Below are positions 1 to 64,000 of a stretch of DNA of 64,000 nt, one piece after another (the first letter of the stretch is position 1; every line of letters starts with the position of its first letter). The DNA comes from Sphingomonas sp. GTDB taxonomy: Bacteria; Pseudomonadota; Alphaproteobacteria; Sphingomonadales; Sphingomonadaceae. The stretch lies in the NCBI RefSeq assembly GCF_017304635.1, contig NZ_JAFKMA010000001.1, forward strand, positions 1 through 64,000, read 5' to 3'. The notes under the pieces are model-generated. The model had not been told where the DNA came from and did not search any database. It worked only from the letters and a program-made list of their open reading frames with translations. The position numbers and the translations under genes were made by a program.

Positions 1-383
<383 letters not shown>

Positions 384-512
384 TGAGTCCCACCATCAAT
401 GACAGCTTTGGGCTGTCTGGTTGGATGATTGAGTTCGACGCCAGATTGAATTGATTACGATTGCATAAGGTGCATCGATTTTAGACCCTTCACCCGCATC
501 CGCAGGCTTCAT

Positions 513-630
513 TGCCTGGTGGCCATAGCGTCGGTGTCCCACCCGATCCCATCCCGAACTCGGCCGTGAAACCCGACTGCGCCGATGGTACTATCGCTCA
601 AGCGATGGAAGAGTAGGTCGTCGCCAGGCA
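513..630 (+). rRNA. rrf: 5S ribosomal RNA
   Basis: The segment opens with TGCCTGGTGGCCATAGCG and closes with CGCCAGGCA, which pair as the 5S terminal helix. The internal CCCGATCCCATCCCGAACTC box is the conserved loop region of bacterial 5S rRNA. It lies about 130 bp after the 23S end and before tRNA-fMet, the usual alphaproteobacterial order. The ends are placed from the terminal helix and may vary by one or two bases. Confidence 0.96.
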
Positions 631-741
631 TTGCAGCTTGCGGACGCGCGTGGAGAGAACCCATTCACTTGTCTGCCCGCGAAGGCACGCCTCGCCTCCG
701 CCCATCGCGGAGGCGTTCGTGTCTCCGGGGCATCACGTTGG

Positions 742-818
<77 letters not shown>

Positions 819-895
819 ACCCATTTTCTCAAAAATCCGATCGGTACTCGGCGTCGTAGTCGGGAGCCCATTTGAAACGTGTGTCGACCGCTCGG

Positions 896-2095
896 CTAGC
901 GCGTTACGTGCATTGCCTGAGCGGTGTGTCGGCGCAAGATCAGCGCAAACCGACGTGTCGAGCAGAGCGTGCCGCAAGCAGGAATCCGAACGGCGGTGAG
1001 AGTGAAGGCGCGACCGGTGGTGCGCAGCATCACTGGCGACTGCGTGCGATAGGATATGCGGACGAACGTTCGCCGAGTTCGCGGGTCGCGCAACCGCTCG
1101 AACAGCAGGCCGCCGCCTGGCGGGATGTCGTTGACGGCATAACCGGGCGCGATCAGGTCGATTCCCAGCACCGCCGCCAGCGCGGTGACGTTGGTGTCAT
1201 GCCCGACCAGCACGTCCAGCCGCGGACCGTGCGCGAGCGACGAGAGGACGCGCTTGCCGAGCCCGGCCGCCTGGTAGGCGGCCATGTAAGGCGGCCGCGT
1301 GAAGACCGCGAACAACGCGGCGTGCAGCGTTCCGAGCCGCCGCAACATCGCTGCGCCGGCTCGGCCCCAACCGACGGATGCGGTCGGCATTCCTTCGAGA
1401 TATTGGAGCAGCAGTATCTGGGCGATGCCCGAGCTTGACCGGATCGGGCCCTTCAGGACGATACCGTGACCGTCCGGGTCGGCGCTGATGTCGGCCGGGC
1501 CGGTCGCGAGACAGTCGCCGCCGCACGCGAGCACGCGGTCGAGCAGCGCCAGCGCCCGGCGGTGCCGTCGGACCAGCGTCGGCATCCCGCCGGTCGTGTG
1601 ATTGATGTCCGCGATCGCGGCACCGGCGTCGAACGATGACGGCCGGCCGGCGAGCGGTTCGAACAAAGGGTCGGTCACGCCGGGGTCGCGGTGGTCGACG
1701 GCCAATCCGCAGCCTGGGGCGAAACCGCGTGCATATGCCTCGCCGCTGGCGATCGTGCGGTCGACGCTGTTGGTCGTGATCCGCACCGTCCCGGCCACTG
1801 GACAGCCGGTGGCGGGGAGCAGTCCGCGCATCGCCAGGAAGCGACGATCCGCCGCGGCGACGATCTCCAGCATTTTCGCGCCGTGGGGCGTGATCTGCCC
1901 ATCCGGCACGCTCCAGCGAGGCCAGGGGGCCGCCGTGCGAGTCGCTTCCGGAACTTCGCCGAGCAGCGGCGCCCGGATGCCGTGCCGGATCACCAGCACG
2001 GCGCGCTCGACGATCAGCCGCGAGCGGGCGAATGCCGGTTCCGTCGGCGACACGGCTAAGACCAGCAACAAGGCCGCATGAAGACTACGGCGCAT
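896..2095 (-). CDS. Secreted histidine acid phosphatase (phytase/AppA type)
   Basis: A 399-residue protein of the histidine acid phosphatase branch 2 family, which hydrolyses phosphomonoesters such as inositol hexakisphosphate or glucose-1-phosphate in the periplasm. An N-terminal signal peptide is visible (about residues 1-23, ending AFA). The catalytic RHGIRAP motif (RHGxRxP; nucleophile His38) lies at residues 37-43 and the proton-donor GHDTN motif (His299, Asp300) near residue 299, so both active-site halves are intact. It is the third gene of a tight operon: its ATG lies 1 nt after the stop of the PI-PLC-like gene, which itself overlaps the stop of a TonB receptor. The context suggests scavenging of phosphorylated inositols or similar organophosphates; the exact substrate is inferred. 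Confidence 0.9.
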   Translation of the reverse strand: MRRSLHAALLLVLAVSPTEPAFARSRLIVERAVLVIRHGIRAPLLGEVPEATRTAAPWPRWSVPDGQITPHGAKMLEIVAAADRRFLAMRGLLPATGCPVAGTVRITTNSVDRTIASGEAYARGFAPGCGLAVDHRDPGVTDPLFEPLAGRPSSFDAGAAIADINHTTGGMPTLVRRHRRALALLDRVLACGGDCLATGPADISADPDGHGIVLKGPIRSSSGIAQILLLQYLEGMPTASVGWGRAGAAMLRRLGTLHAALFAVFTRPPYMAAYQAAGLGKRVLSSLAHGPRLDVLVGHDTNVTALAAVLGIDLIAPGYAVNDIPPGGGLLFERLRDPRTRRTFVRISYRTQSPVMLRTTGRAFTLTAVRIPACGTLCSTRRFALILRRHTAQAMHVTR

Positions 2096-2096
2096 G

Positions 2097-3203
2097 TCAG
2101 GGCGTCACGGTGCAGCGATAGGTCACGCGCAACGGGTTGCACCGCGCCATGCGCGCGTCGGGCAGGGTCACGGTAAAACCGAGCCCGATCGGATCGGGGG
2201 CGCCGGGATAATAATCGGTGCTGACGGCCTGGGCGCCGCTTTCCGCCGCTGCCTGTGCCTTGCGCTGGTCGTGCGCGCGCGCTTCGACCGTGTTCGCGTC
2301 GGTGCGGGTGCGCACGATCACGCCAGCCTTCACCCAGTCGCGGATGCGCGCGCCATCGGCCAGCGGATCCTGAACGATCTGGATCGCGCTTTCGGGTTGG
2401 TCGTCGGGATACCAGCCGAACATCGCACGCCCCGCGAGCGACGGGTGGCCCGTGCGATAAGCGTCCGAGACGGCCGGGCGCACGTCGAACAGGATGTAGA
2501 TTCGTCCCCGCGCCGCCGCGAGCGACGGCCAGCCCCGCGTGCGCACCGCCTCGCGCAAGGTGGCGGATCGTCCCCGCACCTCGTCGGGCGTGATGAGGCG
2601 GCGGCCGGGAATGGCCCGGCGAATTTCCACATCCAGCGCGTCGAGCAGCCGCGCATCGTCGAGCGGCAACGGCTGCGTGATCGGCAGGTCGCTCCTGGTG
2701 TCGGCTGCGTTGATGGTCAGCATGATCGGCAGATGGCCCGGATGCGCCCGCGACCAGGCGTCGATTTCGCCCAGACAGCGCTGGAGCGTCACGCAATCCG
2801 ACAGATAGTCGATGTCGGGAATGTGGAAGACCTTGAAACCCGGCTTCGCCATCGCCGCGCGATCGAAGCCGGTCGCTTCGCCCGTCGCGTGCGCCAGCCG
2901 CTCGCCGGCCGGATCAGCGTAGCGTCCGCCCTCCGGATCCGCGAAGATATCGATTTCCAGCTGACGCACGCCGCGATCGAGCTGTCGCGACAACGGCAAA
3001 TGATAATAATCGAGTGCCGCCGCCAGCTTCGGATCGCGCCGGTACAACTCCGCCATCACCGCCGCCGGAATCCGCGCCTTGAAGCTGTTGTGCGATCCCA
3101 AGACCTGGATGTCGTTCATATGCAGTGGCGGACGCGACGGAGGAGCGGCGACGGCCGCTCCTCCCAGCATAGCCATCGCCACAAGGATCGATGGTCCGCG
3201 CAT
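2097..3203 (-). CDS. Secreted Ca2+-dependent PI-PLC-like phosphodiesterase
   Basis: A 368-residue exported protein with a signal peptide (residues 1-20, MRG...AVAA). It belongs to the phosphatidylinositol-specific phospholipase C/GDPD superfamily, Ca2+-dependent bacterial branch. Residues expected for a PLC TIM barrel are visible: His38 in GSHNSF, the metal-type pair Glu83/Asp85 in LEIDIF, and His127 in FHIPD. Such enzymes cleave glycerophospho- or phosphoinositide diesters. The start ATG at 3203 overlaps the stop of the upstream TonB receptor as TGATG, which fixes the start and argues for translational coupling. Together with the phosphatase downstream it would form a two-step phosphodiester-then-monoester pathway. 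The substrate cannot be told from sequence alone. Confidence 0.85.
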   Translation of the reverse strand: MRGPSILVAMAMLGGAAVAAPPSRPPLHMNDIQVLGSHNSFKARIPAAVMAELYRRDPKLAAALDYYHLPLSRQLDRGVRQLEIDIFADPEGGRYADPAGERLAHATGEATGFDRAAMAKPGFKVFHIPDIDYLSDCVTLQRCLGEIDAWSRAHPGHLPIMLTINAADTRSDLPITQPLPLDDARLLDALDVEIRRAIPGRRLITPDEVRGRSATLREAVRTRGWPSLAAARGRIYILFDVRPAVSDAYRTGHPSLAGRAMFGWYPDDQPESAIQIVQDPLADGARIRDWVKAGVIVRTRTDANTVEARAHDQRKAQAAAESGAQAVSTDYYPGAPDPIGLGFTVTLPDARMARCNPLRVTYRCTVTP

Positions 3204-5881
3204 CAGAATTGCGCCCGCACGCCGAACAGCACGGTGCGGCCCCAATAGTTGATCTCGCCGAAGCGCAACGCGTCGTCGTTGTAGGTGTAGAGATGGGCAC
3301 CCGACAGGTTGATCGCCTCCACGCTCAGCGTGACGTTCGGGATCACCCGTACCGCGATGCTGCCATCGAGTGTCCCGAACGGCGCGGTATAGGTCGGCGC
3401 CTGCGTGGTACTGCCGGTGCTCGACAGGTAACGGTCGCGCCAGACGTAGGACAGCCGAGCGGACAGCGGCCCCTTGTCGTAGAAGCCGACGATATTGAAG
3501 CTGTTCTTGGACAGGCCGATCAACTGATCCCTGATCGGGCGCGAGCCCGCCGTGTAGCTCGCCTTCACCGACGTGTGGGTATAGGACGTCTGCACGCCCA
3601 GCCCGTCGAACGGCGCCGGCAGGAAGGTGAAAACCTGGTTGTAGGCCGTCTCCAGCCCATAGACCTTCGCATTGCCGCCATTGACCTGCGTCGACAGCAG
3701 GACGGTGCCGCGTCCCGGAATGTCGATGTTCACGTTCTGCTGCGTGATGTAATTGTCCATCGCCTTGTAGAACAATGCCCCGGTCAGCGATCCCGAACGG
3801 TTGAAATACCATTCGAGCGACCCGTCGAACTGCGTCGCCAGGAACGGCACCAGCTGCGGATTGCCGCCGCTGGCGGTCGGCGCGTCGGTGGACACGGTGA
3901 TGCGCGGGGCGCTGTCGGTGACGTTGGGACGCGTCAGCACGCGGCTTGCCGCCAGCCGGGCGATCAGGTCGTGGGTCAGTTCGGCGCGCAGGTTGAAGCT
4001 GGGCAGGACGTTGTTGAACGTCTTCGGAAAGCTCGCCGGGGTCGGCGCGGAGCCGATCGTCAGCGTCCCGCTCGCGACCTGATCGGTATGGACGTAGCGC
4101 GCGCCGATATTGCCCGTCACAGCGATCCCGCCGAGGTCGAAGCCGTAATCGGCACGGACATACCCGCTCGCCACCTTCTCGGTCACCACGAACGACGAAC
4201 GCAGGTCGCCGGCCGTCAGCGGTGATGCCTGCACGTCCGGCGTGAAGAACGCGTTCAGGTAGACGCCCGTCACCGGCACGAGGAACCGGCGCAGCGTGTT
4301 GCCGTCGACGCCCTTGAGGAAATCGTCATACGGCATCTGTTCGTACGCGCCGCTGCCCAGCGAGGTCAGCGGCGTGGTGGTGCCCGTGGCGACGATGAAG
4401 TCGCGGCGGAAGTAATCGCGCTTGCGCCAATGATACTCGATGCCGGCCGCGAATTTGGTGAAGAATCCACCGACGTCATACGTCGCGTCGCCGCGCGTGA
4501 AGAAGTCCCAGTCCTTGCTGTTCTTCGGCGCGATGTTGAACTGGTAGAGGCTGTAATTCGCCGGGTTGGTCGGATCGACCGTGGTGGTGAAGGTCGGGAT
4601 GACCTTGTAGCCCGCCGACGCGTCATAGGTCAGCGGCGCGAAGAACATCGCGCGGCTGCGCACCGTGCCCACCCGGTAATCGGGGTGGAAGCTGTGCGCG
4701 AACGACCAGTTCGCGTCCCCTGACAGGTGCCAGCGATCGGCATCGTAGGTCTGATGCAGCCCGACCGTCAGCAAATCGTGGCGGTTGAGGCTGTATTCGC
4801 GGGACGCCATGAACCGGACGTCGTTGATCGTCGCAGCGACCACGGTCTTGCCGTCGGTCTTGACCGTGGACGGCACGATCACCGGGCGATGGCCGGACAC
4901 GCTGGTGTCGTCCGGATAGATGTCGAGGCCGAATTCGTCATAGGCGACGTCGAGCCGCGTCGCGAGGATGTCGAGCGTCGTTTCCAGCCCCGCCGCCGGG
5001 CGCCACTGCGCGGAGATCATGCCCGACAAGCGCTGACGCTGTTCGGTCTCGATCGTCGGGCGCGTGCGGGTCGGCGTGTAGAATCCCGCGGCCAGCCCGC
5101 CTGCCGCCGCCGCCGTGAACTTGTCGAGGTTCCAGCCGAAGTTCATGAAACGATCGTTGCGGACCGCCTTGCCCCAATATTGCGCGCCGGCGAGGAGACC
5201 GAAGGTGCCGTCCGCATTGGTCGCGCTGGCGATGACGGTCGCGTTCGGCTTCACCTGATGCGTCTGGCTGGTGTAGGTGCCGCGCAGGTTGAGCGTGGTC
5301 TTGTTACCGACGTCGAGCGGGCGGAACGTCTTGACGTCGATATTGCCGCCGAGCGCGCCTTCGGTCATGTCGGCGGTCGGCGTCTTCACGACGTCGATGC
5401 TGGCGGTGAACTCCGCGGGCAGCATCTCGAACCGGAACTGGCGACCGTTGGCGCCGCCATTTTCGATCAGGTCGTTGAGCGCGACCGTCCGGCCGTTGAG
5501 CAGGGTGCTCTGGAACTGCGGGCCGAGGCCGCGCACGCTGACGTACAGGCCCTCGCCGCGCGGCCGTGTGATCGCGACGCCGGTGACGAGTTGCAGCGCT
5601 TCCGCCACGTTCTGCGTCGGGAACTTGCCGATATCGGTCGAGCTGATCGAATCGAGCCCGTAATCCGCGCGGCGCTTGGCCTCCGTCGCGGCACGCAGGC
5701 TGCGCGCGTAGGTGCCGTTGACCACGACTTCCTGCCCGGCATCGGCGTCGGCACTCGTGTCGGCCGCGGCTTGCGGAGCCTGAGCGTCCTTGCCCGCCGT
5801 CTGCGCGTGTGCGGCGGACGAGATGCCAGTCATCAGGACGCACGCCACCGAGCCCAGAAACAGGCTTCGATACATTTTCAT
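3203..5881 (-). CDS. TonB-dependent receptor of the phosphatase operon
   Basis: An 892-residue outer-membrane receptor. A signal peptide (ending AHAQ near residue 26) is followed by a TonB-box-like EVVVNG, a plug domain (STDIGKFPTQNVAEALQ, then PRGEGLYVSVRG) and a long beta-barrel ending in the aromatic C-terminus AQF. The start at 5881 is chosen because a GGGGGA Shine-Dalgarno lies about 9 nt upstream and the signal peptide begins there; an upstream extension in frame lacks such features. It is the first gene of the receptor/PI-PLC/phosphatase operon, so its ligand is probably a phosphorylated compound. That ligand assignment rests only on neighbourhood. Confidence 0.92.
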   Translation of the reverse strand: MKMYRSLFLGSVACVLMTGISSAAHAQTAGKDAQAPQAAADTSADADAGQEVVVNGTYARSLRAATEAKRRADYGLDSISSTDIGKFPTQNVAEALQLVTGVAITRPRGEGLYVSVRGLGPQFQSTLLNGRTVALNDLIENGGANGRQFRFEMLPAEFTASIDVVKTPTADMTEGALGGNIDVKTFRPLDVGNKTTLNLRGTYTSQTHQVKPNATVIASATNADGTFGLLAGAQYWGKAVRNDRFMNFGWNLDKFTAAAAGGLAAGFYTPTRTRPTIETEQRQRLSGMISAQWRPAAGLETTLDILATRLDVAYDEFGLDIYPDDTSVSGHRPVIVPSTVKTDGKTVVAATINDVRFMASREYSLNRHDLLTVGLHQTYDADRWHLSGDANWSFAHSFHPDYRVGTVRSRAMFFAPLTYDASAGYKVIPTFTTTVDPTNPANYSLYQFNIAPKNSKDWDFFTRGDATYDVGGFFTKFAAGIEYHWRKRDYFRRDFIVATGTTTPLTSLGSGAYEQMPYDDFLKGVDGNTLRRFLVPVTGVYLNAFFTPDVQASPLTAGDLRSSFVVTEKVASGYVRADYGFDLGGIAVTGNIGARYVHTDQVASGTLTIGSAPTPASFPKTFNNVLPSFNLRAELTHDLIARLAASRVLTRPNVTDSAPRITVSTDAPTASGGNPQLVPFLATQFDGSLEWYFNRSGSLTGALFYKAMDNYITQQNVNIDIPGRGTVLLSTQVNGGNAKVYGLETAYNQVFTFLPAPFDGLGVQTSYTHTSVKASYTAGSRPIRDQLIGLSKNSFNIVGFYDKGPLSARLSYVWRDRYLSSTGSTTQAPTYTAPFGTLDGSIAVRVIPNVTLSVEAINLSGAHLYTYNDDALRFGEINYWGRTVLFGVRAQF

Positions 5882-6132
5882 TTGTAGAATCCCCCAAAGA
5901 TGCGACCCTTGGCCGCTGCCGGGGCACCTAGGAGTGGCTGGTTTCAGTGCGGCGAAATCGCGATGACAGAATGGCGACGATCGCGCGCGAGGCGGCATCG
6001 TTGATCGGTGCATCGATGTCGCGCGGTTCGCTCACCGCGTGAAGAAGCCGGAAGGCTGTGAGCCTAAGCCGACCTCCATCCGATGCTGCACGCGGTGTTA
6101 CACGCCCGATCGGCGCAGGTTGGTCTGGACGA

Positions 6133-7332
6133 TCAACTCGCCCGCGCCGGATGTTCCGCCACGCTCCGGCAATGTTCGAGGTAGCCGACTTCGTGGCGGC
6201 CGGCGAGTTCGAACACGCTGCGCCATAGCCAGGACGGCGCGTCGTCCGCGTGGCGGTGGGACAGGAGGGTCTTGCGCCAGTGTGCCCGGTCGGCGGCGTC
6301 GAGCTGGCGGCCATGCGCCTTGCCGACGACATAGGCAAGGTAGTGCGCGGCGCGCACCGCTTGTTCGGTGTTGAACTGGTCGACTTCGATCTTGAGGTCC
6401 TGTGGCATCAATTCGCGCACGAACACCGATGCGTCGAGGAAGCGCGCTGCCGCGATGCGCTCGCCGAGATTGGGGGAAAGCGCGCGCGCCGCCGCAACCA
6501 CGCGCTCGGCCGGGATGCCCGGCATGCGCGCGCCCTTGGCCGCCGGTGCGACCGGCTTCACCGCTTCCTTGATGTCGACGAGCGCATATTCGCGATCGCG
6601 TTCGTCGCCGAGGTCGAGAATGGCGGCGAGCCGTCGCAGGCCGAGCGAACTGCATCCCTTCACCCAATAAGCGGCATCGACCAGCTTGACGCAGTCGTCC
6701 GCCTGCCGCTGCTTGAGCGCCAGCACCATGCGCGTCACGCCCGCGTCGTCGAACACCGCGTCGACGCCCCGCCGTTCCGCGGCGGTCAGGTCCCAGAACC
6801 TTTTGCCCAGCGGGATTTCGGGCTTCACATCCTCGAGCCGTTCCTTCGCTAAGTGGCGCCAGCGTCGTCCCAGCGCGCGCCGTTTCACCGTTCGCACCGC
6901 GTCGGGTTCCGGCCCGTGGTCGTCGCCGTCGGGTGCGTCCAGCGCGCCGACATAACCGGCCACCATCTGCTCCAGCATGTGCGTCGTGGTCACGCCCGGC
7001 AGGTCCGAACTGCGCGCGGCCGTCGCCAGCGACAGGCCGAGGCGGATCACGTCATGCAGCGGATTGCCGATCACCGCCTGGTCGAGGTCGCGGATCTGGA
7101 TGGCGACATGGCCGCGCGCGTCGGCGATCGGGCCCAGATTGCCGACATGGCAATCGCCGCAGATCCAGATGGCGGGTCCGTCCGGCAGGTTCGCCGCAGC
7201 GCGGGACTCGGCCAGCCACTCGTAGAACTTCGCCGTGTTCCCGCGGACATAGGCGTGCGTCGACCGCGCCATCTTCATCGTCCGGCGAGCATCGAGAATG
7301 GCGGTCCGCTCGTCGGCGTCGGGTAGCTTCAT
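6133..7332 (-). CDS. DUF2252 family protein
   Basis: A 399-residue cytoplasmic protein of the DUF2252 family. The family is distantly related to protein-kinase/aminoglycoside-phosphotransferase folds and has no firm function. Recognisable family landmarks are YVRGNTAKFYEWL near the N-terminus, the ICGDCHVGNLG motif (kinase-like catalytic loop HxGN, about residue 60) and RDLDQAVIGNPLHDVIRL just after it. It is the second gene after the NRAMP-related transporter with only 9 nt between them, so the two are probably co-transcribed. No signal peptide or membrane segment is seen. Confidence 0.85.
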   Translation of the reverse strand: MKLPDADERTAILDARRTMKMARSTHAYVRGNTAKFYEWLAESRAAANLPDGPAIWICGDCHVGNLGPIADARGHVAIQIRDLDQAVIGNPLHDVIRLGLSLATAARSSDLPGVTTTHMLEQMVAGYVGALDAPDGDDHGPEPDAVRTVKRRALGRRWRHLAKERLEDVKPEIPLGKRFWDLTAAERRGVDAVFDDAGVTRMVLALKQRQADDCVKLVDAAYWVKGCSSLGLRRLAAILDLGDERDREYALVDIKEAVKPVAPAAKGARMPGIPAERVVAAARALSPNLGERIAAARFLDASVFVRELMPQDLKIEVDQFNTEQAVRAAHYLAYVVGKAHGRQLDAADRAHWRKTLLSHRHADDAPSWLWRSVFELAGRHEVGYLEHCRSVAEHPARAS

Positions 7333-7341
7333 GTGATCTCC

Positions 7342-8601
7342 TCAGGGCAATACCACCATGGCGACGGCGGCGGCGGCCATCACGCCGGTCGCGATCCAGC
7401 CCAATGCCAGCAAACGCCGCGGCGCGGTGAAACGCCCCATCGTGTCGCGGCGCGACACCACGACCATCATCACCGCCATGATCGGCACCGCGACCACGCC
7501 GTTGACGATCGCGCTGTAGAAGAGCGCCTTGATCGGATCGAGCGAGGACCAGTCGATCACCACGCCCAGGATCGTCGCGGCGGCGATGATCGAATAGAAG
7601 CCGACCGCTTCCCACGGCTTGTGTTCGAGCCCGCATTTCCAGTCGCGCGTCTCGCCCACGGCATAGGCCGCCGACCCCGCGAGCACCGGCACCGCCAGCA
7701 GTCCGGTGCCGATGATGCCGAGGCTGAACAGCAGATAGGCGAAGCGGCCGGCGACCGGTTCCAGTGCCGTAGCGGCGTCGGCGGCGGTCTCGATCGTCCT
7801 GCCCGATTGGTGGAGCGTCGCCGCCGTCCCGATGATGATCGCGATCGCGACGAGGTTGGAGACCGCCATCCCGACCAGCGTGTCGATCCGGATCCGGCGG
7901 AACTCGCTACGCGCCTGTTCGGGGGCTTTCAGCAGGGGCTTGGCGTCGGGTTTCTGCGCGACTTCCTCGACCTCCTGCGCGCTTTGCCAGAAGAACAGAT
8001 ACGGGCTGATCGTCGTGCCGAAGATCGCGACGATGAACGAGACGCTCTTCGCGCCGTCGAGCTGCGGGACGAGCCCGCCGAGTACGTCGCGCCACTCGAC
8101 ATGAATGACCAGCAGCAGCGCGACATAGGCGAACAGCGCCAGCGTCAGCCACTTGAGGAACGCGGCATAGCGGCGATAGGCGACGAACAGTTGCAGCATC
8201 AGCGAACCGACCGCGAACGCGACCGTCATCACATGCGCGCTGATGCCGAACGTCAATTCGGCGGCGCTGCCCATCGCGGCCAGGTCGGCGCCGATGTTGA
8301 TCGTGTTGGCGACGAACAGCAGCACGACGAGCCCGGTGACGGCGGGCCGCCAGATCACCTGTGCCATGTTCTTCGACAGGCCGCATCCGGTCACGCGCCC
8401 GATATGCGCGCTCACGAGCTGGACCGCGCACATCAGCGGGTAGCTCAGGACCATCGTCCATAGCAGGCCGAACCCGAACTGGGCGCCAGCCTGCGAATAG
8501 GTCGCGATGCCGCTGGGATCGTCGTCGGCCGCCCCGGTGATAAGCCCGGGCCCAAGCTGATCGACCAGCGCGACCGAGCGGATGCGATTGCGGACCGTCA
8601 T
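7342..8601 (-). CDS. NRAMP-related divalent metal transporter
   Basis: A 419-residue integral membrane protein with about 11 hydrophobic segments, of the NRAMP/SLC11 superfamily. In canonical NRAMP proteins TM1 carries DPGN and TM6 carries MPH. Here the TM1 motif is DDDPSGIAT (residues 26-34) and the TM6 region reads TISPYLFFWQ. These changes match the NRAMP-related branch rather than MntH; members of that branch have been linked to Mg2+ transport, so Mg2+ or another hard ion is possible but unproven. The gene is followed at 9 nt by the DUF2252 gene and is divergent from pdxI. Confidence 0.85.
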   Translation of the reverse strand: MTVRNRIRSVALVDQLGPGLITGAADDDPSGIATYSQAGAQFGFGLLWTMVLSYPLMCAVQLVSAHIGRVTGCGLSKNMAQVIWRPAVTGLVVLLFVANTINIGADLAAMGSAAELTFGISAHVMTVAFAVGSLMLQLFVAYRRYAAFLKWLTLALFAYVALLLVIHVEWRDVLGGLVPQLDGAKSVSFIVAIFGTTISPYLFFWQSAQEVEEVAQKPDAKPLLKAPEQARSEFRRIRIDTLVGMAVSNLVAIAIIIGTAATLHQSGRTIETAADAATALEPVAGRFAYLLFSLGIIGTGLLAVPVLAGSAAYAVGETRDWKCGLEHKPWEAVGFYSIIAAATILGVVIDWSSLDPIKALFYSAIVNGVVAVPIMAVMMVVVSRRDTMGRFTAPRRLLALGWIATGVMAAAAVAMVVLP

Positions 8602-8885
8602 CGAGCGGCTGATGTCGCGGATATCGAGAGCGGGGCTACAGGCGATCCTGAAAGCGAAACGGCATCGAACATACGCAAACTCCAGTCGATACGGATGCGA
8701 AACCGTTCAGCCGGTCGGTGGTTCCCTGCGCTAACCTTCTGATATTCCGTTGAACCCGGAAAGTGCGAGGCGGATTCCAGTGCTGGTTCAGCCGCCCAGG
8801 CGTTCGTCATGGCGCGCTCACGCCGATCTCGCGCCCATGCAACGGTTCGCGCCACCTGTATGTTGAGCGACAAAGGAGACGGTCC
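8602..8885. other. Divergent intergenic region, NRAMP-related gene / pdxI
   Basis: These 284 bp separate the divergent transporter and aldo-keto reductase genes and must hold both promoters. The only clear element is the AAAGGAG Shine-Dalgarno of pdxI at 8873-8879. No palindrome, riboswitch or extra coding sequence was recognised. Confidence 0.5.
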
Positions 8886-9755
8886 ATGATCGAACGGGCA
8901 GGTATCTATTCGCTTGGCGGCCGCATGGTAAAGCGGCTCGGCTATGGCGCGATGCAGCTTGCGGGACCCGGGGTGTTCGGGCCGCCGCGCGATCCCGATC
9001 AGGCGTTGGCGGTATTGCGCGCCGCGGTGGCGGCCGGCGTGAACCATGTCGACACCAGCGATTTCTATGGCCCGCACGTCACCAACCGGCTGATCCGCGA
9101 GGCGCTGTCCCCCTACCCCGACGATCTGGTGATCGTGACGAAGATCGGCGCGCGGCGCGGCGAAGATGCCTCATGGTTGCCGGCGTTCGAGCCCGACCAA
9201 CTGGTTCGTGCGGTCGAAGACAATCTGACCAATCTCGGCCTGGAGTCGCTCGACGTCGTCAACCTGCGGCTGATGTTCGACACGCACGGCCCGGCGGAGG
9301 GGCCGATCGCGGCGCCGCTGAAGGTTCTCGCCAACCAGCAGCGGCAGGGGCTGGTGCGGCAGATCGGCATCAGCAACGCCACGCCGACGCAGTATCGCGA
9401 GGCCCGCGACATGGTCGACATCGCGTGCGTGCAGAACCAGTACAATCTGGCGCATCGCGACGACGATGCCTTCATCGACGCGTTGGCGGAGGATGGCGTC
9501 GCCTACGTCCCCTTCTTCCCGCTCGGCGGCTTCAGCCCATTGCAGTCGGCGGCGTTGTCGGCGGTGGCCGAACGGTTGAGCGCCACGCCGATGCAAATTG
9601 CCCTGGCCTGGCTGCTCCAGCGCTCGCCCAACATTCTGCTGATTCCGGGGACGTCGTCGCTGGCGCATCTGGAGGAAAATCTCGCAGCGGCCTCGCTGAC
9701 GCTGCCGGACGATGCCATCCGCGAGCTCGATGCGATCGGAGCGAAAGCTCCTTAG
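8886..9755 (+). CDS. pdxI: Pyridoxal reductase, aldo/keto reductase (PdxI/YdbC type)
   Basis: A 289-residue aldo/keto reductase strongly resembling E. coli YdbC (PdxI), which reduces pyridoxal to pyridoxine with NADPH. It keeps long signature blocks of that subfamily, including LGYGAMQLAGPGVFGPPRD, DTSDFYGPHVTN and VTKIGARRGEDASWLPAF. The catalytic Asp and Tyr (DTSDFY) and Lys (VTKIG) are present. The usual His position falls in DVVNLRL, as in other members of this subfamily. The start ATG at 8886 sits 6 nt after an AAAGGAG Shine-Dalgarno; a longer in-frame reading has no such site. A TetR gene follows on the same strand. The symbol rests on remembered similarity to YdbC. Confidence 0.88.
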   Translation: MIERAGIYSLGGRMVKRLGYGAMQLAGPGVFGPPRDPDQALAVLRAAVAAGVNHVDTSDFYGPHVTNRLIREALSPYPDDLVIVTKIGARRGEDASWLPAFEPDQLVRAVEDNLTNLGLESLDVVNLRLMFDTHGPAEGPIAAPLKVLANQQRQGLVRQIGISNATPTQYREARDMVDIACVQNQYNLAHRDDDAFIDALAEDGVAYVPFFPLGGFSPLQSAALSAVAERLSATPMQIALAWLLQRSPNILLIPGTSSLAHLEENLAAASLTLPDDAIRELDAIGAKAP

Positions 9756-9828
9756 GATACGACACGACTACGGCCGGCGGACAGCTTCCCAACTCGACGC
9801 GTCTGGACTTGGCTTATCGTCGCATTAT

Positions 9829-9842
9829 ATACCGGCCGTTAT
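9829..9842. promoter_or_regulatory. Candidate TetR operator, site 1
   Basis: The 14-bp imperfect palindrome ATACCGGCCGTTAT has one mismatched pair and overlaps the ATG of the TetR gene. A related palindrome lies just after the gene (10476-10489). The position suggests autorepression by the regulator; this is inference from symmetry and placement. Confidence 0.5.
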
Positions 9843-10443
9843 GGAACATGCCGTCGTTCGTGGCCGCCCGCGTGAGTTTTGCGTCGATCAAGCGCTGGTC
9901 GCGGCGTTGCGCGTGTTTTGGAGCAAGGGGTATGAGGGCGCGTCGATGACCGACCTCACCGATGCGATGGGGATCACGCGCCCCAGTCTCTACGCCGCGT
10001 TCGGCAACAAGGAAGAGTTGTTCCGCAAGGCGCTCGACCTCTATCAACGCGAGAAGCTGAGCTATATCAGCGAGGCGCTGGAGGCGCCGACCGCGCGCGG
10101 GGTCGCCAAGCATTTGCTGGAGGGGGCGCTCGCCAACCAGACCGGCAAGTCGGAGCCGCATGGCTGCCTGGGCGTCATCAGTTCGGTTGCGTGCGGGGCG
10201 GAGGCCGAGTCGATCCGCCAGGACGTGCTCGAACGCGGCAAGATCGCGCATGCGGCGCTGGTCGAACGGATGGAACGTGCGATCGCGGATGGCGACTTTC
10301 ATGGTCTTGCCGACGCCGATGGCATCGCCAATTATCTACGCGCGTTACTGCAGGGCATGGCGGTGCAAGCGGGGGCCGGCGCCTCTCGCGAGGAATTGCA
10401 ACGGCTGGTCGATACCAGCCTGGCGGTCTGGCCGAGCCGATAG
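9841..10443 (+). CDS. TetR/AcrR family transcriptional regulator
   Basis: A 200-residue TetR-type repressor. The N-terminal HTH domain is clear (GRPREF, then GYEGASMTDLTDAMGITRPSLYAAFGNKEELFRKAL, residues 8-60), with a variable ligand domain behind it (HGCLGVISSVACG near residue 105). The ATG at 9841 fits the family N-terminus; longer in-frame starts would run back into pdxI. Two related palindromes flank it, one overlapping the start codon and one 33 bp after the stop, which fits autoregulation plus control of the next gene. The ligand is unknown. Confidence 0.9.
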   Translation: MEHAVVRGRPREFCVDQALVAALRVFWSKGYEGASMTDLTDAMGITRPSLYAAFGNKEELFRKALDLYQREKLSYISEALEAPTARGVAKHLLEGALANQTGKSEPHGCLGVISSVACGAEAESIRQDVLERGKIAHAALVERMERAIADGDFHGLADADGIANYLRALLQGMAVQAGAGASREELQRLVDTSLAVWPSR

Positions 10444-10764
10444 GATCCCGGCTCGACAGCGCCGATCGGATAAAAATATCGGTCGGTATAAAATAAAGCT
10501 TGATCCGTCTCTGGCCAGTTTATATACTGCATGGTACAGAACGAGGATCGACCACGCCACTCAGAGTCAAGGGAACAGGCCAGACGCGTATCGTATCCTG
10601 ACCTGCCGTTAGCATAACCGTCGTCCCCAGTTGTCCGTGACTCCCCGTCGCGCTTTGCGGGACTGCTCGTGTCCGATGAACAGATTGCCCGGCGATGCCC
10701 CGTCGCCGGGAACGGGCCGGCGCTCGCCCCACGCGCCGGCCCCAAGAACAAGGAGGAAATGGCC
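10444..10764. other. Intergenic region after TetR gene
   Basis: These 321 bp have no convincing gene. They hold the second TetR-like palindrome (10476-10489), an AT-rich stretch after it that could be a promoter, and the AGGAGG Shine-Dalgarno (10751-10756) of the next gene. Confidence 0.5.
10476..10489. promoter_or_regulatory. Candidate TetR operator, site 2
   Basis: ATATCGGTCGGTAT is an imperfect 14-bp palindrome of the same design as the site at 9829-9842 (shared pattern ATA-CGG-CG-TAT). It lies 33 bp after the TetR stop and about 275 bp before the next gene, beside an AT-rich stretch (TATAAAATAAA) that could be a promoter. Confidence 0.45.
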
Positions 10765-11175
10765 ATGGCCTATCTCGATTTTCCCGCGACCGGTGGCGGT
10801 GCCGCCGTACTCGATCGCCCCGCCGCGCCGCCCCGGCACTTCCAGCGCATCGGCAAGCCGGCCGAATTGACTCCGCTCGAGTGGCAGGTCGTGGCGCTGG
10901 CGCAGCGCGACAAGCTGACCTCCATCCGTCCGGCCGGGCGAGTGACGCGCGCGATCCGCTGGCTGTTCGGCTTGCGGGTGTCCAATGCCCTGTCGGACGA
11001 CCGCCTGGAGGCACTGCGTCGGATTGCCGTGCTCAGTTGGTATCGCGGGTTCGCGGTCGCATCGGCCGAAGTCCGCGCGTTTCTAGCGGCGGGCTTCACC
11101 CCCGATCAATACGAACTGCTGCTGGAGCGGATCAGCGCCGCTCGTGCGCCGTTGCCACGGCAGTTCCGCCGATGA
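10765..11175 (+). CDS. Hypothetical protein, 136 residues
   Basis: A 136-residue protein with no family I recognise. The start at 10765 is supported by a perfect AGGAGG 8 nt upstream; another ATG only 2 nt after that site is too close. The sequence is soluble-looking and basic at its end (LPRQFRR), with a helical middle (SDDRLEALRRIAVLSWYRGFAVASAEVRAFLAAGF) and a C-terminal FTPDQYELLLERI segment. It stands alone, downstream of the second TetR-like palindrome, so it may belong to that regulator's regulon. No function is proposed. Confidence 0.7.
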   Translation: MAYLDFPATGGGAAVLDRPAAPPRHFQRIGKPAELTPLEWQVVALAQRDKLTSIRPAGRVTRAIRWLFGLRVSNALSDDRLEALRRIAVLSWYRGFAVASAEVRAFLAAGFTPDQYELLLERISAARAPLPRQFRR

Positions 11176-11250
11176 ACATGGCGTCCCCCGTCGATGCCAT
11201 GCCGCAACGGCTACCGCTCTAGCAGCGCGCCGCCTGAGCCCGCTCCCCGG

Positions 11251-11922
11251 TCACTTGCAGATCGCGCGGAAGCCGCCGGCCATGAATGTGGCCATGTATT
11301 GCTTTACCGCGATGAAGTCCTCGGACTTGGCAAGGCCGCCGGACAGCTTGTCGATACGGCCGGTGCGGGCGAGGGTGAGCATCAGCGCGCCGGTGACGAA
11401 GTGATAGCCCCAGAAGATCGCGGCTTCGTCGGCATCGGGCATTGATTTCTTGAGCAGCTCGATCAGCCGTAACACCACCGGATCGAAATTCCTGTCCATC
11501 AGGTCGGCGCCCCAGGCCGGGGTGTTGGCGACCTGCGCACCGAGCTTGGCGTAATTGCGCCAGCCTTCGCCACCATCGATATAGAGGTCGAGATCGGTGT
11601 CGAGGAAGGCGTGGAGCGCGCCCTCCAGCGTCGGCTTGCCGCCACACGCGCGCTCGTAATCGTCGAGCGCCTGCATCCGCCGTTCGCTGGTGACCGCCGC
11701 GCGGCGAGCGAAGACGGCGTCGAACAGGGCTTTCTTGTCGTCGAAATAATAGTTCAGCAGGGTGTGGTGGACGCCCACTTTCTCGGCGACTTCCTTCAGC
11801 CGGACGCCATACAGGCCATGCTGCGAGAACAGTTCCTCGGCGGCGTCGAGGATCTGTTCGACCGTTTCCGCGCGCTGCTCGGCCTTTCTGGAACGGCGCT
11901 TCGGGGCGGCGGTCTGAGTCAC
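11251..11922 (-). CDS. TetR/AcrR family transcriptional regulator
   Basis: A TetR-type regulator of about 223 residues. The HTH domain is QILDAAEELFSQHGLYGVRLKEVAEKVGVHHTLLNYYFDDKKALFDAVF, the family pattern with a YYF recognition helix end. The C-terminal half is helical and ends FMAGGFRAICK. The GTG at 11922 is preferred because GGGAAAGG lies just before it; a second GTG at 11979 would add 19 residues but lacks a ribosome site. It is divergent from the MFS/esterase pair and probably controls that uptake cluster. Confidence 0.88.
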   Translation of the reverse strand: MTQTAAPKRRSRKAEQRAETVEQILDAAEELFSQHGLYGVRLKEVAEKVGVHHTLLNYYFDDKKALFDAVFARRAAVTSERRMQALDDYERACGGKPTLEGALHAFLDTDLDLYIDGGEGWRNYAKLGAQVANTPAWGADLMDRNFDPVVLRLIELLKKSMPDADEAAIFWGYHFVTGALMLTLARTGRIDKLSGGLAKSEDFIAVKQYMATFMAGGFRAICK

Positions 11923-11975
11923 GCCTTTCCCTTCACTGCTCGACGCTCGTCCGTCAAGCGATGCGTCCGAGACAT

Positions 11976-11993
11976 TCACTCAAACGATAGTGA
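11976..11993. promoter_or_regulatory. Candidate operator between divergent TetR and MFS genes
   Basis: TCACT at 11976-11980 and AGTGA at 11989-11993 form an 18-bp inverted repeat with an 8-bp spacer in the divergent region. Its place fits a TetR site controlling both directions, but 5-bp arms are short and can arise by chance. Confidence 0.3.
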
Positions 11994-12120
11994 TGTTGAC
12001 ATGACGTCGGGCCGCGTCATGATGGCGGAAAACGGCCAGTCGGGATCGGGCCGGGATCGGGAGAGCGAGGATGAGGGGTCGATCGGTCGGGCCGCTGCGG
12101 CGAATGGTGCCGGTGTTCGC

Positions 12121-13410
12121 ATGAGCGTGTCGTCCCCGACCGCGCCACCCCGGATCGCCCCCGGCGCCTGGGTCATGCTCGTCGCGCTGACCTTCGTCTA
12201 TGTGCTCAATTTCCTCGACCGGCAGTTGCTGGGCATCCTCGCCAAGCCAATCCAGGACAGCCTGAAGATCACCGATGGCCAGCTCGGCCTGCTGAGCGGA
12301 CTGTATTTCGCGTTCTTCTACTGCTTCATCGCGATCCCGATCGGGTTTCTGGCGGATCGCATCGATCGTGTGAACATCCTGTCGCTCGCCTGCGCGATCT
12401 GGAGCGCGGCGACGACCGCGTGCGGGCTCGCCACGACCTATCCGCAACTGGTGATCGCCCGGATGACGGTCGGGTTCGGCGAGGCCGGCGGCGTGCCGCC
12501 ATCCTACGCGCTGATTACCGACACCTTTCCGCCGGGCCGGCGCGGCATGGCGTTCGGCATCTACAATCTCGGCCCGCCGATCGGGGCGGCCTTGGGGATC
12601 GCGTTCGGGGCGTCGATCGCGGTGTGGTTCAACTGGCGCGCGGCGTTCATCACGATCGGCGCGATCGGCATCGTCACCGCCGTCCTGCTCAAGCTGCTGA
12701 TGCGCGAGCCGGTACGCGGCGCGACCGATGCCGTCGCGACCGACCTGTCGGGCGGAAGGGCAGGGTTCGGCGCGACGCTCCGGATGTTCTTCACGCATCC
12801 CGTCCTGATGCTGGCATCGCTTGCAAGCGGCGCGACGCAGTTCGTGACCTATGGCCTCGGCAATTTCGCGGTGCTGTTCCTGCAACGCGAAAAGGGGATG
12901 ACCCTGTCGGAAGTCGCGGTGTGGTATGCACTGGTCGCGCTGATCGGGATGAGCACGGGAATGATCCTGTCCGGCCGCGTGATCGACCGTTTCACGCAGC
13001 GATCGCGCGTCGTCTATGCGGTCGCGCCGGCGCTGTCGCTGGTGGTCGCGTTGCCGTTCTTCCTCGGCTTCGTTTGGGCGCCGGGCTGGCCATTGGCGCT
13101 GGTGTTCCTGACGATCGCGAACGTCTTCAACTACTTCTATCTCTCGTCCGCCGTCGCGCTGGTTCAGGGGGAGGTGCGGCCGGACCAGCGCGTGCTGTCG
13201 GGTGCGCTGCTCCTGCTGGTGATGAATTTCATCGGCCTCGGTCTTGGCCCGACCTGGGTCGGCGCGGTGAGCGACTGGTTCAAATCGCACGGCTACGCCC
13301 ATGCGCTGCAACTGGCACTCTACACGCTGTCTCCTGCCTATCTGGTGGCGATCGGATTGTTCCTGCTGCTCGCCCGGCGGCTCCGCACCGAAGAAAGGAT
13401 GTCGCGATGA
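12121..13410 (+). CDS. MFS transporter
   Basis: A major facilitator of about 429 residues with 12 predicted hydrophobic segments. Typical features are the N-terminal FVYVLNFLDRQLLGILAKPI segment, the loop 2-3 motif GFLADRIDR (GxLaDrxgrr type) and the TM4/5 region ARMTVGFGEAGGVPPSYALI. This is the spinster/aromatic-type MFS seen with TonB receptors in sphingomonads. The start is uncertain: ATG at 12121 gives the shortest hydrophilic N-terminus, and ATG at 12001 or 12019 would add 34-40 residues. The stop overlaps the esterase start as ATGA, so the two are translationally coupled. Confidence 0.87.
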   Translation: MSVSSPTAPPRIAPGAWVMLVALTFVYVLNFLDRQLLGILAKPIQDSLKITDGQLGLLSGLYFAFFYCFIAIPIGFLADRIDRVNILSLACAIWSAATTACGLATTYPQLVIARMTVGFGEAGGVPPSYALITDTFPPGRRGMAFGIYNLGPPIGAALGIAFGASIAVWFNWRAAFITIGAIGIVTAVLLKLLMREPVRGATDAVATDLSGGRAGFGATLRMFFTHPVLMLASLASGATQFVTYGLGNFAVLFLQREKGMTLSEVAVWYALVALIGMSTGMILSGRVIDRFTQRSRVVYAVAPALSLVVALPFFLGFVWAPGWPLALVFLTIANVFNYFYLSSAVALVQGEVRPDQRVLSGALLLLVMNFIGLGLGPTWVGAVSDWFKSHGYAHALQLALYTLSPAYLVAIGLFLLLARRLRTEERMSR

Positions 13411-15041
13411 CGTTGCGTACGATAGCGGCGCTGGCTGCCGCGACGATGGCTATCCCCGCTGGCGCGCAGACGGGGCCGGTGGTCGCGGCTCCCTCGGGCG
13501 CGGTGAGCGGGGTCGCCGATGGCGACGTGACCGCGTTCAAGGGCATCCCCTATGCCGTCCCGCCGGTCGGTGCGCTGCGCTGGCGCCCGCCGGTCGCGAT
13601 GAAGCCGTGGCAGGGGGTGCGCGCCGCGACCGCGTTCGGCCCGGCCTGCGTTCAGCCGCAGAGCAAGGCGCCGGTCTCGGTCTATTCGCCGCCGCAGCCG
13701 ATGCCGGTCAGCGAGGATTGCCTGACGCTCAACATCTGGGTGCCGAAAAACGCGCGCCATGCGCCGGTGTTCGTGTGGATCCACGGCGGCGCGCTGGTCG
13801 GCGGGTCGAGCCGCGAGCAATTGTACGATGGCGGCAAGCTGGCCGAGCGCGGGATGATCGTCGTGTCGATCAACTATCGGCTCGGCGTGCTCGGCTATCT
13901 CGCGCACCCCGCGCTCAGCGCCGAATCGCCGCAGCGCGTGTCGGGCAATTACGGCCTGCTCGACCAGATCGCGGCGCTGAACTGGGTGCGCTACAACATC
14001 GCGGCGTTCGGCGGCGACAAGGGCAACGTGACCATCGCCGGCGAGTCCGCGGGCGCGCTGAGCGTCATGTACCTGCTGGAATCGCCGCTCGCGCGCGGAC
14101 TGTTCCACCGGGCGATCGCCGAGAGCGCTTACATGGTCACCATGCCCGAGTTGAAGAAGGCGACCTACGGCATGCCGTCGGCGGAAGCCGCCGGGCAGAT
14201 GCTGGGCGGCGCGGTGCAGGCGCCCGACTTGGCGACACTGCGCGGAATGGGCGCGCAAGCGATTACCGACGCCGCCGCCAAGGCCGGCTGGTCGCCATGG
14301 GGCGTGATCGACGGGCTGGTGCTGCCGGCGCAGATGACTGCCACGTTCGATGCCGGAAAGCAGGCGGCGGTGCCGATCCTGGCCGGGTTCAACCAGGGCG
14401 AGATCCGGTCGCTGATGATGCTGGCGCCCAAGCCGCCCGCCAGCGCCGATGACTACGCGAAGGTCATCCGTGATCGTTACGGCGACCTCGCCGACGCTTT
14501 CCTCACACTCTATCCGGCCGCCGACTACACCCAGAGCATCATCGCCGCGACGCGCGATGCGCTGTACGGCTGGACTGCCGAACGACTGGTGCGCAAGCAG
14601 ACCGCACTGGGGCAACCGTCCTATCTCTACCTGTTCGATCACGGCTATCCGGCGATGGACGAGGCCGGGCTCCACTCCTTCCACGCGAGCGAATTGCCCT
14701 ACGTCTTCGGCACGATCGATCGCACCCCGCCATTGTGGCCGAAGATCCCGGCGGACGCGAACGAACGCGCGCTGTCGGATGCGATGCTCGATTACTGGGC
14801 AAGCTTCGCCATGACCGGCCGACCGCTGGCGGCGAACGCGCCGGCCTGGCCCGCCTTCGGCCAGGCGATGCGCTACATGCATTTCGCCGCGACGCCGCAG
14901 CCGGGCACCGGCCTGATGCCCGGCATGTACGTGCTCAACGAGCGCGTGGTGTGCCGCAAGGCGAAGGCCGGGATCGCCTGGAACTGGAACGTCGGTCTGG
15001 CGGCGCCCAAGCTGCCGGGGCGAACCGCCGGCTGCGACTGA
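13407..15041 (+). CDS. Carboxylesterase type B, exported
   Basis: A 544-residue alpha/beta hydrolase of the type B carboxylesterase family with a signal peptide (residues 1-20, ending AGA). The nucleophile motif GESAGA is at residues 212-217 (Ser214); the oxyanion segment WIHGGAL is near residue 124 and the SEDCLTLNIWVP block near 102. His in HASELPYVFG fits the catalytic base. It would release an acid and an alcohol from an ester in the periplasm. Its ATG overlaps the MFS stop (ATGA), and a TonB receptor lies convergent downstream, so the cluster looks like uptake, hydrolysis and transport of one ester-type nutrient. The substrate is unknown. Confidence 0.9.
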   Translation: MTLRTIAALAAATMAIPAGAQTGPVVAAPSGAVSGVADGDVTAFKGIPYAVPPVGALRWRPPVAMKPWQGVRAATAFGPACVQPQSKAPVSVYSPPQPMPVSEDCLTLNIWVPKNARHAPVFVWIHGGALVGGSSREQLYDGGKLAERGMIVVSINYRLGVLGYLAHPALSAESPQRVSGNYGLLDQIAALNWVRYNIAAFGGDKGNVTIAGESAGALSVMYLLESPLARGLFHRAIAESAYMVTMPELKKATYGMPSAEAAGQMLGGAVQAPDLATLRGMGAQAITDAAAKAGWSPWGVIDGLVLPAQMTATFDAGKQAAVPILAGFNQGEIRSLMMLAPKPPASADDYAKVIRDRYGDLADAFLTLYPAADYTQSIIAATRDALYGWTAERLVRKQTALGQPSYLYLFDHGYPAMDEAGLHSFHASELPYVFGTIDRTPPLWPKIPADANERALSDAMLDYWASFAMTGRPLAANAPAWPAFGQAMRYMHFAATPQPGTGLMPGMYVLNERVVCRKAKAGIAWNWNVGLAAPKLPGRTAGCD

Positions 15042-15051
15042 CCGACTGCTG

Positions 15052-15082
15052 CGGCATGATCGCGATCATCGCGATCGTGCCG
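15052..15082. terminator. Hairpin between convergent esterase and TonB receptor genes
   Basis: A 14-bp stem (15052-15065 with 15069-15082, one T:G wobble) closes a 3-nt loop in the 53-bp gap between two convergent genes. There is no T-tract on either side, so it is a likely bidirectional or Rho-assisted terminator or a transcript-end stabiliser rather than a classic intrinsic terminator. Confidence 0.6.
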
Positions 15083-15094
15083 TTGCATTACGGC

Positions 15095-17362
15095 CTAGAA
15101 GGCCTTAAGCACCTTGACCCCGTACTGCCGCGGCGACCCCGCGAAATAGAGCCCGCTGTTCAGCGCGGCGACGTAATGCTGGTCGGTCAGGTTGGTCGCA
15201 TAGGCGGTGAGCGTCAGCGTGCCATGGGTGTAGGCGATCTGCGCGTTCAGGATCTTGCGCGCCTGCAACAGGTCGCCGCGATTGACGTTCTCGAACAACG
15301 TCGCCCACTGGTTGCCGACATAGCCGAAATTGGCGCGCGGCGTGATCGTGTCGCCGTTCGCCAGCTTGGCCTCATATTCCGCGCTCAGGTTGAACGTGAC
15401 GTTCGGCGCATAGGTCTGGCGCCGTCCGGCAAGATTGATGCAGTTGGTCGCGGTCGCGGCACCCCCTTTCAGCGGATCGCACGCGCCGGTCGCCGCCGCG
15501 CGCGGGTCGCTGGCGTAGAACTGACCGAGTTCGCTGTGCAGCACGTTGACGCCGGCGCCGAACTTGAACCCGCCGACCGTGGCGTCGATCTCGCCCTCGA
15601 ACCCGTAGATCTTGGTCGCGTTGGGCACGTTGAGTTCGATCCCGAAGGTCGGGAAGGTCGGATAGCCGATGATGACCTGGAAGTTCTTGTAGTCGTTGTA
15701 GAAGCCGGTCAGCGTCGTGCGGACGTGGCCGTTCGCCCAATTGGCCTTCCAGCCGGCTTCGTACGACGTCACGCGCTCCGGCTCGAACGGCGCCGGGTTG
15801 CCCAGCCCGACCGGCACGTTGAGCCCGCCCGGCCGGAAACCGGTCGCGACGAAGCCGTACAGATACTGGTCCGGGCTCAGCTTCCAGCCGAGCGACGCCT
15901 TGTACGAGAAATTATCCGACTTGACTGTCTGCGTCTGGTTGATCGGCGTGCCGTATTGCAGCACGTTGACGTAATTGGTCGAGCGGCTGGCGGTGTAGCG
16001 GCCGCCGAGTTCGAGCTTCAGGTTCGGCGTGATCTGCAACCCGATCTGGCCGAAGCCCGCCAGGCTACGCTCCGGATTGCGGCCGGCGAGCTGGTATTTG
16101 CACGCCGCCAGGTTGAACCCGTAGCACACGTCGATCGTGAAATTGTCGAACGGCCGCGGAAAGAAATAGGTGTTCCACATCCCGAACCCGCCGATCAGCC
16201 ACGTGAAGCGGCGATTGTCGGGCGAGGTGATGTTGAACTCCTGGCTGAACTGAGTCTCCGTCACGGTATCGAAGAAATACTGGTTCTTGATCGTGCCGGT
16301 GGTCGGATCGACGATGTTCGACGCGGTGCCGTCCAGGTCTGCCCTGTAGAGCGTGTTGCCAGTCTGGAACCCGGTGACCGAGCGGAACTTGGTGCCGTCG
16401 TTGGTGTCGTATTCGAGCTTCAGCACCGAGCGCACGAACTTGTCGCGCGCCCCCTGCGGCGTGTTGAGCTGGATGTCGTACAGGTCGCGCTTGTATGCCG
16501 GATACGCATCGCTGTGCTGCCAGAACGGCGAGGCGGGGTAGGCGCCCGAATCGAGCCAGTCGACATCGGTCTTCGACAGGACCGAGAAATGGTCGTTCGG
16601 CTTCCACAGGAAGCTGACGCGCCCGGCGAGATAGCCGAGGTTGCCGGGATCGTAGGGATAGGCGCTGCCGCCCGCCCCGGTGATGTGGAAGAAGCTGTCG
16701 CGACGCTGCCCGAACAGCGCGATGCGCGCGGCAAAGGTGTCGCTGACCGGAATATTGATCGCGCCCTGAATGCCGAAGTCGTTGTAATTGCCGTAATTCG
16801 CGTTGACGTAGCCGCGAATGCCGCCGTTGATGACGGGATCGTTGGTGTTGACGAACACCGCGCCGCCGGTCGCATTCTGTCCGACGATCGTGCCCTGCGG
16901 CCCGCGCAGCACCTGGATGTTGGCAACGTCGAAATAGGGCTCCATCTGAAAATAGCCGGGAAAGGTCGGCACGCCGTCGCGATAGGTGATGACGCCGGTC
17001 GTCGTCTGCGTATTGTGCTCGGCCTTGCCGATACCGCGGACGTTGAAGTCGTTGCCCTGGCCGAAATTGTTGACCACGATCGACGGCATCGCGAACTGCA
17101 ACGCATCGACGTTCGTCACGCCCTTGTTGCCCAGATCGGTCCCGGTCAGGACCGAGGCGGACAGTGGCGAGGTCATCAGATTCTCGGTTCGGCGAGTCGC
17201 GGTGACGACGATCTCGCGCGGCGCATCTTCCGCGGTCGCGGTCTCGTCGGTCTGCTGTGCGGGGGCGGACGTAGAGGCGCTCGGTGCGGTCTGTGCCGAC
17301 GCTGCTCCGCTACAGACGACCGCAAGCGCCGATGCGCTCAGCAACCACAGGCAAGCCTTCAT
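15095..17362 (-). CDS. TonB-dependent receptor of the esterase cluster
   Basis: A 755-residue outer-membrane receptor. A signal peptide ends ASAQ near residue 24, a TonB box (EIVVTATRR) follows, then the plug (SPLSASVLTGTDLGNKGVTNVDALQ ... NDFNVRGIG ... VLRGPQGTIVGQNATGGAV) and a barrel ending VKVLKAF. The plug motif RGPQGTxxGxNxxGG is typical of the Cir/FecA-like receptors that sphingomonads use for aromatics, sugars and other organics. The start at 17362 has GGGAGGA just upstream. It faces the MFS/esterase pair and is probably part of the same nutrient system. Confidence 0.92.
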   Translation of the reverse strand: MKACLWLLSASALAVVCSGAASAQTAPSASTSAPAQQTDETATAEDAPREIVVTATRRTENLMTSPLSASVLTGTDLGNKGVTNVDALQFAMPSIVVNNFGQGNDFNVRGIGKAEHNTQTTTGVITYRDGVPTFPGYFQMEPYFDVANIQVLRGPQGTIVGQNATGGAVFVNTNDPVINGGIRGYVNANYGNYNDFGIQGAINIPVSDTFAARIALFGQRRDSFFHITGAGGSAYPYDPGNLGYLAGRVSFLWKPNDHFSVLSKTDVDWLDSGAYPASPFWQHSDAYPAYKRDLYDIQLNTPQGARDKFVRSVLKLEYDTNDGTKFRSVTGFQTGNTLYRADLDGTASNIVDPTTGTIKNQYFFDTVTETQFSQEFNITSPDNRRFTWLIGGFGMWNTYFFPRPFDNFTIDVCYGFNLAACKYQLAGRNPERSLAGFGQIGLQITPNLKLELGGRYTASRSTNYVNVLQYGTPINQTQTVKSDNFSYKASLGWKLSPDQYLYGFVATGFRPGGLNVPVGLGNPAPFEPERVTSYEAGWKANWANGHVRTTLTGFYNDYKNFQVIIGYPTFPTFGIELNVPNATKIYGFEGEIDATVGGFKFGAGVNVLHSELGQFYASDPRAAATGACDPLKGGAATATNCINLAGRRQTYAPNVTFNLSAEYEAKLANGDTITPRANFGYVGNQWATLFENVNRGDLLQARKILNAQIAYTHGTLTLTAYATNLTDQHYVAALNSGLYFAGSPRQYGVKVLKAF

Positions 17363-17574
17363 GCCATCCTCCCGATCTTTCTCGCACGCTCTCAGGCGGC
17401 CGGCGGCGAAAATGGCGCAAAAACTCATCGCACACAATACTATTTCTCATGAGAGTGAATGTCTGTTTGGCAATGCGCTTAGTCGCGTCGCAGCGATGGT
17501 GAGGATTGAGTTGCCATCGCTCGCTGCCTTCTGGCTGACGGCCAGGCTGCCAGATGCCGGCTTGTGATTGGGGG

Positions 17575-18633
17575 TCAGGCAGCGCGTCCGCGTTTCGCCT
17601 TGGCGCTGCCGCGCAGGCCCGCCATCAGCAACTCGTCGAGCCGCGTGTAACCGAGCCCGAGATGATCGGGGCGAATGCCTGCCGCCTGGCCGATGCTGAC
17701 TGTCCCGGCCTTGAGCGCCGTGCGGACCATCTTGCCCCAGCGAAGCGCGGTTTCCCAGCGGATCAGGCGTAGATTCTCGTCATCGATCGGGCGCGTCGCG
17801 AGAAAATGCGCTTGCAGCCCGGTGAGCAGCGCGCCGATTTCGGCCAATGTCGCCGCGTCGGGGACGGCTTCGCCCTCCATCAGGTGCCGCACGATCAGTC
17901 GCGCCTTGGCGTCGGGCAAGGCGACGCCTTCGTCAGTGTAGCGCTCGGCAAGGACGCGCGTGGCGTTGGCCTGCATCGTTTCCGTATAACGCTGCGACGC
18001 GCCGCCGCCGTGGCGACGGTAGAGGAGGAGCGGCTCGTCGATCCGGGCGATCCCGCCGTGCCGCGCTAGGCGGTGGTAGAGGTCGAAATCCTCGGCATAG
18101 CGATAGTCGGGTCGAGTGAACTCGCCGGCGGGCAGCGCCGCGCGGCGGATCATGGCGGTGGACCAGACCAGCGGATTCTCGATCAGCAACAGCCACTCGA
18201 TCAGGCGCGGCGTGGTCACCGCGGCCTTGGCATGCGCGCTGACCGCGCCGTCCTCCAGGATGTTGGCGCTCGCTCCGACCAGGGCGATGTCGGGGTGCGC
18301 GTCGAGATAGGCGACCTGGCGCGCGAAGCGGTGCGGCAGGCAGATGTCGTCCTGGTCGAGCCCGGCGAGGTAACGCCCGCGCGCTTCGGTCACCGCGCGG
18401 TTGCGGCTGCGCACCGGGCCGCCGTTTTCGTCGGCATGGATCACGCGCAGGCGCGGGTCGCGCACGGCGGCGAGCACCTCGCGCGTGTCGTCGGTCGAGC
18501 AATCATCGACCACCACGATTTCGAAATCGGCGAAGCTCTGCGCCCACAGGCTGTCGAGCGTCTCGCCGGTCAGCGCCGCGCCGTTATAGGCGGCCATGAC
18601 GACGCTGACGGTGGGCGCAGGCGACGGGGTCAC
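17575..18633 (-). CDS. Glycosyltransferase family 2
   Basis: A 352-residue inverting glycosyltransferase of family GT2. The GT-A fold is recognised by VSVVMAAYNGAALTGETLDSL at the N-terminus, VVVDDCSTDDT, and the metal/nucleotide site region LAGLDQDDICLPHRF (DQDD near residue 110). The YAEDFDLYHRL segment provides the ED base motif. The GTG start at 18633 overlaps the stop of the upstream fused aminotransferase/oxidoreductase gene (GTGA), so the two proteins are made together. The acceptor may be a polysaccharide or a small metabolite carrying an amino sugar; this is only inference from the partner gene. Confidence 0.88.
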   Translation of the reverse strand: MTPSPAPTVSVVMAAYNGAALTGETLDSLWAQSFADFEIVVVDDCSTDDTREVLAAVRDPRLRVIHADENGGPVRSRNRAVTEARGRYLAGLDQDDICLPHRFARQVAYLDAHPDIALVGASANILEDGAVSAHAKAAVTTPRLIEWLLLIENPLVWSTAMIRRAALPAGEFTRPDYRYAEDFDLYHRLARHGGIARIDEPLLLYRRHGGGASQRYTETMQANATRVLAERYTDEGVALPDAKARLIVRHLMEGEAVPDAATLAEIGALLTGLQAHFLATRPIDDENLRLIRWETALRWGKMVRTALKAGTVSIGQAAGIRPDHLGLGYTRLDELLMAGLRGSAKAKRGRAA

Positions 18634-21095
18634 GCGACCGCCTGGACCGCTTCGCCCAGCACCTGATCGACGATCATCTGGCCGACGTCGTTCTGCCACA
18701 GCCACAGACCGTTGGCCTGCCCGCGGAAGCTCGCCTCGCCGCCGAGCCGACCCCACGGCACGAACCCGGCCGCGAGCCCGATGCCATAGGCGCCGGGGAT
18801 CGGACGGTCGTGCGCGTCGAGCAGGCGGCAATGCCGATCGACCATCGGCCGCCCGGTATCGGCGGCGAGGGGAAGCGGGCGGCCCTGATCGTCGCTGAGC
18901 GCCAGCGCATGCGGGCGATAGCCGAGCGCGCCGACGACGAGGTCGGCCTGCTCGATGATCGTGCGAGCACGGGCTTCGTCGTCGCCGATCCGGTGCGTCG
19001 CGACGCGTGGCTCGGGCGCGCGGCCATCGACCTGCAACATGCGCAGCACCAGCTCACGCGCCTCCAGCCGGAACCCGCCGAGGCGATAGACGAATCCCGA
19101 CACTGGGCAGATGTCATCGTCGCCGAAATCAGTGAAACTGTCGGCGCGCGCGGCGTCGGGGGAATGGTAGAAGGGGCGCAAGGGGCGGCGGTGGAGCAGG
19201 GTGATGCCGCCGGCGCCGAATGCGATGCCGGGGCGGCTGCGCAGCATCAGCGCGACGCTGGCGAGCGCGCTGGTCGAGCCGCCGATGACGGCGACCTTCG
19301 GCGCGCGTTTGCTGCGCAGCAAATCGGCCGCGCGATCGAGCCCGCCGAGCGCCAGTAGCTCGTCGGATTGCATCAGCCGGCCGGCCGCGAGTCGATGCAG
19401 CGGGGCGCCCGCGACTTCCTCCGTGGCCAGGCGGTCGAGCGGCTGGTAGCCACCGGTCGCAACGACCAGATTGGCGGCGCGATGCTCCCGCTCGCGCCCG
19501 TCGGACAGCCGCCGGACGGTCACCGACCAGCCGCCGCTTACGCGCTTCGCGCTCACCACGTCGTGTCCCGTCGCGACGCGTCCGCCGTTCTGGGCGACGA
19601 TTCCCGCGAGCCGGTCGCCGGTCACGCGGAGCAGCGGGCCGGCATCGACCAGCGGTACGCCAAGCGCGCCGACGAACTTGGCGACCTGCCGCGCGGCGGG
19701 ATGGTCGATCAGCGTGGCGATTTCCGGATAGGGATTGTCCTTGACCGCCGACAGGAACGTCTCCGCCGTCGAATCCGACGAGATGGCGTAGCGGCCGAGC
19801 CGCCCGCCGCCGAGCGCGTCGTCGCGCTCGGCGATGGTCAGGCCGGCCTGCGCGAGGGCGGCGAGCTGGCCCTGCTTCGCCGCCGCGGTCAGCAGCGCGG
19901 TGCCGGCGGGGCCGCCGCCGACGACGATCAGGCGATCCATCGCGCGCGGGCTTGCGGCGATGCGCGGCGCGCGCGTGGCGGCGTTGACGCGGCTCGCGAT
20001 CCACGCCGCATCCTCGGCCGTCATCCTGTCGGTGATCGGCAGCGAGACGATCCGCGCAGCGACGTCGTCGGCGACCGGAGTCGGTCCGGCGAGCGCATGG
20101 TCGCGGATCCACGGTTGTTGCCCCAGATGCGGGCTGAAATAGGCGCCGCAGCCGATGCCGTCGGCCGCCAGCGCGGCGATCACGCGATCGCGATCGGCAT
20201 GCGGTGGGAGCAAGGCGGGCAGGAATTGCGTCGCGCGGCGTTCCCCGGCGACCGTCTGCAACGTCACGCCGTCGAGACGGTCGCGATACGCCGCCTCGAC
20301 CGCGCTGCGGCCGGCGACAACGTCCCTGATCTCGGCGAGCTTCAGCCGCGCCATCGCGGCGACGATCTCGGCCATCTTGGCGTTGATGCCGGGCATCACC
20401 GCCGACCGGCTGCCGGCGAACCCGAAATTGTTCATCGAGCGCATGTCGTCGATACGCGCCGCGTCGCCGCAATGGATCAGGCCGCCCTCGGCGACGGCGA
20501 AGGTCTTGGTCGCGTGGAGCGAATGGACGATCGCGAACGGCGCGCCGCTGCCGAAGCCGCGGCCGGCGGCGTCGATCGTGCCGAGCGAGGCGGCGGCATC
20601 GACCACCACGCCGACGCCGTAGCGCTCCGCCAGCCATGCATAGCGGTCGAGGTCGATCGCCGTCCCGAACGTCGCATAGGGCACGATCACCGCGACGCGG
20701 TCGCCATGCCGCTCGAGCAGGCGTTCCTCCGCCGCCGGACAGAGCGTCCAGCTCTCCGGATCGATATCGCCGATCAGCGGGGTCAGCCCGCACCATTCGG
20801 CCGCCTGCGCGGTCGCGGCGAAAGTCATCGCCGGCATCAGCGCGAGCCGACCCTTCGCGCCCTCGCGACCGATCGCCTGGCGGATCGCCAGCATCAGGCC
20901 GAGCGTCGCATTGGCGACCCCCAGGCACGCGCCCCGTCCGCCGAACAGCCGCTCGGTCGCCTCAGCCTCGAACGCGCGCAGCTCGGGGCCGTTGTTCGAA
21001 TAGACGCCCGACGCCTCGACGCGGCGGAGCACGTCGAGATGCTCGCTGAGCCGCGGCGGGTTGGGATCGACCAGGGGAAAGCGCATGGATGCCAT
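18630..21095 (-). CDS. Fused DegT-type aminotransferase / FAD oxidoreductase
   Basis: One 821-residue open frame encodes two enzymes. Residues 1-375 are a DegT/DnrJ/EryC1/StrS PLP aminotransferase: YSNNGPELRAFE, PAMTFAATAQAAEW, the PLP-ring Asp166 in VVVDAAAS, and the Schiff-base Lys197 in HSLHATKTFAVAEGG are all present. Residues 386-821 are a flavoprotein with an FAD site GGGPAG (393-398), a second nucleotide site IGGSTS (604-609) and an ATGGY motif (546-550), the layout of N-hydroxylating or class B-like monooxygenases. The fusion suggests an amino group is installed on a sugar or aldehyde and then oxidised. ATG 21086 is an alternative start. The stop overlaps the GT2 start (GTGA). I know no characterised protein with this architecture. 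Confidence 0.85.
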   Translation of the reverse strand: MASMRFPLVDPNPPRLSEHLDVLRRVEASGVYSNNGPELRAFEAEATERLFGGRGACLGVANATLGLMLAIRQAIGREGAKGRLALMPAMTFAATAQAAEWCGLTPLIGDIDPESWTLCPAAEERLLERHGDRVAVIVPYATFGTAIDLDRYAWLAERYGVGVVVDAAASLGTIDAAGRGFGSGAPFAIVHSLHATKTFAVAEGGLIHCGDAARIDDMRSMNNFGFAGSRSAVMPGINAKMAEIVAAMARLKLAEIRDVVAGRSAVEAAYRDRLDGVTLQTVAGERRATQFLPALLPPHADRDRVIAALAADGIGCGAYFSPHLGQQPWIRDHALAGPTPVADDVAARIVSLPITDRMTAEDAAWIASRVNAATRAPRIAASPRAMDRLIVVGGGPAGTALLTAAAKQGQLAALAQAGLTIAERDDALGGGRLGRYAISSDSTAETFLSAVKDNPYPEIATLIDHPAARQVAKFVGALGVPLVDAGPLLRVTGDRLAGIVAQNGGRVATGHDVVSAKRVSGGWSVTVRRLSDGREREHRAANLVVATGGYQPLDRLATEEVAGAPLHRLAAGRLMQSDELLALGGLDRAADLLRSKRAPKVAVIGGSTSALASVALMLRSRPGIAFGAGGITLLHRRPLRPFYHSPDAARADSFTDFGDDDICPVSGFVYRLGGFRLEARELVLRMLQVDGRAPEPRVATHRIGDDEARARTIIEQADLVVGALGYRPHALALSDDQGRPLPLAADTGRPMVDRHCRLLDAHDRPIPGAYGIGLAAGFVPWGRLGGEASFRGQANGLWLWQNDVGQMIVDQVLGEAVQAVA

Positions 21096-21241
21096 GGTCG
21101 CGGCTTGTGCCAGCGCGACCTTAAAAAAGCGGTTACGCGCACCGTAAGCAACACCGCGCCGGTGCCCCATCCGCGACATGCTGCACTCGTTCCGCGCAGC
21201 AATTCGCTTGACGCGTCGCGCCGCGCGACTCAGGATGTGTC

Positions 21242-21592
21242 ATGACCAATACCGATCCGGCCGCGCTGTTCCGCGAGATGCTGGGCGAATGGGAGAAGAT
21301 GGCCAACACTGTCGGCGGCGGGTTCGCCCGCTCCGACGAGTTCGCCCGCGCCATGCACGGCGCGACCGCGGCGCAGCTCAACTCGCAAGAAGCGGTCGGC
21401 GCGATGATGACGCGCGCGCTCGCCGCCGCCAACATGCCGAGTCGCGCCGAGATCGAGGACCTGTCGGCCCGGCTCGCGCGGATCGAGGCGCAACTCGCGC
21501 GGATCGAGGAGCGGCTCGGCGGCTCGCCCCCGCGCGCCGACCGGCCCAAGCCGAAACGCACGCGCAAGCCGCCGTCGGAGAAAACGGGCTGA
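21242..21592 (+). CDS. phaE: Short PhaE-like PHA synthase subunit
   Basis: A 116-residue protein located just before phaC. The N-terminus MTNTDPAALFREMLGEWEKMANTVGGGF resembles PhaE-type subunits. A coiled-coil stretch (EIEDLSARLARIEAQLARIEERL, residues 68-90) and a basic Pro/Lys-rich tail follow, the arrangement seen in PhaE and related PHA-synthase partners. Classical PhaE is about three times longer, so this is a reduced form or a PhaE-like scaffold. The symbol is tentative and rests on the neighbour. It is divergent from the fused aminotransferase gene. Confidence 0.6.
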   Translation: MTNTDPAALFREMLGEWEKMANTVGGGFARSDEFARAMHGATAAQLNSQEAVGAMMTRALAAANMPSRAEIEDLSARLARIEAQLARIEERLGGSPPRADRPKPKRTRKPPSEKTG

Positions 21593-21609
21593 GCCGTCCC
21601 TCCGCCAGT

Positions 21610-21684
21610 ATTCCTGCGAAAGCAGGAGTCGAGGGCCACCGGCGCTTCGCCTGCGGCTCTGGGCTCCTGCTTTCGCCGGAGCGC
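21610..21684. repeat. Palindromic intergenic repeat (phaE-phaC gap)
   Basis: Two arms, 21610-21637 and 21655-21684, form an imperfect long hairpin. Each arm contains a CTGC-GAAAGCAG or CTGCTTTCG core. It resembles the larger repeat at 24176-24284 and is of the dispersed palindromic (REP/BIME-like) kind. It sits inside the phaE-phaC transcript. Confidence 0.6.
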
Positions 21685-21690
21685 GCTTAG

Positions 21691-22761
21691 ATGGCCACCG
21701 CGCCGCTCGACTTCGCCGACGCCGCCGCGCGAGAATTCGAGCGCGCGATGCAGCGCAATCTGAAGGGGCTCGACTATTTCCGCACCAGCGGCCCGTCGCT
21801 CGGCGCGACGCCGAAGGACGTACTGATCGAGCGCGGAACGATGCGGCTCTACCACTACCACGCGATGAGCGACGAGGTGTACCGCATCCCCGTCCTGCTG
21901 GTGATGGCGACGACCAATCGCGGCTACATCTTCGACATGGTGTCGGGGCAGAGCTTGGTCGAATATCTGCTGCGCGCCGGGTTCGACGTGTTCATGCTCG
22001 ATTGGGACGCGCCGCGCGCCGACGAGAAGTCGCTGAGCCTCGAAAGCTACGTGCTCGACTTCCTGCCCGCCGCGGTCGCGCGCGTGAAGGCGGAAAGCGG
22101 CGAGGACGACATCAACCTGGTCGGTTACTGTTTCGGCGGGGTGCTGTCGCTGCTGTGGGCGGCGCTGCATCCCGGGGCGGGGCTAGCCAACCTCGTCACC
22201 TTCACGACGCCGGTCGACTTCGCGCAGATGAAGCTGTTCCAGGCCTGGGCCGACCGCCGCTTCTTCGACGTCGACAAACTGGTCGACACGCTCGGCAATT
22301 GTCCGGCGGATCTGCTCTACACCGCATTCGACATGCTGCGGCCGGCGGCGCGGACCGCGGGCAACATCCGGCTCTACGACAATCTGTGGAACGACGAGTT
22401 CGTCAAATCCTACCGCATGTTCGATCGCTGGACATCGGACAGCCTGCCGCTCGCGGGCGAATATTTCCGCCAGACGACCAAGAAGCTGATCTGGGACAAC
22501 CAGTTGATGGAGGAGCGGCTGGAGGTCGGCGGTCGCCGCGTAGATCTGGCGACGATCACCGCGCCGTTCCTGCACGTCACCGCCGAACACGACCATATCG
22601 TGCCGACCGCCGCCTCCGCGCCGCTGCTCGGGATGATCGGATCGGCCGACAAGAGCGAGATCGTACTGAAGGGTGGGCATGTCAGCCTGGTCGCGGGCGG
22701 CAACGCGATCAAGCGGCTGTGGCCGAACCTCGTGCAATGGCTGGGAGAACGATCGACATGA
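21691..22761 (+). CDS. phaC: Poly(3-hydroxyalkanoate) synthase, class III PhaC type
   Basis: A 356-residue alpha/beta-hydrolase-fold PHA synthase. The lipase-like box is GYCFGG (residues 145-150) with the catalytic Cys147; Asp301 (AEHDHIVP) and His330 (GGHVSL) complete the triad. The spacing is almost the same as in class III PhaC of purple sulfur bacteria, and the length matches that class, which needs PhaE. It polymerises hydroxyacyl-CoA on granule surfaces. It follows the short PhaE-like gene and overlaps the GNAT gene by ATGA. Confidence 0.9.
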   Translation: MATAPLDFADAAAREFERAMQRNLKGLDYFRTSGPSLGATPKDVLIERGTMRLYHYHAMSDEVYRIPVLLVMATTNRGYIFDMVSGQSLVEYLLRAGFDVFMLDWDAPRADEKSLSLESYVLDFLPAAVARVKAESGEDDINLVGYCFGGVLSLLWAALHPGAGLANLVTFTTPVDFAQMKLFQAWADRRFFDVDKLVDTLGNCPADLLYTAFDMLRPAARTAGNIRLYDNLWNDEFVKSYRMFDRWTSDSLPLAGEYFRQTTKKLIWDNQLMEERLEVGGRRVDLATITAPFLHVTAEHDHIVPTAASAPLLGMIGSADKSEIVLKGGHVSLVAGGNAIKRLWPNLVQWLGERST

Positions 22762-23291
22762 GCCACGCCATCCGCCGTTTCCGCGAGCAGGATCGCGACG
22801 CGATGATGGCGTTCGCGGGGGCGCTGCCCGAGCATGACCTGCTGTTCCTCAGCCGCGACATCCGCGAACCGCGCGTGATCGCGGCATGGCTGGCGGCGAT
22901 CGAAGCGGGCGAGATCGACAGCCTGGTCGCCGAGGAGGACGGCACCATCGTCGCGACCGCGGCGCTGGTCCGCGATCCGCTGGGCTGGTCAGCGCATGTC
23001 GGCGAGGTGCGGTTGCTGGTGTCGGCCGACCGGCGCGGGGCTGGGCTCGGGATCGACCTGCTCCAGGGCATCTTCATGATCGCGCGCGATCGTGGCCTCG
23101 CCAAGCTGGTCGCGCGGATGACGGTCGATCAGGCCGCGTCGATCGCGTTGTTCAAAGGCGTCGGGTTTCGCGCCGAGGCGATGCTGAAGGACCATGTCCG
23201 CGGCCGCGACGGCCGCAGCCACGACCTCGCCATCCTCAGCTACGACGCCGCGCGCGTCGCGGCGCGGCATCGGGCGGCGGGGATCGAATAG
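22758..23291 (+). CDS. GNAT family N-acetyltransferase
   Basis: A 177-residue acyl-CoA-dependent acetyltransferase of the GNAT fold. Recognisable parts are AIRRFREQDRDAMMAF at the N-terminus, the beta4 strand VGEVRLLVSADRRGAGLGIDLL with the acetyl-CoA loop (R-R-G-A-G-L-G, near residue 100), and SIALFKGVGFRAEAMLKDHV near the end. Its ATG overlaps the phaC stop (ATGA), so it is made with PhaC. What it acylates is unknown; a role in PHA metabolism is suggested only by coupling. Confidence 0.85.
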   Translation: MSHAIRRFREQDRDAMMAFAGALPEHDLLFLSRDIREPRVIAAWLAAIEAGEIDSLVAEEDGTIVATAALVRDPLGWSAHVGEVRLLVSADRRGAGLGIDLLQGIFMIARDRGLAKLVARMTVDQAASIALFKGVGFRAEAMLKDHVRGRDGRSHDLAILSYDAARVAARHRAAGIE

Positions 23292-23346
23292 GGATCGAAA
23301 GGCGGGACGGCGCGTAGAGGTCGCTCGCGGGGCAGGAGAAACGTGA

Positions 23347-24153
23347 ATGCCGAATGCCGTACAATCGACGCCGGTCGGACCGACCATGGTCAAGGCGCCG
23401 TCCGCTTTCCTGGCGCTGACCGAATTGCCGCGCGCGTTGATGGAGCTGGGCTCGCTGCCGTTCGCCGCGCCGCTGCTCGCGACGCTGCCGCAGGGCGATG
23501 GGCATCCGGTGATCGTGCTGCCCGGGTTCGTCACCAGCGATCGCTCGACCGGTATCCTGCGCGCGTTCCTGAAGCGGCACGGTTATCAGGCGCATACCTG
23601 GAATCTCGGCCGCAACCTCGGCCCGCGCGCGATCGGGCGCGAAGGGGAGAAACTGCTCGCGCGCGTCCAGGCGGTGTACGAGGCGACGGGACAGAAGGTA
23701 TCGCTGGTCGGGTGGAGCCTGGGCGGCGTGATGGCGCGGCTCGTCGCCAAGCGCATGCCCGATGCGATCCGTCAGGTCATCACGCTCGGCTCGCCGTTTT
23801 CGGGCAGCCCCAAGGCGACCAACGTCTGGCGTGCCTACGAATTCCTGACCGGGCAGAAGGTCGACGACGACCATACCAGGGGTCAGCTGCACGAAGTGTC
23901 GGCACCGCCCCCGGTGCCCTCGACCGCGATCTATTCGCGCGGCGACGGCGTGGTCGCGTGGCAGAATTGCTGCGAGGAAATCGGGCCGATGTCTGACAAC
24001 ATCGAGGTCTATGGCAGTCATTGCGGCCTGGGCGTCAACGCCGCCGTTCTCTACGCGATCGCCGACCGGCTGGCGCAGGCGGAGGATGCGTGGCAGCCGT
24101 TCGACCGCAGCGGCTTGCGCGCGTGGGTGTATCCGTCGGCGGGACATGCGTGA
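23347..24153 (+). CDS. Alpha/beta hydrolase (lipase/PHA-depolymerase-like)
   Basis: A 268-residue hydrolase with nucleophile elbow GWSLGG (residues 122-127, Ser124) and an HPVIVLPGFV oxyanion strand near residue 53. YSRGDGVVAWQNCC carries the probable Asp and YGSHCGLGVN the probable His. It lacks an obvious signal peptide. It lies 55 bp after the GNAT gene in the PHA cluster and may act on lipid esters or on the polymer; the family alone does not decide. Confidence 0.8.
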   Translation: MPNAVQSTPVGPTMVKAPSAFLALTELPRALMELGSLPFAAPLLATLPQGDGHPVIVLPGFVTSDRSTGILRAFLKRHGYQAHTWNLGRNLGPRAIGREGEKLLARVQAVYEATGQKVSLVGWSLGGVMARLVAKRMPDAIRQVITLGSPFSGSPKATNVWRAYEFLTGQKVDDDHTRGQLHEVSAPPPVPSTAIYSRGDGVVAWQNCCEEIGPMSDNIEVYGSHCGLGVNAAVLYAIADRLAQAEDAWQPFDRSGLRAWVYPSAGHA

Positions 24154-24175
24154 GGTTGGGCTGACACCTCAATCA

Positions 24176-24284
24176 CGTCATCCCCGCGAAAGCGGGGACC
24201 CATCTTGGATGCTATCGGCCAGACTCAACGGTGGTGTTGTGAGGCGAGCGTAGGACATGGGTTCCCGCTTTCGCGGAGATGACG
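24176..24284. repeat. Large palindromic intergenic repeat
   Basis: Two 28-bp arms (24176-24203 and 24257-24284) match in 26 of 28 positions as an inverted repeat, with a 53-bp centre. Each arm contains its own small hairpin CCCCGCGAAAGCGGGG. It lies between the convergent hydrolase and phasin genes. This is the common sphingomonad REP/BIME-like or MITE-like type and may also end both transcripts. Confidence 0.75.
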
Positions 24285-24320
24285 CAGTTGGCTGGGCGGC
24301 CGTTGAAGCGGGCCCGATCC

Positions 24321-24767
24321 TCAGCCCTTCTTCCCGCCGCCCATCGCATCCTTGCCGAATTGCATGATGAGCTCGCCGATCTCCCGCGCGTGGGCCAGAC
24401 TGCGGGCGCCTTGTTCGCGCAGGTAATCGCCCTGGATCTTTGCGACTTCGGCCGGGTTCTTCGCTCCCGCCGCCTTGCGCATCGCGGCGAAGGCTTCGTG
24501 GCTGTTGCGTTCGGCCTGTTCGATCATCTTTAGCCCGACCGACGAGCCCTGCTTCGCGATCTTCTCGCCGGAGGCGCGCAGGCCCTCGCCGATGCCCTCG
24601 ACCCGGTCGGCGGCAGACTTGGCGCCGGCGGCGGCGCGGTCGGTCGCATCCTTCGTCGCCTGCGCCGCGCGGTCGGTCGCGTCCTTGGCGCGCTCGGCGG
24701 CCTTGTCGGTCGCGTCCTTCGCGCGCTTGGCTTGCTTGTCGATCGCGTCCTTGACCTTCTTCGCCAT
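24321..24767 (-). CDS. Phasin family protein with N-terminal AKDATD repeats
   Basis: A 148-residue granule-associated protein. The C-terminal half (GLRASGEKIAKQGSSVGLKMIEQAERNSHEAFAAMRKAAGAKNPAEVAKIQGDYL) is the phasin 2 pattern. The first 55 residues are a lysine/alanine-rich 11-residue repeat of the type AKDATDRAAxx, an amphipathic helix suited to binding a lipid or polymer surface. The ATG at 24767 has GGAG 7 nt upstream; a GTG one codon earlier is less well placed. It overlaps the stop of the WS/DGAT gene as TGATG, linking granule coat and neutral-lipid synthesis in one transcript. Confidence 0.82.
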   Translation of the reverse strand: MAKKVKDAIDKQAKRAKDATDKAAERAKDATDRAAQATKDATDRAAAGAKSAADRVEGIGEGLRASGEKIAKQGSSVGLKMIEQAERNSHEAFAAMRKAAGAKNPAEVAKIQGDYLREQGARSLAHAREIGELIMQFGKDAMGGGKKG

Positions 24768-26293
24768 CACTTCGCTCCTTTGGCTGCGCGCCCGGAGGCA
24801 GGTCTGGGCGCGGGTTTGCGGGCAGGCTTGTTCTCGTTAGCTTCCTTCTTCGGTGCTTCCTTCTTCGGCGCGGCCGGTTTCAGCGCCGCCGCCTTCAACG
24901 CCGCGAACGACGCGCGCAGGGCGTCCGCATAGGCGTCGGGATCCGGCAGCATGTCGCGGTCGGCGGTGAACGACACGGCGATCGTATCCACATAGGAATA
25001 GACCGGGTGGATCAGTCCCATGCTGTCGAACACCGGCGCGGTGCCCATCATCGCCAACATCTTCGCGCCGCAGAAATAGAGCGGTACCTTCGGCCCCGGC
25101 ACGTTGGTGACTACGACGTTGAACGCGGGCGCGTGCATGTTGGCGGCGCCGACTCGCGTGTAGAGCCGCGCGCCCAGCCCGGCGAGGCCGGAAGGGATCA
25201 GCTTCGAATAATCGGCCAAGTTCTTCGCCCCGACCGCATTCGTCATCGCCTTCGAATTGACCGCCTCGTCATGGACGAAGCGCAGGCGTTCGAGCGGGTC
25301 CTCGATCTGCGTGCCCAGACCCACCACCATCGCCGAGACGAGGTTGCCGAGCGCGGCCTTCTCCCCCTCCTGCCGCACCGAGATCGGTGCCATCGCGGTC
25401 AGCGTCTCCTTGGGCAGGTCGTTCCTGTCCTTGAGGTAATGGCGCAGCGCTCCGCCGACCACGGTCAGGATCACGTCGTTCACGGTCGCATCGGGCACCG
25501 CTTCCTTGATGGCGCGGACCTCGGCCAGCTTGAACGGCACCGCGTCCCACACGCGGTGCGCGGAGACCTTGCCGTTGAACCGCGTCTTGGGGGCGGGACG
25601 CGTGTTCTTGAGGCTCACATCGCCCTTGCCCGCCTGCACCGCCAGCTTGGCCATGCCGGGCAGCGAGCGCCCGATCGTCTCCGCGATCCGCATCGGCTGG
25701 AGCAGGTTGTTGAAATAACTCCGCGTCAGCAGGTCGGCGACGCGCGGCATGTTCTCGGGCTGCCACGTGTCGGGCTTGTCCGGCGCGGCCACGTCCGGAT
25801 TAAGGTCGTGGACGGCGGCCGACATCTCGACCCCCGACATGCCGTCGATCGCGGCGTGGTGGACTTTCGAGACCAAAGCGAAGCAGCCAGGCGGCAGGCC
25901 GGGGATGTTGTCGAGCCCCTCGACCACGGTGAATTCCCACAGCGGCTTGGTCAGGTCCATCGGCCGCGCATGCAGTCGCGCGACCTGGATGCACAGCTGG
26001 CGCCAGTCGCCGGGTTTGGGCAGCGCGATGTGGCGAACGTGGAATTCCAGGTCGAACTCGGGATCCTCGATCCAATAGGGATGGTCGACGTCGAACGGCA
26101 CGCGCACCAGCCGCTGGCGGAACGATCGCGCGCCGGGCAGGCGCTGTTCGATGAAGCGCAGGATGTCCTTGAACCGCACGAACCCGCCGGGCGCGGTCGC
26201 GGGATCGTAGATGCCGACCGAGCCGATGTGCATCGGCGTGTGCGGGGTTTCGAGATAGACGAACGACGCGTCCTGCGCGCTCAACTGCTGCAT
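24767..26293 (-). CDS. Wax ester synthase/diacylglycerol acyltransferase (WS/DGAT)
   Basis: A 508-residue acyl-CoA:alcohol or acyl-CoA:diacylglycerol acyltransferase. The active-site motif HHAAIDG (HHxxxDG; His145, His146, Asp150) is intact, and the family start MQQLSAQDASFVYLETPHTPMHIG is typical. The NVVVTNVPGP block (PLW/NVP region) of the C-terminal condensation-like domain is also seen. The last 45 residues are an unusual Lys/Pro/Ala tail (KKEAPKKEANENKPARKPAPRP) that may bind acidic surfaces. It makes wax esters or triacylglycerol and precedes the phasin gene with TGATG overlap. Confidence 0.92.
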   Translation of the reverse strand: MQQLSAQDASFVYLETPHTPMHIGSVGIYDPATAPGGFVRFKDILRFIEQRLPGARSFRQRLVRVPFDVDHPYWIEDPEFDLEFHVRHIALPKPGDWRQLCIQVARLHARPMDLTKPLWEFTVVEGLDNIPGLPPGCFALVSKVHHAAIDGMSGVEMSAAVHDLNPDVAAPDKPDTWQPENMPRVADLLTRSYFNNLLQPMRIAETIGRSLPGMAKLAVQAGKGDVSLKNTRPAPKTRFNGKVSAHRVWDAVPFKLAEVRAIKEAVPDATVNDVILTVVGGALRHYLKDRNDLPKETLTAMAPISVRQEGEKAALGNLVSAMVVGLGTQIEDPLERLRFVHDEAVNSKAMTNAVGAKNLADYSKLIPSGLAGLGARLYTRVGAANMHAPAFNVVVTNVPGPKVPLYFCGAKMLAMMGTAPVFDSMGLIHPVYSYVDTIAVSFTADRDMLPDPDAYADALRASFAALKAAALKPAAPKKEAPKKEANENKPARKPAPRPASGRAAKGAK

Positions 26294-26401
26294 CGGGCGG
26301 CTCTCCTGCTCGCGCCGGGTGTGGCCGGTCGCGGGGCGAGCGTAGCAGAGGTAGGGCGAGGGGGCGAATCGGTGATTTGTAGAGCGCGTGCCAAAAACGT
26401 A

Positions 26402-26499
26402 CCGTCACCCCGGCCTCGTGCCGGGGCCCACCGCGCCGCAAAACCAACAGTCGCGGTGCTGGCGGCGCGGTGGATGCCGGGACGAGCCCGGCATGACGG
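26402..26499. repeat. Large palindromic intergenic repeat
   Basis: Imperfect inverted arms 26402-26439 and 26462-26499, about 38 bp each, contain CCCCGGCCTCGTGCCGGGG and GCCGGGACGAGCCCGGC hairpins and outer CCGTCA/TGACGG ends. The repeat fills the gap between the ABC-F stop and the WS/DGAT start. It is the same general design as the repeat at 24176-24284 but with a different core. Confidence 0.7.
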
Positions 26500-26505
26500 T
26501 TTTGC

Positions 26506-28377
26506 TTACGCCGCGATCGCTTCCAGCTTCTCGCTCGCCTCCATCCACGCCGCCTCGGCCGTCTCGATCTTCGCCTCCACCTCGGCGCGGCGCTTCATCA
26601 GGTCGGTCATGGTCAGCTTCGTCAGCGTCGCGTCGGCCGAGGACGGGTCGAACATCGCGCGGTCGATCGCGCTGCGCTGTTCGGTCAGCCGGGCCAGTTC
26701 CGCCTCCGCCGCCTTCGCCGCCTTGCGCAGGCCCTGGCTCGCCTCGCGCGCTTCGGCGGCGGCGCGGCGTGCGTCCTTCTTGTTGAGCTTCGACACTTCC
26801 TTCGCGGTGTCGGCGGCGTCCTTCGTCAGCACGAAGGCGATGTAATCGTCCAGGCTGCCGTCGAATTCCTTCGCCGTTCCGCTGTCCACGAGAACCAGCC
26901 GGTCGGCCGTCATCTCCAGCATGTGGCGATCGTGGCTGACGATGACGACGGCGCCCGAATATTGGTTGAGCGCCTGGATCAGCGCCTCGCGTGCGTCGAC
27001 GTCGAGGTGGTTGGTCGGCTCGTCGAGGATCAGCATGTGCGGCGCGTCGCGAGTGATGAGCGCGAGCGCCAGCCGCGCACGCTCGCCGCCCGACAGCTTG
27101 CCGACCTTCGTGATCGCCTTGTCGCCCGAAAAGCCGAACCGGCCGAGCTGACCGCGCACCGCGCCGGGCGTCGCGCCCTTCATCTGGATCGTCATGTGCT
27201 GGAGCGGAGTCTCGTCCGCGTCCAGTTCCTCGACCTGATACTGCGTGAAATAGCCGACGCGCATCTTGCCCGACGCGGTCATCGTGCCGTCCATCGGCGC
27301 GAGTTGCGCGGCGAGCAGGCGGGCGAGGGTGGTCTTGCCGTTGCCGTTGCGGCCGAGCAGCGCGATGCGATCGTCGGGGTCGAGCCGCAGGTTGAGGCGG
27401 CTGAGGATCGGCGTCTCGCCATAGCCGACGCTCGCGAGGTCGAGCGTGATGAGCGGCGGGCGCAGCTCGCTCGGATCGGGGAAGTCGAAGCTGAGCGACG
27501 GATCGTCGAACAGTTCGGCGATCGGCTGCATCCGCGCCAGCGCCTTGGCCCGGCTCTGCGCCTGCTTCGCGGTCGAGGCGCGGGCGGAGTTGCGGGCGAT
27601 GTAATCCTGCAACTTCTCGCGCTCCGCCTGCTGCTTCTGGCGGGCGGCGGCGATCTGCGCCTGGCGCTCGGCCCGCTGGCGCTCGAACGAATCGTAGCCG
27701 CCGGGGTAGAGCCACAACTTGCCGCGCTCGAGGTGGAGGATGTGGTCGACCACGTTGTTGAGGAAGTCGCGCTCGTGGCTGACCAGCACGATCGTCGCGG
27801 GATAGGATTTCAGGAAATCCTCCAGCCACAGCACCGCTTCGAGGTCGAGATGGTTCGACGGCTCGTCGAGCAGCAGCAGATCGGGCTGCGAGAACAGCAG
27901 GCTGGCGAGCGCGACGCGCATCTTCCACCCGCCCGAAAAGCTGTCGAGCGGGCGGTGCTGCGCCGCTTCGTCGAAGCCCAATCCGACCAGGATCTGCGCG
28001 GCGCGGCTGGGCGCGGTGTAGGCGTCGATCGCCATCAGCCGGTCGTGCACCTCGCCGAGACGGTCGGGGTCGTGGCTGGTCTCGCTCTCCGCCATCAGCG
28101 CGGCGCGTTCGGTATCGGCGGCGAGCACCGTCTCGAACGGGGTCGCGTCGCCGTGCGGCGCTTCCTGCGCGATATAGCCGAGCCGGGCGCCGCGCGGCAT
28201 CGCCGCCTCGCCGGTATCGGGCTCCAGCATGCCGGCGATCACGCGAACCAAAGTCGTCTTGCCGGCGCCGTTGCGCCCGATCAGCCCGACGCGGCTCCGC
28301 GGCGGCAGCTTCGCGGTCGCGCCGTCGAGGATCGTCCGCCCGCCGAGGCGGACCGTGATGTCGGTCAGGTTGAGCAT
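26506..28377 (-). CDS. ABC-F family ATP-binding protein (ribosome-associated)
   Basis: A 623-residue soluble protein with two ABC ATPase domains. Walker A motifs are GRNGAGKTT (about residue 35) and GRNGNGKTT (about 330); signatures FSGGW and LSGGER precede Walker B sites LLLLDEPSNHLD and LILDEPTNHLD. The linker between domains and a C-terminal coiled coil (KDARRAAAEAREASQGL...) fit the Uup/YheS-type ABC-F proteins that act on stalled ribosomes. There is no transmembrane domain. ATG 28377 (MLNLTD) is chosen because homologues start at the first strand; ATG 28416 would add 13 residues. Confidence 0.93.
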   Translation of the reverse strand: MLNLTDITVRLGGRTILDGATAKLPPRSRVGLIGRNGAGKTTLVRVIAGMLEPDTGEAAMPRGARLGYIAQEAPHGDATPFETVLAADTERAALMAESETSHDPDRLGEVHDRLMAIDAYTAPSRAAQILVGLGFDEAAQHRPLDSFSGGWKMRVALASLLFSQPDLLLLDEPSNHLDLEAVLWLEDFLKSYPATIVLVSHERDFLNNVVDHILHLERGKLWLYPGGYDSFERQRAERQAQIAAARQKQQAEREKLQDYIARNSARASTAKQAQSRAKALARMQPIAELFDDPSLSFDFPDPSELRPPLITLDLASVGYGETPILSRLNLRLDPDDRIALLGRNGNGKTTLARLLAAQLAPMDGTMTASGKMRVGYFTQYQVEELDADETPLQHMTIQMKGATPGAVRGQLGRFGFSGDKAITKVGKLSGGERARLALALITRDAPHMLILDEPTNHLDVDAREALIQALNQYSGAVVIVSHDRHMLEMTADRLVLVDSGTAKEFDGSLDDYIAFVLTKDAADTAKEVSKLNKKDARRAAAEAREASQGLRKAAKAAEAELARLTEQRSAIDRAMFDPSSADATLTKLTMTDLMKRRAEVEAKIETAEAAWMEASEKLEAIAA

Positions 28378-28437
28378 GATGCGGCCGCCAATAGGCGCGT
28401 TCGCCGCATCCGTCATCCCCGGGCGGCGCGGGTGGGC

Positions 28438-28680
28438 TCAGCCGCCGGTCTTGGGTCGTCGCGGGTCGATCGTGGCGGGACAGCGCGCCCGCGCCTTGTC
28501 GGCGATGCGGCGCCAGTTGGCGGCGACGCCGGCATCGTCGCTCAGCGCGGCCTGCCCGTCGGCGATCTCCGCCGCGCGCGCGCCGACCTCGCCGACCAAG
28601 GCGGCGGCGAATTCCTCCAGCAGATCGTCGACGGCCCTGGTGGGGCCGGCAGGGTGGGGCATCGCGCGATCGGTTTCCAT
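28438..28680 (-). CDS. Small hypothetical protein
   Basis: An 80-residue reading frame starting METDRAMPHP and ending PRRPKTGG. It has an acidic helical middle (VDDLLEEFAAALVGEVGARAAEIADGQAAL) and a SDDAGVAANWRRIADKARARC segment. No family is recognised. It lies between the ABC-F gene and the receiver-like gene on the same strand. Real coding is plausible from composition but not proven. Confidence 0.45.
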   Translation of the reverse strand: METDRAMPHPAGPTRAVDDLLEEFAAALVGEVGARAAEIADGQAALSDDAGVAANWRRIADKARARCPATIDPRRPKTGG

Positions 28681-28745
28681 GGTCGGGCGCGCTTGCTGCC
28701 ACGGCGAGCCATCGCCGCGCAACGGTAATTGGAACCGGTTGGGAA

Positions 28746-29126
28746 CTATTCCTGGGCGGCGTGGAGCAAAGCGGCGATCGCGCAGGCCAGTTTGGTCGGA
28801 TCGTACGGCACCGCGATCACCCCGGCCGCCCCCATCGCGCGATACTGCGCACGATCGCTTTCGCCGATGCGGCGGGACAGGAACACGATCGGCGTCGTGC
28901 GGCAGGCGGGCAACCAGCGCACCGCCTCGACCATAGCCTGGTCCATGTCGCGCGTCGTCGCGCCGAGCAGGATCAGGTCGAACGGCGTATTCCGCTTGCG
29001 CAGCAACGCCAGCGCGGCGTGCGCCGATTCGGCCGTTTCGACCGCGAAGTCGCTATCGAGCTGAAGCGCCAGTCGCGTGACCGTCCTGAGATCGGGATCG
29101 TCGTCGACGAACAGTGCACGGATCAT
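28746..29126 (-). CDS. Degenerate response-regulator receiver domain
   Basis: A 126-residue stand-alone receiver (CheY-like) domain: acidic cluster DDDPD at 8-12, Ser84 in VFLSRR and MGAAGVIAVPYDPTKL at the end are all family landmarks. Two of the five key residues are changed. The phospho-accepting Asp of the LLD position is Gly55 (LILLGATTRD), and the Lys before PY/PF is Val106 (VPYDP). It should therefore fold like a receiver but not accept phosphate at the usual site. It lies next to the RadC-like gene; partner and output are unknown. Confidence 0.8.
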   Translation of the reverse strand: MIRALFVDDDPDLRTVTRLALQLDSDFAVETAESAHAALALLRKRNTPFDLILLGATTRDMDQAMVEAVRWLPACRTTPIVFLSRRIGESDRAQYRAMGAAGVIAVPYDPTKLACAIAALLHAAQE

Positions 29127-29839
29127 CGCGCAGCGGCCATGGCCAGCGCGGGCGCCACCTGGGGAGTGGAACGCCCGCGCTGACGCTTCGCCGCGCATGC
29201 GCTGACGAAACCGGAACGGGTGACGATGAAATGGTCGACGAGCTCGATCCCCAACGCGTCGAGTGCGTGGTCGAGGGCGAGCGTCTGGGCGATGTCCGCG
29301 CGGCTGAATTCGCGCGTGCCCGACGGATGGTTGTGCGCGACGATCACCTTCATCGCGCGGACTTCCAGAGCGCGCGCGGCGATCGTGCGAATCGAGAAAG
29401 GCGCGCTGGTCGGCGTGCCGATGCCATGCAGTTCGTCGGCGATCAGTCGGCTGCCGGCGGTGAGGTAGAGGATCCGGACATGCTCGTCGGCCTCGTCCGC
29501 CAGATGCGTCATGAGGTACGCGTTGAGCGCGGCCGAATGCGGCAGCACCGGCCGTTGGTCGAGCCCGGTGCGCGTGACTTGGCGAAGCACCTGTCGCGTC
29601 GCTTGCAGCAGCGCGACGACGCGACGGTCGTCGGCGACCCGCAACTGCCGCGCCGGCGGTGCCGCGAGCAGCGATTCGAGCGAGCCGAACTCGGTAATCA
29701 GCCGATCGGCGAGTCCCGGTCGATCGCCGCCGACCGGCCCGAGGAGTCGCTCCAGGAGCTTTCGGGTCCGAACCGTTTCACGCGATTGTGGTGCCGGAGC
29801 GTGCCGAGCCAGAGCAGGACTAGCATCGGATAAGCCCAT
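29123..29839 (-). CDS. radC: RadC-family JAMM domain protein
   Basis: A 238-residue protein of the RadC/UPF0758 family. An N-terminal helix-hairpin-helix-like part (LADRLITEFGSLESLLAAP) precedes the metal-binding JAMM motif AHNHPSG with downstream SRADI (HxHPSG...SxxD, near residue 180). The family was once called a DNA repair protein but its real activity is unsettled. The ATG at 29839 is the best start; it overlaps the end of the upstream membrane-protein gene by 142 bp in another frame, so either that protein ends earlier than shown or the overlap is real. Four bases overlap the receiver gene. Confidence 0.82.
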   Translation of the reverse strand: MGLSDASPALARHAPAPQSRETVRTRKLLERLLGPVGGDRPGLADRLITEFGSLESLLAAPPARQLRVADDRRVVALLQATRQVLRQVTRTGLDQRPVLPHSAALNAYLMTHLADEADEHVRILYLTAGSRLIADELHGIGTPTSAPFSIRTIAARALEVRAMKVIVAHNHPSGTREFSRADIAQTLALDHALDALGIELVDHFIVTRSGFVSACAAKRQRGRSTPQVAPALAMAAAR

Positions 29840-30180
29840 ACCACGCTGCTGATCCAATAGAGCAGCGGCAACATCCGCGGATCGGCGATCTTGAGCAGAT
29901 GCCCCATCACCTGCAGCAATTGCATCGCCGCCATGCCTATCGGCCAGTACCGGTTGGCCCGTAATGCAATGGCCAGCAACGCGATCAGCAGCGCCGTGTC
30001 GACGCCCATCGTCCCGACCTCGACCCCATGCCATTGCATGCCCAGGCGATTGGTGATGATCGACAGGATGAAGGCCAGAAGGAACAATCCACCGACCAAA
30101 CGCTCGGGCTGACCGCCACGCCATAACGCATAGCCGCACACCCCTAGCCAGGGGAGCAAGAAGAGGAGAGCGGTCGCCAC
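29698..30180 (-). CDS. Hypothetical membrane protein
   Basis: A 160-residue protein with about four hydrophobic segments (ATALLFLLPWLGVCGYAL; LVGGLFLLAFILSIITN; TALLIALLAIALRAN; PLLYWISSVVWAYPMLVLLWL), then a hydrophilic tail of some 35 residues. The tail region is shared, in another frame, with the start of the RadC-like gene. The start is GTG. No function is recognised; similar small proteins are common in sphingomonads. Confidence 0.7.
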   Translation of the reverse strand: MATALLFLLPWLGVCGYALWRGGQPERLVGGLFLLAFILSIITNRLGMQWHGVEVGTMGVDTALLIALLAIALRANRYWPIGMAAMQLLQVMGHLLKIADPRMLPLLYWISSVVWAYPMLVLLWLGTLRHHNRVKRFGPESSWSDSSGRSAAIDRDSPIG

Positions 30181-30220
30181 CGCCGGAAACGATCATGATC
30201 GCTGCTCCTCGTCAAGCAAT

Positions 30221-30589
30221 CTACGCAGCGACCTTCAACGTACGCTTCGCGGGTTGAGCCAAGTTACCCGAGCTCGGGCATGGCCATGACGGACCCCAAT
30301 CGTCATCGCTGGCACCCAGGATCTTGGCGACGCGGCCATATTCCTTGTGCGCTTCGGTCAGCATGCGGCGGCCCTCGACCTGCGCGGTGATGGCTTCGCT
30401 CAGCTTGGTCAGCGCCGATTGCGCGAACCCGGCGGGCAGCTTCGCATCGGCGAACTGCTCGATCGTCGTGCCCATCAGCCTGGTCAGCGTGGTGATCGAC
30501 GCATCGGTATCGCGCTCGGCGGCGAGCACGGCGGCGGAAACCGCCAGGATATGCGAATATTGCGGATGACTGGTTGGATCGACGCGCAT
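30221..30589 (-). CDS. Hypothetical protein, 122 residues
   Basis: A 122-residue soluble protein starting MRVDPTSHPQYSHILAVSAAVL. It is mostly helical (AAVLAAERDTDASITTLTRLM; LPAGFAQSALTKLSEAITAQVEGRRMLTEAHKEYG) and ends in a short basic tail. A GGAGGG Shine-Dalgarno lies 5 nt before the ATG, which supports real translation. No family or partner is recognised. Confidence 0.75.
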   Translation of the reverse strand: MRVDPTSHPQYSHILAVSAAVLAAERDTDASITTLTRLMGTTIEQFADAKLPAGFAQSALTKLSEAITAQVEGRRMLTEAHKEYGRVAKILGASDDDWGPSWPCPSSGNLAQPAKRTLKVAA

Positions 30590-30643
30590 CTTGCCCTCCG
30601 TCGCGCCAACCGCGACGGGTCGAGCGCGCTCAATGCAACGGCG

Positions 30644-31207
30644 TCAGTGCGAAAGCGATTTGAGGAACGTCGCCAACCCGTACAATGCCCCGACCCCAGC
30701 ACTCACCGCGAAGAATGCAAATCCGATAATCACGGTGGCGGCCAGGATCAGTGCGCCCCTGGTCGTAATCGACAAGTCACTCGGTCTCGCCCCCTCGGCG
30801 ATCTCCCGGAAGACGTCGCGCCATGTTGGCCGACCCGGAACACCGCCGAAGCGCCGCTGATCGATGACGGCGTCGTTGAGCAAGTCCAGCGGCCGGTCGC
30901 CATCGATCGAGCGGTCGAATGATCCACCCGGCGCCCCGCCGACCAGCCCCAGATTTTCGTATGCGAATTTCTGGGGGGCGAAATCCTGGGGTGTGCCGAG
31001 AGCGACTTCGTGCTCGGCGAGCAGCATCGCGGCATGCTTGCGGTCGCGCGCGCCCAGCTTCGTCCGCGCCGACCCGATATAGGCGTCCACCGTCCCCGCC
31101 GCGATGCCCAGTTCGCGCGCGATCTGCCCCGATCCCTTCAACGCGCGCACGCCGCGCAAGCACTCACGCTCGCGGGGGGTCAAAGCGTCGAAAGCGGAAT
31201 CGTCCAT
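30644..31207 (-). CDS. HTH regulator with C-terminal membrane anchor
   Basis: A protein of about 187 residues. The N-terminal part (FDALTPRERECLRGVRALKGSGQIARELGIAAGTVDAYIGSARTKLGARDR) is a LuxR/sigma-70 region 4 type helix-turn-helix. A linker follows, then one hydrophobic segment near the C-terminus (GALILAATVIIGFAFFAVSAGVGALYGL). A single TM at the end would tether the DNA-binding part to the membrane. A TTG-started extension to about 31303 is possible but unlikely. No sensor domain is visible. Confidence 0.78.
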   Translation of the reverse strand: MDDSAFDALTPRERECLRGVRALKGSGQIARELGIAAGTVDAYIGSARTKLGARDRKHAAMLLAEHEVALGTPQDFAPQKFAYENLGLVGGAPGGSFDRSIDGDRPLDLLNDAVIDQRRFGGVPGRPTWRDVFREIAEGARPSDLSITTRGALILAATVIIGFAFFAVSAGVGALYGLATFLKSLSH

Positions 31208-31501
31208 GGCTTTGCTGATACCCGGTTTGCACGAATGATTCACTATAAAGTGACCGGCGCGGGCGCAGTGCTGGATAAGGTCTATGCATTTGTCGTCGAG
31301 CAATCGGCGCCCACGAACACCCTCGATCGACGCCGTGCAATGACGCGCAACCGTGGTTTTCCATTATTCGTGACCGGCAAGGCTGGAAGGGTCGTAAGGC
31401 TTCGATTGGGGTCTGCCAGCGATATCGGGCGTTTACAGAAACGTCGATATCTCGGTCCTGTAGTGGGATGGTTGCCTCGCCACATTTCCGGCCAAAGGCA
31501 T
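31208..31501. other. Divergent intergenic region before the sugar transporter
   Basis: Together with the operator at 31502-31517 this gap of about 367 bp separates the HTH-TM regulator from the MFS transporter. It is less GC-rich than the genes around it. Apart from the LacI-type palindrome near its right end I see no gene or clear structure. Confidence 0.5.
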
Positions 31502-31517
31502 TTACAATCGATTGCAG
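31502..31517. promoter_or_regulatory. LacI-type operator, MFS-GH36 promoter
   Basis: TTACAATCGATTGCAG matches the perfect palindrome TTGCAATCGATTGCAA (43056-43071) at 14 of 16 positions and keeps the central CAATCGATTG. It lies 57 bp before the MFS start. The three related sites of this window are all in promoters of the sugar cluster that contains a LacI gene. Confidence 0.8.
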
Positions 31518-31574
31518 TCATGATTTATCGGCTCTGACACATCCGGCGGCAGATCGGGTACAGGAGAGGTATCC

Positions 31575-32966
31575 ATGACCGGTGACCGCAAGCCCCACCT
31601 TCCGTTCTTCCGCATTCTCGAGATGAATCTCGGCTTCCTCGGCCTGCAATTCAGCTTCGGGTTGCAGCAGGGCAATATGGCGCCGATCTATTCCTATCTC
31701 GGCGCGAAGGAGGCGGAACTGCCGTTGCTGCTGCTGGCCGGGCCGCTGACCGGGCTGATCGTGCAGCCGATCATCGGTGCGCTGTCCGACCGCACGACCG
31801 GACGCTGGGGCCGGCGGACACCGTATTTCCTGTTCGGCGCGGTCCTGTGTGCGCTGGGCCTGTTCTTCATCCCTTTGTCCAATTCGCTGCTGATGGCGCT
31901 GTCGCTGCTGTGGCTGCTCGATGCCGGCAACAACATCACGATGGAGCCGTACCGCGCCTATGTCTCCGACCGGCTGTCGCCGCCGCAGCACGAGATCGGC
32001 TTCCTGACGCAAAGCGCGTTCACCGGGCTGGCGCAGATGCTGGCGTTCCTGACGCCGGCGATCCTGGTCTTTTTCGGGATGAATCAGGATTGGGTCGATG
32101 CGCACGGCATTCCGTACACGGCGCGCGTGGTGTTCATGATCGGGTCGGCGCTGTCGCTGGCGACGATCCTCTATTCGGTGAAGCGCGTGCCCGAACTGCC
32201 GCTAGACGCTGCGGAGATCGCCGCGATGCGGGCCAAGCCGCGCGGGGTCGCGGCAACCTTCGCCGAGATCGCGGAGGCGATCCGCGACATGCCGCCGGCG
32301 ATGCGCAAGCTGGGGCTGATGAGCCTGTTCCAATGGTACGGCATGGCCGCCTATTGGGGCTATGTCGTCTATTCGATCGGGCGATCGGTCTATCACACGG
32401 CCGACCCGCTGAGCTCGGGCTTTCACAGCGCCGTCCTGACCAACGGCGTGATGGCGGCGTTCTACAACGGCATCGCGTTCGTCTCGGCGTTCCTGATGGT
32501 GCCGGTGGCCAAGCGGATCGGGCCGGGGGTGGTGCACGCCGCGTGCCTGGCATTGGGCGGAATCGGCATGCTCGTCCTGCCGCATGTCGGGTCGGCGACG
32601 ATGCTGTTCCTGCCGGCGATCGGCATCGGGCTCGCTTGGGGCAGCATCATGGGCAATCCGTACGTGATCCTGGCCGGGTCGATCCCGCCCGAGCGGACCG
32701 GGGTCTATATGGGCATCTTCAACATGATGATCGTCATCCCGATGATCCTGATCGCCTTCACCCTGCCGCTGATCTACGGCGGCGAGCCGGTGACGGTGTT
32801 CGGCCTGTTCACGATTCCCACGGTGGTCGACGTGCTGCACGGCGACCCGCGCAACGTGCTGACGCTGTCCGGGCTGATGATGGTCGCGGCGGCGGGATCG
32901 GTGCTGTGGGTGCGCGAGGGGCGCCGCGGCGTGATCGCGCCATCGTCGCGACCGGCCTTGTCGTGA
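31575..32966 (+). CDS. MFS sugar transporter, SLC45/sucrose-type
   Basis: A 463-residue inner-membrane transporter with 12 predicted segments, similar to the sucrose/maltose proton symporters of the SLC45/GPH-like group. The RTTGRWGRRTPYFLFG loop and the GLQQGNMAPIYSYLG stretch in TM1 are hallmark features. It would bring sucrose, raffinose-type or related sugars from the periplasm into the cell. A GGAGAGG site lies before the ATG and a LacI-type operator 57 bp upstream. The stop overlaps the GH36 start (GTGA), so transporter and alpha-galactosidase are co-translated. Confidence 0.9.
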   Translation: MTGDRKPHLPFFRILEMNLGFLGLQFSFGLQQGNMAPIYSYLGAKEAELPLLLLAGPLTGLIVQPIIGALSDRTTGRWGRRTPYFLFGAVLCALGLFFIPLSNSLLMALSLLWLLDAGNNITMEPYRAYVSDRLSPPQHEIGFLTQSAFTGLAQMLAFLTPAILVFFGMNQDWVDAHGIPYTARVVFMIGSALSLATILYSVKRVPELPLDAAEIAAMRAKPRGVAATFAEIAEAIRDMPPAMRKLGLMSLFQWYGMAAYWGYVVYSIGRSVYHTADPLSSGFHSAVLTNGVMAAFYNGIAFVSAFLMVPVAKRIGPGVVHAACLALGGIGMLVLPHVGSATMLFLPAIGIGLAWGSIMGNPYVILAGSIPPERTGVYMGIFNMMIVIPMILIAFTLPLIYGGEPVTVFGLFTIPTVVDVLHGDPRNVLTLSGLMMVAAAGSVLWVREGRRGVIAPSSRPALS

Positions 32967-35077
32967 GCGACTGGCTGGCGCTGCATGGGCGCCGTTCGAG
33001 TATCGTGCTGGAACGGTCGGCGGGCGCGCCGATCTGGCGGCATTGGGGCGCGCGGCTGGCGGCGGACACGCCGCTGGCGACGATCGAGGCGAGCCAGTCG
33101 CCGCTGTCCTTCTCCCCCGATAGCGGCGTGCCGCTGACGACCGCGCCGGGGTTCGGGCTCGGCTGGTTCGGGCCGAGCGTGCTGCTTGCCGACCGCGACG
33201 GGCGCGACTTCACTTGCGCGTTCGAAACGACTGGGACCGAACAAGCGGGACAGACGATCAGCATCCGGCTGGTCGATCGGGCCGCGCGGATCGCGCTCGA
33301 CCAGACGCTCGCGCTCGACCCCGACAGCGACGTGCTGACGCTGTCCGCCGTCCTGACCAACCAGGGTGACGCGCCCCTCGCCGTGCGCTGGCTGGCGGCG
33401 GGGATGCTACCGTTGCCGGCCGACTGCGCGACCTTGCGATCCTTCCACGGCCGCCACAACGCCGAGTTCGTCGAGACGCGCGAGCCGATGCCGAGCCATG
33501 CCTGGCTGCGACAGGAACGACGCGGGCTGACCGGGCATGCCGGCCCGCCGGGCCTGTTCGTGCTGGGCGAGGGCGCGGACTGGCACCGGGGCGAGGTGCG
33601 CGGCGTGCAGCTGGCCTGGTCGGGCAATCATGAGCTGCTGATCGAGTGTCAGGCGGAGGGCGGCTGGACGCTGGCGGCCGGCGCGTGGCTGGCGCCCGGC
33701 GAAGTGCGGCTGGCGCCGGGCGAGAATCTCGCGACACCGGCGCTGCTCGCGACCTATTCGCCCGACGGACTGAACGGAGCGAGCGCGAATTTCCACACCG
33801 CGATCCGCGCGCGATTGCCGTGGGCGGAGGGGCGGATGCGGCCGCGGCCGGTCCATCTCAACAGTTGGGAAGGGCGGTATTTCGACCAGGACGAGGCGGC
33901 GATGACGGCGCTGGCGGAGCGCGCGGCGGCGGTCGGGGTCGAGCGGTTCGTGGTCGACGACGGCTGGTTCGTCGGGCGGCGCGACGATCGGGCGGGGCTG
34001 GGCGACTGGACGGTCGATCGCGCGAAATATCCGGCCGGGCTGCGCCCGCTCGCCGATCATGTCCGCGGCCTCGGCATGGAATTCGGGCTGTGGGTCGAGC
34101 CCGAGATGGTCAACGCCGACAGCGACCTGTTCCGCGCGCATCCCGACTGGGCGCTGGCGGTCGCGGGGCGGCCGGTCGTCACCGCGCGCCATCAACTGGT
34201 GCTCGATCTGTCGCGGGACGAGGTGCGCGATCATCTGTTCGATGCGCTCGACACGCTGCTCCGCGAGTTGCCGATCGCCTATCTGAAGTGGGATCATAAC
34301 CGCCATCTCGCCCCCGCCGGCGGCAGCGATGGGCGCGCACGCTATGTCGCGCAGGTCGAGGGCGTATATGCGCTGATCGACCGGTTGCGCGCGGCGCATC
34401 CGGCGGTCGAGATCGAATCCTGCGCGGGCGGGGGCGGGCGGATCGACGCGGCGATGGCGGCGCGGACGCATCGCTTCTGGGCGAGCGACAATCTCGACGC
34501 GGTCAGTCGAGTCGCGATCCAGCGCGGTTTCCTGGCGTTCATGCCGCCCGAGATGATGGGCGCGCATGTCGGCGCCAGCCCGGCGCACGCGACGGGTCGC
34601 CGGCAATCGCTCGCTTTTCGCGCCGCCGTCGCGCTGCCGGGGCATTTCGGGATCGAGCTCGATCCGGCGCGGCTCGCCGCGGACGACGTGGCCGAGCTGG
34701 CGGCGTGGGTGGCACGCTACAAGGCCCTGCGCGATCGGCTGCACGCCGGCCGGACATGGCTCGGCGAGGGTAGTGACGGGATCGTGTGGCAGGCGGTCGG
34801 CTCGACCGATGCCATCCTGCTGTTCGTGACGCGGCTGACTCCGCCGGTCGGCCGCGACGCACCGGTGCGGTTGCCGATGATGGCGGGCGAGGGCGACCTC
34901 GACGTCCGCCTGCTCGCGACGGCGTCGGACGGCCGCCACGCCGAGGAACCGGCGCTGTTCGCGGCGATGCGCGGGGAGGGCGTCCGCTTGTCGCGCGACG
35001 GGATCGCCGCCGCCGGCCTGCCGCTGCCGCCGATGCGCGCGGAAAGCGTCGCGATCTTCGAACTGGTGGCGGCATGA
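32963..35077 (+). CDS. Alpha-galactosidase, GH36
   Basis: A 704-residue glycoside hydrolase of family 36. The catalytic nucleophile Asp444 is in YLKWDHNR and the acid/base Asp509 in ASDNLDAVSR; further barrel blocks are RFVVDDGWF, GLWVEPEMVN and ESCAGGGGR. It removes alpha-1,6-galactose from raffinose, stachyose or melibiose, leaving sucrose in the first two cases. No signal peptide is present, so it works in the cytoplasm on imported sugar. The GTG start overlaps the MFS stop (GTGA). The length is typical of the bacterial GH36 group. Confidence 0.93.
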   Translation: MSDWLALHGRRSSIVLERSAGAPIWRHWGARLAADTPLATIEASQSPLSFSPDSGVPLTTAPGFGLGWFGPSVLLADRDGRDFTCAFETTGTEQAGQTISIRLVDRAARIALDQTLALDPDSDVLTLSAVLTNQGDAPLAVRWLAAGMLPLPADCATLRSFHGRHNAEFVETREPMPSHAWLRQERRGLTGHAGPPGLFVLGEGADWHRGEVRGVQLAWSGNHELLIECQAEGGWTLAAGAWLAPGEVRLAPGENLATPALLATYSPDGLNGASANFHTAIRARLPWAEGRMRPRPVHLNSWEGRYFDQDEAAMTALAERAAAVGVERFVVDDGWFVGRRDDRAGLGDWTVDRAKYPAGLRPLADHVRGLGMEFGLWVEPEMVNADSDLFRAHPDWALAVAGRPVVTARHQLVLDLSRDEVRDHLFDALDTLLRELPIAYLKWDHNRHLAPAGGSDGRARYVAQVEGVYALIDRLRAAHPAVEIESCAGGGGRIDAAMAARTHRFWASDNLDAVSRVAIQRGFLAFMPPEMMGAHVGASPAHATGRRQSLAFRAAVALPGHFGIELDPARLAADDVAELAAWVARYKALRDRLHAGRTWLGEGSDGIVWQAVGSTDAILLFVTRLTPPVGRDAPVRLPMMAGEGDLDVRLLATASDGRHAEEPALFAAMRGEGVRLSRDGIAAAGLPLPPMRAESVAIFELVAA

Positions 35078-35128
35078 GGGTTTATCGCATGCGCTATCCG
35101 CACCTCACTTTTTCTGGGACCATATCGC

Positions 35129-36262
35129 ATGGCTGATCCTGCCGACCTCATCCGCTGGCGTCCGTCCGCGATCTCGCGCTGGCGGCCCGAGCGCTTCGAC
35201 GTGGCGGCGGCCGAGCTGCCGCTGATCGCCGCGTCCGACGCGCGGCCGATCCTGCCCGAGCTCGATTTGTGGGACAGCTGGCCGCTCGAGCATCCCGACG
35301 GCCGCATCGTGCGGCGTGGTGGACGCGAGTGGTGGTTCATGCTGTCGGCACCGCGCTTTCCCGATCCCGGACAGCGCCACGACGCCGCGCGGATCCGGTT
35401 GATCGCGCGCGATGGCGACGGCTGGCACGATTTCGGTCCCGCGCTGCCCGACGATGCCAATCCCGGCAGCCGCGAATGGGCCGGCTCCGCCGTCTTGTGG
35501 GACGAGGACGGCCATCTGTCGCTGTTCTTCACCGCCGCCGGGCGGCGCGACCGGCCGCACAGTTTCGAGCAGCGCATGTTCGTCAGCGATGCCCGCCTGA
35601 CCGACGACGGCATCACCGGCTGGACCACCCCGCGCCAGATCGTCGCGAGCGACGGCCGCCGCTATTCCCCCGCCGACGAGGCCGATGGCGAACCCGGCGC
35701 GATCAAGGCGTTCCGCGACCCCGCTTTCTTCCGCGACCCGGCGACGGGCGCCGACCATGTGCTGTTCGCGGCGAGCGCAGGGTGGGACGCGGATTCCTAT
35801 AACGGCGTCGTCGGCGTCGCCACGCGCGACGGCGACGGCTGGCGGCTCGACGATCCGCTGGTCGAGGCGGTCGGCGTCAACAACGAGCTCGAACGGCCGC
35901 ATATCCGGATGTTCGGCGGGCGGTATTACCTGTTCTTCTCGACCCAGGGGCGGACGTTCTCGCCCGAATGGCAGCGCGGCCCGAACGGGCTGTACGGACT
36001 GGTCGCCGATACGGTGCGGGGGCCGTGGCGGCCGGTCAACGGCTCCGGGCTGATCGCCGCCAACCCGGCGAGCGAGCCGACCCAGGCGTATAGCTGGTGG
36101 GTCGACGGCGACGGCCGCGTCCACAGCTTCATCGATCATTGGGGGATGCGGGGGCGCGGATTCGCCGACGATCTCTCGCTGCTGCGCGGCCAGTTCGGGG
36201 GAACGCCGGCGCCCGTCTTCGCGATCGCCGCGGACGGCAACGGCGTCCGGATCGAGCGCTAG
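35129..36262 (+). CDS. GH68 levansucrase/beta-fructofuranosidase
   Basis: A 377-residue enzyme of family GH68. The nucleophile Asp49 is in LDLWDSWPL, the transition-state Asp197 in FRDPAFF and the acid/base Glu255 in NNELERPH. GH68 enzymes split sucrose and pass the fructose to water, sucrose or a growing levan chain. No cleavable signal peptide is seen, as in Zymomonas-type GH68 proteins, so export, if any, would be unconventional. It follows GH36 by 51 bp and its stop overlaps the end of the convergent lacI gene by 4 bp. Hydrolysis against polymerisation cannot be decided from sequence. Confidence 0.9.
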   Translation: MADPADLIRWRPSAISRWRPERFDVAAAELPLIAASDARPILPELDLWDSWPLEHPDGRIVRRGGREWWFMLSAPRFPDPGQRHDAARIRLIARDGDGWHDFGPALPDDANPGSREWAGSAVLWDEDGHLSLFFTAAGRRDRPHSFEQRMFVSDARLTDDGITGWTTPRQIVASDGRRYSPADEADGEPGAIKAFRDPAFFRDPATGADHVLFAASAGWDADSYNGVVGVATRDGDGWRLDDPLVEAVGVNNELERPHIRMFGGRYYLFFSTQGRTFSPEWQRGPNGLYGLVADTVRGPWRPVNGSGLIAANPASEPTQAYSWWVDGDGRVHSFIDHWGMRGRGFADDLSLLRGQFGGTPAPVFAIAADGNGVRIER

Positions 36263-37290
36263 GCGCTGTCGCGCACGACGAGCTCGACGGGGAGTACGAC
36301 CGAGGGGTCGTCCTCGCCGCCCATCCGCGCGAACAGGGCGTCGATCATCAACCGCGCGCCGTGCCGGATGTCCTGCCGCACCGTGGTCAGCCGCGGCACA
36401 GTCTGCGTCGCCAGCGGCAGGTCGTCGAACCCGACCACCGCGATCCGTTCCGGCACGGCGACATCGTGATCGGCGAGCACGCGCAACGTCGCCATCGCGG
36501 TCAGGTCGGAATGCGCGATGATCGCGTCGATCGAGCCGTCCAGCCGCTCGATATGCGCGGCGATATCTTCCTCCATGCCGTCGGCGGCGAGGTGGGTCTT
36601 CAGCACCGCGATCTCGCCGATGCCTGCCGCCTGCGCGGCCTCGCAGGCCCCGCGATAGCGTTCGGCGATCTCCGGCGGCGCGATGTCGCCCATGAACGCC
36701 AGCCGCCGCCGCCCGCTCGCGATCAGGTGATCGGCGGCGAGCCGTCCCCCGGTGCGGTTGTCGGAGCCGATCACGCATTGCCGCTGGCCGTCGGCATGGT
36801 GGCCCCAGACGACGAGCGGCCGGCACCAGGCGGCGACGCGCTCGATCGTCGCGACCTGGTTCGACTGGCCGATCACCAGCACGCCGTCGAGCATACCGGA
36901 ATCGACGATCCGTTCGAGCCAGTCGTCGTCGTCGGGCACGACGCGCGACAGCATCAGGTCGTAGCCCGCCTCGGTCAGCCCATCGGCGAGGTAGCCGAGC
37001 AGCGCCATGAAGAACGGGTCGGAGATATGCTGGGTGCGGTCGTGGCCCAGCGGCACGACGACGCCGACGACGCCGGTGCGTTGCGTGCGCAGCTTGCTCG
37101 CCATCTGGTTGGGGCGGAAATTGTGTTCGCGGGCCAGCGCCTCGATCTTCTCGCGCGTCTTGGCGTTCACCACCGACTTGCCGGCGAGCGCGCGCGACAC
37201 GGTGCCCGCCGACACGCCAGCCATTTTCGCCAGATCGTCGAGCGTGCGGATCGTGCGGCCGCCGCCTGCGCGTGGATTACCCGTTTTCAT
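36259..37290 (-). CDS. LacI family repressor of the sucrose/fructan cluster
   Basis: A 343-residue LacI-type regulator. The HTH and hinge helix are TLDDLAKMAGVSAGTVSRALAGKSVVNAKTREKI ... FRPNQMASKLRTQ (residues 16-70). The periplasmic-binding-protein-like sugar domain follows (VVGVVVPLGHDRTQHISDPFF; VIGSDNRTGGRLAADHL; VVGFDDLPLATQTVPRLTTVRQD). It is divergent from GH32, and a LacI-type palindrome (37376-37391) lies between them, so it very likely controls itself, GH32, the MFS-GH36-GH68 transcript and the TonB receptor. Inducer: sucrose, fructose or a derivative (inference). Confidence 0.93.
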   Translation of the reverse strand: MKTGNPRAGGGRTIRTLDDLAKMAGVSAGTVSRALAGKSVVNAKTREKIEALAREHNFRPNQMASKLRTQRTGVVGVVVPLGHDRTQHISDPFFMALLGYLADGLTEAGYDLMLSRVVPDDDDWLERIVDSGMLDGVLVIGQSNQVATIERVAAWCRPLVVWGHHADGQRQCVIGSDNRTGGRLAADHLIASGRRRLAFMGDIAPPEIAERYRGACEAAQAAGIGEIAVLKTHLAADGMEEDIAAHIERLDGSIDAIIAHSDLTAMATLRVLADHDVAVPERIAVVGFDDLPLATQTVPRLTTVRQDIRHGARLMIDALFARMGGEDDPSVVLPVELVVRDSA

Positions 37291-37375
37291 TCAACCCCTT
37301 GGCACGGCCGATTGCCGGTGTGCCGAGCCATTGTAACGTTCTTCCCGGCAAAATCCACGCTTTGCGAACACGGTA

Positions 37376-37391
37376 TTGCAATCGATTGCAT
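37376..37391. promoter_or_regulatory. LacI-type operator between lacI and GH32
   Basis: TTGCAATCGATTGCAT contains the perfect 14-bp palindrome TGCAATCGATTGCA and differs at one position from the site at 43056-43071. It lies 46 bp before the GH32 start and 85 bp before lacI, so it can serve both. Confidence 0.88.
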
Positions 37392-37437
37392 AGAGCGATA
37401 GCGCAGTCGGCGTTTCGCCTTTCACCGAGGACATGCG

Positions 37438-38832
37438 ATGCGCCCCGCCTATCACTATGCGCCTGCCGCGAACTGGCTGAGCGATCCCAACGGGCTCGTG
37501 TTCGTCGATGGCGAGTGGCATCTGTTCTACCAGTACAATCCGCACGGCGACCAATGGGGGCACATGGCCTGGGGCCACGCGATCAGCCGCGATCTGGTCG
37601 CGTGGGACGAGCGCCCGCCGGCGCTGCTGGAGGACGAGCGGCACCTGATCTTTTCGGGCAGCGCGGTGGTCGATACGGCGAACAGCGCGGGGTTCGGGGC
37701 AGGGGCATTGGTCGCGATCTACACCGGCGCCAGCCAGCAGGGCGGGCATCAGGTCCAGTGCCTCGCCGCGAGCAACGACGGCGGGCGCAACTGGCACAAG
37801 TTCGACGGCAATCCGGTGCTCGACCGCGACATGGCCGATTTCCGCGATCCCAACGTGTTCTGGCACGAGGGGACACGGCGCTGGATCATGGTCGTCGCGC
37901 TGTCGAACGAGGATCGCGCGTTGGTCTATGCATCGGACGATCTGAAGGCGTGGCGTGAGGTGTCGGCGATCGGGCCGTTCGGGCTGACCGGGCGCGTGTG
38001 GGAATGTCCGCTGCTGATCGAACTGCCGGTCGAGGGCGGCGAGGCGACGCGGTGGCTGTTCAAGGTCGACCTGCTGGCGGGCGGGCCGGGCTCCGGCGCG
38101 ATCGCGCTGACCGGCACGTTCGACGGGGAGCGGTTCGCGGCCGATCGCGATGCGACCGGCGAGGTGGCGGTGATCGAGGTCGATTACGGGCGTGATTTCT
38201 ACGCGGCGATCGCGTGGCACGCCCCGCGCGATGCCGCCGGGCGACCGTGCTGGATCGGCTGGATGGGCAATCACGGTTATCAGGCGAGCTTGCCGCACCG
38301 CGGCTGGCGCGGGGCGATGAGCGTGCCGCGCTGGATCGGGTTGCGGGTCGAGGGCGACCGCTATCGGCTGGTGCAATCGGTCGAGCCGGCGGTCGCGGCG
38401 GCGTTCGTGCCGATGCAGCGCTGGTCGGGCATCGCCATCGAAAGCCGCATCCCGATCGCGTCGCGGATCGGGCTCGTGCGGCACGATCCGTCGCAGCCGG
38501 TGACCGTGACGCTGACGGATGCGGCGAGCGGTCGCGTGACGATCGCGATCGGAGAGGGCGGCATCGCGATCGACCGCGCCGCCGCCGTGCATGGCGCGTT
38601 CGACGCGACCGTGGATACCGCCGCGTTCGACGGCGCGATCGACCTGTGGCTCGACGTCGCGACGCTGGAGATCGCATCGGCGGACGGCGGCACCTGGGCG
38701 AGCCTGCAACATTGCCTGAGCGGGGAGATGGTCACCGTCCGGGTCGAATGCGCGGCCTTGGTGGATGTTGCGGTGGCGGCGTTCGTCGGCGAGGCCGACC
38801 TGCCCGCACGGAGTATCGCCGGCGCCCGCTAG
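37438..38832 (+). CDS. GH32 beta-fructofuranosidase/fructanase
   Basis: A 464-residue enzyme of family GH32, which hydrolyses sucrose, inulin or levan. The nucleophile Asp16 lies in NWLSDPNG (canonical NDPNG, with Ser in place of the first Asn), the RDP triad at 136-138 (DFRDPNVF) and the acid/base Glu189 in WECPLL. A C-terminal beta-sandwich follows. No signal peptide is visible, so it is probably cytoplasmic and acts on imported sucrose or short fructans. It is under a LacI-type operator and divergent from lacI; its end overlaps the convergent halogenase gene by 4 bp. Confidence 0.92.
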
Positions 38833-40328
38833 GACGCGCGGCAATTCGCGGCGATGAAGTCGCGATGCAGCGGCATCCGCGCCGCCTCGGCGGTCATCGC
38901 GGCGCTCACCTTTTGCAGCCAGTCGTCCGACGCGGCGCGATAATCGAGGATCGGGTCGAGCCGCTCGGGCCAGTTGAACTGGCCGATATGCACCGCGGTC
39001 CACGACGCCGGGCCGAACAAGTCCATCTCGCGCGCGATCAGCCGGCCGAACCTGCGGAAATGGTCGATCTTGAACTGGAGCGTGTCGGGGATCGGCATCG
39101 CCGCGCACTGGCGCCACAGTGGCGAATCGTCGCGCTCGGTCAGCTTGTAGTGCAGGATCAGGAAATCGCGGATCCGCTCGGTCTCGTTGGCGGCGACGCG
39201 GTTGAACTCGTCGGTCACGACCGGATCGAAGTCGCGGTCGGGGAAGAAGGCGAGCAGCTTGGCGATGTTCGCCTGGATCAGGTGCAGGCTGGTCGATTCG
39301 AGCGGCTCCATGAACCCGCTCGACAGGCCGACCGCGATCACGTTCCGGTCCCAGCTCCGCCGCCGGCGGCCCGTCACGAAGCGCAAGGTCCGCGGTTCGG
39401 CCAGCGCCTCGCCGTCGAGATTGGCGAGCAGGGTCGCCGTCGCCTCGTCGTCGCTGATCCGCGCGGAGGCATAGACGTAGCCGTTACCGGTGCGATGTTG
39501 CAGCGGGATGCGCCATTGCCACCCGGCCGCGCACGCGGTCGATCGCGTGTAGGGCGTGAAATCGGGCGACGACGCGCACGGCACCGCGACCGCGCGATCG
39601 CACGGCAGCCAGTGCGACCATTCCTCATACCCGACCGCCAGCGTTTCCTCGATCAGCAGGCCGCGAAAGCCCGAGCAATCGATGAAGAGGTCGGCGGCAT
39701 GCACGCGGCCATCGTCCATCGTCACGCTCTCGACGAAGCCGCTCTCGCCGGTCCGCTGCACCGACTGCACGCGGCCTTCGTGCCGCACGACCTCGCGCGC
39801 CTCGGCATAGCGGCGGAGGAACGCGGCATAGAGGCCGGCGTCGAAGTGATAGGCATAGTCGAAGGTCGACCGCACATTGCGCGGATCGCTCGACGGGCGG
39901 TCGAACCGGTTCGCCTTGGCCGCCGCCCACGCCATGCTGAGATCGTCCAGCGACAACGTTCCGCCCCGCGCACGCAGCGCCAGCCAATGCTGGTGGACCG
40001 CGGCGATGTCGAACGGCCGGCCGAACGTCCCGAACGGGTGGAAGTATCGATGCCCGACCCGCGCCCAGTCGACGAACTGGATGCCGAGCTTGAACGACCC
40101 CTGCGTCGCGCGGAGGAACTCCGCCTCGTCGATCCCCAGCGTCCGATTGAACAGGCGGATCGTCGGGATCGTCGCCTCGCCGACGCCGACCGTGCCGATC
40201 GCCTCGGACTCGATCAGCGTGATTGCACAGCCTTGCGGCAGGGCGTTGGCAAGCGCGGCGGCGGTCATCCATCCGGCCGAGCCGCCGCCGACGATCACGA
40301 TCGAACGGATGCGGCGGTCGGACGTCAT
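38829..40328 (-). CDS. Flavin-dependent tryptophan-halogenase family protein
   Basis: A 499-residue FAD enzyme of the tryptophan halogenase family. The FAD motif GGGSAGW is at residues 14-20, the catalytic Lys80 in GSFKLGIQF, and the GWxWxIP block reads GWQWRIPL. Homologues in sphingomonads and Caulobacter sit beside TonB receptors for sugars; their true substrate is usually unknown and may not be free tryptophan. It lies downstream of the TonB receptor, behind an intrinsic terminator, so it is probably expressed at a reduced level from the same promoter. ATG 40328 is chosen; a GTG at 40334 would add two residues. Confidence 0.87.
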
Positions 40329-40357
40329 GGGCACGCTTTCTGCCGGACGGGCCGGGC

Positions 40358-40396
40358 AAAGAAAAGACGGGCCGGAAGCGTCATGCCTCCGGCCCG
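40358..40396 (-). terminator. Intrinsic terminator after the sugar TonB receptor gene
   Basis: Read on the minus strand, a 9-bp GC stem (40388-40396 with 40368-40376, loop of 11 nt) is followed by TCTTTTCTTT. This is a good intrinsic terminator between the TonB receptor and the halogenase-family gene and may set unequal expression of the two. Confidence 0.75.
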
Positions 40397-40443
40397 CCAG
40401 TGGCCGCGGGTAGCGAACCGCGCGGCGGGAGTAACTGTCGAGG

Positions 40444-42990
40444 TCAGAAGCTGAACCGCACCGATGCCTTGATCGCGCGTCCCTGCGCCGCGCCGGCGTT
40501 GAGCAGCGTGTTGTTGCTGCCGCCGACGAAGCCGGCCGCCCCTTGCAGCGCGACGACGTTGAACAGGTTGTACGCTTCCAGCCCGAGTTGCAGATGCTCG
40601 ACCGGCCGCACCCGGATGAACGCGCCGAACAGCGCCGATCCCGGATAGATGTTGCCGTCGCCGCCCGGCGTGCTGGTCTGGCCGTTGACGCTGATCCCGA
40701 CCTCGCCGGCCTTGGCGATGTCGTAGCTCAGCAGGCCGGTATAGGTCAGGTCTGGGATGTTGGGCGACTTCAGGAACGGCTGGCCTTGTGCCTTCGACAC
40801 CTTCGAATCGTCGTACGTCGCGCTCAGCACCAGGTTGAACCCGCCGTTGCGATAGGTCGCGAACAGCTCGACGCCCTTGTCGCGATAATTGCCCGAGATG
40901 ATGCAGGTCGGGGTGTTGACGCCCAGGATGTTGAAGCAGTTGGTCTGCGAGATCTCCTGCGACGAGATGGTGTATTTCGAATAGAAGCCCGTCAGTTCGA
41001 CCGTGTACCGACCGCCGAGCAGGTCGCCGCGATTCTTCAGGCCGAGTTCGTATTGCGTGACCGGGAAGCGCGCATTGGCGAGGCCCGCCGAGCTCAACGT
41101 GCCGTCCGCGTTGAAATAGGACGGGGTCGAGCGCGTCAGGCGGTCGGCGTTGAAGCGGACGCCGTGCGAATAGCGGCCGAACACCGACAGCGACGGCGTC
41201 ACCTTGTACAGCGCGCCGATCGAGTAATTGGTCGTGCTCTCGCCGAAATTGATGTTCTCCTTCGCCCCGTCATAGCCGAGCTGCGGGATCGAGGTGGTGA
41301 CCTGCGCGCCGGTGCGGGGATCGGTCTGCACGATCTGCGCGGTCTTGACCGCCGTGCCCGAACTGCCCTGCGCCCAGCCGGATCCGTGGAAGAATTCCTC
41401 ACGGATGCTGCCGTCGATGTTCAAATTGCCGATGTCGAGGCTGAGGTCGGCATAGGGCGCGTTGTCGGTAAAGGTCGCGTCGAACTGCTGGTTCCAGCCC
41501 TGATTGAACCCGGTCTGACCGCCGACCGCGAGCAGGTTGCCGGTCCCGTTGGGGCCGCTGACCAGATCGAGCTGCGCCGGGTTGCGCCCGGTCGCTTCGT
41601 TGATCGATCCGTTCGAATGCCAATCCTCGGCGATGCGCTGCGAATAATAGAAGTATCCGACCTTCAGGTCGAACTTCACGCTGCCGCCCAGGTCGCCATG
41701 GTACGACGCCGACAGGTCGTTGGCGACATGGTCCATGTGCGACATGTTGGTATGGACCGACGAACTGGCGCTGACATAGGTGCCGGTGAACAATTTCCCT
41801 GCATTCGGCCCGTTGGCGTAGATCAGCGACTGGCCCGCACCGACCGCGCCCGACGCCAGCCCGGCGCCGTAGAATTGCACCGCGAAGGTGCCGCTCATCC
41901 GCGCGACGCGCGCATTGTCGTCGATCGTGAGCCCGCCGCCGAAATCGTAATGTGTCTGCAACTGGACGTATTTCTGCTTGGTGCTGATGCCGTCGAGATT
42001 CTGCGTCTGCAACGAGCCGTCGGCATTGGCGAACAGCGCGTTCGAATTGAGCGCCGAATAGCCCGGAGCCTGGTTGCGCACGTCGCAGAGCGACGACGGG
42101 CGGATGTTGCTGACGCGATTGCCGCTCAGCGTGGCGGCGGTGATGCAGCCGTTATAGCTCGGCTCGCGCGTGTCGGCGACCTTGAACAGCAGCCGGACGT
42201 AGCCGCGATTGTCGGCCAGATCCTTGGTGATGTTGCCCTTCACCAGGTACGAGTTGCTGACGTTGTACGCGGCATGCTCGACCCCGCGGCCGACGTCGTA
42301 ATAGCCGCCCAGGTTGTAATAGGTCGAATCGTTGATGCTGCCGCCGATCCGCGCGTTCAGCTTCGTGAAATCGTAATTGACGCCCTTCTCGATCTCGACG
42401 AACCCGCCGTCGTTGCGGCCGGTATAGCTGATATGGTTGAGCACCGCGCCGATCGCCTGCGACGCCAGCGTCGAGGCGGTGCCCCCGCGGATCGCCTCGA
42501 CGCGCTGCGTCTGCGGGTCGGGATGCGTCCAGTAATCGTTGTTGCCGAACTGGATGTCGCCGAACAGCACGGTCGGCAGGCCGTCTTCCTGCACCTGCAC
42601 GAACGGCGAGCCGCCGGTCGGGGTGCGCAAGCCGCGGACACCGATGTTCGAGTTGCCGCCGTCGCCCTGCGTACCCGCGACCTGGATGCCGGGAATCAGG
42701 CGATAGAGTTCGGCGGTGCTGGTCGCGTTGAAGTTCGCGATATCCTTGGCATCGACCGAGCTGATCGAGGTCGAGGTGTTGAGCTTGCTGCGGTCGCCGC
42801 GCGACGCGGTGACGACGATGTCGGCCAGCGTGTCCTGCCCGGCGGCGGGATCGGCGGGCGCCGCGCTCTGGTCGGCCGGGGCCGGGGAGCCGGCGGGCGG
42901 CGGCGCGGTCTGCGCCAGCGCTGGCGCTGCGACCAGCGCCAGCCCGATCGCGGTGACCGACGCACAGGTATAAAGGCCCGAAATTCGCAT
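40444..42990 (-). CDS. TonB-dependent receptor of the sucrose/raffinose cluster
   Basis: An 848-residue outer-membrane receptor with signal peptide (ending ALAQ near residue 27), a Pro/Ala-rich linker, TonB box (DIVVTASRG), plug ([28 protein letters not shown] ... NIGVRGL ... [18 protein letters not shown]) and a barrel ending IKASVRFSF. It resembles the receptors that go with sugar loci in Xanthomonas and Caulobacter (sux type). GGAGGGGAT precedes the ATG, and a perfect LacI palindrome lies 66 bp upstream, which ties it to the GH32/GH36/GH68 genes. The likely ligand is sucrose or a sucrose-containing oligosaccharide. Confidence 0.93.
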
Positions 42991-43055
42991 AGATCCCCTC
43001 CGAAACGATTTGACGTACTCCTTTCGCGGAGCATCGAGAGCCTATCTGCAATGTA

Positions 43056-43071
43056 TTGCAATCGATTGCAA
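43056..43071. promoter_or_regulatory. LacI-type operator, TonB receptor promoter
   Basis: TTGCAATCGATTGCAA is a perfect 16-bp palindrome of the LacI/PurR class. It lies 66 bp before the TonB receptor ATG and about 150 bp before the divergent TPR-2OG-oxygenase gene. A further half-like GGATTGCAG follows at 43087-43095. Confidence 0.9.
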
Positions 43072-43224
43072 GTGGTTTTCGCAAAGGATTGCAGAGTTCG
43101 GCCAAGTGGCTATTTTGCTTGGATTCCGGGGGCAGGGGGAGGGGCCGATGACAATGCCGAGTATCCGGCCGATCCGCCTGGTTTCGGATCGAACGCCACA
43201 CCACTCTGTCCGCAAAGGGATGCC

Positions 43225-44607
43225 GTGCCGGTGACCAATGCGGCGCGCGACCGGCTGAGGCAGGGATTCGCCTTCCGCGCGACGCAGCGGATTGAGGAGG
43301 CGGTCGCCACGATCGACGACGCGGCGGCGCTGGCGCCCGACGACGCCGCGATCGCGCTGGCGCAGGCGCGCATCCACTGGGAAAGCTGGCGCCCCGCCGC
43401 CGCCTTGTTCGCGCGCGTCACCGAACTGGCGCCCGACGATCCCAACGCGATCGGCGGGCTGACCGCGGCGCTTGCCGTCGAGGGGCGGCACGATGCCGCG
43501 GACGCCTTGCTGCAAGCGACCGTGACGCGTCACCCGGCATGGGTGGACGGTCATCTGCAACTCGCGCAATTGCGGCACGGTGCGGCGGCGGACGCGTTCG
43601 ACCGCAGTTTCGCCGCGGCGACGCGGGTCGTGCCGACGCACCTGCCGCTATGGCTTGCCTGGTTTCGCCTGCTGGCGACGGCGCGCGACTGGGCCGGCGC
43701 GCGGCGCGTGCTCGCGCAGGCGACCGCGCAAGCGGGGCGGCAGCGCGCGCTCGATCTCTGCGCGATCTTCCTGGCCAGCGAATCCGACGAAGCGGCGACC
43801 GATCCCCGGCTGTTCGACGCGGCGGCGGGCGTCGACGACCCCGGGCTCGACCTGTGCCGCGTGCGCTTCTGGTTGCGCAACGCTCGCCCCGATCGGGCCG
43901 AGGCGATCGCGCTGGCACGGATCGACGGGCCGGCCGCGCGCACCTTCTGGCCGTATCTGTCGCTGGCCTGGCGACTGATGGACGATTCGCGCGCAACGTG
44001 GTTCGATGGCGGCACTGCCTATATCGCGGCGACCGACATCGAGATGCCGCCGGCGGAGCGAGCCGCCCTCGCGGCCACCGTCCGCGGATTGCTCGCGACC
44101 GGCCGCCGCCACCTCGAGCAATCGGTCCGTGGCGGCATCCAGACCGAGCGCAACCTGTTCTTCCACCACGATCCGACGATCCAGCGCGCGCGCGGACGCG
44201 TGGGGACGGCGGTCGCCGACTATATCGCGGCGCTGCCGCCGATGCTCCCCGGCCATCCGTTGCTCGGGCCGGCGCGCGACACGATGCTGTTCGAGGGTAG
44301 CTGGTCGGTGCTCCTGCGCGGGGACGGCCACCACGCGCCGCACACGCACAGCCGCGGATGGATCAGCTCGGCATTCTATCTCGACCTGCCCGATACCGCA
44401 GGCGACCCCGACCCCCATGCCGGCCACCTCGCTTTCGGCACGCCACCGCTGGAGCTCGGACTGGATTTGCCGCCAATCCACCGCGTCGAACCGGCCCCGG
44501 CGAGGCTGGTCCTGTTCCCCTCGACGACATGGCACGCCACGCTGCCCTTCGCGACGGGCGAGCGGTTGACGATAGCTTTCGACGTCGCGGTGCCCGCCGC
44601 CGGATGA
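43225..44607 (+). CDS. TPR protein with C-terminal 2OG-Fe(II) oxygenase domain
   Basis: A protein of about 460 residues. The first half is helical TPR-like (RIEEAVATIDDAAALAPDDAAIALAQARIHWES; FARVTELAPDDPNAIGGL). The last 200 residues match the putative 2OG-Fe(II) oxygenase type: HTHSRGWISSAFYLDLP supplies the HxH pair, and LVLFPSTTWHATLPF with RLTIAFDV supplies the distal His and the 2OG Arg. A GTG start at 43225, or at 43231, is used, with AAAGGG upstream. Such proteins often sit beside TonB receptors and halogenase homologues in sphingomonads. Its promoter faces the LacI-type palindrome at 43056, so it may belong to the same regulon. Confidence 0.82.
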   Translation: MPVTNAARDRLRQGFAFRATQRIEEAVATIDDAAALAPDDAAIALAQARIHWESWRPAAALFARVTELAPDDPNAIGGLTAALAVEGRHDAADALLQATVTRHPAWVDGHLQLAQLRHGAAADAFDRSFAAATRVVPTHLPLWLAWFRLLATARDWAGARRVLAQATAQAGRQRALDLCAIFLASESDEAATDPRLFDAAAGVDDPGLDLCRVRFWLRNARPDRAEAIALARIDGPAARTFWPYLSLAWRLMDDSRATWFDGGTAYIAATDIEMPPAERAALAATVRGLLATGRRHLEQSVRGGIQTERNLFFHHDPTIQRARGRVGTAVADYIAALPPMLPGHPLLGPARDTMLFEGSWSVLLRGDGHHAPHTHSRGWISSAFYLDLPDTAGDPDPHAGHLAFGTPPLELGLDLPPIHRVEPAPARLVLFPSTTWHATLPFATGERLTIAFDVAVPAAG

Positions 44608-44644
44608 TGCCAGGATGAGTAACGCGGGCCTGTCCGCCAAATAT

Positions 44645-44692
44645 TTGGTCGGGGCGACAGGATTCGAACCTGCGACCCCCACACCCCCAGTG
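44645..44692. repeat. Left attachment repeat, 48 bp, partial tRNA-Pro
   Basis: This stretch is identical over 48 bp to 53259-53306, the 3' part of tRNA-Pro(GGG). It lacks the 5' half of the tRNA, so it is a remnant and not a gene. It marks the left border of the integrated element; integrase starts 160 bp further in. Confidence 0.93.
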
Positions 44693-44819
44693 CGGGCCAG
44701 CGAGTTTTCCGGGCGTTACCCAAATTTACGCCAGATGCCGTTAACCACGGATTTCCGCCGTTTTTGAACTACCGGCCTTTACAACCGATGGCGTCCAGTG
44801 GCACCAGATTACCGAAATC

Positions 44820-44850
44820 TGATGCCCATTTGATGCCCGGAGCGATGCCC
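44820..44850. repeat. Candidate integrase arm-type sites, left end
   Basis: GATGCCC occurs three times, at 44821, 44832 and 44844, spaced 11 and 12 bp, just before the integrase ATG. The first two copies with their spacer resemble the right-end site at 53173-53193 at 14 of 19 positions. This is the helical spacing expected of arm sites of a tyrosine integrase. Confidence 0.55.
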
Positions 44851-44852
44851 AC

Positions 44853-46187
44853 ATGGCAAGGTCGAAGCTAACGAAGACGGTCGTTGATGCGCTCGAACCG
44901 CGCGACAAGGATTACGTCGAATGGTGCGGCAAGCTGTCAGGCTTCGGCTGTCGCGTGCGCCCCAGCGGTCGCAAGGTGTTCATCATTCAATACCGCATTG
45001 GCGGGGTTGGCACCGTCCGCAAACAGAACATCGGTAAGTATGGTCCCGGCGGGCTTACCGTTGATGAAGCATGGGATCGGGGAGACAAGCTTTTGCGCGT
45101 TGCGCGCGATGGCATCGATCCTGCCGCAGCGGAGAAAAAGAAGAAAGCCGAACTGACTGTCGCCGAACTATGCGACGAATATATCGAACGCGGTTGCGGG
45201 AATAAGCGCGCATCGACCGTCGATACCGACAAGGCCGCGCTTGATAACCACGTTAAGCCGTTGCTCGGTTCGAAGAAGATCAGCGACGTTACCGACGCCG
45301 ATTTCAAGGCGTTCATGCGCGACGTTGAGAAGGGCAAGACGGCAACAACGATCGTGACGAAGAAGGGCGAACGTCCCGGCGTTCGCGGCGGCGCTGGCGT
45401 TGCCCGTCGCACGGCCCGCGTGTTGAGCGGCGTATTCACCTACGCGGTTGGCGAAAAGTATCTCGAAAAGAACCCGCGCGGCACCGTGAAGATCGCCAAG
45501 GACAACGAGAACGAACGCTACCTTAGCGCCGACGAAATCGATCGGCTCGGCGCCACGATGCACGAAGCCGAACACGCCGGCTTGCCGTGGGCGTTGCGGG
45601 AAGGCGCCAAGGCCAAGCATCGCGCCAAGGACGCCGACACGCGCCGCGCCCCGAAAATGTCGCCGCACGCCATCGCCGCCATTCGGCTGTTGCTCGCAAC
45701 CGGAATGCGATCGGGCGAAGTGTTGACGCTCAAGTGGGAATTCTATGACGCCGAAAACGGCTTCCTGTATCTGCCTGTTACGAAGACGAAGAAGCGCGTC
45801 GTCGTGCTTTCCGACTTCGCCCGCGAAATCCTCGATACGCTCCGCAAGACCGCCACGAAGGGCCATCCCTACGTCATCGAAGGCGAAGGCGAAAATGAAC
45901 ACCGCACCGACTTGAAGCGGCCTTGGGCGCAAATCATTGCCCACGCTGGCCTTGGCAAAGTGCGGCTTCACGATATCCGCCACACCTTCGCGTCGCACGC
46001 CGCGTTGGACGGCATCAGCCTGTCCGTTGTGGGCAAGCTGCTAGGCCATAGCCAAACCGCCACGACGGCGCGCTACACGCACTTCGCCGAAACGGCGTTG
46101 CGTGCCGCCGCGAACCGGGTCGCGACGCCGCTTTCCGACAAGATCGCGCGCCAATCGAACGTCGTCCCGCTTAAGGCTGCGTCGTGA
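44853..46187 (+). CDS. int: Tyrosine recombinase/integrase of the island
   Basis: A 444-residue phage-type integrase with an N-terminal DUF4102-like arm-binding domain, a central core-binding domain and a C-terminal catalytic domain. The catalytic set is complete: Arg286 (ATGMRSGEVL), a Lys in the TKTKKRV turn (about 311-314), His373 and Arg376 (HDIRHTFAS), His399 (LGHSQ) and Tyr408 (TARYTHF). It would recombine the tRNA-Pro attachment sites. It lies directly inside the left att repeat and overlaps the next gene as GTGA. A possible directionality factor is the HTH gene at 46617. Confidence 0.96.
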   Translation: MARSKLTKTVVDALEPRDKDYVEWCGKLSGFGCRVRPSGRKVFIIQYRIGGVGTVRKQNIGKYGPGGLTVDEAWDRGDKLLRVARDGIDPAAAEKKKKAELTVAELCDEYIERGCGNKRASTVDTDKAALDNHVKPLLGSKKISDVTDADFKAFMRDVEKGKTATTIVTKKGERPGVRGGAGVARRTARVLSGVFTYAVGEKYLEKNPRGTVKIAKDNENERYLSADEIDRLGATMHEAEHAGLPWALREGAKAKHRAKDADTRRAPKMSPHAIAAIRLLLATGMRSGEVLTLKWEFYDAENGFLYLPVTKTKKRVVVLSDFAREILDTLRKTATKGHPYVIEGEGENEHRTDLKRPWAQIIAHAGLGKVRLHDIRHTFASHAALDGISLSVVGKLLGHSQTATTARYTHFAETALRAAANRVATPLSDKIARQSNVVPLKAAS

Positions 46188-46537
46188 CCGCGAAGCGCGG
46201 AAGGCCGGTTGGCACGAAACGACGTGCCGAAGCCATCGCCGCCGCCCGCGCGATCCTAGCCGGTCAATTCGCCGACGTGCGCGAAGCTGCTACCGCATTG
46301 CGCCCGGCGCGCATTGGCAGCGATGAAGGCTTTCGCGACTTCATCGCAACCGTCGAAGAAGAACTACATGCGATTGCCGAAGTCGAGCCGGTTAGCATTC
46401 GCGCCGCTCGCGCATCGAAGGACCGGGGCCGCAATCGTCGCGCGCAACCGATCGTGCAGCGTCAAGAAATGAACGCGACGAAGCGGCACATCAATGACGT
46501 GTTGGGATGGTCGCTGCAAATCCGCGATCCGAATTAA
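46184..46537 (+). CDS. Small basic island protein, AT-hook-like N-terminus
   Basis: A 117-residue protein whose first residues TAKRGRPVGTKRR look like an AT-hook (RGRP), followed by a helical stretch (EAIAAARAILAGQFADVREAATAL) and a basic C-terminal half. It may bind DNA beside the integrase. GTG start, overlapping the integrase stop. No family is recognised. Confidence 0.7.
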   Translation: MTAKRGRPVGTKRRAEAIAAARAILAGQFADVREAATALRPARIGSDEGFRDFIATVEEELHAIAEVEPVSIRAARASKDRGRNRRAQPIVQRQEMNATKRHINDVLGWSLQIRDPN

Positions 46538-46616
46538 TTCCCCCCTGTAGGGCCGATCGGGGCCGGATATCCGAAGCCATCTCGCGCCACCCCGGCGCAT
46601 TCAAGGAGATGGCAGT

Positions 46617-46853
46617 ATGGAACCCGCTTGTATGCGCCGCGACAAGGCGGCGGACTATCTCAAGGAGCGATACGGCTTCGGCTCGGCCAACACGCTTGCC
46701 AAGCTGGCGGTGATCGGCGGCGGGCCGGTGTTCCGGCGAATCGGGCGCTGGCCGGTCTATACGGCGGCGGACCTAGATGCGTGGGCAGCGTCGCGCATGT
46801 CGGCGCCGGGCCGATCGACCGCCGAAGTCGGCTCCGCGCGTAGCGCCGCATAG
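46617..46853 (+). CDS. AlpA/excisionase-like HTH protein
   Basis: A 78-residue protein with the MerR/AlpA-type winged helix-turn-helix common in phage and island regulators: MRRDKAADYLKERYGFGSANTLAKLAVIGGGPVFRRIGRWPVYTAADLDAWAA. AAGGAG lies just before the ATG. The size, position between integrase and replication-like gene and fold fit a directionality factor or an activator of the island. Low-complexity residues after 62 are probably unstructured. Confidence 0.85.
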   Translation: MEPACMRRDKAADYLKERYGFGSANTLAKLAVIGGGPVFRRIGRWPVYTAADLDAWAASRMSAPGRSTAEVGSARSAA

Positions 46854-46862
46854 GAACGCCCA

Positions 46863-48257
46863 ATGTCCGACGTAACGCCGCCGCCCGGATTGGTCGGCGA
46901 AGTGGCGCAGTTCATTTACGCTGCTGCGCCGCGCCAGATCGAAGAAGTCGCCCTTGCGGGCGCTATCGGTTTTGTCGCCGGTATCGTCGGTCGTTCCCAC
47001 AATGTGAACGGGACCGGGCTAAACCAATATGTCCTAGTCCTAGCTGACACTGGAATGGGCAAGGAAGCCGCCGCATCCGGTATCGGGCAAATCATCAGCG
47101 CGCTAACGAAACCGTCGCCGGGAAACCCGTTCGGGTCGGCTCACGCGGCAAGTTTCGTTGGACCGTCCGATATGGCATCGGGTCAAGGTCTTTTGCGAAC
47201 TTTGTCGCGTCGAAAGCCGCCATCGTTCGTTTCGATCGTCGGCGAATTCGGACTTCGCTTTGCCCAAATGGCGCAACCGCGCGTGAACGCCGCCGACGCC
47301 GCGCTGCTTCGCGTGATGTTGGACTTATACAACAAGAGCGGCGAAGGCCGGGTATTGGGCGAAACGGTCTATAGCGAGAAAGAACGGGATACCGCCGCGA
47401 TCGTCGCGCCCGCTGTCTCATTCCTTTGCGAAAGCACGCCTAGCACCTTCTTCGAAAACCTAAGCGAAGCGATGATAACCAATGGCTTGCTTCCGCGCTT
47501 CATAATCATGGAGTTCAAAGGCAAGCGCCCCGCACGCAACAAGGAGGCTGACAAGGTTCGCCCCGAACTAGCTATGCTAGAGCGCATCGCAAATTTGATG
47601 AGTTATTGCGCCAGCGCAAATCAGAACAATTCCGTTACGCATGTCACGATGGCTTCGGACGCCGAAGAATACCTAGATCGCTTCGATTTGTATTGCGACG
47701 AACGGCACGACGAAGCCACCAATGACGTAAACCGCGAATTGTATAGTCGTGCCCACATGAAGGCGGTCAAGCTTGCCGGTCTGATTGCCGTAGGGGGCGA
47801 TTTCGAAAATCCGATCGTCACGCTCGATATCGCAATGTGGGCAACCGCACAGATCGAACGCGATATCGCTCGGCTTATCGTCCGGTTCGATAGCGGCGAC
47901 ATTGGTGTCGTTGCCGGAAACGAGGCGAAGCAGGAACAAGCCGTTCTACGGTGCATACACGAATATCAACATGGCGAGTTCAAGCGGTTCGCCAACTACG
48001 GTGTATCCGAAGAAATGCACAACATCGGCGCCTTCACGCAAACTTACATATCGAAGCGTGTCCGCAACCTTCCCGCATTCGATGATAAAATTGGGCGCAC
48101 GAAGGCAATCGAACGGGTGTTGCACAGTCTCGCCCACACTTCGGCGGTGATCCAAGAATTCTCAACCGAACAGACGCTTGCGACATTCGGCACAAGAGCG
48201 CGCACATTCATCGTCAACGACTTCGACGCTTTCAATGCCATGCTTCGGTCGCCGTAG
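46863..48257 (+). CDS. DUF3987-like ATPase/primase-helicase-type protein
   Basis: A 464-residue protein with a Walker A type loop LADTGMGKEAA (residues 60-70) and the general layout of DUF3987 proteins that stand at the replication position of phages and integrative elements. Further features are FVSIVGEFGLRFAQMA (Walker-B-like) and SFLCESTPSTFFENL. It would unwind or prime element DNA; this is inferred from the family. It starts 10 nt after the AlpA-like gene, so the two are one transcript. Confidence 0.72.
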   Translation: MSDVTPPPGLVGEVAQFIYAAAPRQIEEVALAGAIGFVAGIVGRSHNVNGTGLNQYVLVLADTGMGKEAAASGIGQIISALTKPSPGNPFGSAHAASFVGPSDMASGQGLLRTLSRRKPPSFVSIVGEFGLRFAQMAQPRVNAADAALLRVMLDLYNKSGEGRVLGETVYSEKERDTAAIVAPAVSFLCESTPSTFFENLSEAMITNGLLPRFIIMEFKGKRPARNKEADKVRPELAMLERIANLMSYCASANQNNSVTHVTMASDAEEYLDRFDLYCDERHDEATNDVNRELYSRAHMKAVKLAGLIAVGGDFENPIVTLDIAMWATAQIERDIARLIVRFDSGDIGVVAGNEAKQEQAVLRCIHEYQHGEFKRFANYGVSEEMHNIGAFTQTYISKRVRNLPAFDDKIGRTKAIERVLHSLAHTSAVIQEFSTEQTLATFGTRARTFIVNDFDAFNAMLRSP

Positions 48258-48292
48258 ACTGGGCATAAGAGCCGAAAACCGCAGAAATCCGC

Positions 48293-48390
48293 CATTTAAG
48301 AACGTAAGAAGATAGAGCAATCGGACCCCACCGCCCCCGACCCGGCGCCTTGCTGCTCAACTGTCTCTTATCTTCTTATATTCTTAAATG
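48293..48390. repeat. 22-bp inverted repeat with 54-nt loop
   Basis: Arms 48293-48314 and 48369-48390 match in 20 of 22 positions (core TAAGAAGATA). The arms are AT-rich while the loop is GC-rich. It could be a replication origin or transfer site, a termination structure after the DUF3987-like gene, or a structured RNA. Confidence 0.7.
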
Positions 48391-48553
48391 AAGTAAAAGA
48401 TAAGGTATTACAGTAGTTTAGCTGTCCAATGGATTTCTTACCGCTCTCTTATTTCGCCGACCACCGCACGCATGGTGTGCGACTATGCGGTTCATTGTTC
48501 GGCGATTCTCGCGAAGTTTCAAACGCTTGCGGAGTGCGCGTGATCGCCGCCGA

Positions 48554-48581
48554 ATTGTGGGCAGCATATAGGTAGCAATTA
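48554..48581 (+). repeat. Island repeat copy R1
   Basis: A 28-bp sequence with core GGGCAGCATATAGGTAGCA matches R2 (51272-51299) at 27 of 28 positions. It lies 16 bp before the first gene of the plus-strand cargo block. Two half-sites of type GG(G)YAGCA are 11 bp apart. Confidence 0.8.
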
Positions 48582-48597
48582 ATTCGAGGCATTCGAC

Positions 48598-49173
48598 ATG
48601 ACCAACGATATTCAGTTCAATGACAAGGCGCATTCGATCATTTCGGATTTGCTCGACCGCAACGAAGATCGGCTTGTTCGCAACAGGGATTGCGAACCGG
48701 AGCGGGCCAACGATCGCCTTGCATATGACTATATCATGCGATGCGCGACCATGAGCCGGGGCGCGACGACATTCATATTTCACGATGAGCGCGTCGGAAC
48801 GGAGTGCTTCCTGTTCGATCTTCACGGCTCGCTCGCGAAAATTCGTTCGAAGCGTAACCGGGTCGCTTGCACGGCGCAGCTAATGCAGTTTCAGCGGGAT
48901 TATTTCCCGCAATACAATTCCATTCTACGGCTCACGTATCTGAATGAACTTTCGAAGATCGATCATAGACAAAACTGCATTCTAAACGGAGTAATAAAGT
49001 TAGCTGCCGCAAAATTGCCGAACGTTCGAAGCGATATTCGACGCAAGCTTCGAAGTCTAGGTTATGGATACGATGCATTATTGGTTGCTGATGACACGCT
49101 AGAGCGGGAATTAGCTAGGCCAAGGGCAGGAATATTCACGATCTCGCTTGACAATACTTCCGAGTCGGCTTGA
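48598..49173 (+). CDS. Unknown island cargo protein (plus block, 1)
   Basis: A 191-residue soluble protein, no family recognised. It has an acidic/basic helical N-terminus (FNDKAHSIISDLLDRNEDRLVRN) and a basic C-terminal region (VRSDIRRKLRSLGYGYDALL). AT content is higher than in host genes, suggesting recent transfer. It starts 16 bp after repeat R1 and overlaps the next gene. Confidence 0.72.
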   Translation: MTNDIQFNDKAHSIISDLLDRNEDRLVRNRDCEPERANDRLAYDYIMRCATMSRGATTFIFHDERVGTECFLFDLHGSLAKIRSKRNRVACTAQLMQFQRDYFPQYNSILRLTYLNELSKIDHRQNCILNGVIKLAAAKLPNVRSDIRRKLRSLGYGYDALLVADDTLERELARPRAGIFTISLDNTSESA

Positions 49174-49466
49174 TAAAAGGGACGGAATTAGGCTCTAACT
49201 GGCTGAATATCGTGTCTTGGACTTCGCAAAAATCGCAGGAAACAGCGCCTCCCGCGCCGACCCCCGCCCCCCGGCGGTATCGGTGCCGCTTGGACACCGC
49301 GACGGACGTGCGCCGTGAGATGCAACGCATCTACCGGGAGAGCCGGTCGCAGATGATATCGGTCGATCACGCGAGCAAATGGGCGAACATGCTGTCGCTG
49401 ATCGTGCGCGCGATCGAGACGACGGAAATCGAGCGCCGACTCGACGCGATCGAGGCGCGGGGCTGA
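49170..49466 (+). CDS. Small island protein resembling phage packaging-associated proteins
   Basis: A protein of about 98 residues starting at a TTG that overlaps the previous stop (TTGA). The C-terminal part TATDVRREMQRIYRESRSQMISVDHASKWANMLSLIVRAIETTEIERRLDAIE looks like small proteins that precede terminase genes in alphaproteobacterial prophages. That memory is weak, so packaging is only a suggestion. The real start could be a GTG at about 49207. It ends TGATG with the next gene. Confidence 0.6.
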   Translation: MIKGTELGSNWLNIVSWTSQKSQETAPPAPTPAPRRYRCRLDTATDVRREMQRIYRESRSQMISVDHASKWANMLSLIVRAIETTEIERRLDAIEARG

Positions 49467-49858
49467 TGACGCTTCGGGGCATCAAAGGCCGGTTGAGTCG
49501 GGCGGAAAGCAACGGCGGGGCCGACGACAAGGGGCCGATCCCGCGCGTCCTGTTTGTGGGCATCAACGAAACCAAGGCCGAAGCCTTGGCGCGTTTCGCC
49601 GAACAGTATCCGCACCGCCCGGCAAATCACGCGCTGCTTATCCTGCCCTCAAAGCCGCGCACGCCGGACGAAGAAGCGATCTACGAAACCCGCTTCGAAT
49701 TATCGCAACGTGCCGTTGTGCAAGCCGCGCAAAGCGAGCGCCGCGCGCCCGTCGTTACGCCCGTCGCCGACGTGCCGCCGCACCTAGCCCGATATTGGAA
49801 AACTGCCCCGTCGAAAGCGTCGATCGACGCGCCGGGGAATTGGAGGCCGAAATGCTAA
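49466..49858 (+). CDS. Unknown island cargo protein (plus block, 3)
   Basis: A 130-residue protein beginning MTLRGIKGRLSRAES, translationally coupled to the previous gene (TGATG). A central part (RVLFVGINETKAEALARFAEQYPHRPANHALLIL) resembles a small alpha/beta fold. No family is recognised. Confidence 0.65.
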   Translation: MTLRGIKGRLSRAESNGGADDKGPIPRVLFVGINETKAEALARFAEQYPHRPANHALLILPSKPRTPDEEAIYETRFELSQRAVVQAAQSERRAPVVTPVADVPPHLARYWKTAPSKASIDAPGNWRPKC

Positions 49859-50532
49859 ATCGCAACGATACCGCGCTTCGTTTTGTCGAGCGGATGCAAG
49901 TCCCGACCGGGCGCCATGCGTCGTTGGGGAAGCCCGACGAATACAGCAACGAACCGCGACGGCTTATTCAGGCGGCGAATGATGCGATGGCTAAGGCCGT
50001 CGATGTAGTCGTTCGGGTTGCCAAAGACGAAGGTCGCACCGTCGCCGCTCGAAATCATCGGGCGATGCAGGAAGCCGATGCGCTTGGCGCGACGCTCGCC
50101 AAATCGCGTGACGGCTTGCGCACCGAAGCCGATAAGGTCGAAGCTGCCGCAAGGGCGATGATCGCCGACAAGTTCACGCTCGACCCATCCCGATCGTTTT
50201 TCCACAATTTGAAGCACGCATGGGTTGCGGAAAAGTATCGCGATCCTGCCAACGGCAAAGTGGCGATCGACAAGGCAATCAAGCAGGATTTCGAACTGGC
50301 GGCGGTGATCCATTCCAACGAAGGCTATCTTTTGGGGATGAGCGATGAAGTTCGATTGAACTTCGCGTCGCACGGCCTTTTAGCGCATATTCCCGAAGCC
50401 GACGCCGAACTTGGGCGGGCCGATGCCCTTCGAACCGTTGCCGATCGCTATGACGGTGTGATTAAGGACGCGCATTCGTCGTTCTATCTGCGCGGTGCAG
50501 CGATGGCTTACGAACGGACGCACGTCGAATGA
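49852..50532 (+). CDS. Unknown island cargo protein (plus block, 4)
   Basis: A 226-residue mainly helical protein (MLNRNDTALRFVERMQVPTGRH; AARNHRAMQEADALGATLAKSRDGLRTEADKVEAAARAMIADKF). It overlaps both neighbours by a few bases. No domain recognised; the helix-rich make-up could fit a scaffold, portal-like or DNA-binding role, but nothing decides this. Confidence 0.68.
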   Translation: MLNRNDTALRFVERMQVPTGRHASLGKPDEYSNEPRRLIQAANDAMAKAVDVVVRVAKDEGRTVAARNHRAMQEADALGATLAKSRDGLRTEADKVEAAARAMIADKFTLDPSRSFFHNLKHAWVAEKYRDPANGKVAIDKAIKQDFELAAVIHSNEGYLLGMSDEVRLNFASHGLLAHIPEADAELGRADALRTVADRYDGVIKDAHSSFYLRGAAMAYERTHVE

Positions 50533-51080
50533 ATGCGCTCGCACAACAGCGCCTTGCCGCGCTCGCCGGTTGGTTCGACCGAAACTCGCGCCAAGGTTGG
50601 ACGCCGCTCGGCGACAAGCTGTTGATCGGGCAGTTCGCCGCGATCGTGCCCACAAACTTCGCCGAACCGCCGCCGGTCGTTGACTATCACCCCGACGCAT
50701 TGCCGTTCTTCGTGAGCGACGAAGCTTGTGTGGGCATGTCGTTTGCCGACTTCGAAACCGGCGCCCCCGCGACGCAGGATCGCGGCGATCAGCGACTATC
50801 GCACGTGCTATGGTTGGTGAACGACGGCAAGCTGCCGCCCTTCGGCCTTGTGCCCTTGATCGACCCGCGAGAGCCGATCGGGGAGGCGGTGGCGCGGGCG
50901 GGGCTGGCGATCGACCTAGACGCCTTCCCGGTGCTGGCGGTGCCCCTGTGGCCGCTCAACGCCAACGCGCAATATGTCCTAGGGCATCGGCTCCCCTTTG
51001 CGCCCAAGCCCGGCGCCGCCGACCCAGACATGCCGACCGACCCCATGCCCGCCGGTTTCGTCGGCAGCGATCGATTCTAA
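50529..51080 (+). CDS. Unknown island cargo protein (plus block, 5)
   Basis: A 183-residue protein starting MNALAQQRLAALAGWFDRN and overlapping the previous stop as ATGA. The rest is rich in Pro, Asp and hydrophobic residues (LPPFGLVPLIDPREPIGEAVARAGLAIDLDAFPVLAVPLWPLNANAQY). No family is recognised. A terminator follows at 51130-51170, so it ends the plus block. Confidence 0.68.
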   Translation: MNALAQQRLAALAGWFDRNSRQGWTPLGDKLLIGQFAAIVPTNFAEPPPVVDYHPDALPFFVSDEACVGMSFADFETGAPATQDRGDQRLSHVLWLVNDGKLPPFGLVPLIDPREPIGEAVARAGLAIDLDAFPVLAVPLWPLNANAQYVLGHRLPFAPKPGAADPDMPTDPMPAGFVGSDRF

Positions 51081-51129
51081 GGCTTCGTCGCGCGATAGTG
51101 GTCCTTCGCTATCCGACGCAGCGGGGGAG

Positions 51130-51170
51130 TAGCCGTCCGGTTGCACCGAACCGGGCGGCTATTTCGTCTT
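51130..51170 (+). terminator. Intrinsic terminator of the island plus block
   Basis: A 13-bp stem (51130-51142 with 51049-offset partner 51149-51161, one wobble) has a 6-nt loop and is followed by TTTCGTCTT on the plus strand. It lies 50 bp after the last plus-strand cargo gene. Confidence 0.75.
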
Positions 51171-51271
51171 AGAGGCGACCGCAACATCAATGATGCGAAG
51201 GTCGCGGGTCGGAAAAGACGAATTTTCGGCGTGTTTTCAAAGGTTCGCTGCCGATCACCGCCGCTTCGAAC

Positions 51272-51299
51272 ATTGTGGGCAGCATATGGGTAGCAATTA
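51272..51299 (+). repeat. Island repeat copy R2
   Basis: A 28-bp copy with core GGGCAGCATATGGGTAGCA, nearly identical to R1. It overlaps the stop codon of the minus-strand gene at 51297 and separates the plus block from the minus block. Weak similarity to R1 also extends upstream of the core (TTTCAAA and GATCNCCGCCG). Confidence 0.8.
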
Positions 51300-52133
51300 C
51301 GTTGACGCTGGTTCGTTTTCGCTGTTCGGCCGCACTTGCGCGAGTTCCCATTTGACGTAGTTTTTGTGACCGCAGGAGCATGAGAACGAGCCAACTTCGT
51401 CATGCTTCATTTCCATGAAATAACGCCAAGGCAAATGGCATTCGGCGCGGCAAGACTCGCAATTCACGTCGATGGTTTGCGGTTCAAAATAGAAATCTTC
51501 GCCCTGCTTTTCCGTCTTCCAAGTCAGTTTGCAATTCGGATTGATGCAATGAATTTGTTGGCCGTGACGTAACAGTTTTGCCCGACGCTTGTTCTTTTCG
51601 CCGCATGCCGGGCAATCAAATGAGACTTCCATGCCGATGCCGCTAAAGGTCATCGTTCCCTTTGCGAGACGGCGAAGTTCCTCAACGACTTCCTCCACCT
51701 TCGCACGAATAGCGGTTTTGTCGCCGTAGTCGGCAATGGCATCGTCTCGGTTTTTGGGAACACGGACGTGTAGCGCCAGTTTTGCAAGTGCTTGCCACAT
51801 TTTCGAGATGCGTTTCGGATCGAAGCCAATTTCCGTTCCGACTTCCACGAAATCGTCATCTTCGGGCTTAACGTCCGGATTGCGACCAACCATTAGGGTC
51901 ATGGTTTCGGTGACGTTTTCGTCAACGTCGGTCATTAGCGTGTTGACGATCTGGCCGGGTTGCCACTTTTTAAGCTGATCGTGGGATATGTAGTCGTGAC
52001 GCTGGCGAAGTCGGTCGTAGCACACCTTCTCTAGCGCAAGGCGTGCTTCGAGCGCGGCATACGTGACGCTTTGATCGGTATCCTGATCGAGCAAAGCCGT
52101 GATGCGTTCAATGATCGGTGGAATATTGAGCAT
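51297..52133 (-). CDS. Unknown island protein with two C-terminal zinc ribbons (minus block, 3)
   Basis: A 278-residue protein. The N-terminal 165 residues are helical (LEARLALEKVCYDRLRQRHD; IRAKVEEVVEELRRLAKG). The C-terminal part has two cysteine clusters of zinc-ribbon type: Cys174/Cys177 with Cys196/Cys201, and Cys225/Cys228 with Cys252/Cys254. This suggests nucleic-acid or protein binding. It is last in a three-gene minus-strand operon, 12 nt after its neighbour, and its stop lies in repeat R2. No known family or function. Confidence 0.75.
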   Translation of the reverse strand: MLNIPPIIERITALLDQDTDQSVTYAALEARLALEKVCYDRLRQRHDYISHDQLKKWQPGQIVNTLMTDVDENVTETMTLMVGRNPDVKPEDDDFVEVGTEIGFDPKRISKMWQALAKLALHVRVPKNRDDAIADYGDKTAIRAKVEEVVEELRRLAKGTMTFSGIGMEVSFDCPACGEKNKRRAKLLRHGQQIHCINPNCKLTWKTEKQGEDFYFEPQTIDVNCESCRAECHLPWRYFMEMKHDEVGSFSCSCGHKNYVKWELAQVRPNSENEPAST

Positions 52134-52145
52134 GGCACGAGCCAG

Positions 52146-52673
52146 TTAGCCGAAGCCGATCCGCTTCGGTGGACGACCGCCATTCGTCCAAAAATCGAGC
52201 GCATCGCAGATATGGCCGTATGTGTCTTCCGCGATCGATTTCATCGCGGCAAGTAGCTTCGCGTCGTCCTTCATGTCGAATGAAAGCGCGCCGTTCATCA
52301 TTGGCGAATTCAGGGTTAGTTCCGTCCCGTCGCGATCGATATCGATCGGCCAAACGATGACAACGTTCGGCAACACGGCGGGACCGGCCTCAAGCTGGAT
52401 ACCAAGCCCAATCGTTTTGCCCTGTTCGCTGGACGTGACGGCATCATGTGGGCTGTCAACGCGCTCATAGCGATCATATTCGGGCGTTGGGCCATGATCG
52501 AATTTGTAGAAATAGATGCTAGATTCGTCGCAACCGCAGCTTTGTGCGACTTCGTGTCGAAGCACCGCCGCGATCCGATAATGCACCAAACGTTCGTCGC
52601 CGCCGCGTTCTAACACGGCCTTGAACTTATGGCTGATTGTCGCCCAACGATCGGCGCTACTGGCTTCGGCCAT
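52146..52673 (-). CDS. Unknown island protein (minus block, 2)
   Basis: A 175-residue protein starting MAEASSADRWATISHKFKAVLERGG. A mixed alpha/beta part follows (SSIYFYKFDHG; GLGIQLEAGPAVLPNVVIVWPIDIDRDG), ending RPPKRIGFG. No family is recognised. Its start overlaps the end of the previous gene by 17 bp, so it is translated with it. Confidence 0.72.
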   Translation of the reverse strand: MAEASSADRWATISHKFKAVLERGGDERLVHYRIAAVLRHEVAQSCGCDESSIYFYKFDHGPTPEYDRYERVDSPHDAVTSSEQGKTIGLGIQLEAGPAVLPNVVIVWPIDIDRDGTELTLNSPMMNGALSFDMKDDAKLLAAMKSIAEDTYGHICDALDFWTNGGRPPKRIGFG

Positions 52674-53067
52674 CTTCCAATTCCTTCGGGGCTTCGTCGC
52701 TCGGCACCTTACTGTCCGTTTCGATCGATATTTCGCAACCGATTTCGCGGAGCCGGTCTTGTTCGTCCCGACTGATTTTCAGTGCGCCATCGAATTTCAG
52801 CGAGAATTTGCCGCCCTTCTTTGCGAACGGCTTCAATGTGCGGTAGATGCCCGCCAGCAATAGCCCTGTTTTCGCGGCGTCGTTGACGATGATCCAAATT
52901 TGATGGGCTTCGGTGAGCGCCGCCGACTTATTTAGGTCTTCGGTGATGCTAAAGCTATCGTCGCCATCCGCCTCGGCCTTGTTGGCGAATGCCCACAACG
53001 CATCGCTCGCCTCGTCGTCGTTCGTCCGGATACCGATATCGGCGTGATCGCCCCACGTATCGAGCAT
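52657..53067 (-). CDS. Unknown island protein (minus block, 1)
   Basis: A protein of about 136 residues from ATG 53067 (MLDTWGDHADIGIR); ATG 53100 would add 11. One moderately hydrophobic stretch (IWIIVNDAAKTGLLLAGIY) may be a buried helix or a weak membrane segment. The C-terminal part is acidic (EISIETDSKVPSDEAPKELEDG). It is first in the minus-strand operon next to the right att. No family is recognised. Confidence 0.68.
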   Translation of the reverse strand: MLDTWGDHADIGIRTNDDEASDALWAFANKAEADGDDSFSITEDLNKSAALTEAHQIWIIVNDAAKTGLLLAGIYRTLKPFAKKGGKFSLKFDGALKISRDEQDRLREIGCEISIETDSKVPSDEAPKELEDGRSQ

Positions 53068-53167
53068 TGCAGCACCCCCGTTCGCTGTTTGAAGCGGCAT
53101 TTCGACGCGCGACGAAGGTAAGTGCGAGGCCGAATCTTTCCAAGGTTTCGGCGGGTAGCGCGACAAG

Positions 53168-53195
53168 CGCAACTGCTACCCATATGCTACCCGTA
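53168..53195 (-). repeat. Island repeat copy R3 (inverted)
   Basis: TGCTACCCATATGCTACCC at 53174-53192, read on the other strand, matches R2 at about 24 of 30 positions. It lies in inverted orientation to R1 and R2, 65 bp inside the right att repeat and 100 bp before the first minus-block gene. Its two half-sites are 11 bp apart. Confidence 0.7.
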
Positions 53196-53258
53196 AGAGC
53201 CGTTTCGGCGACCACAGCGCGGGCGTCGCTGCTAATTTGTTGTTTTTGCTCTCTGAAA

Positions 53259-53306
53259 TTGGTCGGGGCGACAGGATTCGAACCTGCGACCCCCACACCC
53301 CCAGTG
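53259..53306. repeat. Right attachment repeat, 48 bp, within tRNA-Pro
   Basis: This stretch is identical over 48 bp to 44645-44692. It covers the 3' end, T arm, variable region and anticodon arm side of the intact tRNA-Pro and marks the right border of the element. Confidence 0.93.
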
Positions 53307-53336
53307 TGATGCGCTACCAGGCTGCGCTACGCCCCG
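53260..53336 (-). tRNA. tRNA-Pro (GGG)
   Basis: A 77-nt minus-strand cloverleaf with encoded CCA. The acceptor CGGGGCG (53336 inwards) pairs with CGCCCCG before A and CCA. The anticodon is GGG in CTGGGGGTG and the T arm reads GGTTCGAATCC. The 3' half is also the att site of the integrated element at 44645-53306, whose insertion left the tRNA complete. Confidence 0.95.
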
Positions 53337-53559
53337 ACCAGGCGAGGCCGCCTGTCGAGGCGGCTTCGGAAGGCGGGCGTCTAGGGCGTCGGGGGCGGGG
53401 ATGCAAGCGGTAGCGCGCCGCGTGCCGTGCGGCGGACACGGCACGCCGGTTGCGTGGCCGCGCGCATGGTGATAGCGCGCGGCGCTTGATGCCGGCGCCT
53501 GGTATATCCGGGTTTTTCGGGGGAACGCGCCGGACCCGCCTTATCGAATCAGGACGACG

Positions 53560-53910
53560 ATGCTCATTCCTTCCGCTTACGCCCAAGCCGCCGCGACCGC
53601 GCCGGCCCCCGCCGCCGATGCGTTCGGCGGAACCGCGATGTTCCTGATGCAGATGCTGCTGATCGGCGTGGTCTTCTACTTCCTGATGATCCGCCCGCAG
53701 CAGAAGCGCGCCAAGGCGCTGCGTGATTCGCTGGCGGCGATCAAGAAGAACGACCAGGTCATCACGTCGGGCGGCATCCTGGGCAAGGTGAGCAAGGTCG
53801 CCGACCCCTATGTCGAGCTCGAAGTGGCGCAGGGCGTGAAGATCCAGGTGGTCAAGGCGACCATCACCGAAGTGATCCAGCCCGTGTCGAACAAGCCGGC
53901 CAACGACTGA
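53560..53910 (+). CDS. yajC: Preprotein translocase subunit YajC
   Basis: A 116-residue protein with one N-terminal membrane segment (MFLMQMLLIGVVFYFLMIRPQQKRAKAL, residues 27-54) and the YajC family pattern FYFLMIRPQQKR followed by KKNDQVITSGGILGKV. It is a SecDF partner in the inner membrane. It heads the yajC-secD-secF cluster; its stop overlaps the secD start (TGATG). Confidence 0.97.
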   Translation: MLIPSAYAQAAATAPAPAADAFGGTAMFLMQMLLIGVVFYFLMIRPQQKRAKALRDSLAAIKKNDQVITSGGILGKVSKVADPYVELEVAQGVKIQVVKATITEVIQPVSNKPAND

Positions 53911-55493
53911 TGCTCGATTTCCCGCGCTGGAAGGTCTGGTCGATCGTCGCGGTGCTGGTGGCGCTGTGCGCGCTGGCGGTGCCGAGCTTCTTTTCGGAGG
54001 ACCAGACCAAGGGTTGGCCGGTCCATCCCCGCATCAACCTGGGTCTCGACCTCGCCGGCGGCAGCTACCTGCTGCTCGAGGCGAATACCGACGACCTCAT
54101 CAAGACGCTGGTGAACAACAAAGCGCAGGACGTCATCAACGAGATGCGCCGCGCGCCCGCGATCAAGACGGGGACGGTCTCGACCGACGGCGGCAAGGTC
54201 AGCTTCATGCTGCAGAATGTCGGCCAGCTCGAAGATGCGCGCCAGCGGCTGCTCTCGATCACCGGCGGCGGCGCGGGCATGACCGGCCAGCGCGTGTGGG
54301 ACATCGCCGTCGTCAATTCGTCGACCTTCGTGCTGACCCCGACCAAGGCGGGTACCGACCAGCTCATCAAGGATGCGATGAACTCCGCGACCGAGGTCGT
54401 GCGCACGCGCATCGACAAGCTCGGCACGCGCGAGCCGACCATCCAGCAGCAGGGCGGCAACCGCATCATCGTCCAGGTCCCGGGCCTGAAGGACCCCGCC
54501 GCGCTGAAGGAACTGCTCGGCAAGACCGCCAAGCTCGAGTTCAAGATGGTCGACGAACGGCCCTACACGCCGGGCATGGTCGTGCCGCCCGACGACGAGG
54601 TGCTGCCGTACAAGGAAGGCCCGCCGGGCTCGAAAATCCTGGTCCAGCGCCAGGCGGTCATCACCGGCGACCAGCTGACCTCGGCCAAGCAGGCGTACAA
54701 GCAGGAGGACAACAGCCCGATCGTCGACTTCAGCTTCGACAGCGTCGGCGGCAAGAAGTTCGCGCAGGTGACGCAGGTCAATATCGGCCGGCGCTTCGCC
54801 GTGGTGGTCGACGGCGAAGTGATCTCGGCGCCGCGCATCAACTCCGCGATCCTGGGCGGCTCCGGCTATATCGAGGGCAGCTTCACCGTCGCCTCGGCCA
54901 ACACGCTGGCGATCGCGCTGTCGTCGGGCAAGCTGACCGTGCCGTTGAAGGTGGTCGAGGAATCGAGTGTCGGTCCCGACCTCGGCAAGGACTCGATCAA
55001 CGCCGGGATCAAGGCGTCGATCATCGCGGTCGTGCTGGTCGTGCTGTTCATGCTGGCGACGTACGGCCGGTTCGGCATCTATGCCGACTGGGCGGTGGTC
55101 ATCAACGTGCTGGTCATCATGGGCGTGCTGGCGGTCATCAACGGGACGCTGACGCTGCCGGGCATCGCCGGCTTCGTGCTGACGATCGGCACCGCGGTGG
55201 ACGCGAACGTGCTCATCAACGAGCGTATCCGCGAGGAACGCCGGCGCGGGCGCAGCGTGATCCAGTCGGTCGAACTGGGTTACAAGGAAGCCAGCCGCAC
55301 CATCTTCGAGGCGAACATGACGCACGCCATTTCGGGCGTCATCATGTTCCTGCTCGGCTCGGGCCCGGTCAAGGGGTTCGCGGTCGTCCTCCTGATCGGC
55401 ATCGCGACCAGCGTGTTCACCGCCGTCACCTTCACCCGGATGCTCGTCGTCCTCTGGCTGCGGAAGAACCGTCCGCAGACCATCAACATATGA
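53910..55493 (+). CDS. secD: Protein translocase subunit SecD
   Basis: A 527-residue inner-membrane protein using the proton gradient to assist late steps of protein export. TM1 is near the N-terminus (IVAVLVALCALAVPSFF), followed by the DLAGGSYLLLE motif (D1 of SecD), a large periplasmic part, and five TM segments in the C-terminal half with SSVGPDLGKDSI, VLTIGTAVDANVLINERIREE and GFAVVLLIGIATS. All typical motifs are intact. It is coupled to yajC by TGATG. Confidence 0.98.
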   Translation: MLDFPRWKVWSIVAVLVALCALAVPSFFSEDQTKGWPVHPRINLGLDLAGGSYLLLEANTDDLIKTLVNNKAQDVINEMRRAPAIKTGTVSTDGGKVSFMLQNVGQLEDARQRLLSITGGGAGMTGQRVWDIAVVNSSTFVLTPTKAGTDQLIKDAMNSATEVVRTRIDKLGTREPTIQQQGGNRIIVQVPGLKDPAALKELLGKTAKLEFKMVDERPYTPGMVVPPDDEVLPYKEGPPGSKILVQRQAVITGDQLTSAKQAYKQEDNSPIVDFSFDSVGGKKFAQVTQVNIGRRFAVVVDGEVISAPRINSAILGGSGYIEGSFTVASANTLAIALSSGKLTVPLKVVEESSVGPDLGKDSINAGIKASIIAVVLVVLFMLATYGRFGIYADWAVVINVLVIMGVLAVINGTLTLPGIAGFVLTIGTAVDANVLINERIREERRRGRSVIQSVELGYKEASRTIFEANMTHAISGVIMFLLGSGPVKGFAVVLLIGIATSVFTAVTFTRMLVVLWLRKNRPQTINI

Positions 55494-55503
55494 CCGCTCC
55501 CAT

Positions 55504-55590
55504 CATCGTCGCCCCGGCGCAGGCCGGGGCCGCCGCGTTTCGGCCGGCCCCTTGCAACATAACGACCCCGGCCTCCGCCGGGGTGACGGG
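55504..55590. repeat. Double-hairpin repeat between secD and secF
   Basis: Two GC hairpins (stems 55511-55518/55523-55530 and 55565-55572/55577-55584) with outer CGTCGCCCC and GGGGTGACGGG ends fill the 104-bp gap. This is the same REP/BIME-like design as at 26402-26499. It lies inside an operon that is normally tight. Confidence 0.7.
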
Positions 55591-55597
55591 TTAGATT

Positions 55598-56545
55598 ATG
55601 CGCCTGCTCAAGATCGTTCCCGACAACACCAACATCGATTTCGTCCGCCTGCGCTACTGGGCGTTCGGACTTACCGCGCTGCTGACGCTGGCGGCGATCG
55701 CGCTGGTGCCGCTGAAGGGCCTCAACATGGGCGTCGATTTCGCCGGTGGCCTGATGATCGAATACAAGTTCGCGACGCCGCCGGGCGTCGACCAGGTGCG
55801 GAGTTCGGTCGATCGCCTCGGCCTGGGCGACGCCGCGCTGCAACAGCTCGGCGATCCCAACCGCCTGTCGATCCGCCTGCCGGTGCAGCAGGGCGGCGAG
55901 GACGCGACCAACGTGGCGGTGACCAAGGTCACCAACGAGCTCGCGAAGGACTTCCCGGGCTCGTCGTTTCAACGCCAATCGACCGTTTCCGGCAAGGTTT
56001 CGGGCGAATTGATCCGTAACGGCGTTCTCGCCGTGGTGCTCGCGGTGATCGGCATCTGCCTCTTCGCGATCTTCCGCTTCGAATGGCAGTTCGGCGTGTC
56101 GACCGGGGTCGCGATCCTGCACGACGTATTGATGACGCTCGGCTTCTTCGCGCTGACGCAGTTCGAGTTCGACCTCAATATCGTCGCCGCCGTGCTGACC
56201 ATCATCGGCTATTCGATCAACGACAAGATCGTCATCGACGATCGCATCCGCGAGAATATGCGCCGCTACCGCAAGATGGATATGCGTGAAATCATCAACC
56301 TGAGCGTCAACGAGACGCTGCCACGCACCGTCATGACCTCGCTGACGATCCTGCTGGCGCTGTTCTCGCTGCTGATCTTCGGCGGGCACGTGCTGCGCGG
56401 CTTCACCGCGGCGATGATTCTGGGCGTGTTCGTCGGGACCTATTCGTCGATCTACGTGTCGTCGTCGCTGCTCATCACGCTGGGCCTGCGGGCCGAGCCG
56501 GTCGCCGATGCGCGCGGCAAGCCCGCCGGCGAGCGAGTCGGCTGA
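55598..56545 (+). CDS. secF: Protein translocase subunit SecF
   Basis: A 315-residue inner-membrane protein, partner of SecD. Family landmarks: NIDFVRLRYWAFGLT at the start, GVDFAGGLMIEYKF (D1 type), the LHDVLMTLGFFAL and TIIGYSINDKIVIDDRIREN segments in TM4/5, and NETLPRTVMTSLTILLALFSLLIFGG near the end. The D of FAGG and the conserved TM motifs are present. The next gene starts at the stop codon. Confidence 0.98.
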   Translation: MRLLKIVPDNTNIDFVRLRYWAFGLTALLTLAAIALVPLKGLNMGVDFAGGLMIEYKFATPPGVDQVRSSVDRLGLGDAALQQLGDPNRLSIRLPVQQGGEDATNVAVTKVTNELAKDFPGSSFQRQSTVSGKVSGELIRNGVLAVVLAVIGICLFAIFRFEWQFGVSTGVAILHDVLMTLGFFALTQFEFDLNIVAAVLTIIGYSINDKIVIDDRIRENMRRYRKMDMREIINLSVNETLPRTVMTSLTILLALFSLLIFGGHVLRGFTAAMILGVFVGTYSSIYVSSSLLITLGLRAEPVADARGKPAGERVG

Positions 56546-56916
56546 TGCGGATGGACCGGGCCCGCGCCGACGGGCCGGTCGTCGCCGGAATGTCGCCGCA
56601 GGGATTTCGCGTCGACGAGAACGTCTATCGCGCACTGACGCTGACGCCGCAGCGCGCCGATGGCTGGACGCCGCCGCCGCTCGTAGCGCTCGACGAGGCG
56701 GCGCTGGCGGCGATCCTCACGCTCGATCCGAAGCCCGAATTCCTGCTGCTCGGCACCGGCGCGACGCTGGTGCGACCGCCGCCGCCGTTCGTCGCGGCGC
56801 TGACCGTGCGCGGCATCGGGCTGGAGGCGATGGACAGCCGCGCCGCCGCGCGCGCCTGGGGCGTATTGCGGGGCGAGGGGCGCTGGATCGTAGCGGCGTT
56901 CTACCCGATCGCCTGA
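56545..56916 (+). CDS. Mth938-domain (NDUFAF3/DUF498-like) protein
   Basis: A 123-residue protein of the Mth938/DUF498 family: LLGTGATLVRPPPPFVAALTVRGIGLEAMDSRAAARAWGVLRGEGRWIVAAFYP is the typical C-terminal block. Eukaryotic relatives (NDUFAF3) help complex I assembly; bacterial function is unsettled. It follows secF with TGATG overlap, a common place for the gene in alphaproteobacteria. Confidence 0.88.
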   Translation: MRMDRARADGPVVAGMSPQGFRVDENVYRALTLTPQRADGWTPPPLVALDEAALAAILTLDPKPEFLLLGTGATLVRPPPPFVAALTVRGIGLEAMDSRAAARAWGVLRGEGRWIVAAFYPIA

Positions 56917-56993
56917 CGCGGCACCGGCACGCTTGATCGCACCGTGGCGCGCGATAAGCTTCCCGCGACGGAATCACCTGGGGAGGGGTTGGC

Positions 56994-58232
56994 ATGCGAC
57001 AGTGGTTGACGATCGGTGCGCTGATGGCGGCGGCACCAGCGCTGGCACAGACGACGGCGGTGCCTGCGCCGGTGGCCGGTGCTCCGGCAGTGCAAGCGGT
57101 GCCGGCCGCACCGGTCTACGCGCCGATCCCGGCACCGGTCTACACCAACGACGATGCGTGGCTGTGCCGACCGGGTCGCAAGGACGCCTGTGCGGCCGAC
57201 CAGACCGTCACCGTCATCCAGGCCAACGGCCGGCGCAGCATCGCCAGGTTTAAGGCCGATCCGCAACCCGCTTACGACTGCTTCTACGTCTATCCGACGG
57301 TGTCGCTCGACCCGACACCCAACAGCGACCTCAACATCGGTGACGAGGAACGCGCGGTCGCGGCGTCGCAGGCGGCGCGGTTCACGTCGAAGTGCCGCGT
57401 CTATGCGCCGATGTATCGCCAGGTCACGCTGACCGCGTTGCGCGACATGCTGGCGGGCAAGGCGACCCAGGCCGATCGCAGGCTCGCCTTCCTCGACGTG
57501 CAGGCGGCGTGGTACGATTACTGGAAGCGGTCGAACGGCGGGCGCGGCGTCGTGCTGATCGGGCACAGCCAGGGCGCCGGCATCCTGAAGCAGCTCGTCG
57601 CCGACACGATCGAGCAGAATCCCGACATGCGCCGCAACATGATTGCCGCCTATCTGATCGGCACCAACGTCGCGGTCCCGGCGGGCGGCGAGTTGGGCGG
57701 CGACTTCAAACGGACCAAGCCATGCCGGACGACCGACCAGTTCGGCTGCTTCGTCAGCTATGCGAGCTTTCGCGCCGATTCGCCGCCGCCGGCCAACAGC
57801 CGGTTCGGCGTGATCGCCGATCGCCCGGGCATGGTTGCGGCCTGCACCAATCCGGCGGCGCTCGGTGGCGGCAAGGTGGTCAGCGATGCGATCTTCGGCG
57901 CGAAGGGGGCGGGGCTGGCCTCGGCGCCGATGGGTCCGTGGACCAGCGACGGCGCGCCGGTGACGACGCCGTTCGTGTCGGTGCCCGGGCTGATCTCGAC
58001 CGAGTGCGTATCGAACGGCGGGTTCAACTACCTCGCCGTGACGGTCAATGCCGATCCCAAGGACCCGCGCACCGACACGATCGTCGGCGACGTGATGATT
58101 AACGGGATGGTCGCGAAGGAATGGGGCCTGCACCTGATCGACATGCCGGTCGAGATGGGCAACCTCGTGTCGCTCAGCGAGCGTCAGGCGGCGGCATGGC
58201 GCGGGACGCCGATGCCGGCGTCGCGGCGGTAA
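56994..58232 (+). CDS. DUF3089 alpha/beta hydrolase-like exported protein
   Basis: A 412-residue exported protein (signal peptide to about residue 18, ALA/Q). A Pro/Ala/Val-rich linker follows. The rest is the DUF3089 family: WLCRPGRKDACAAD, FYVYPTVSLD and the nucleophile-type elbow IGHSQGAGIL (near residue 195). Enzyme activity is likely hydrolytic but the substrate is unknown. GGGGAGGGG precedes the ATG. Confidence 0.85.
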   Translation: MRQWLTIGALMAAAPALAQTTAVPAPVAGAPAVQAVPAAPVYAPIPAPVYTNDDAWLCRPGRKDACAADQTVTVIQANGRRSIARFKADPQPAYDCFYVYPTVSLDPTPNSDLNIGDEERAVAASQAARFTSKCRVYAPMYRQVTLTALRDMLAGKATQADRRLAFLDVQAAWYDYWKRSNGGRGVVLIGHSQGAGILKQLVADTIEQNPDMRRNMIAAYLIGTNVAVPAGGELGGDFKRTKPCRTTDQFGCFVSYASFRADSPPPANSRFGVIADRPGMVAACTNPAALGGGKVVSDAIFGAKGAGLASAPMGPWTSDGAPVTTPFVSVPGLISTECVSNGGFNYLAVTVNADPKDPRTDTIVGDVMINGMVAKEWGLHLIDMPVEMGNLVSLSERQAAAWRGTPMPASRR

Positions 58233-58251
58233 GGAAAGGCGCTCGCGGTCG

Positions 58252-59424
58252 TCAGCGTGCCGCGGCGACCAGCCCCGCCAGATGGTCGTACAGTCCGGCG
58301 GCGTTCGCCGCCCAGGTGAAGCGCTCCGCCCCCGCGCGGGCGGCCGCTTGCGGGGTGCGATCGGCCAGCACCGCGGCGATGCCCGAGGCGAACCCGGCCG
58401 CCGAGCGGCCGACGATCCGGCCATAGGCGCGCTCGGTCACGACCTCGGTCGCGCCGCCGACATCGGGAATGACGATCGGCGTGCCGCACGCCAGCGCCTC
58501 GATCCAGGCATTGGCGAGACCCTCGCTCGTGGACGCCAGCGCCATCACGTCGGCCGCGCCGAGCAGTTCGGCCATCTCGCCATGCGGCACAGCGCCGAGC
58601 AATGTCACGCGATCTTGCAGTCCGAGCTCGGCGATCAACTCGGTCAAAGCGCTGCGCCGGTTGCCTTCGCCCGCGATCATCAGCCGCGCGTTGGGCAGTG
58701 ACTTCATCGCGGCGACCACGATCTCGTGCCCCTTGCGTTCGATCAGCGCGCCGTTGGAAACGATCAGCGGCCCGTTGACCTTTAGCGCCGCCTTGGCCGC
58801 ACCGCGATCGCGCGGCGCGAAGGTGCCGAGGTCGACTCCGGTGCGGTGCACACGGATGCGGTCGGCGGGCATGCCCATCGCCACCATGTCGCGCTTCATC
58901 GCGTCCGACACTGCGAGCAGGCCGGCGGCCTCCAGCCCGGCGCTACGCACCTGGCGCGCTGTCGCGGCGGCGTTGCCCCAATGGTGGATGTCGCTGCCGC
59001 GCGCCTTGATCGACACCGGCACGCCGAACGCCCTGCCCAGGACAGCTGCGGCCGGACCGTCGGGAAAGAAAAACGAAGCGTCGATCACGTCGAACGCGAA
59101 TTCGCGCCGCAGGTCGCGGAGCAGCGGCAGCAGGGCGCGCGTCAGCGACCTGGCATGAAACCGCCCGCCCGTCCCCGGCACCGCGAGGAAGCGCGGGCGA
59201 TAGACGTCGAGCCCCTTCCACTGTTCGCCGAGCGGCAGCTTGGCGAGCGCCGCGTGCCGCCCGCGCAGCGACAGCGGCGCCGGCGGCAGACCGACCGGCG
59301 CGACGACGCGCAGCTCGACGTCAGGATGCGCGGCGAGCCCGAGCGTCTGGCGCTCGACGAAGATGCCGAAATTGCGCCGCGTCGCATCGGGAAACAGGGT
59401 CGACAAAGTGAGGACGCGCAGCAT
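58252..59424 (-). CDS. Glycosyltransferase family 4 (GT-B)
   Basis: A 390-residue retaining glycosyltransferase of the GT4 type. The N-terminal half shows TLFPDATRRNFGIFVERQT and VSIKARGSDIHHWG; the C-terminal half has VSNGALIERKGHEIVV (donor site) and the E-x7-E motif STSEGLANAWIEALACGTPIVIPDVGG. It transfers a sugar to a lipid or polysaccharide acceptor. It is convergent with the DUF3089 gene; mannose-6-phosphate isomerase stands upstream on the same strand. Confidence 0.9.
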   Translation of the reverse strand: MLRVLTLSTLFPDATRRNFGIFVERQTLGLAAHPDVELRVVAPVGLPPAPLSLRGRHAALAKLPLGEQWKGLDVYRPRFLAVPGTGGRFHARSLTRALLPLLRDLRREFAFDVIDASFFFPDGPAAAVLGRAFGVPVSIKARGSDIHHWGNAAATARQVRSAGLEAAGLLAVSDAMKRDMVAMGMPADRIRVHRTGVDLGTFAPRDRGAAKAALKVNGPLIVSNGALIERKGHEIVVAAMKSLPNARLMIAGEGNRRSALTELIAELGLQDRVTLLGAVPHGEMAELLGAADVMALASTSEGLANAWIEALACGTPIVIPDVGGATEVVTERAYGRIVGRSAAGFASGIAAVLADRTPQAAARAGAERFTWAANAAGLYDHLAGLVAAAR

Positions 59425-59493
59425 GACGGCGCACCTTAGCGGCGAAATGGTTAACGCGGACGAAACCGTCCGGCGGATACGACCTATCCTGGG

Positions 59494-60318
59494 TTAGATC
59501 CGCCGATCGCCGGGATAGGCGAACAATATGTCGCTGCCTGCCTCCGCATAGATATGTGCGGTCCCGGTCACGGTGACGCATTCGCCCGCGCGCCACGCGA
59601 CGCCATCGGCTACGCCCGCACCCTTCAGCGGTGTCAGCCAGGCGGTCACGCCATCGGGCAAGGTGACCTCGCGATCGCCGCCCGCCCAGCGTTCGAGCAC
59701 GAATTTCGGCCCTTCGACCAGGATCGTGCGACCCTCGCCGACTTCGCCGACGATCGGTTGCGGGGTGATCGGGTTGGGGTCGGCGACCGCCAGCCCGTCG
59801 TCCAGGTGCAGTTCGCGGTCTGAGCCGTAATCGTAGAGGCGATAGGTGAGGTCGACGTTCTGCTGCGTCTCGACCAGCGTGATGCCGCCGCCGATCGCGT
59901 GGATCGTGCCGGCGGGGCAGTAGAGGAAATCGCCCGCCTTGACCGGTTTCCAGTCGAGCATGTCGACGATCGACCCGTCCTCCGCGCCCTGGCGCAACGC
60001 CTCCCGCGTGGTCGGCTCCTTCGTGCCCATGGCGATCGTCGCGCCCGGTTCGGCGTCGAGGATCACCCAGCATTCGTCCTTGCCGCGCGGGAAGCCGGCC
60101 TTCTGCGCCTCGGCATCGGTCGGATGGTCCTGCACCGACAGCCGCTCGCCGGGGAACAGATATTTGATGAGCAGTTCGGGCTTGCCGGCATCGGGCGTCT
60201 GGAACCAGATCTCGCCGATCGGCGGCGCATCGGGCGCGGGGTTGGCGAAGCCGGGCCACAGATCGTGGCGACCCCACGGTTTCTCGACTCGCTTGGTGGC
60301 CAACAGGGTCGCGGTCAT
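59494..60318 (-). CDS. manA: Mannose-6-phosphate isomerase, class I
   Basis: A 274-residue cupin-type isomerase that interconverts mannose-6-phosphate and fructose-6-phosphate. Zn-ligand motifs are visible: Gln and His in SVQDHPTD, Glu in DECWVIL and His in GTIHAIGGG. KPWG near the start (EKPWGRHDLW) is the family N-terminus. It is shorter than E. coli ManA, as in the small class I branch. The start ATG at 60318 is preferred; GGAG lies 11 nt before. It supplies GDP-mannose for glycans. Confidence 0.9.
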   Translation of the reverse strand: MTATLLATKRVEKPWGRHDLWPGFANPAPDAPPIGEIWFQTPDAGKPELLIKYLFPGERLSVQDHPTDAEAQKAGFPRGKDECWVILDAEPGATIAMGTKEPTTREALRQGAEDGSIVDMLDWKPVKAGDFLYCPAGTIHAIGGGITLVETQQNVDLTYRLYDYGSDRELHLDDGLAVADPNPITPQPIVGEVGEGRTILVEGPKFVLERWAGGDREVTLPDGVTAWLTPLKGAGVADGVAWRAGECVTVTGTAHIYAEAGSDILFAYPGDRRI

Positions 60319-60456
60319 CGGCAATCGTGCTCCTGATTGAAGATAGCGGCCCGCCAACGCGCAGGCCAGCGGATGCGATCCCCTGACGCTGCCGCGAAAA
60401 AGCCACAAGCGAAAACCATTGTTCGCATCCCCGCCGCTCGGCTAAGGCACCTTTCC

Positions 60457-61395
60457 ATGCGTATCTCCTATCGTCCGATCGTCCTCGCGCTGACCGCTGT
60501 CGCCATTCTTCCCGTCGCGGGCTGTGCCGGCCGGGGCGGCCTGAAGAAGGGCGACCTGCCCTATGTCGCGCGCGACGTCGGCACACTCTACACGCTGGCG
60601 AAGCGCCGGCTCGACCAGGGCCGCTACAAGGAAGCGGCGCAGCTGTTCGACGAGGTCGAGCGCCAGCATCCCTATTCGATCTGGGCCCGCCGCGCGCAGC
60701 TGATGAGCGCGTTCAGCTATTACATGGACCGCAGCTACACCGAATCGATCCAGGCGGCGCAGCGCTTCATCTCGGTCCATCCGGGCAACCGCGACGCGGC
60801 CTATGCCTATTATCTCGTCTCGCTCGGCTATTACGAACAGATCGCCGACGTGACGCGCGACCAGAAGATCACGCAGCAGGCGCAGGACGCGCTGGGCGAA
60901 GTGGTGCGGCGTTTCCCGACCTCCAAATACGCCGCCGACGCGCGGTTGAAGATCGATCTGGTCCGCGATCACCTGGCCGGCAAGGAAATGGAGATCGGTC
61001 GCTTCTACGAGACGCGCGGGCAATGGCTGGCGGCGACGCTCCGCTTCCGCGCGGTGATCGACAATTACCAGACGACGACCCACACGCCCGAAGCGCTGAT
61101 GCGGTTGACCGAGACCTATCTGGCGCTCGGCGTGCCCGAACAGGCGCAGAAGGCGGCGGCGGTGCTCGGCGCCAACTACCCCGGCACCGACTGGTACAAG
61201 CACGCCTACGACCTGATGCAGAAGCATCCGTACAAGCCGGTCGCGCCGCTGGCAGCCGGCGAGCCGGCGATCCCGCTCGGCATGAAGGATGCGCAGCCGG
61301 TCGCGCCGGGCACCCCGGGCGTCGCCGCCAAGGACGAAGGGCGCGGCTCGACCGGGACCAGCAACACCGGCGGTGCCGGCAACCTGCCGAAGTAA
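60457..61395 (+). CDS. bamD: Outer membrane protein assembly factor BamD
   Basis: A 312-residue lipoprotein. The lipobox LPVAGC gives Cys23 as the lipid-modified residue. The TPR part (RRLDQGRYKEAAQLFDEVERQHPYSIWARRAQLMSAFSYY; FPTSKYAADARLKIDLVRDHLAGKEMEIGRFY) is that of BamD/ComL, with the DLVRDHLAGKEMEIGRFY block highly conserved. A proline/glycine-rich tail follows. It is an essential partner of BamA in the outer membrane. recN follows after 267 bp. Confidence 0.96.
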   Translation: MRISYRPIVLALTAVAILPVAGCAGRGGLKKGDLPYVARDVGTLYTLAKRRLDQGRYKEAAQLFDEVERQHPYSIWARRAQLMSAFSYYMDRSYTESIQAAQRFISVHPGNRDAAYAYYLVSLGYYEQIADVTRDQKITQQAQDALGEVVRRFPTSKYAADARLKIDLVRDHLAGKEMEIGRFYETRGQWLAATLRFRAVIDNYQTTTHTPEALMRLTETYLALGVPEQAQKAAAVLGANYPGTDWYKHAYDLMQKHPYKPVAPLAAGEPAIPLGMKDAQPVAPGTPGVAAKDEGRGSTGTSNTGGAGNLPK

Positions 61396-61662
61396 GGCGT
61401 TTTCCTACAGGACATCGACCTGATATCCCCGCCGGCGGCGCAGGCCGTCGCGCGAGAGGAGGTTCGGTGGCGCGGGTAGTACGGGGCGCGGGAGGTCGCG
61501 CGCGGGGGCGACCCGGCGTGATGGAAGCGTCGCGGCCGGTATCCGCACCTCGCCGATTGCGTGAAGTTCGCCCGGCACCTGACCGGTCTACCCCCGTCAA
61601 GTTTGTCAACTTTGCCGCCGTGGACGCCCGTTGCCGGGGCGGGGTGCGCTCCCTAATGAAGG

Positions 61663-63330
61663 GTGATGCTGACCGCGCTGGCCATCCGGGACGTCGTGTT
61701 GATCGAGGCGCTCGACCTCGAGTTTCGCGACGGCCTGGGCGTGCTGACCGGGGAGACCGGGGCGGGCAAGTCGATCCTGCTCGACGCGCTGGGGCTGGCG
61801 CTGGGCGCGCGTGCCGATAGCGGGCTGGTGCGTGCGGGCGCCGCGCAGGCGGTGGTCACGGCGAGCTTCGACGTCGCGCTCGAAGGCGGCCCGATCGCCT
61901 CGCTGCTGGCGCAGAACGGCCTCGACGTCGAGCCCGGCGAGCCGCTGATCGTGCGCCGCATCGTCAAGGCCGATGGCGGCAGCCGCGGGTTCGTCAACGA
62001 CCAGCCCGCCTCGGCCGGGCTGCTGCGCGAACTCTCGCAGCATCTGGTCGAGGTGCATGGCCAGCACGACGATCGCGGCCTGCTGGCCCCGGCCGGGCAT
62101 CGCGCGCTGCTCGATGCGTTCGGCCGGTGCAGCGCGGCGGCGACGGCGCGCGCCTATCGCGGCTGGCGCGAGGCGGAGGATGCGCTGGCGGTGGCGCGGG
62201 CCGAGATCGACGCCGCCGTCCGCGACCGCGATTGGCTCGAACATGCGGTCGGCGAACTCGACGCGTTCGCGCCGGAGCCGGGCGAGGAAGAAGCGCTGGC
62301 CGATCGCCGCCGCGTCATGCAGCGGTCGGAGAAGATCGCCGACGACCTCGCGGCGATCGACCAGTTCCTGGAAGGGTCGGACGGCGGATTGTCGCGGCTG
62401 CGCCAGGCGGCCCGCGTGCTCGAACGCGTCGCCGACGCGCATCCGACGCTGGCCGACGCGCTGGCCGCGATCGATCGCGCGGTGACCGAGGGCGCGGTGG
62501 CGGAGGATCGGCTGAAGGAAGCGCGCGACGCCCTGTGGTTCGATCCCGCCGCGCTGGAGGGCGACGAAGAACGGCTGTTCGATCTGCGCGCGCTCGCCCG
62601 CAAGCATCGCGTCCAGCCCGACGACCTCGCCGCGCTGGCCGACGACCTGCGTGGCCGGCTCGACCGACTTAATTCGGGCCAGGAGGGCGTCGGCGCGCTC
62701 GAATCGCAGGTCGCCATGCGCAAGGCCGAGTACGAACGGGCGGCGGATGCGCTGGCGGCGGAGCGGCAGGCGGCGGCGGGCCGCCTCGACACGGCGGTCG
62801 CGAGCGAGCTCGCCCCGCTCAAGCTCGACGCCGCGCGCTTCCGCACGGTGGTCGCGCCGCTCCCGCCCGAGCAATGGGGGCCCGGCGGCAAGGACCGGGT
62901 CGAGTTCGAGATCGCCACCAATCCGGGCGCGCCGTTCGCCGCGCTCGCCAGGATCGCGAGCGGCGGCGAACTGTCGCGCTTCATCCTCGCGCTGAAGGTT
63001 GCGCTGGCGGAGGAAGGCGGAGCGGCGACGATGGTGTTCGACGAGATCGACCGCGGCGTCGGCGGCGCGGTGGCGTCGGCGATCGGCGATCGGCTGGCGC
63101 GGCTGGCAGAGCGGACCCAGGTGCTGGTGGTGACGCATAGTCCGCAGGTCGCGGCACGTGGGAGCCGGCATTTCTTCATCGCCAAGTCGTCCGACGGCAC
63201 CGTCACGCGCACCGGCGTCCACGCGCTCGACGAGGGCGAACGCCGCGAGGAGATCGCGCGGATGCTGTCGGGCGCGACGATCACCGACGAAGCCCGCGCG
63301 CAGGCCGGGCGGCTGCTCGAAGTCGCCTAG
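61663..63330 (+). CDS. recN: DNA repair protein RecN
   Basis: A 555-residue SMC-like ATPase of double-strand break repair. Walker A is GETGAGKS (residues 28-35), the Q-loop/VEVHGQHDD region is near residue 125, and the signature SGGELSRF and Walker B MVFDEIDRGVGG lie near 440-470. A coiled coil fills the middle. Start ATG 61663 has no strong ribosome site but fits the family start MLTALAIRDVVLIEAL. Its end overlaps the convergent small gene by 4 bp. Confidence 0.97.
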   Translation: MMLTALAIRDVVLIEALDLEFRDGLGVLTGETGAGKSILLDALGLALGARADSGLVRAGAAQAVVTASFDVALEGGPIASLLAQNGLDVEPGEPLIVRRIVKADGGSRGFVNDQPASAGLLRELSQHLVEVHGQHDDRGLLAPAGHRALLDAFGRCSAAATARAYRGWREAEDALAVARAEIDAAVRDRDWLEHAVGELDAFAPEPGEEEALADRRRVMQRSEKIADDLAAIDQFLEGSDGGLSRLRQAARVLERVADAHPTLADALAAIDRAVTEGAVAEDRLKEARDALWFDPAALEGDEERLFDLRALARKHRVQPDDLAALADDLRGRLDRLNSGQEGVGALESQVAMRKAEYERAADALAAERQAAAGRLDTAVASELAPLKLDAARFRTVVAPLPPEQWGPGGKDRVEFEIATNPGAPFAALARIASGGELSRFILALKVALAEEGGAATMVFDEIDRGVGGAVASAIGDRLARLAERTQVLVVTHSPQVAARGSRHFFIAKSSDGTVTRTGVHALDEGERREEIARMLSGATITDEARAQAGRLLEVA

Positions 63331-63653
63331 AAGGGCAGCTTCAACCGCACCATCGCGGCGGGGCCGCAGAAGCCGCCGACGCAATGCTGTTCCGCGTGGC
63401 TGTCGATCGTGCCGTTACCGACCTTCGCCGTCATCGGCGGCAGCGGCGTGCCGTTGGGCGGCGGGCCGATCGGGCGCAGGCGATAGCGTTCGCTGTCGCT
63501 CTTGCCGCACACGACGACGTCGTCGCTGTCGCCGTCCTTGGGCGGGCAGGACCGGACCAGCGTCGTCGATGGCGGCAGGAGCGGACCGATCGTCCGCGGC
63601 TTCGCCGGTGGATCGAGCACCACTTGCGCCACCATCAGCATCGCGACGAGCAT
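63327..63653 (-). CDS. Small exported protein, unknown
   Basis: A 108-residue protein with a short N-terminal hydrophobic stretch (MLVAMLMVAQVVL) and a GGGGGAGA ribosome site. The rest carries CPPKDGDSDDVVVCGKSDSERYRLRP, a short cysteine-flanked motif often seen in sphingomonad secreted proteins (VVVCG...ERYRLP), and Pro-rich parts. No known function. It overlaps recN by 4 bp in convergent direction. Confidence 0.75.
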   Translation of the reverse strand: MLVAMLMVAQVVLDPPAKPRTIGPLLPPSTTLVRSCPPKDGDSDDVVVCGKSDSERYRLRPIGPPPNGTPLPPMTAKVGNGTIDSHAEQHCVGGFCGPAAMVRLKLPF

Positions 63654-63751
63654 ATGCCATCTCCCCCGCCTATCAGGATCGCTGTCGCAGCCAAACGCAG
63701 CCAAAATGCGGCACGCATTCCCTCGCCGGGCGGCTCTGCTAAGCAGGCGCG

Positions 63752-64000
63752 ATGACGACTCCGCTGCCCGCCGACGACATTGCCGCCGCCGCCGAACTCG
63801 AAACGCTGGCGGCCGAGATCGCGCGGCACAACCGGCTCTACCACATCGACGACGCGCCGGAGATTTCGGATGCCGATTACGACACGCTGGTACGTCGTAA
63901 TGCCGCGATCGAGGCGGCGTTCCCGCACCTTGTCCGCACCGACTCGCCGAGTGCGAAGGTCGGCGCGGCGCCCGCCGGGCATCTGGCGAAGGTGGCGCAT
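63752..64000 (+). CDS. ligA: NAD-dependent DNA ligase LigA, N-terminus (cut by window end)
   Basis: The first 83 residues are visible ([49 protein letters not shown]...). The blocks [19 protein letters not shown] and [13 protein letters not shown] are the NAD-binding Ia domain of LigA, with the key Tyr and Asp present. The gene continues beyond the window. It joins Okazaki fragments using NAD+. Confidence 0.95.

Follow-up and report, generated by a model that had tools for sequence, protein, structure and literature searches.

The window, a 64,000-nucleotide stretch of a Sphingomonas sp. contig, carries a perfect 48-bp direct repeat whose two copies lie 8,614 bp apart and mark the ends of an element (Table 1). 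This attachment repeat defines an 8.6-kb element inserted in tRNA-Pro. In an empty-site comparison, relatives in which tRNA-Pro adjoins yajC have no element DNA nearby; the exact empty junction was not obtained because the left flank of the relatives is non-syntenic. An Rfam scan of positions 44500–53500 shows the tRNA and no other structured RNA.

Table 1. Features of the element and of its attachment region (positions in the window)
Feature	Position	Strand	Basis
attL copy of the 48-bp attachment core (3′ part of tRNA-Pro)	44645..44692	.	identity to 53259-53306
armL, three half-sites GGGCATC, predicted integrase arm-type site, likely int operator	44821..44850	-	half-site scan; relatives
Tyrosine integrase with arm-binding domain, 444 aa	44853..46187	+	PF00589 7e-24; PF13356 3e-12, better than its cut-off
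117-aa gene, 4-nt overlap with int (position of PICMI iolg)	46184..46537	+	ORF list and sequence
Predicted excisionase, AlpA-like/RdfS-like, 78 aa	46617..46853	+	profile of relatives
DUF3987 replication (primase/helicase-type) protein, 464 aa	46863..48257	+	PF13148 3e-9; phrog_3022 3e-120
R1, GGGCAGC-ATAT-AGGTAGC, interior site	48554..48581	+	pattern and half-site scans
Five-gene block, functions unassigned: 191, 98, 130, 226, 183 aa	48598..51080	+	ORF list
R2, GGGCAGC-ATAT-GGGTAGC, interior site	51272..51299	+	pattern and half-site scans
Cargo gene 1, 278 aa	51297..52133	-	relatives present in other islands
Cargo gene 2, 175 aa	52146..52673	-	ORF; Pfam and PADLOC searches without match
Cargo gene 3, ~136 aa	52657..53067	-	ORF list; Pfam and PADLOC searches without match
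R3, GGGTAGC-ATAT-GGGTAGC, predicted attR-side arm-type site	53168..53195 (pair 53175-53192)	-	pattern and half-site scans
attR copy of the attachment core, within tRNA-Pro(GGG)	53259..53306	.	48-bp direct repeat
tRNA-Pro(GGG), integration target	53260..53336	-	ARAGORN; Rfam RF00005

Pfam searches gave no match above the cut-off for the 117-aa gene, the five plus-strand genes and cargo gene 1. Some of the five plus-strand genes have relatives in four other loci (L040, L041, L049 and L051). For cargo gene 3, a longer reading frame from an alternative TTG start at 53172 is possible. The 78-aa protein by itself is without a Pfam match; a profile built from 16 of its relatives matches RdfS (PDB 8dgl, E-value = 1e-10) and HTH_17 is found in 6 of the 16. 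The putative alpA role of this gene is assigned from these two results, not from a Pfam match of its own.

This small mobile element resembles the PICMI phage satellites of Vibrionaceae (PMC10803314; this and the other reports cited are compared through their accessible portions). In a comparison made on genes alone, both display the order int, a gene overlapping it by 4 nt, an alpA-type gene, a DUF3987 primase and accessory genes, and both are small (6,110 bp for the PICMI prototype). PICMI however integrates at fis in Vibrionaceae, whereas the present element lies in tRNA-Pro(GGG) of an alphaproteobacterial host and adds the five-gene block and interior copies of an arm-type site. The accessible portion of PMC10803314 has no mention of interior repeats.

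Repeat sites within the element

The initial annotation described three copies of a 28-bp repeat, R1 to R3. R1 and R2 do differ at only one base in 28, an identity that reaches beyond the half-sites, and R3 is, as was proposed, an inverted relative (a 25-nt stretch of R2 and R3 is 88% complementary). A half-site scan likewise confirms two half-sites per copy, each of 7 bp and with a spacing of 11 bp. The repeats were also said to lie flush with the five plus-strand genes. This holds for R1, which ends 16 bp before the first gene, but R2 begins 191 bp after the last stop codon (51080); it abuts instead the stop codon of the minus-strand gene ending at 51297.

A fourth place with the same kind of site, armL, was absent from the initial set. 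It consists of a pair (44821–44838), 14 bp upstream of the integrase start, and a third half-site (44844–44850). The half-sites differ within the window: GGGCATC at armL and GGGYAGC at R1–R3. R3 and armL are 66 bp and 128 bp from the attachment core, on opposite sides of it, while R1 and R2 are 3.7 and 6.4 kb into the element and outside of the attachment region.

Patterns of 25 bp and 19 bp (up to 3 mismatches) match the window 2 and 3 times, respectively, and each gives no match in 100 shuffles. The genome itself has 3 pattern matches, against 0 for the reversed control. A promoter scan of the element yields one promoter-like match (minus strand, 48494–48522, near R1), where shuffled sequences average 3.5; with a count below that average, a promoter reading of the repeats was rejected. 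A terminator scan gives 8 terminator-like matches against a shuffle mean of 12.6.

Sites in related elements and the slot between R2 and R3

Arm-type sites were examined in 21 of 43 database loci (the 22 loci L059–L080 were left out). A pair is present upstream of int in all 21, with halves that differ at 2 bases in L040. In 8 of 10 complete elements the core has a tandem pair to each side of it; no clear pair is seen on the attR side of L039. Both R1 and R2 are found at the same module boundaries in four of the ten (the window, L041, L049 and L051), so that the four-place layout is shared with three relatives, and R2 is seen in 2 partial elements as well. These four elements have 2 interior copies each and L040 has 1; as controls, 180 kb of flanking sequence has none and resampling gives mean values of ≤0.03 per element. 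The site score was trained on the int-side pairs of 19 loci, among which that of L043 was mis-picked. The scans made show no interior site in 6 of the 10 complete elements; the integrase family as a whole can thus do without R1 and R2.

A search that used no motif put the family formed by the four places first in the window, L049 and L051; in L041 another family ranked higher and the site was recovered at three of the four places. Interior half-sites match the element's own type, with C or G at position 7 (Fisher p = 0.0001), and this extends to L049 and L051 despite the very poor alignment of their interiors with each other. R1 in the window is reversed in orientation relative to the three relatives.

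Wider searches were also made. In another genus, L115 has both arms and no interior site was found in it, L114 has an int-side pair, and L113 proved to be the same record as L038. Searches of two further genera gave no hits, and three distant loci in a viral collection are without such sites. Five other genomes of the genus have a relative of the 183-aa gene. One of these, L126, has R2 and R3; in the other four (L122–L125) an integrase relative and the four-place family were not found. A loose pattern search (up to 2 mismatches) matched 27 of 397 genomes, the own genome included, and its reversed control 12 of 397; its matches are partly noise, and one (L093) falls in what we take to be a murG-like gene. 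Outside the own genome this search gave 27 loci. The 3-kb region of four (L004, L005, L018, L019) contains a tRNA, with the site 46–66 bp past the tRNA end in three of them, and two loci have an integrase relative (L021, L030).

The initial annotation proposed a modular layout in which blocks of cargo are exchanged through the repeats, and a search for the repeat in other islands supports the layout: the repeats occupy the same module boundaries in relatives, and gene sets between R2 and R3 differ in 5/5 elements that show both sites. Constant neighbours without exchange of blocks, the outcome that would have spoken against the proposal, is not what the relatives show. Ten cargo proteins from five elements (the window and four relatives) have no between-element matches at E 0.01. 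Matches to defence-type models are strong in L041 and L051, weak in L126 and L049, and lacking in the window; several of the cargo genes appear defence-like. In 5/6 elements, 2–12 bp separate R2 from the stop codon of a cargo gene, R2 and R3 are mutually inverted in 5/5, and the slot measures 1.2–3.0 kb among these elements. The R2–R3 interval resembles a defence hotspot in that different genes lie within conserved borders.

Swapping through the repeats themselves is not supported, because arm-type sites hold protein and are not sites of cutting or crossover. No breakpoint within a repeat is seen in the one close pair compared, L049 and L051. These have integrases that are 92% identical, most of their interior differs, and nucleotide homology resumes at R3; attachment function would also conserve the segment from R3 to the tRNA.

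Reading of the sites

The repeats are probably arm-type sites at which the element's tyrosine integrase binds: armL and R3 flank the core, R1 and R2 lie at module boundaries in the interior, and the variable slot is bounded by R2 and R3. R3 and armL are read as arm-type because they are on opposite sides of the attachment core, because the integrase has an arm-binding domain and because site and integrase covary. In a test over 17 loci, with half-sites entered by hand, the distance between sites tracks the integrase N-domain (Mantel r = 0.63, p = 0.0004) but not the excisionase (r = −0.20, p = 0.86; partial r = −0.29), with permutations that ignore phylogeny; part of the covariation is shared descent, since linkage ties the int-side site to int. 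The common site is retained in L050 and L052, whose excisionases are only 29%–38% identical to others in the pairs listed, while L048, L043, L049 and L051 have a changed site and excisionases up to 72%–76% identical to those of common-site loci. Of the two candidate readers, the integrase and the AlpA-like protein, these data favour the integrase. Against the arm-type reading stand the differing half-sites of armL and R1–R3 in the window, the unclear attR-side pair of L039, the six complete elements without an interior site in the scans, and the single promoter-like match in the element. Were the 78-aa AlpA/RdfS-like protein the reader, it would act as an excision factor at the ends and as a transcription regulator at R1 and R3. 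Its relatives occur in 17 of the loci aligned, with an AlpA match also in the G153 element; the related factors RdfS and TorI regulate transcription (PMC11963761, PMC2951348), and direct repeats one helical turn apart would also suit a protein of this kind, as with BldC (via PMC11963761). The site type does not follow the excisionase, however, and the accessible portion of PMC11963761 reports RdfS as being without a consensus motif, so this candidate is not favoured and is considered unlikely.

Other explanations concern the interior sites in particular. R2 and R3 could be true exchange sites at which the integrase inserts or removes cargo cassettes, as in integrons. The closeness of R2 to cargo stop codons, the inversion of R2 and R3 and the differing cargo agree with this, as do the near identity of R1 and R2 and the reversed R1, which would suit replacement of one copy by the other. 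But closeness of genes and sites is expected in compact genomes too, the attachment core is absent at R1 and R2, no breakpoints are seen within the repeats, and a crossover between R2 and R3 would invert and not excise the cargo because the two are inverted; true exchange sites are thus improbable. It is a little harder still to credit that R1 and R2 are passive leftovers, i.e. arm sites copied inward by past recombination and now without function. The lack of interior sites in six complete elements and the appearance of the window's R1 and R2 as recent copies of each other would fit, but the places are the same in four elements and the half-site type matches the integrase though the neighbouring sequence cannot be aligned. 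Two interior sets of short direct repeats beside a replication gene also recall iterons read by the replication protein. However, such pairs also border the core in a wide variety of elements, and L049 and L051 agree in site type and integrase but differ in their replication genes (AAA_25 versus a DUF3987 relative), which makes iterons the most improbable of these explanations.

If the repeats are arm-type sites, the arm-binding domain of the integrase would hold armL and R3 while its catalytic domain recombines the core, and the RdfS-like protein would give direction to recombination. Because R1 and R2 are kilobases inside the element, we infer their arm-like behaviour; they would most likely be integrase-bound operators or boundaries. 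Less certainly, integrase at armL and R1, both just ahead of a gene start, may act as an operator too, and this would couple expression of the modules to the integrase level; repression of int by arm sites has a precedent in KplE1 (PMC2951348). An operator role does not fit R2, which lies at a gene tail and would most likely mark or insulate the cargo boundary. Cargo would be exchanged by ordinary recombination in conserved flanks and not by integrase cutting at the repeats. It is doubtful that a single integrase reads a four-place code by which it inserts the satellite, times its modules, holds the cargo slot open through the inverted R2–R3 pair and aids swaps of defence genes.

The IntS systems of ICEMlSym-R7A (PMC11963761) and KplE1 (PMC2951348) similarly have short sites to either side of the core, a site overlapping the int leader, and an arm-binding integrase with a wHTH excisionase. 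As described there, their arm sites are confined to attP or attL, whereas the present element has two more in its interior. P4/P2 defence hotspots (PMC9122126) are also changing, often defence-type slots in a satellite, of 1–5 kb, but theirs lie between two conserved genes beside cos and the present one between arm-type sites beside attR. Mycobacteriophage stoperators (PMC9283540) are likewise protein sites scattered over a mobile genome beyond the main operator; they bind an immunity repressor, whereas here the predicted reader is the integrase, at four places only. A search of the open-licence literature yielded no report of satellites with interior integrase sites.

Descriptions of arm-type sites usually place them within the attachment region. 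If the proposed reading is true, copies at the inner module boundaries of several satellites, each of the element's own arm type, would extend the action of the integrase to the remainder of the element. The sites would offer a testable answer to how the borders of the slot stay fixed despite turnover of cargo, and would serve as a sequence mark for finding cargo slots.

The element and its paired half-sites

The ends of the 8,614-bp element are a perfect 48-bp direct repeat (attL and attR), and its integration site is the 3′ part of tRNA-Pro(GGG). The first gene encodes an integrase with an arm-binding domain and is followed by a 117-aa gene with a 4-nt overlap with the integrase gene (int), a gene for a 78-aa protein, and a DUF3987 replication gene. 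The 78-aa protein itself gives no Pfam match; the profile of its family matches RdfS, an excision factor (PDB 8dgl, E 1e-10). Beyond the DUF3987 gene, R1 precedes a block of five plus-strand genes (191, 98, 130, 226 and 183 aa); R2 separates this block from three cargo genes on the minus strand, and R3 and attR follow. PICMI satellites are reported to have the same succession of int, overlapping gene, alpA-type gene and DUF3987 gene (PMC10803314). However, the PICMI site is fis and that of the window's element is a tRNA, thus the element is termed only PICMI-like.

The initial annotation described R1 and R2 as identical at 27 of 28 bases, R3 as an inverted copy, and each copy as two half-sites 11 bp apart. 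These observations are borne out, and the half-sites are 7 bp long. Shuffled windows gave no match to the repeat patterns, and R1, R2 and R3 are the sole three matches in the organism's own genome. A half-site scan of the full 64 kb (spacers of 2–7 bp) yielded five pairs, every one within this single element: R1, R2, R3 and two overlapping pairs at a fourth place, armL. The repeats are real and do not reflect chance. In the window R3 has an extra inverted half-site (53153-53159) on its cargo side; in L049 and L051, two compared loci, such a half-site is on the attachment side.

Positions of the repeats and associated features in the window
Feature	Position	Strand	Description
attL	44645-44692		48-bp repeat
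armL	44821-44850	-	two overlapping pairs, directly upstream of integrase
R1	48554-48581	+	half-site pair
R2	51272-51299	+	half-site pair
278-aa cargo protein	51297-52133		
Extra half-site	53153-53159		inverted, cargo side of R3
R3	53168-53195	-	half-site pair
attR	53259-53306		48-bp repeat

Probable arm-site layout in related elements

Among 396 sampled genomes from the rest of the family, 3 have integrase relatives (E up to 1e-60). Scanning species genomes returned 43 loci, of which 21 (L038–L058) were examined for arm sites. Duplicate records were counted once (L036/L051, L035/L053, L038/L113, L041/L081, L039/L082, L043/L083). A tandem pair, 11 bp apart, is found upstream of int in all 21; its halves show at most one difference in 20 loci and two in L040.

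Complete elements with the attachment repeat are those of the window (8.6 kb), L039 (8.7 kb), L041 (11.3 kb), L049 (8.2 kb), L051 (8.5 kb), L052 (11.4 kb) and L115 (13.7 kb); those with other integrase lineages are L104 (14.4 kb), L105 (12.3 kb) and that of genome G153 (26.7 kb, 19-bp exact repeat). The tandem pair flanks the core attachment repeat on both sides in 8 of the 10. L039 has the int-side pair only, and in L105 a 16-bp stretch recurs close to each end. The distance from core end to R3 start is 111 bp in L041, L049 and L051, 112 bp in L052 and 131 bp in the window. Pairs on both sides are how integrase arm-type sites are arranged, as with lambda-type integrases. For IntS, P sites are reported to lie within attP (PMC11963761).

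The G153 element (L088/L089, contig 2, about 930–957 kb), at tRNA-Gly, has a tandem site at each end that is almost the same, with an AlpA match next to the one on the tRNA side; its integrase is only 23% identical. L087 (298–1615), at tRNA-Arg, appears to be an element remnant: a site of the R3 type lies 47 bp beyond the tRNA, followed by a 142-aa gene, a relative of the 98-aa gene, and then chromosomal-looking genes.

Interior copies and cargo

Interior sites were defined by a half-site score of ≥18, trained on the int-side pairs of 19 loci, one of them (L043) mis-picked. There are two each in the window, L041, L049 and L051, one in L040 (whose contig ends before attR), and none in L039 or L052; scans of L115, L104, L105 and G153 also gave no interior sites. 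Thus 4 of 10 complete elements carry interior copies. As a control, flanking DNA (180 kb) contained none, and resampled means were ≤0.03. L126, on a contig starting near the 183-aa gene, has R2 and R3 beside tRNA-Arg. R2 is plus in 6/6 elements and R3 minus in 5/5; R1 is minus in 3/4, and plus in the window. In a motif-free search the four places were the top family in the window, L049 and L051; in L041, three of the four were found and another family ranked above. R1 of L041 is of a weaker kind, within an open reading frame of uncertain start. Relatives of the 183-aa gene display an in-frame TAG in three of five other genomes of the same genus (L117, L118, L121).

The R2–R3 slot is 1.2–3.0 kb long, and R2 lies 2–12 bp from a cargo stop codon in 5/6 elements (L040, the exception, is ambiguous). 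In the window the cargo is three genes of unassigned function. L041 has a methylase of 989 aa that matches type I/IIG and specificity models, and the slot of L051 encodes an AAA ATPase of 559 aa that matches AriA, PtuA and AbiLi. L049 has a 207-aa protein with an MtlR match above cut-off and weak HEPN-type matches, plus a 184-aa gene, and L126 has three genes, of which one weakly matches PDC-S02. The ten cargo proteins of these five elements show no between-element match at E 0.01. The R1–R2 block of L041 (15138–17142) has one GmrSD_N/NsnA-type gene and another that is weakly HEPN-like, thus defence-type genes are not restricted to R2–R3.

Of the 396 other genomes from the family, 7 encode relatives of the window's 278-aa cargo protein (six 54–68% identical, one 24%). 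Two of these relatives belong to elements at tRNA-Lys whose integrases are different (L104, L105), therefore this cargo gene moves between elements. At least 282 relatives are present in the protein collection; among the 120 listed, most are without a name and some are called Zn-ribbon or Zn-finger proteins.

Proposed recognition and role of the sites

Over 17 loci, int-side site distance correlates with integrase N-domain distance (r 0.63, p 0.0004, by a permutation that ignores phylogeny and with the site linked to int), in contrast to excisionase distance, which shows no correlation (r -0.20, p 0.86). With L043 left out, the values are r 0.61 (p 0.001) and r -0.13 (p 0.73). L050 and L052 retain the common site, with excisionases 29–38% identical to others in the listed pairs; L048, L043, L049 and L051 have differing sites, with excisionases up to 72–76% identical to those of common-site loci.

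Alignment between the interiors of L049 and L051 is limited to the excisionase gene and a single 46-bp stretch, and their replication genes differ. Yet the interior sites of both carry the G-type half-site that goes with the integrase they share (92% identical); this evidence is less open to linkage, the sites being kilobases away from the integrase gene. At position 7, interior halves have 9 C and 1 T in the window, L041 and L040, and 9 G and 1 C in L049, L051 and L126 (C versus G, T left out; Fisher p 0.0001).

The integrase most likely grips armL and R3 while recombining the core, and R1 and R2 are most likely additional integrase sites. An operator role would be the simplest reading for armL and the window's R1, since both are directly before a gene start, as are the KplE1 arm sites, which are reported to repress int (PMC2951348). 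The gap between R1 and the next gene start is about 120 bp in L049 and L051. R2, at a gene tail, is unexplained by an operator role and may instead be a boundary.

Over 28 bp the window's R1 is near-identical to R2, and its orientation is opposite to that of R1 elsewhere, suggesting replacement of one copy by the other. Cargo might also be exchanged at the repeats themselves. The initial annotation proposed a modular layout with blocks that could be swapped through the repeats; the modular reading is right, and the mechanism is revised, the repeats being likely integrase sites and at most candidate swap sites.
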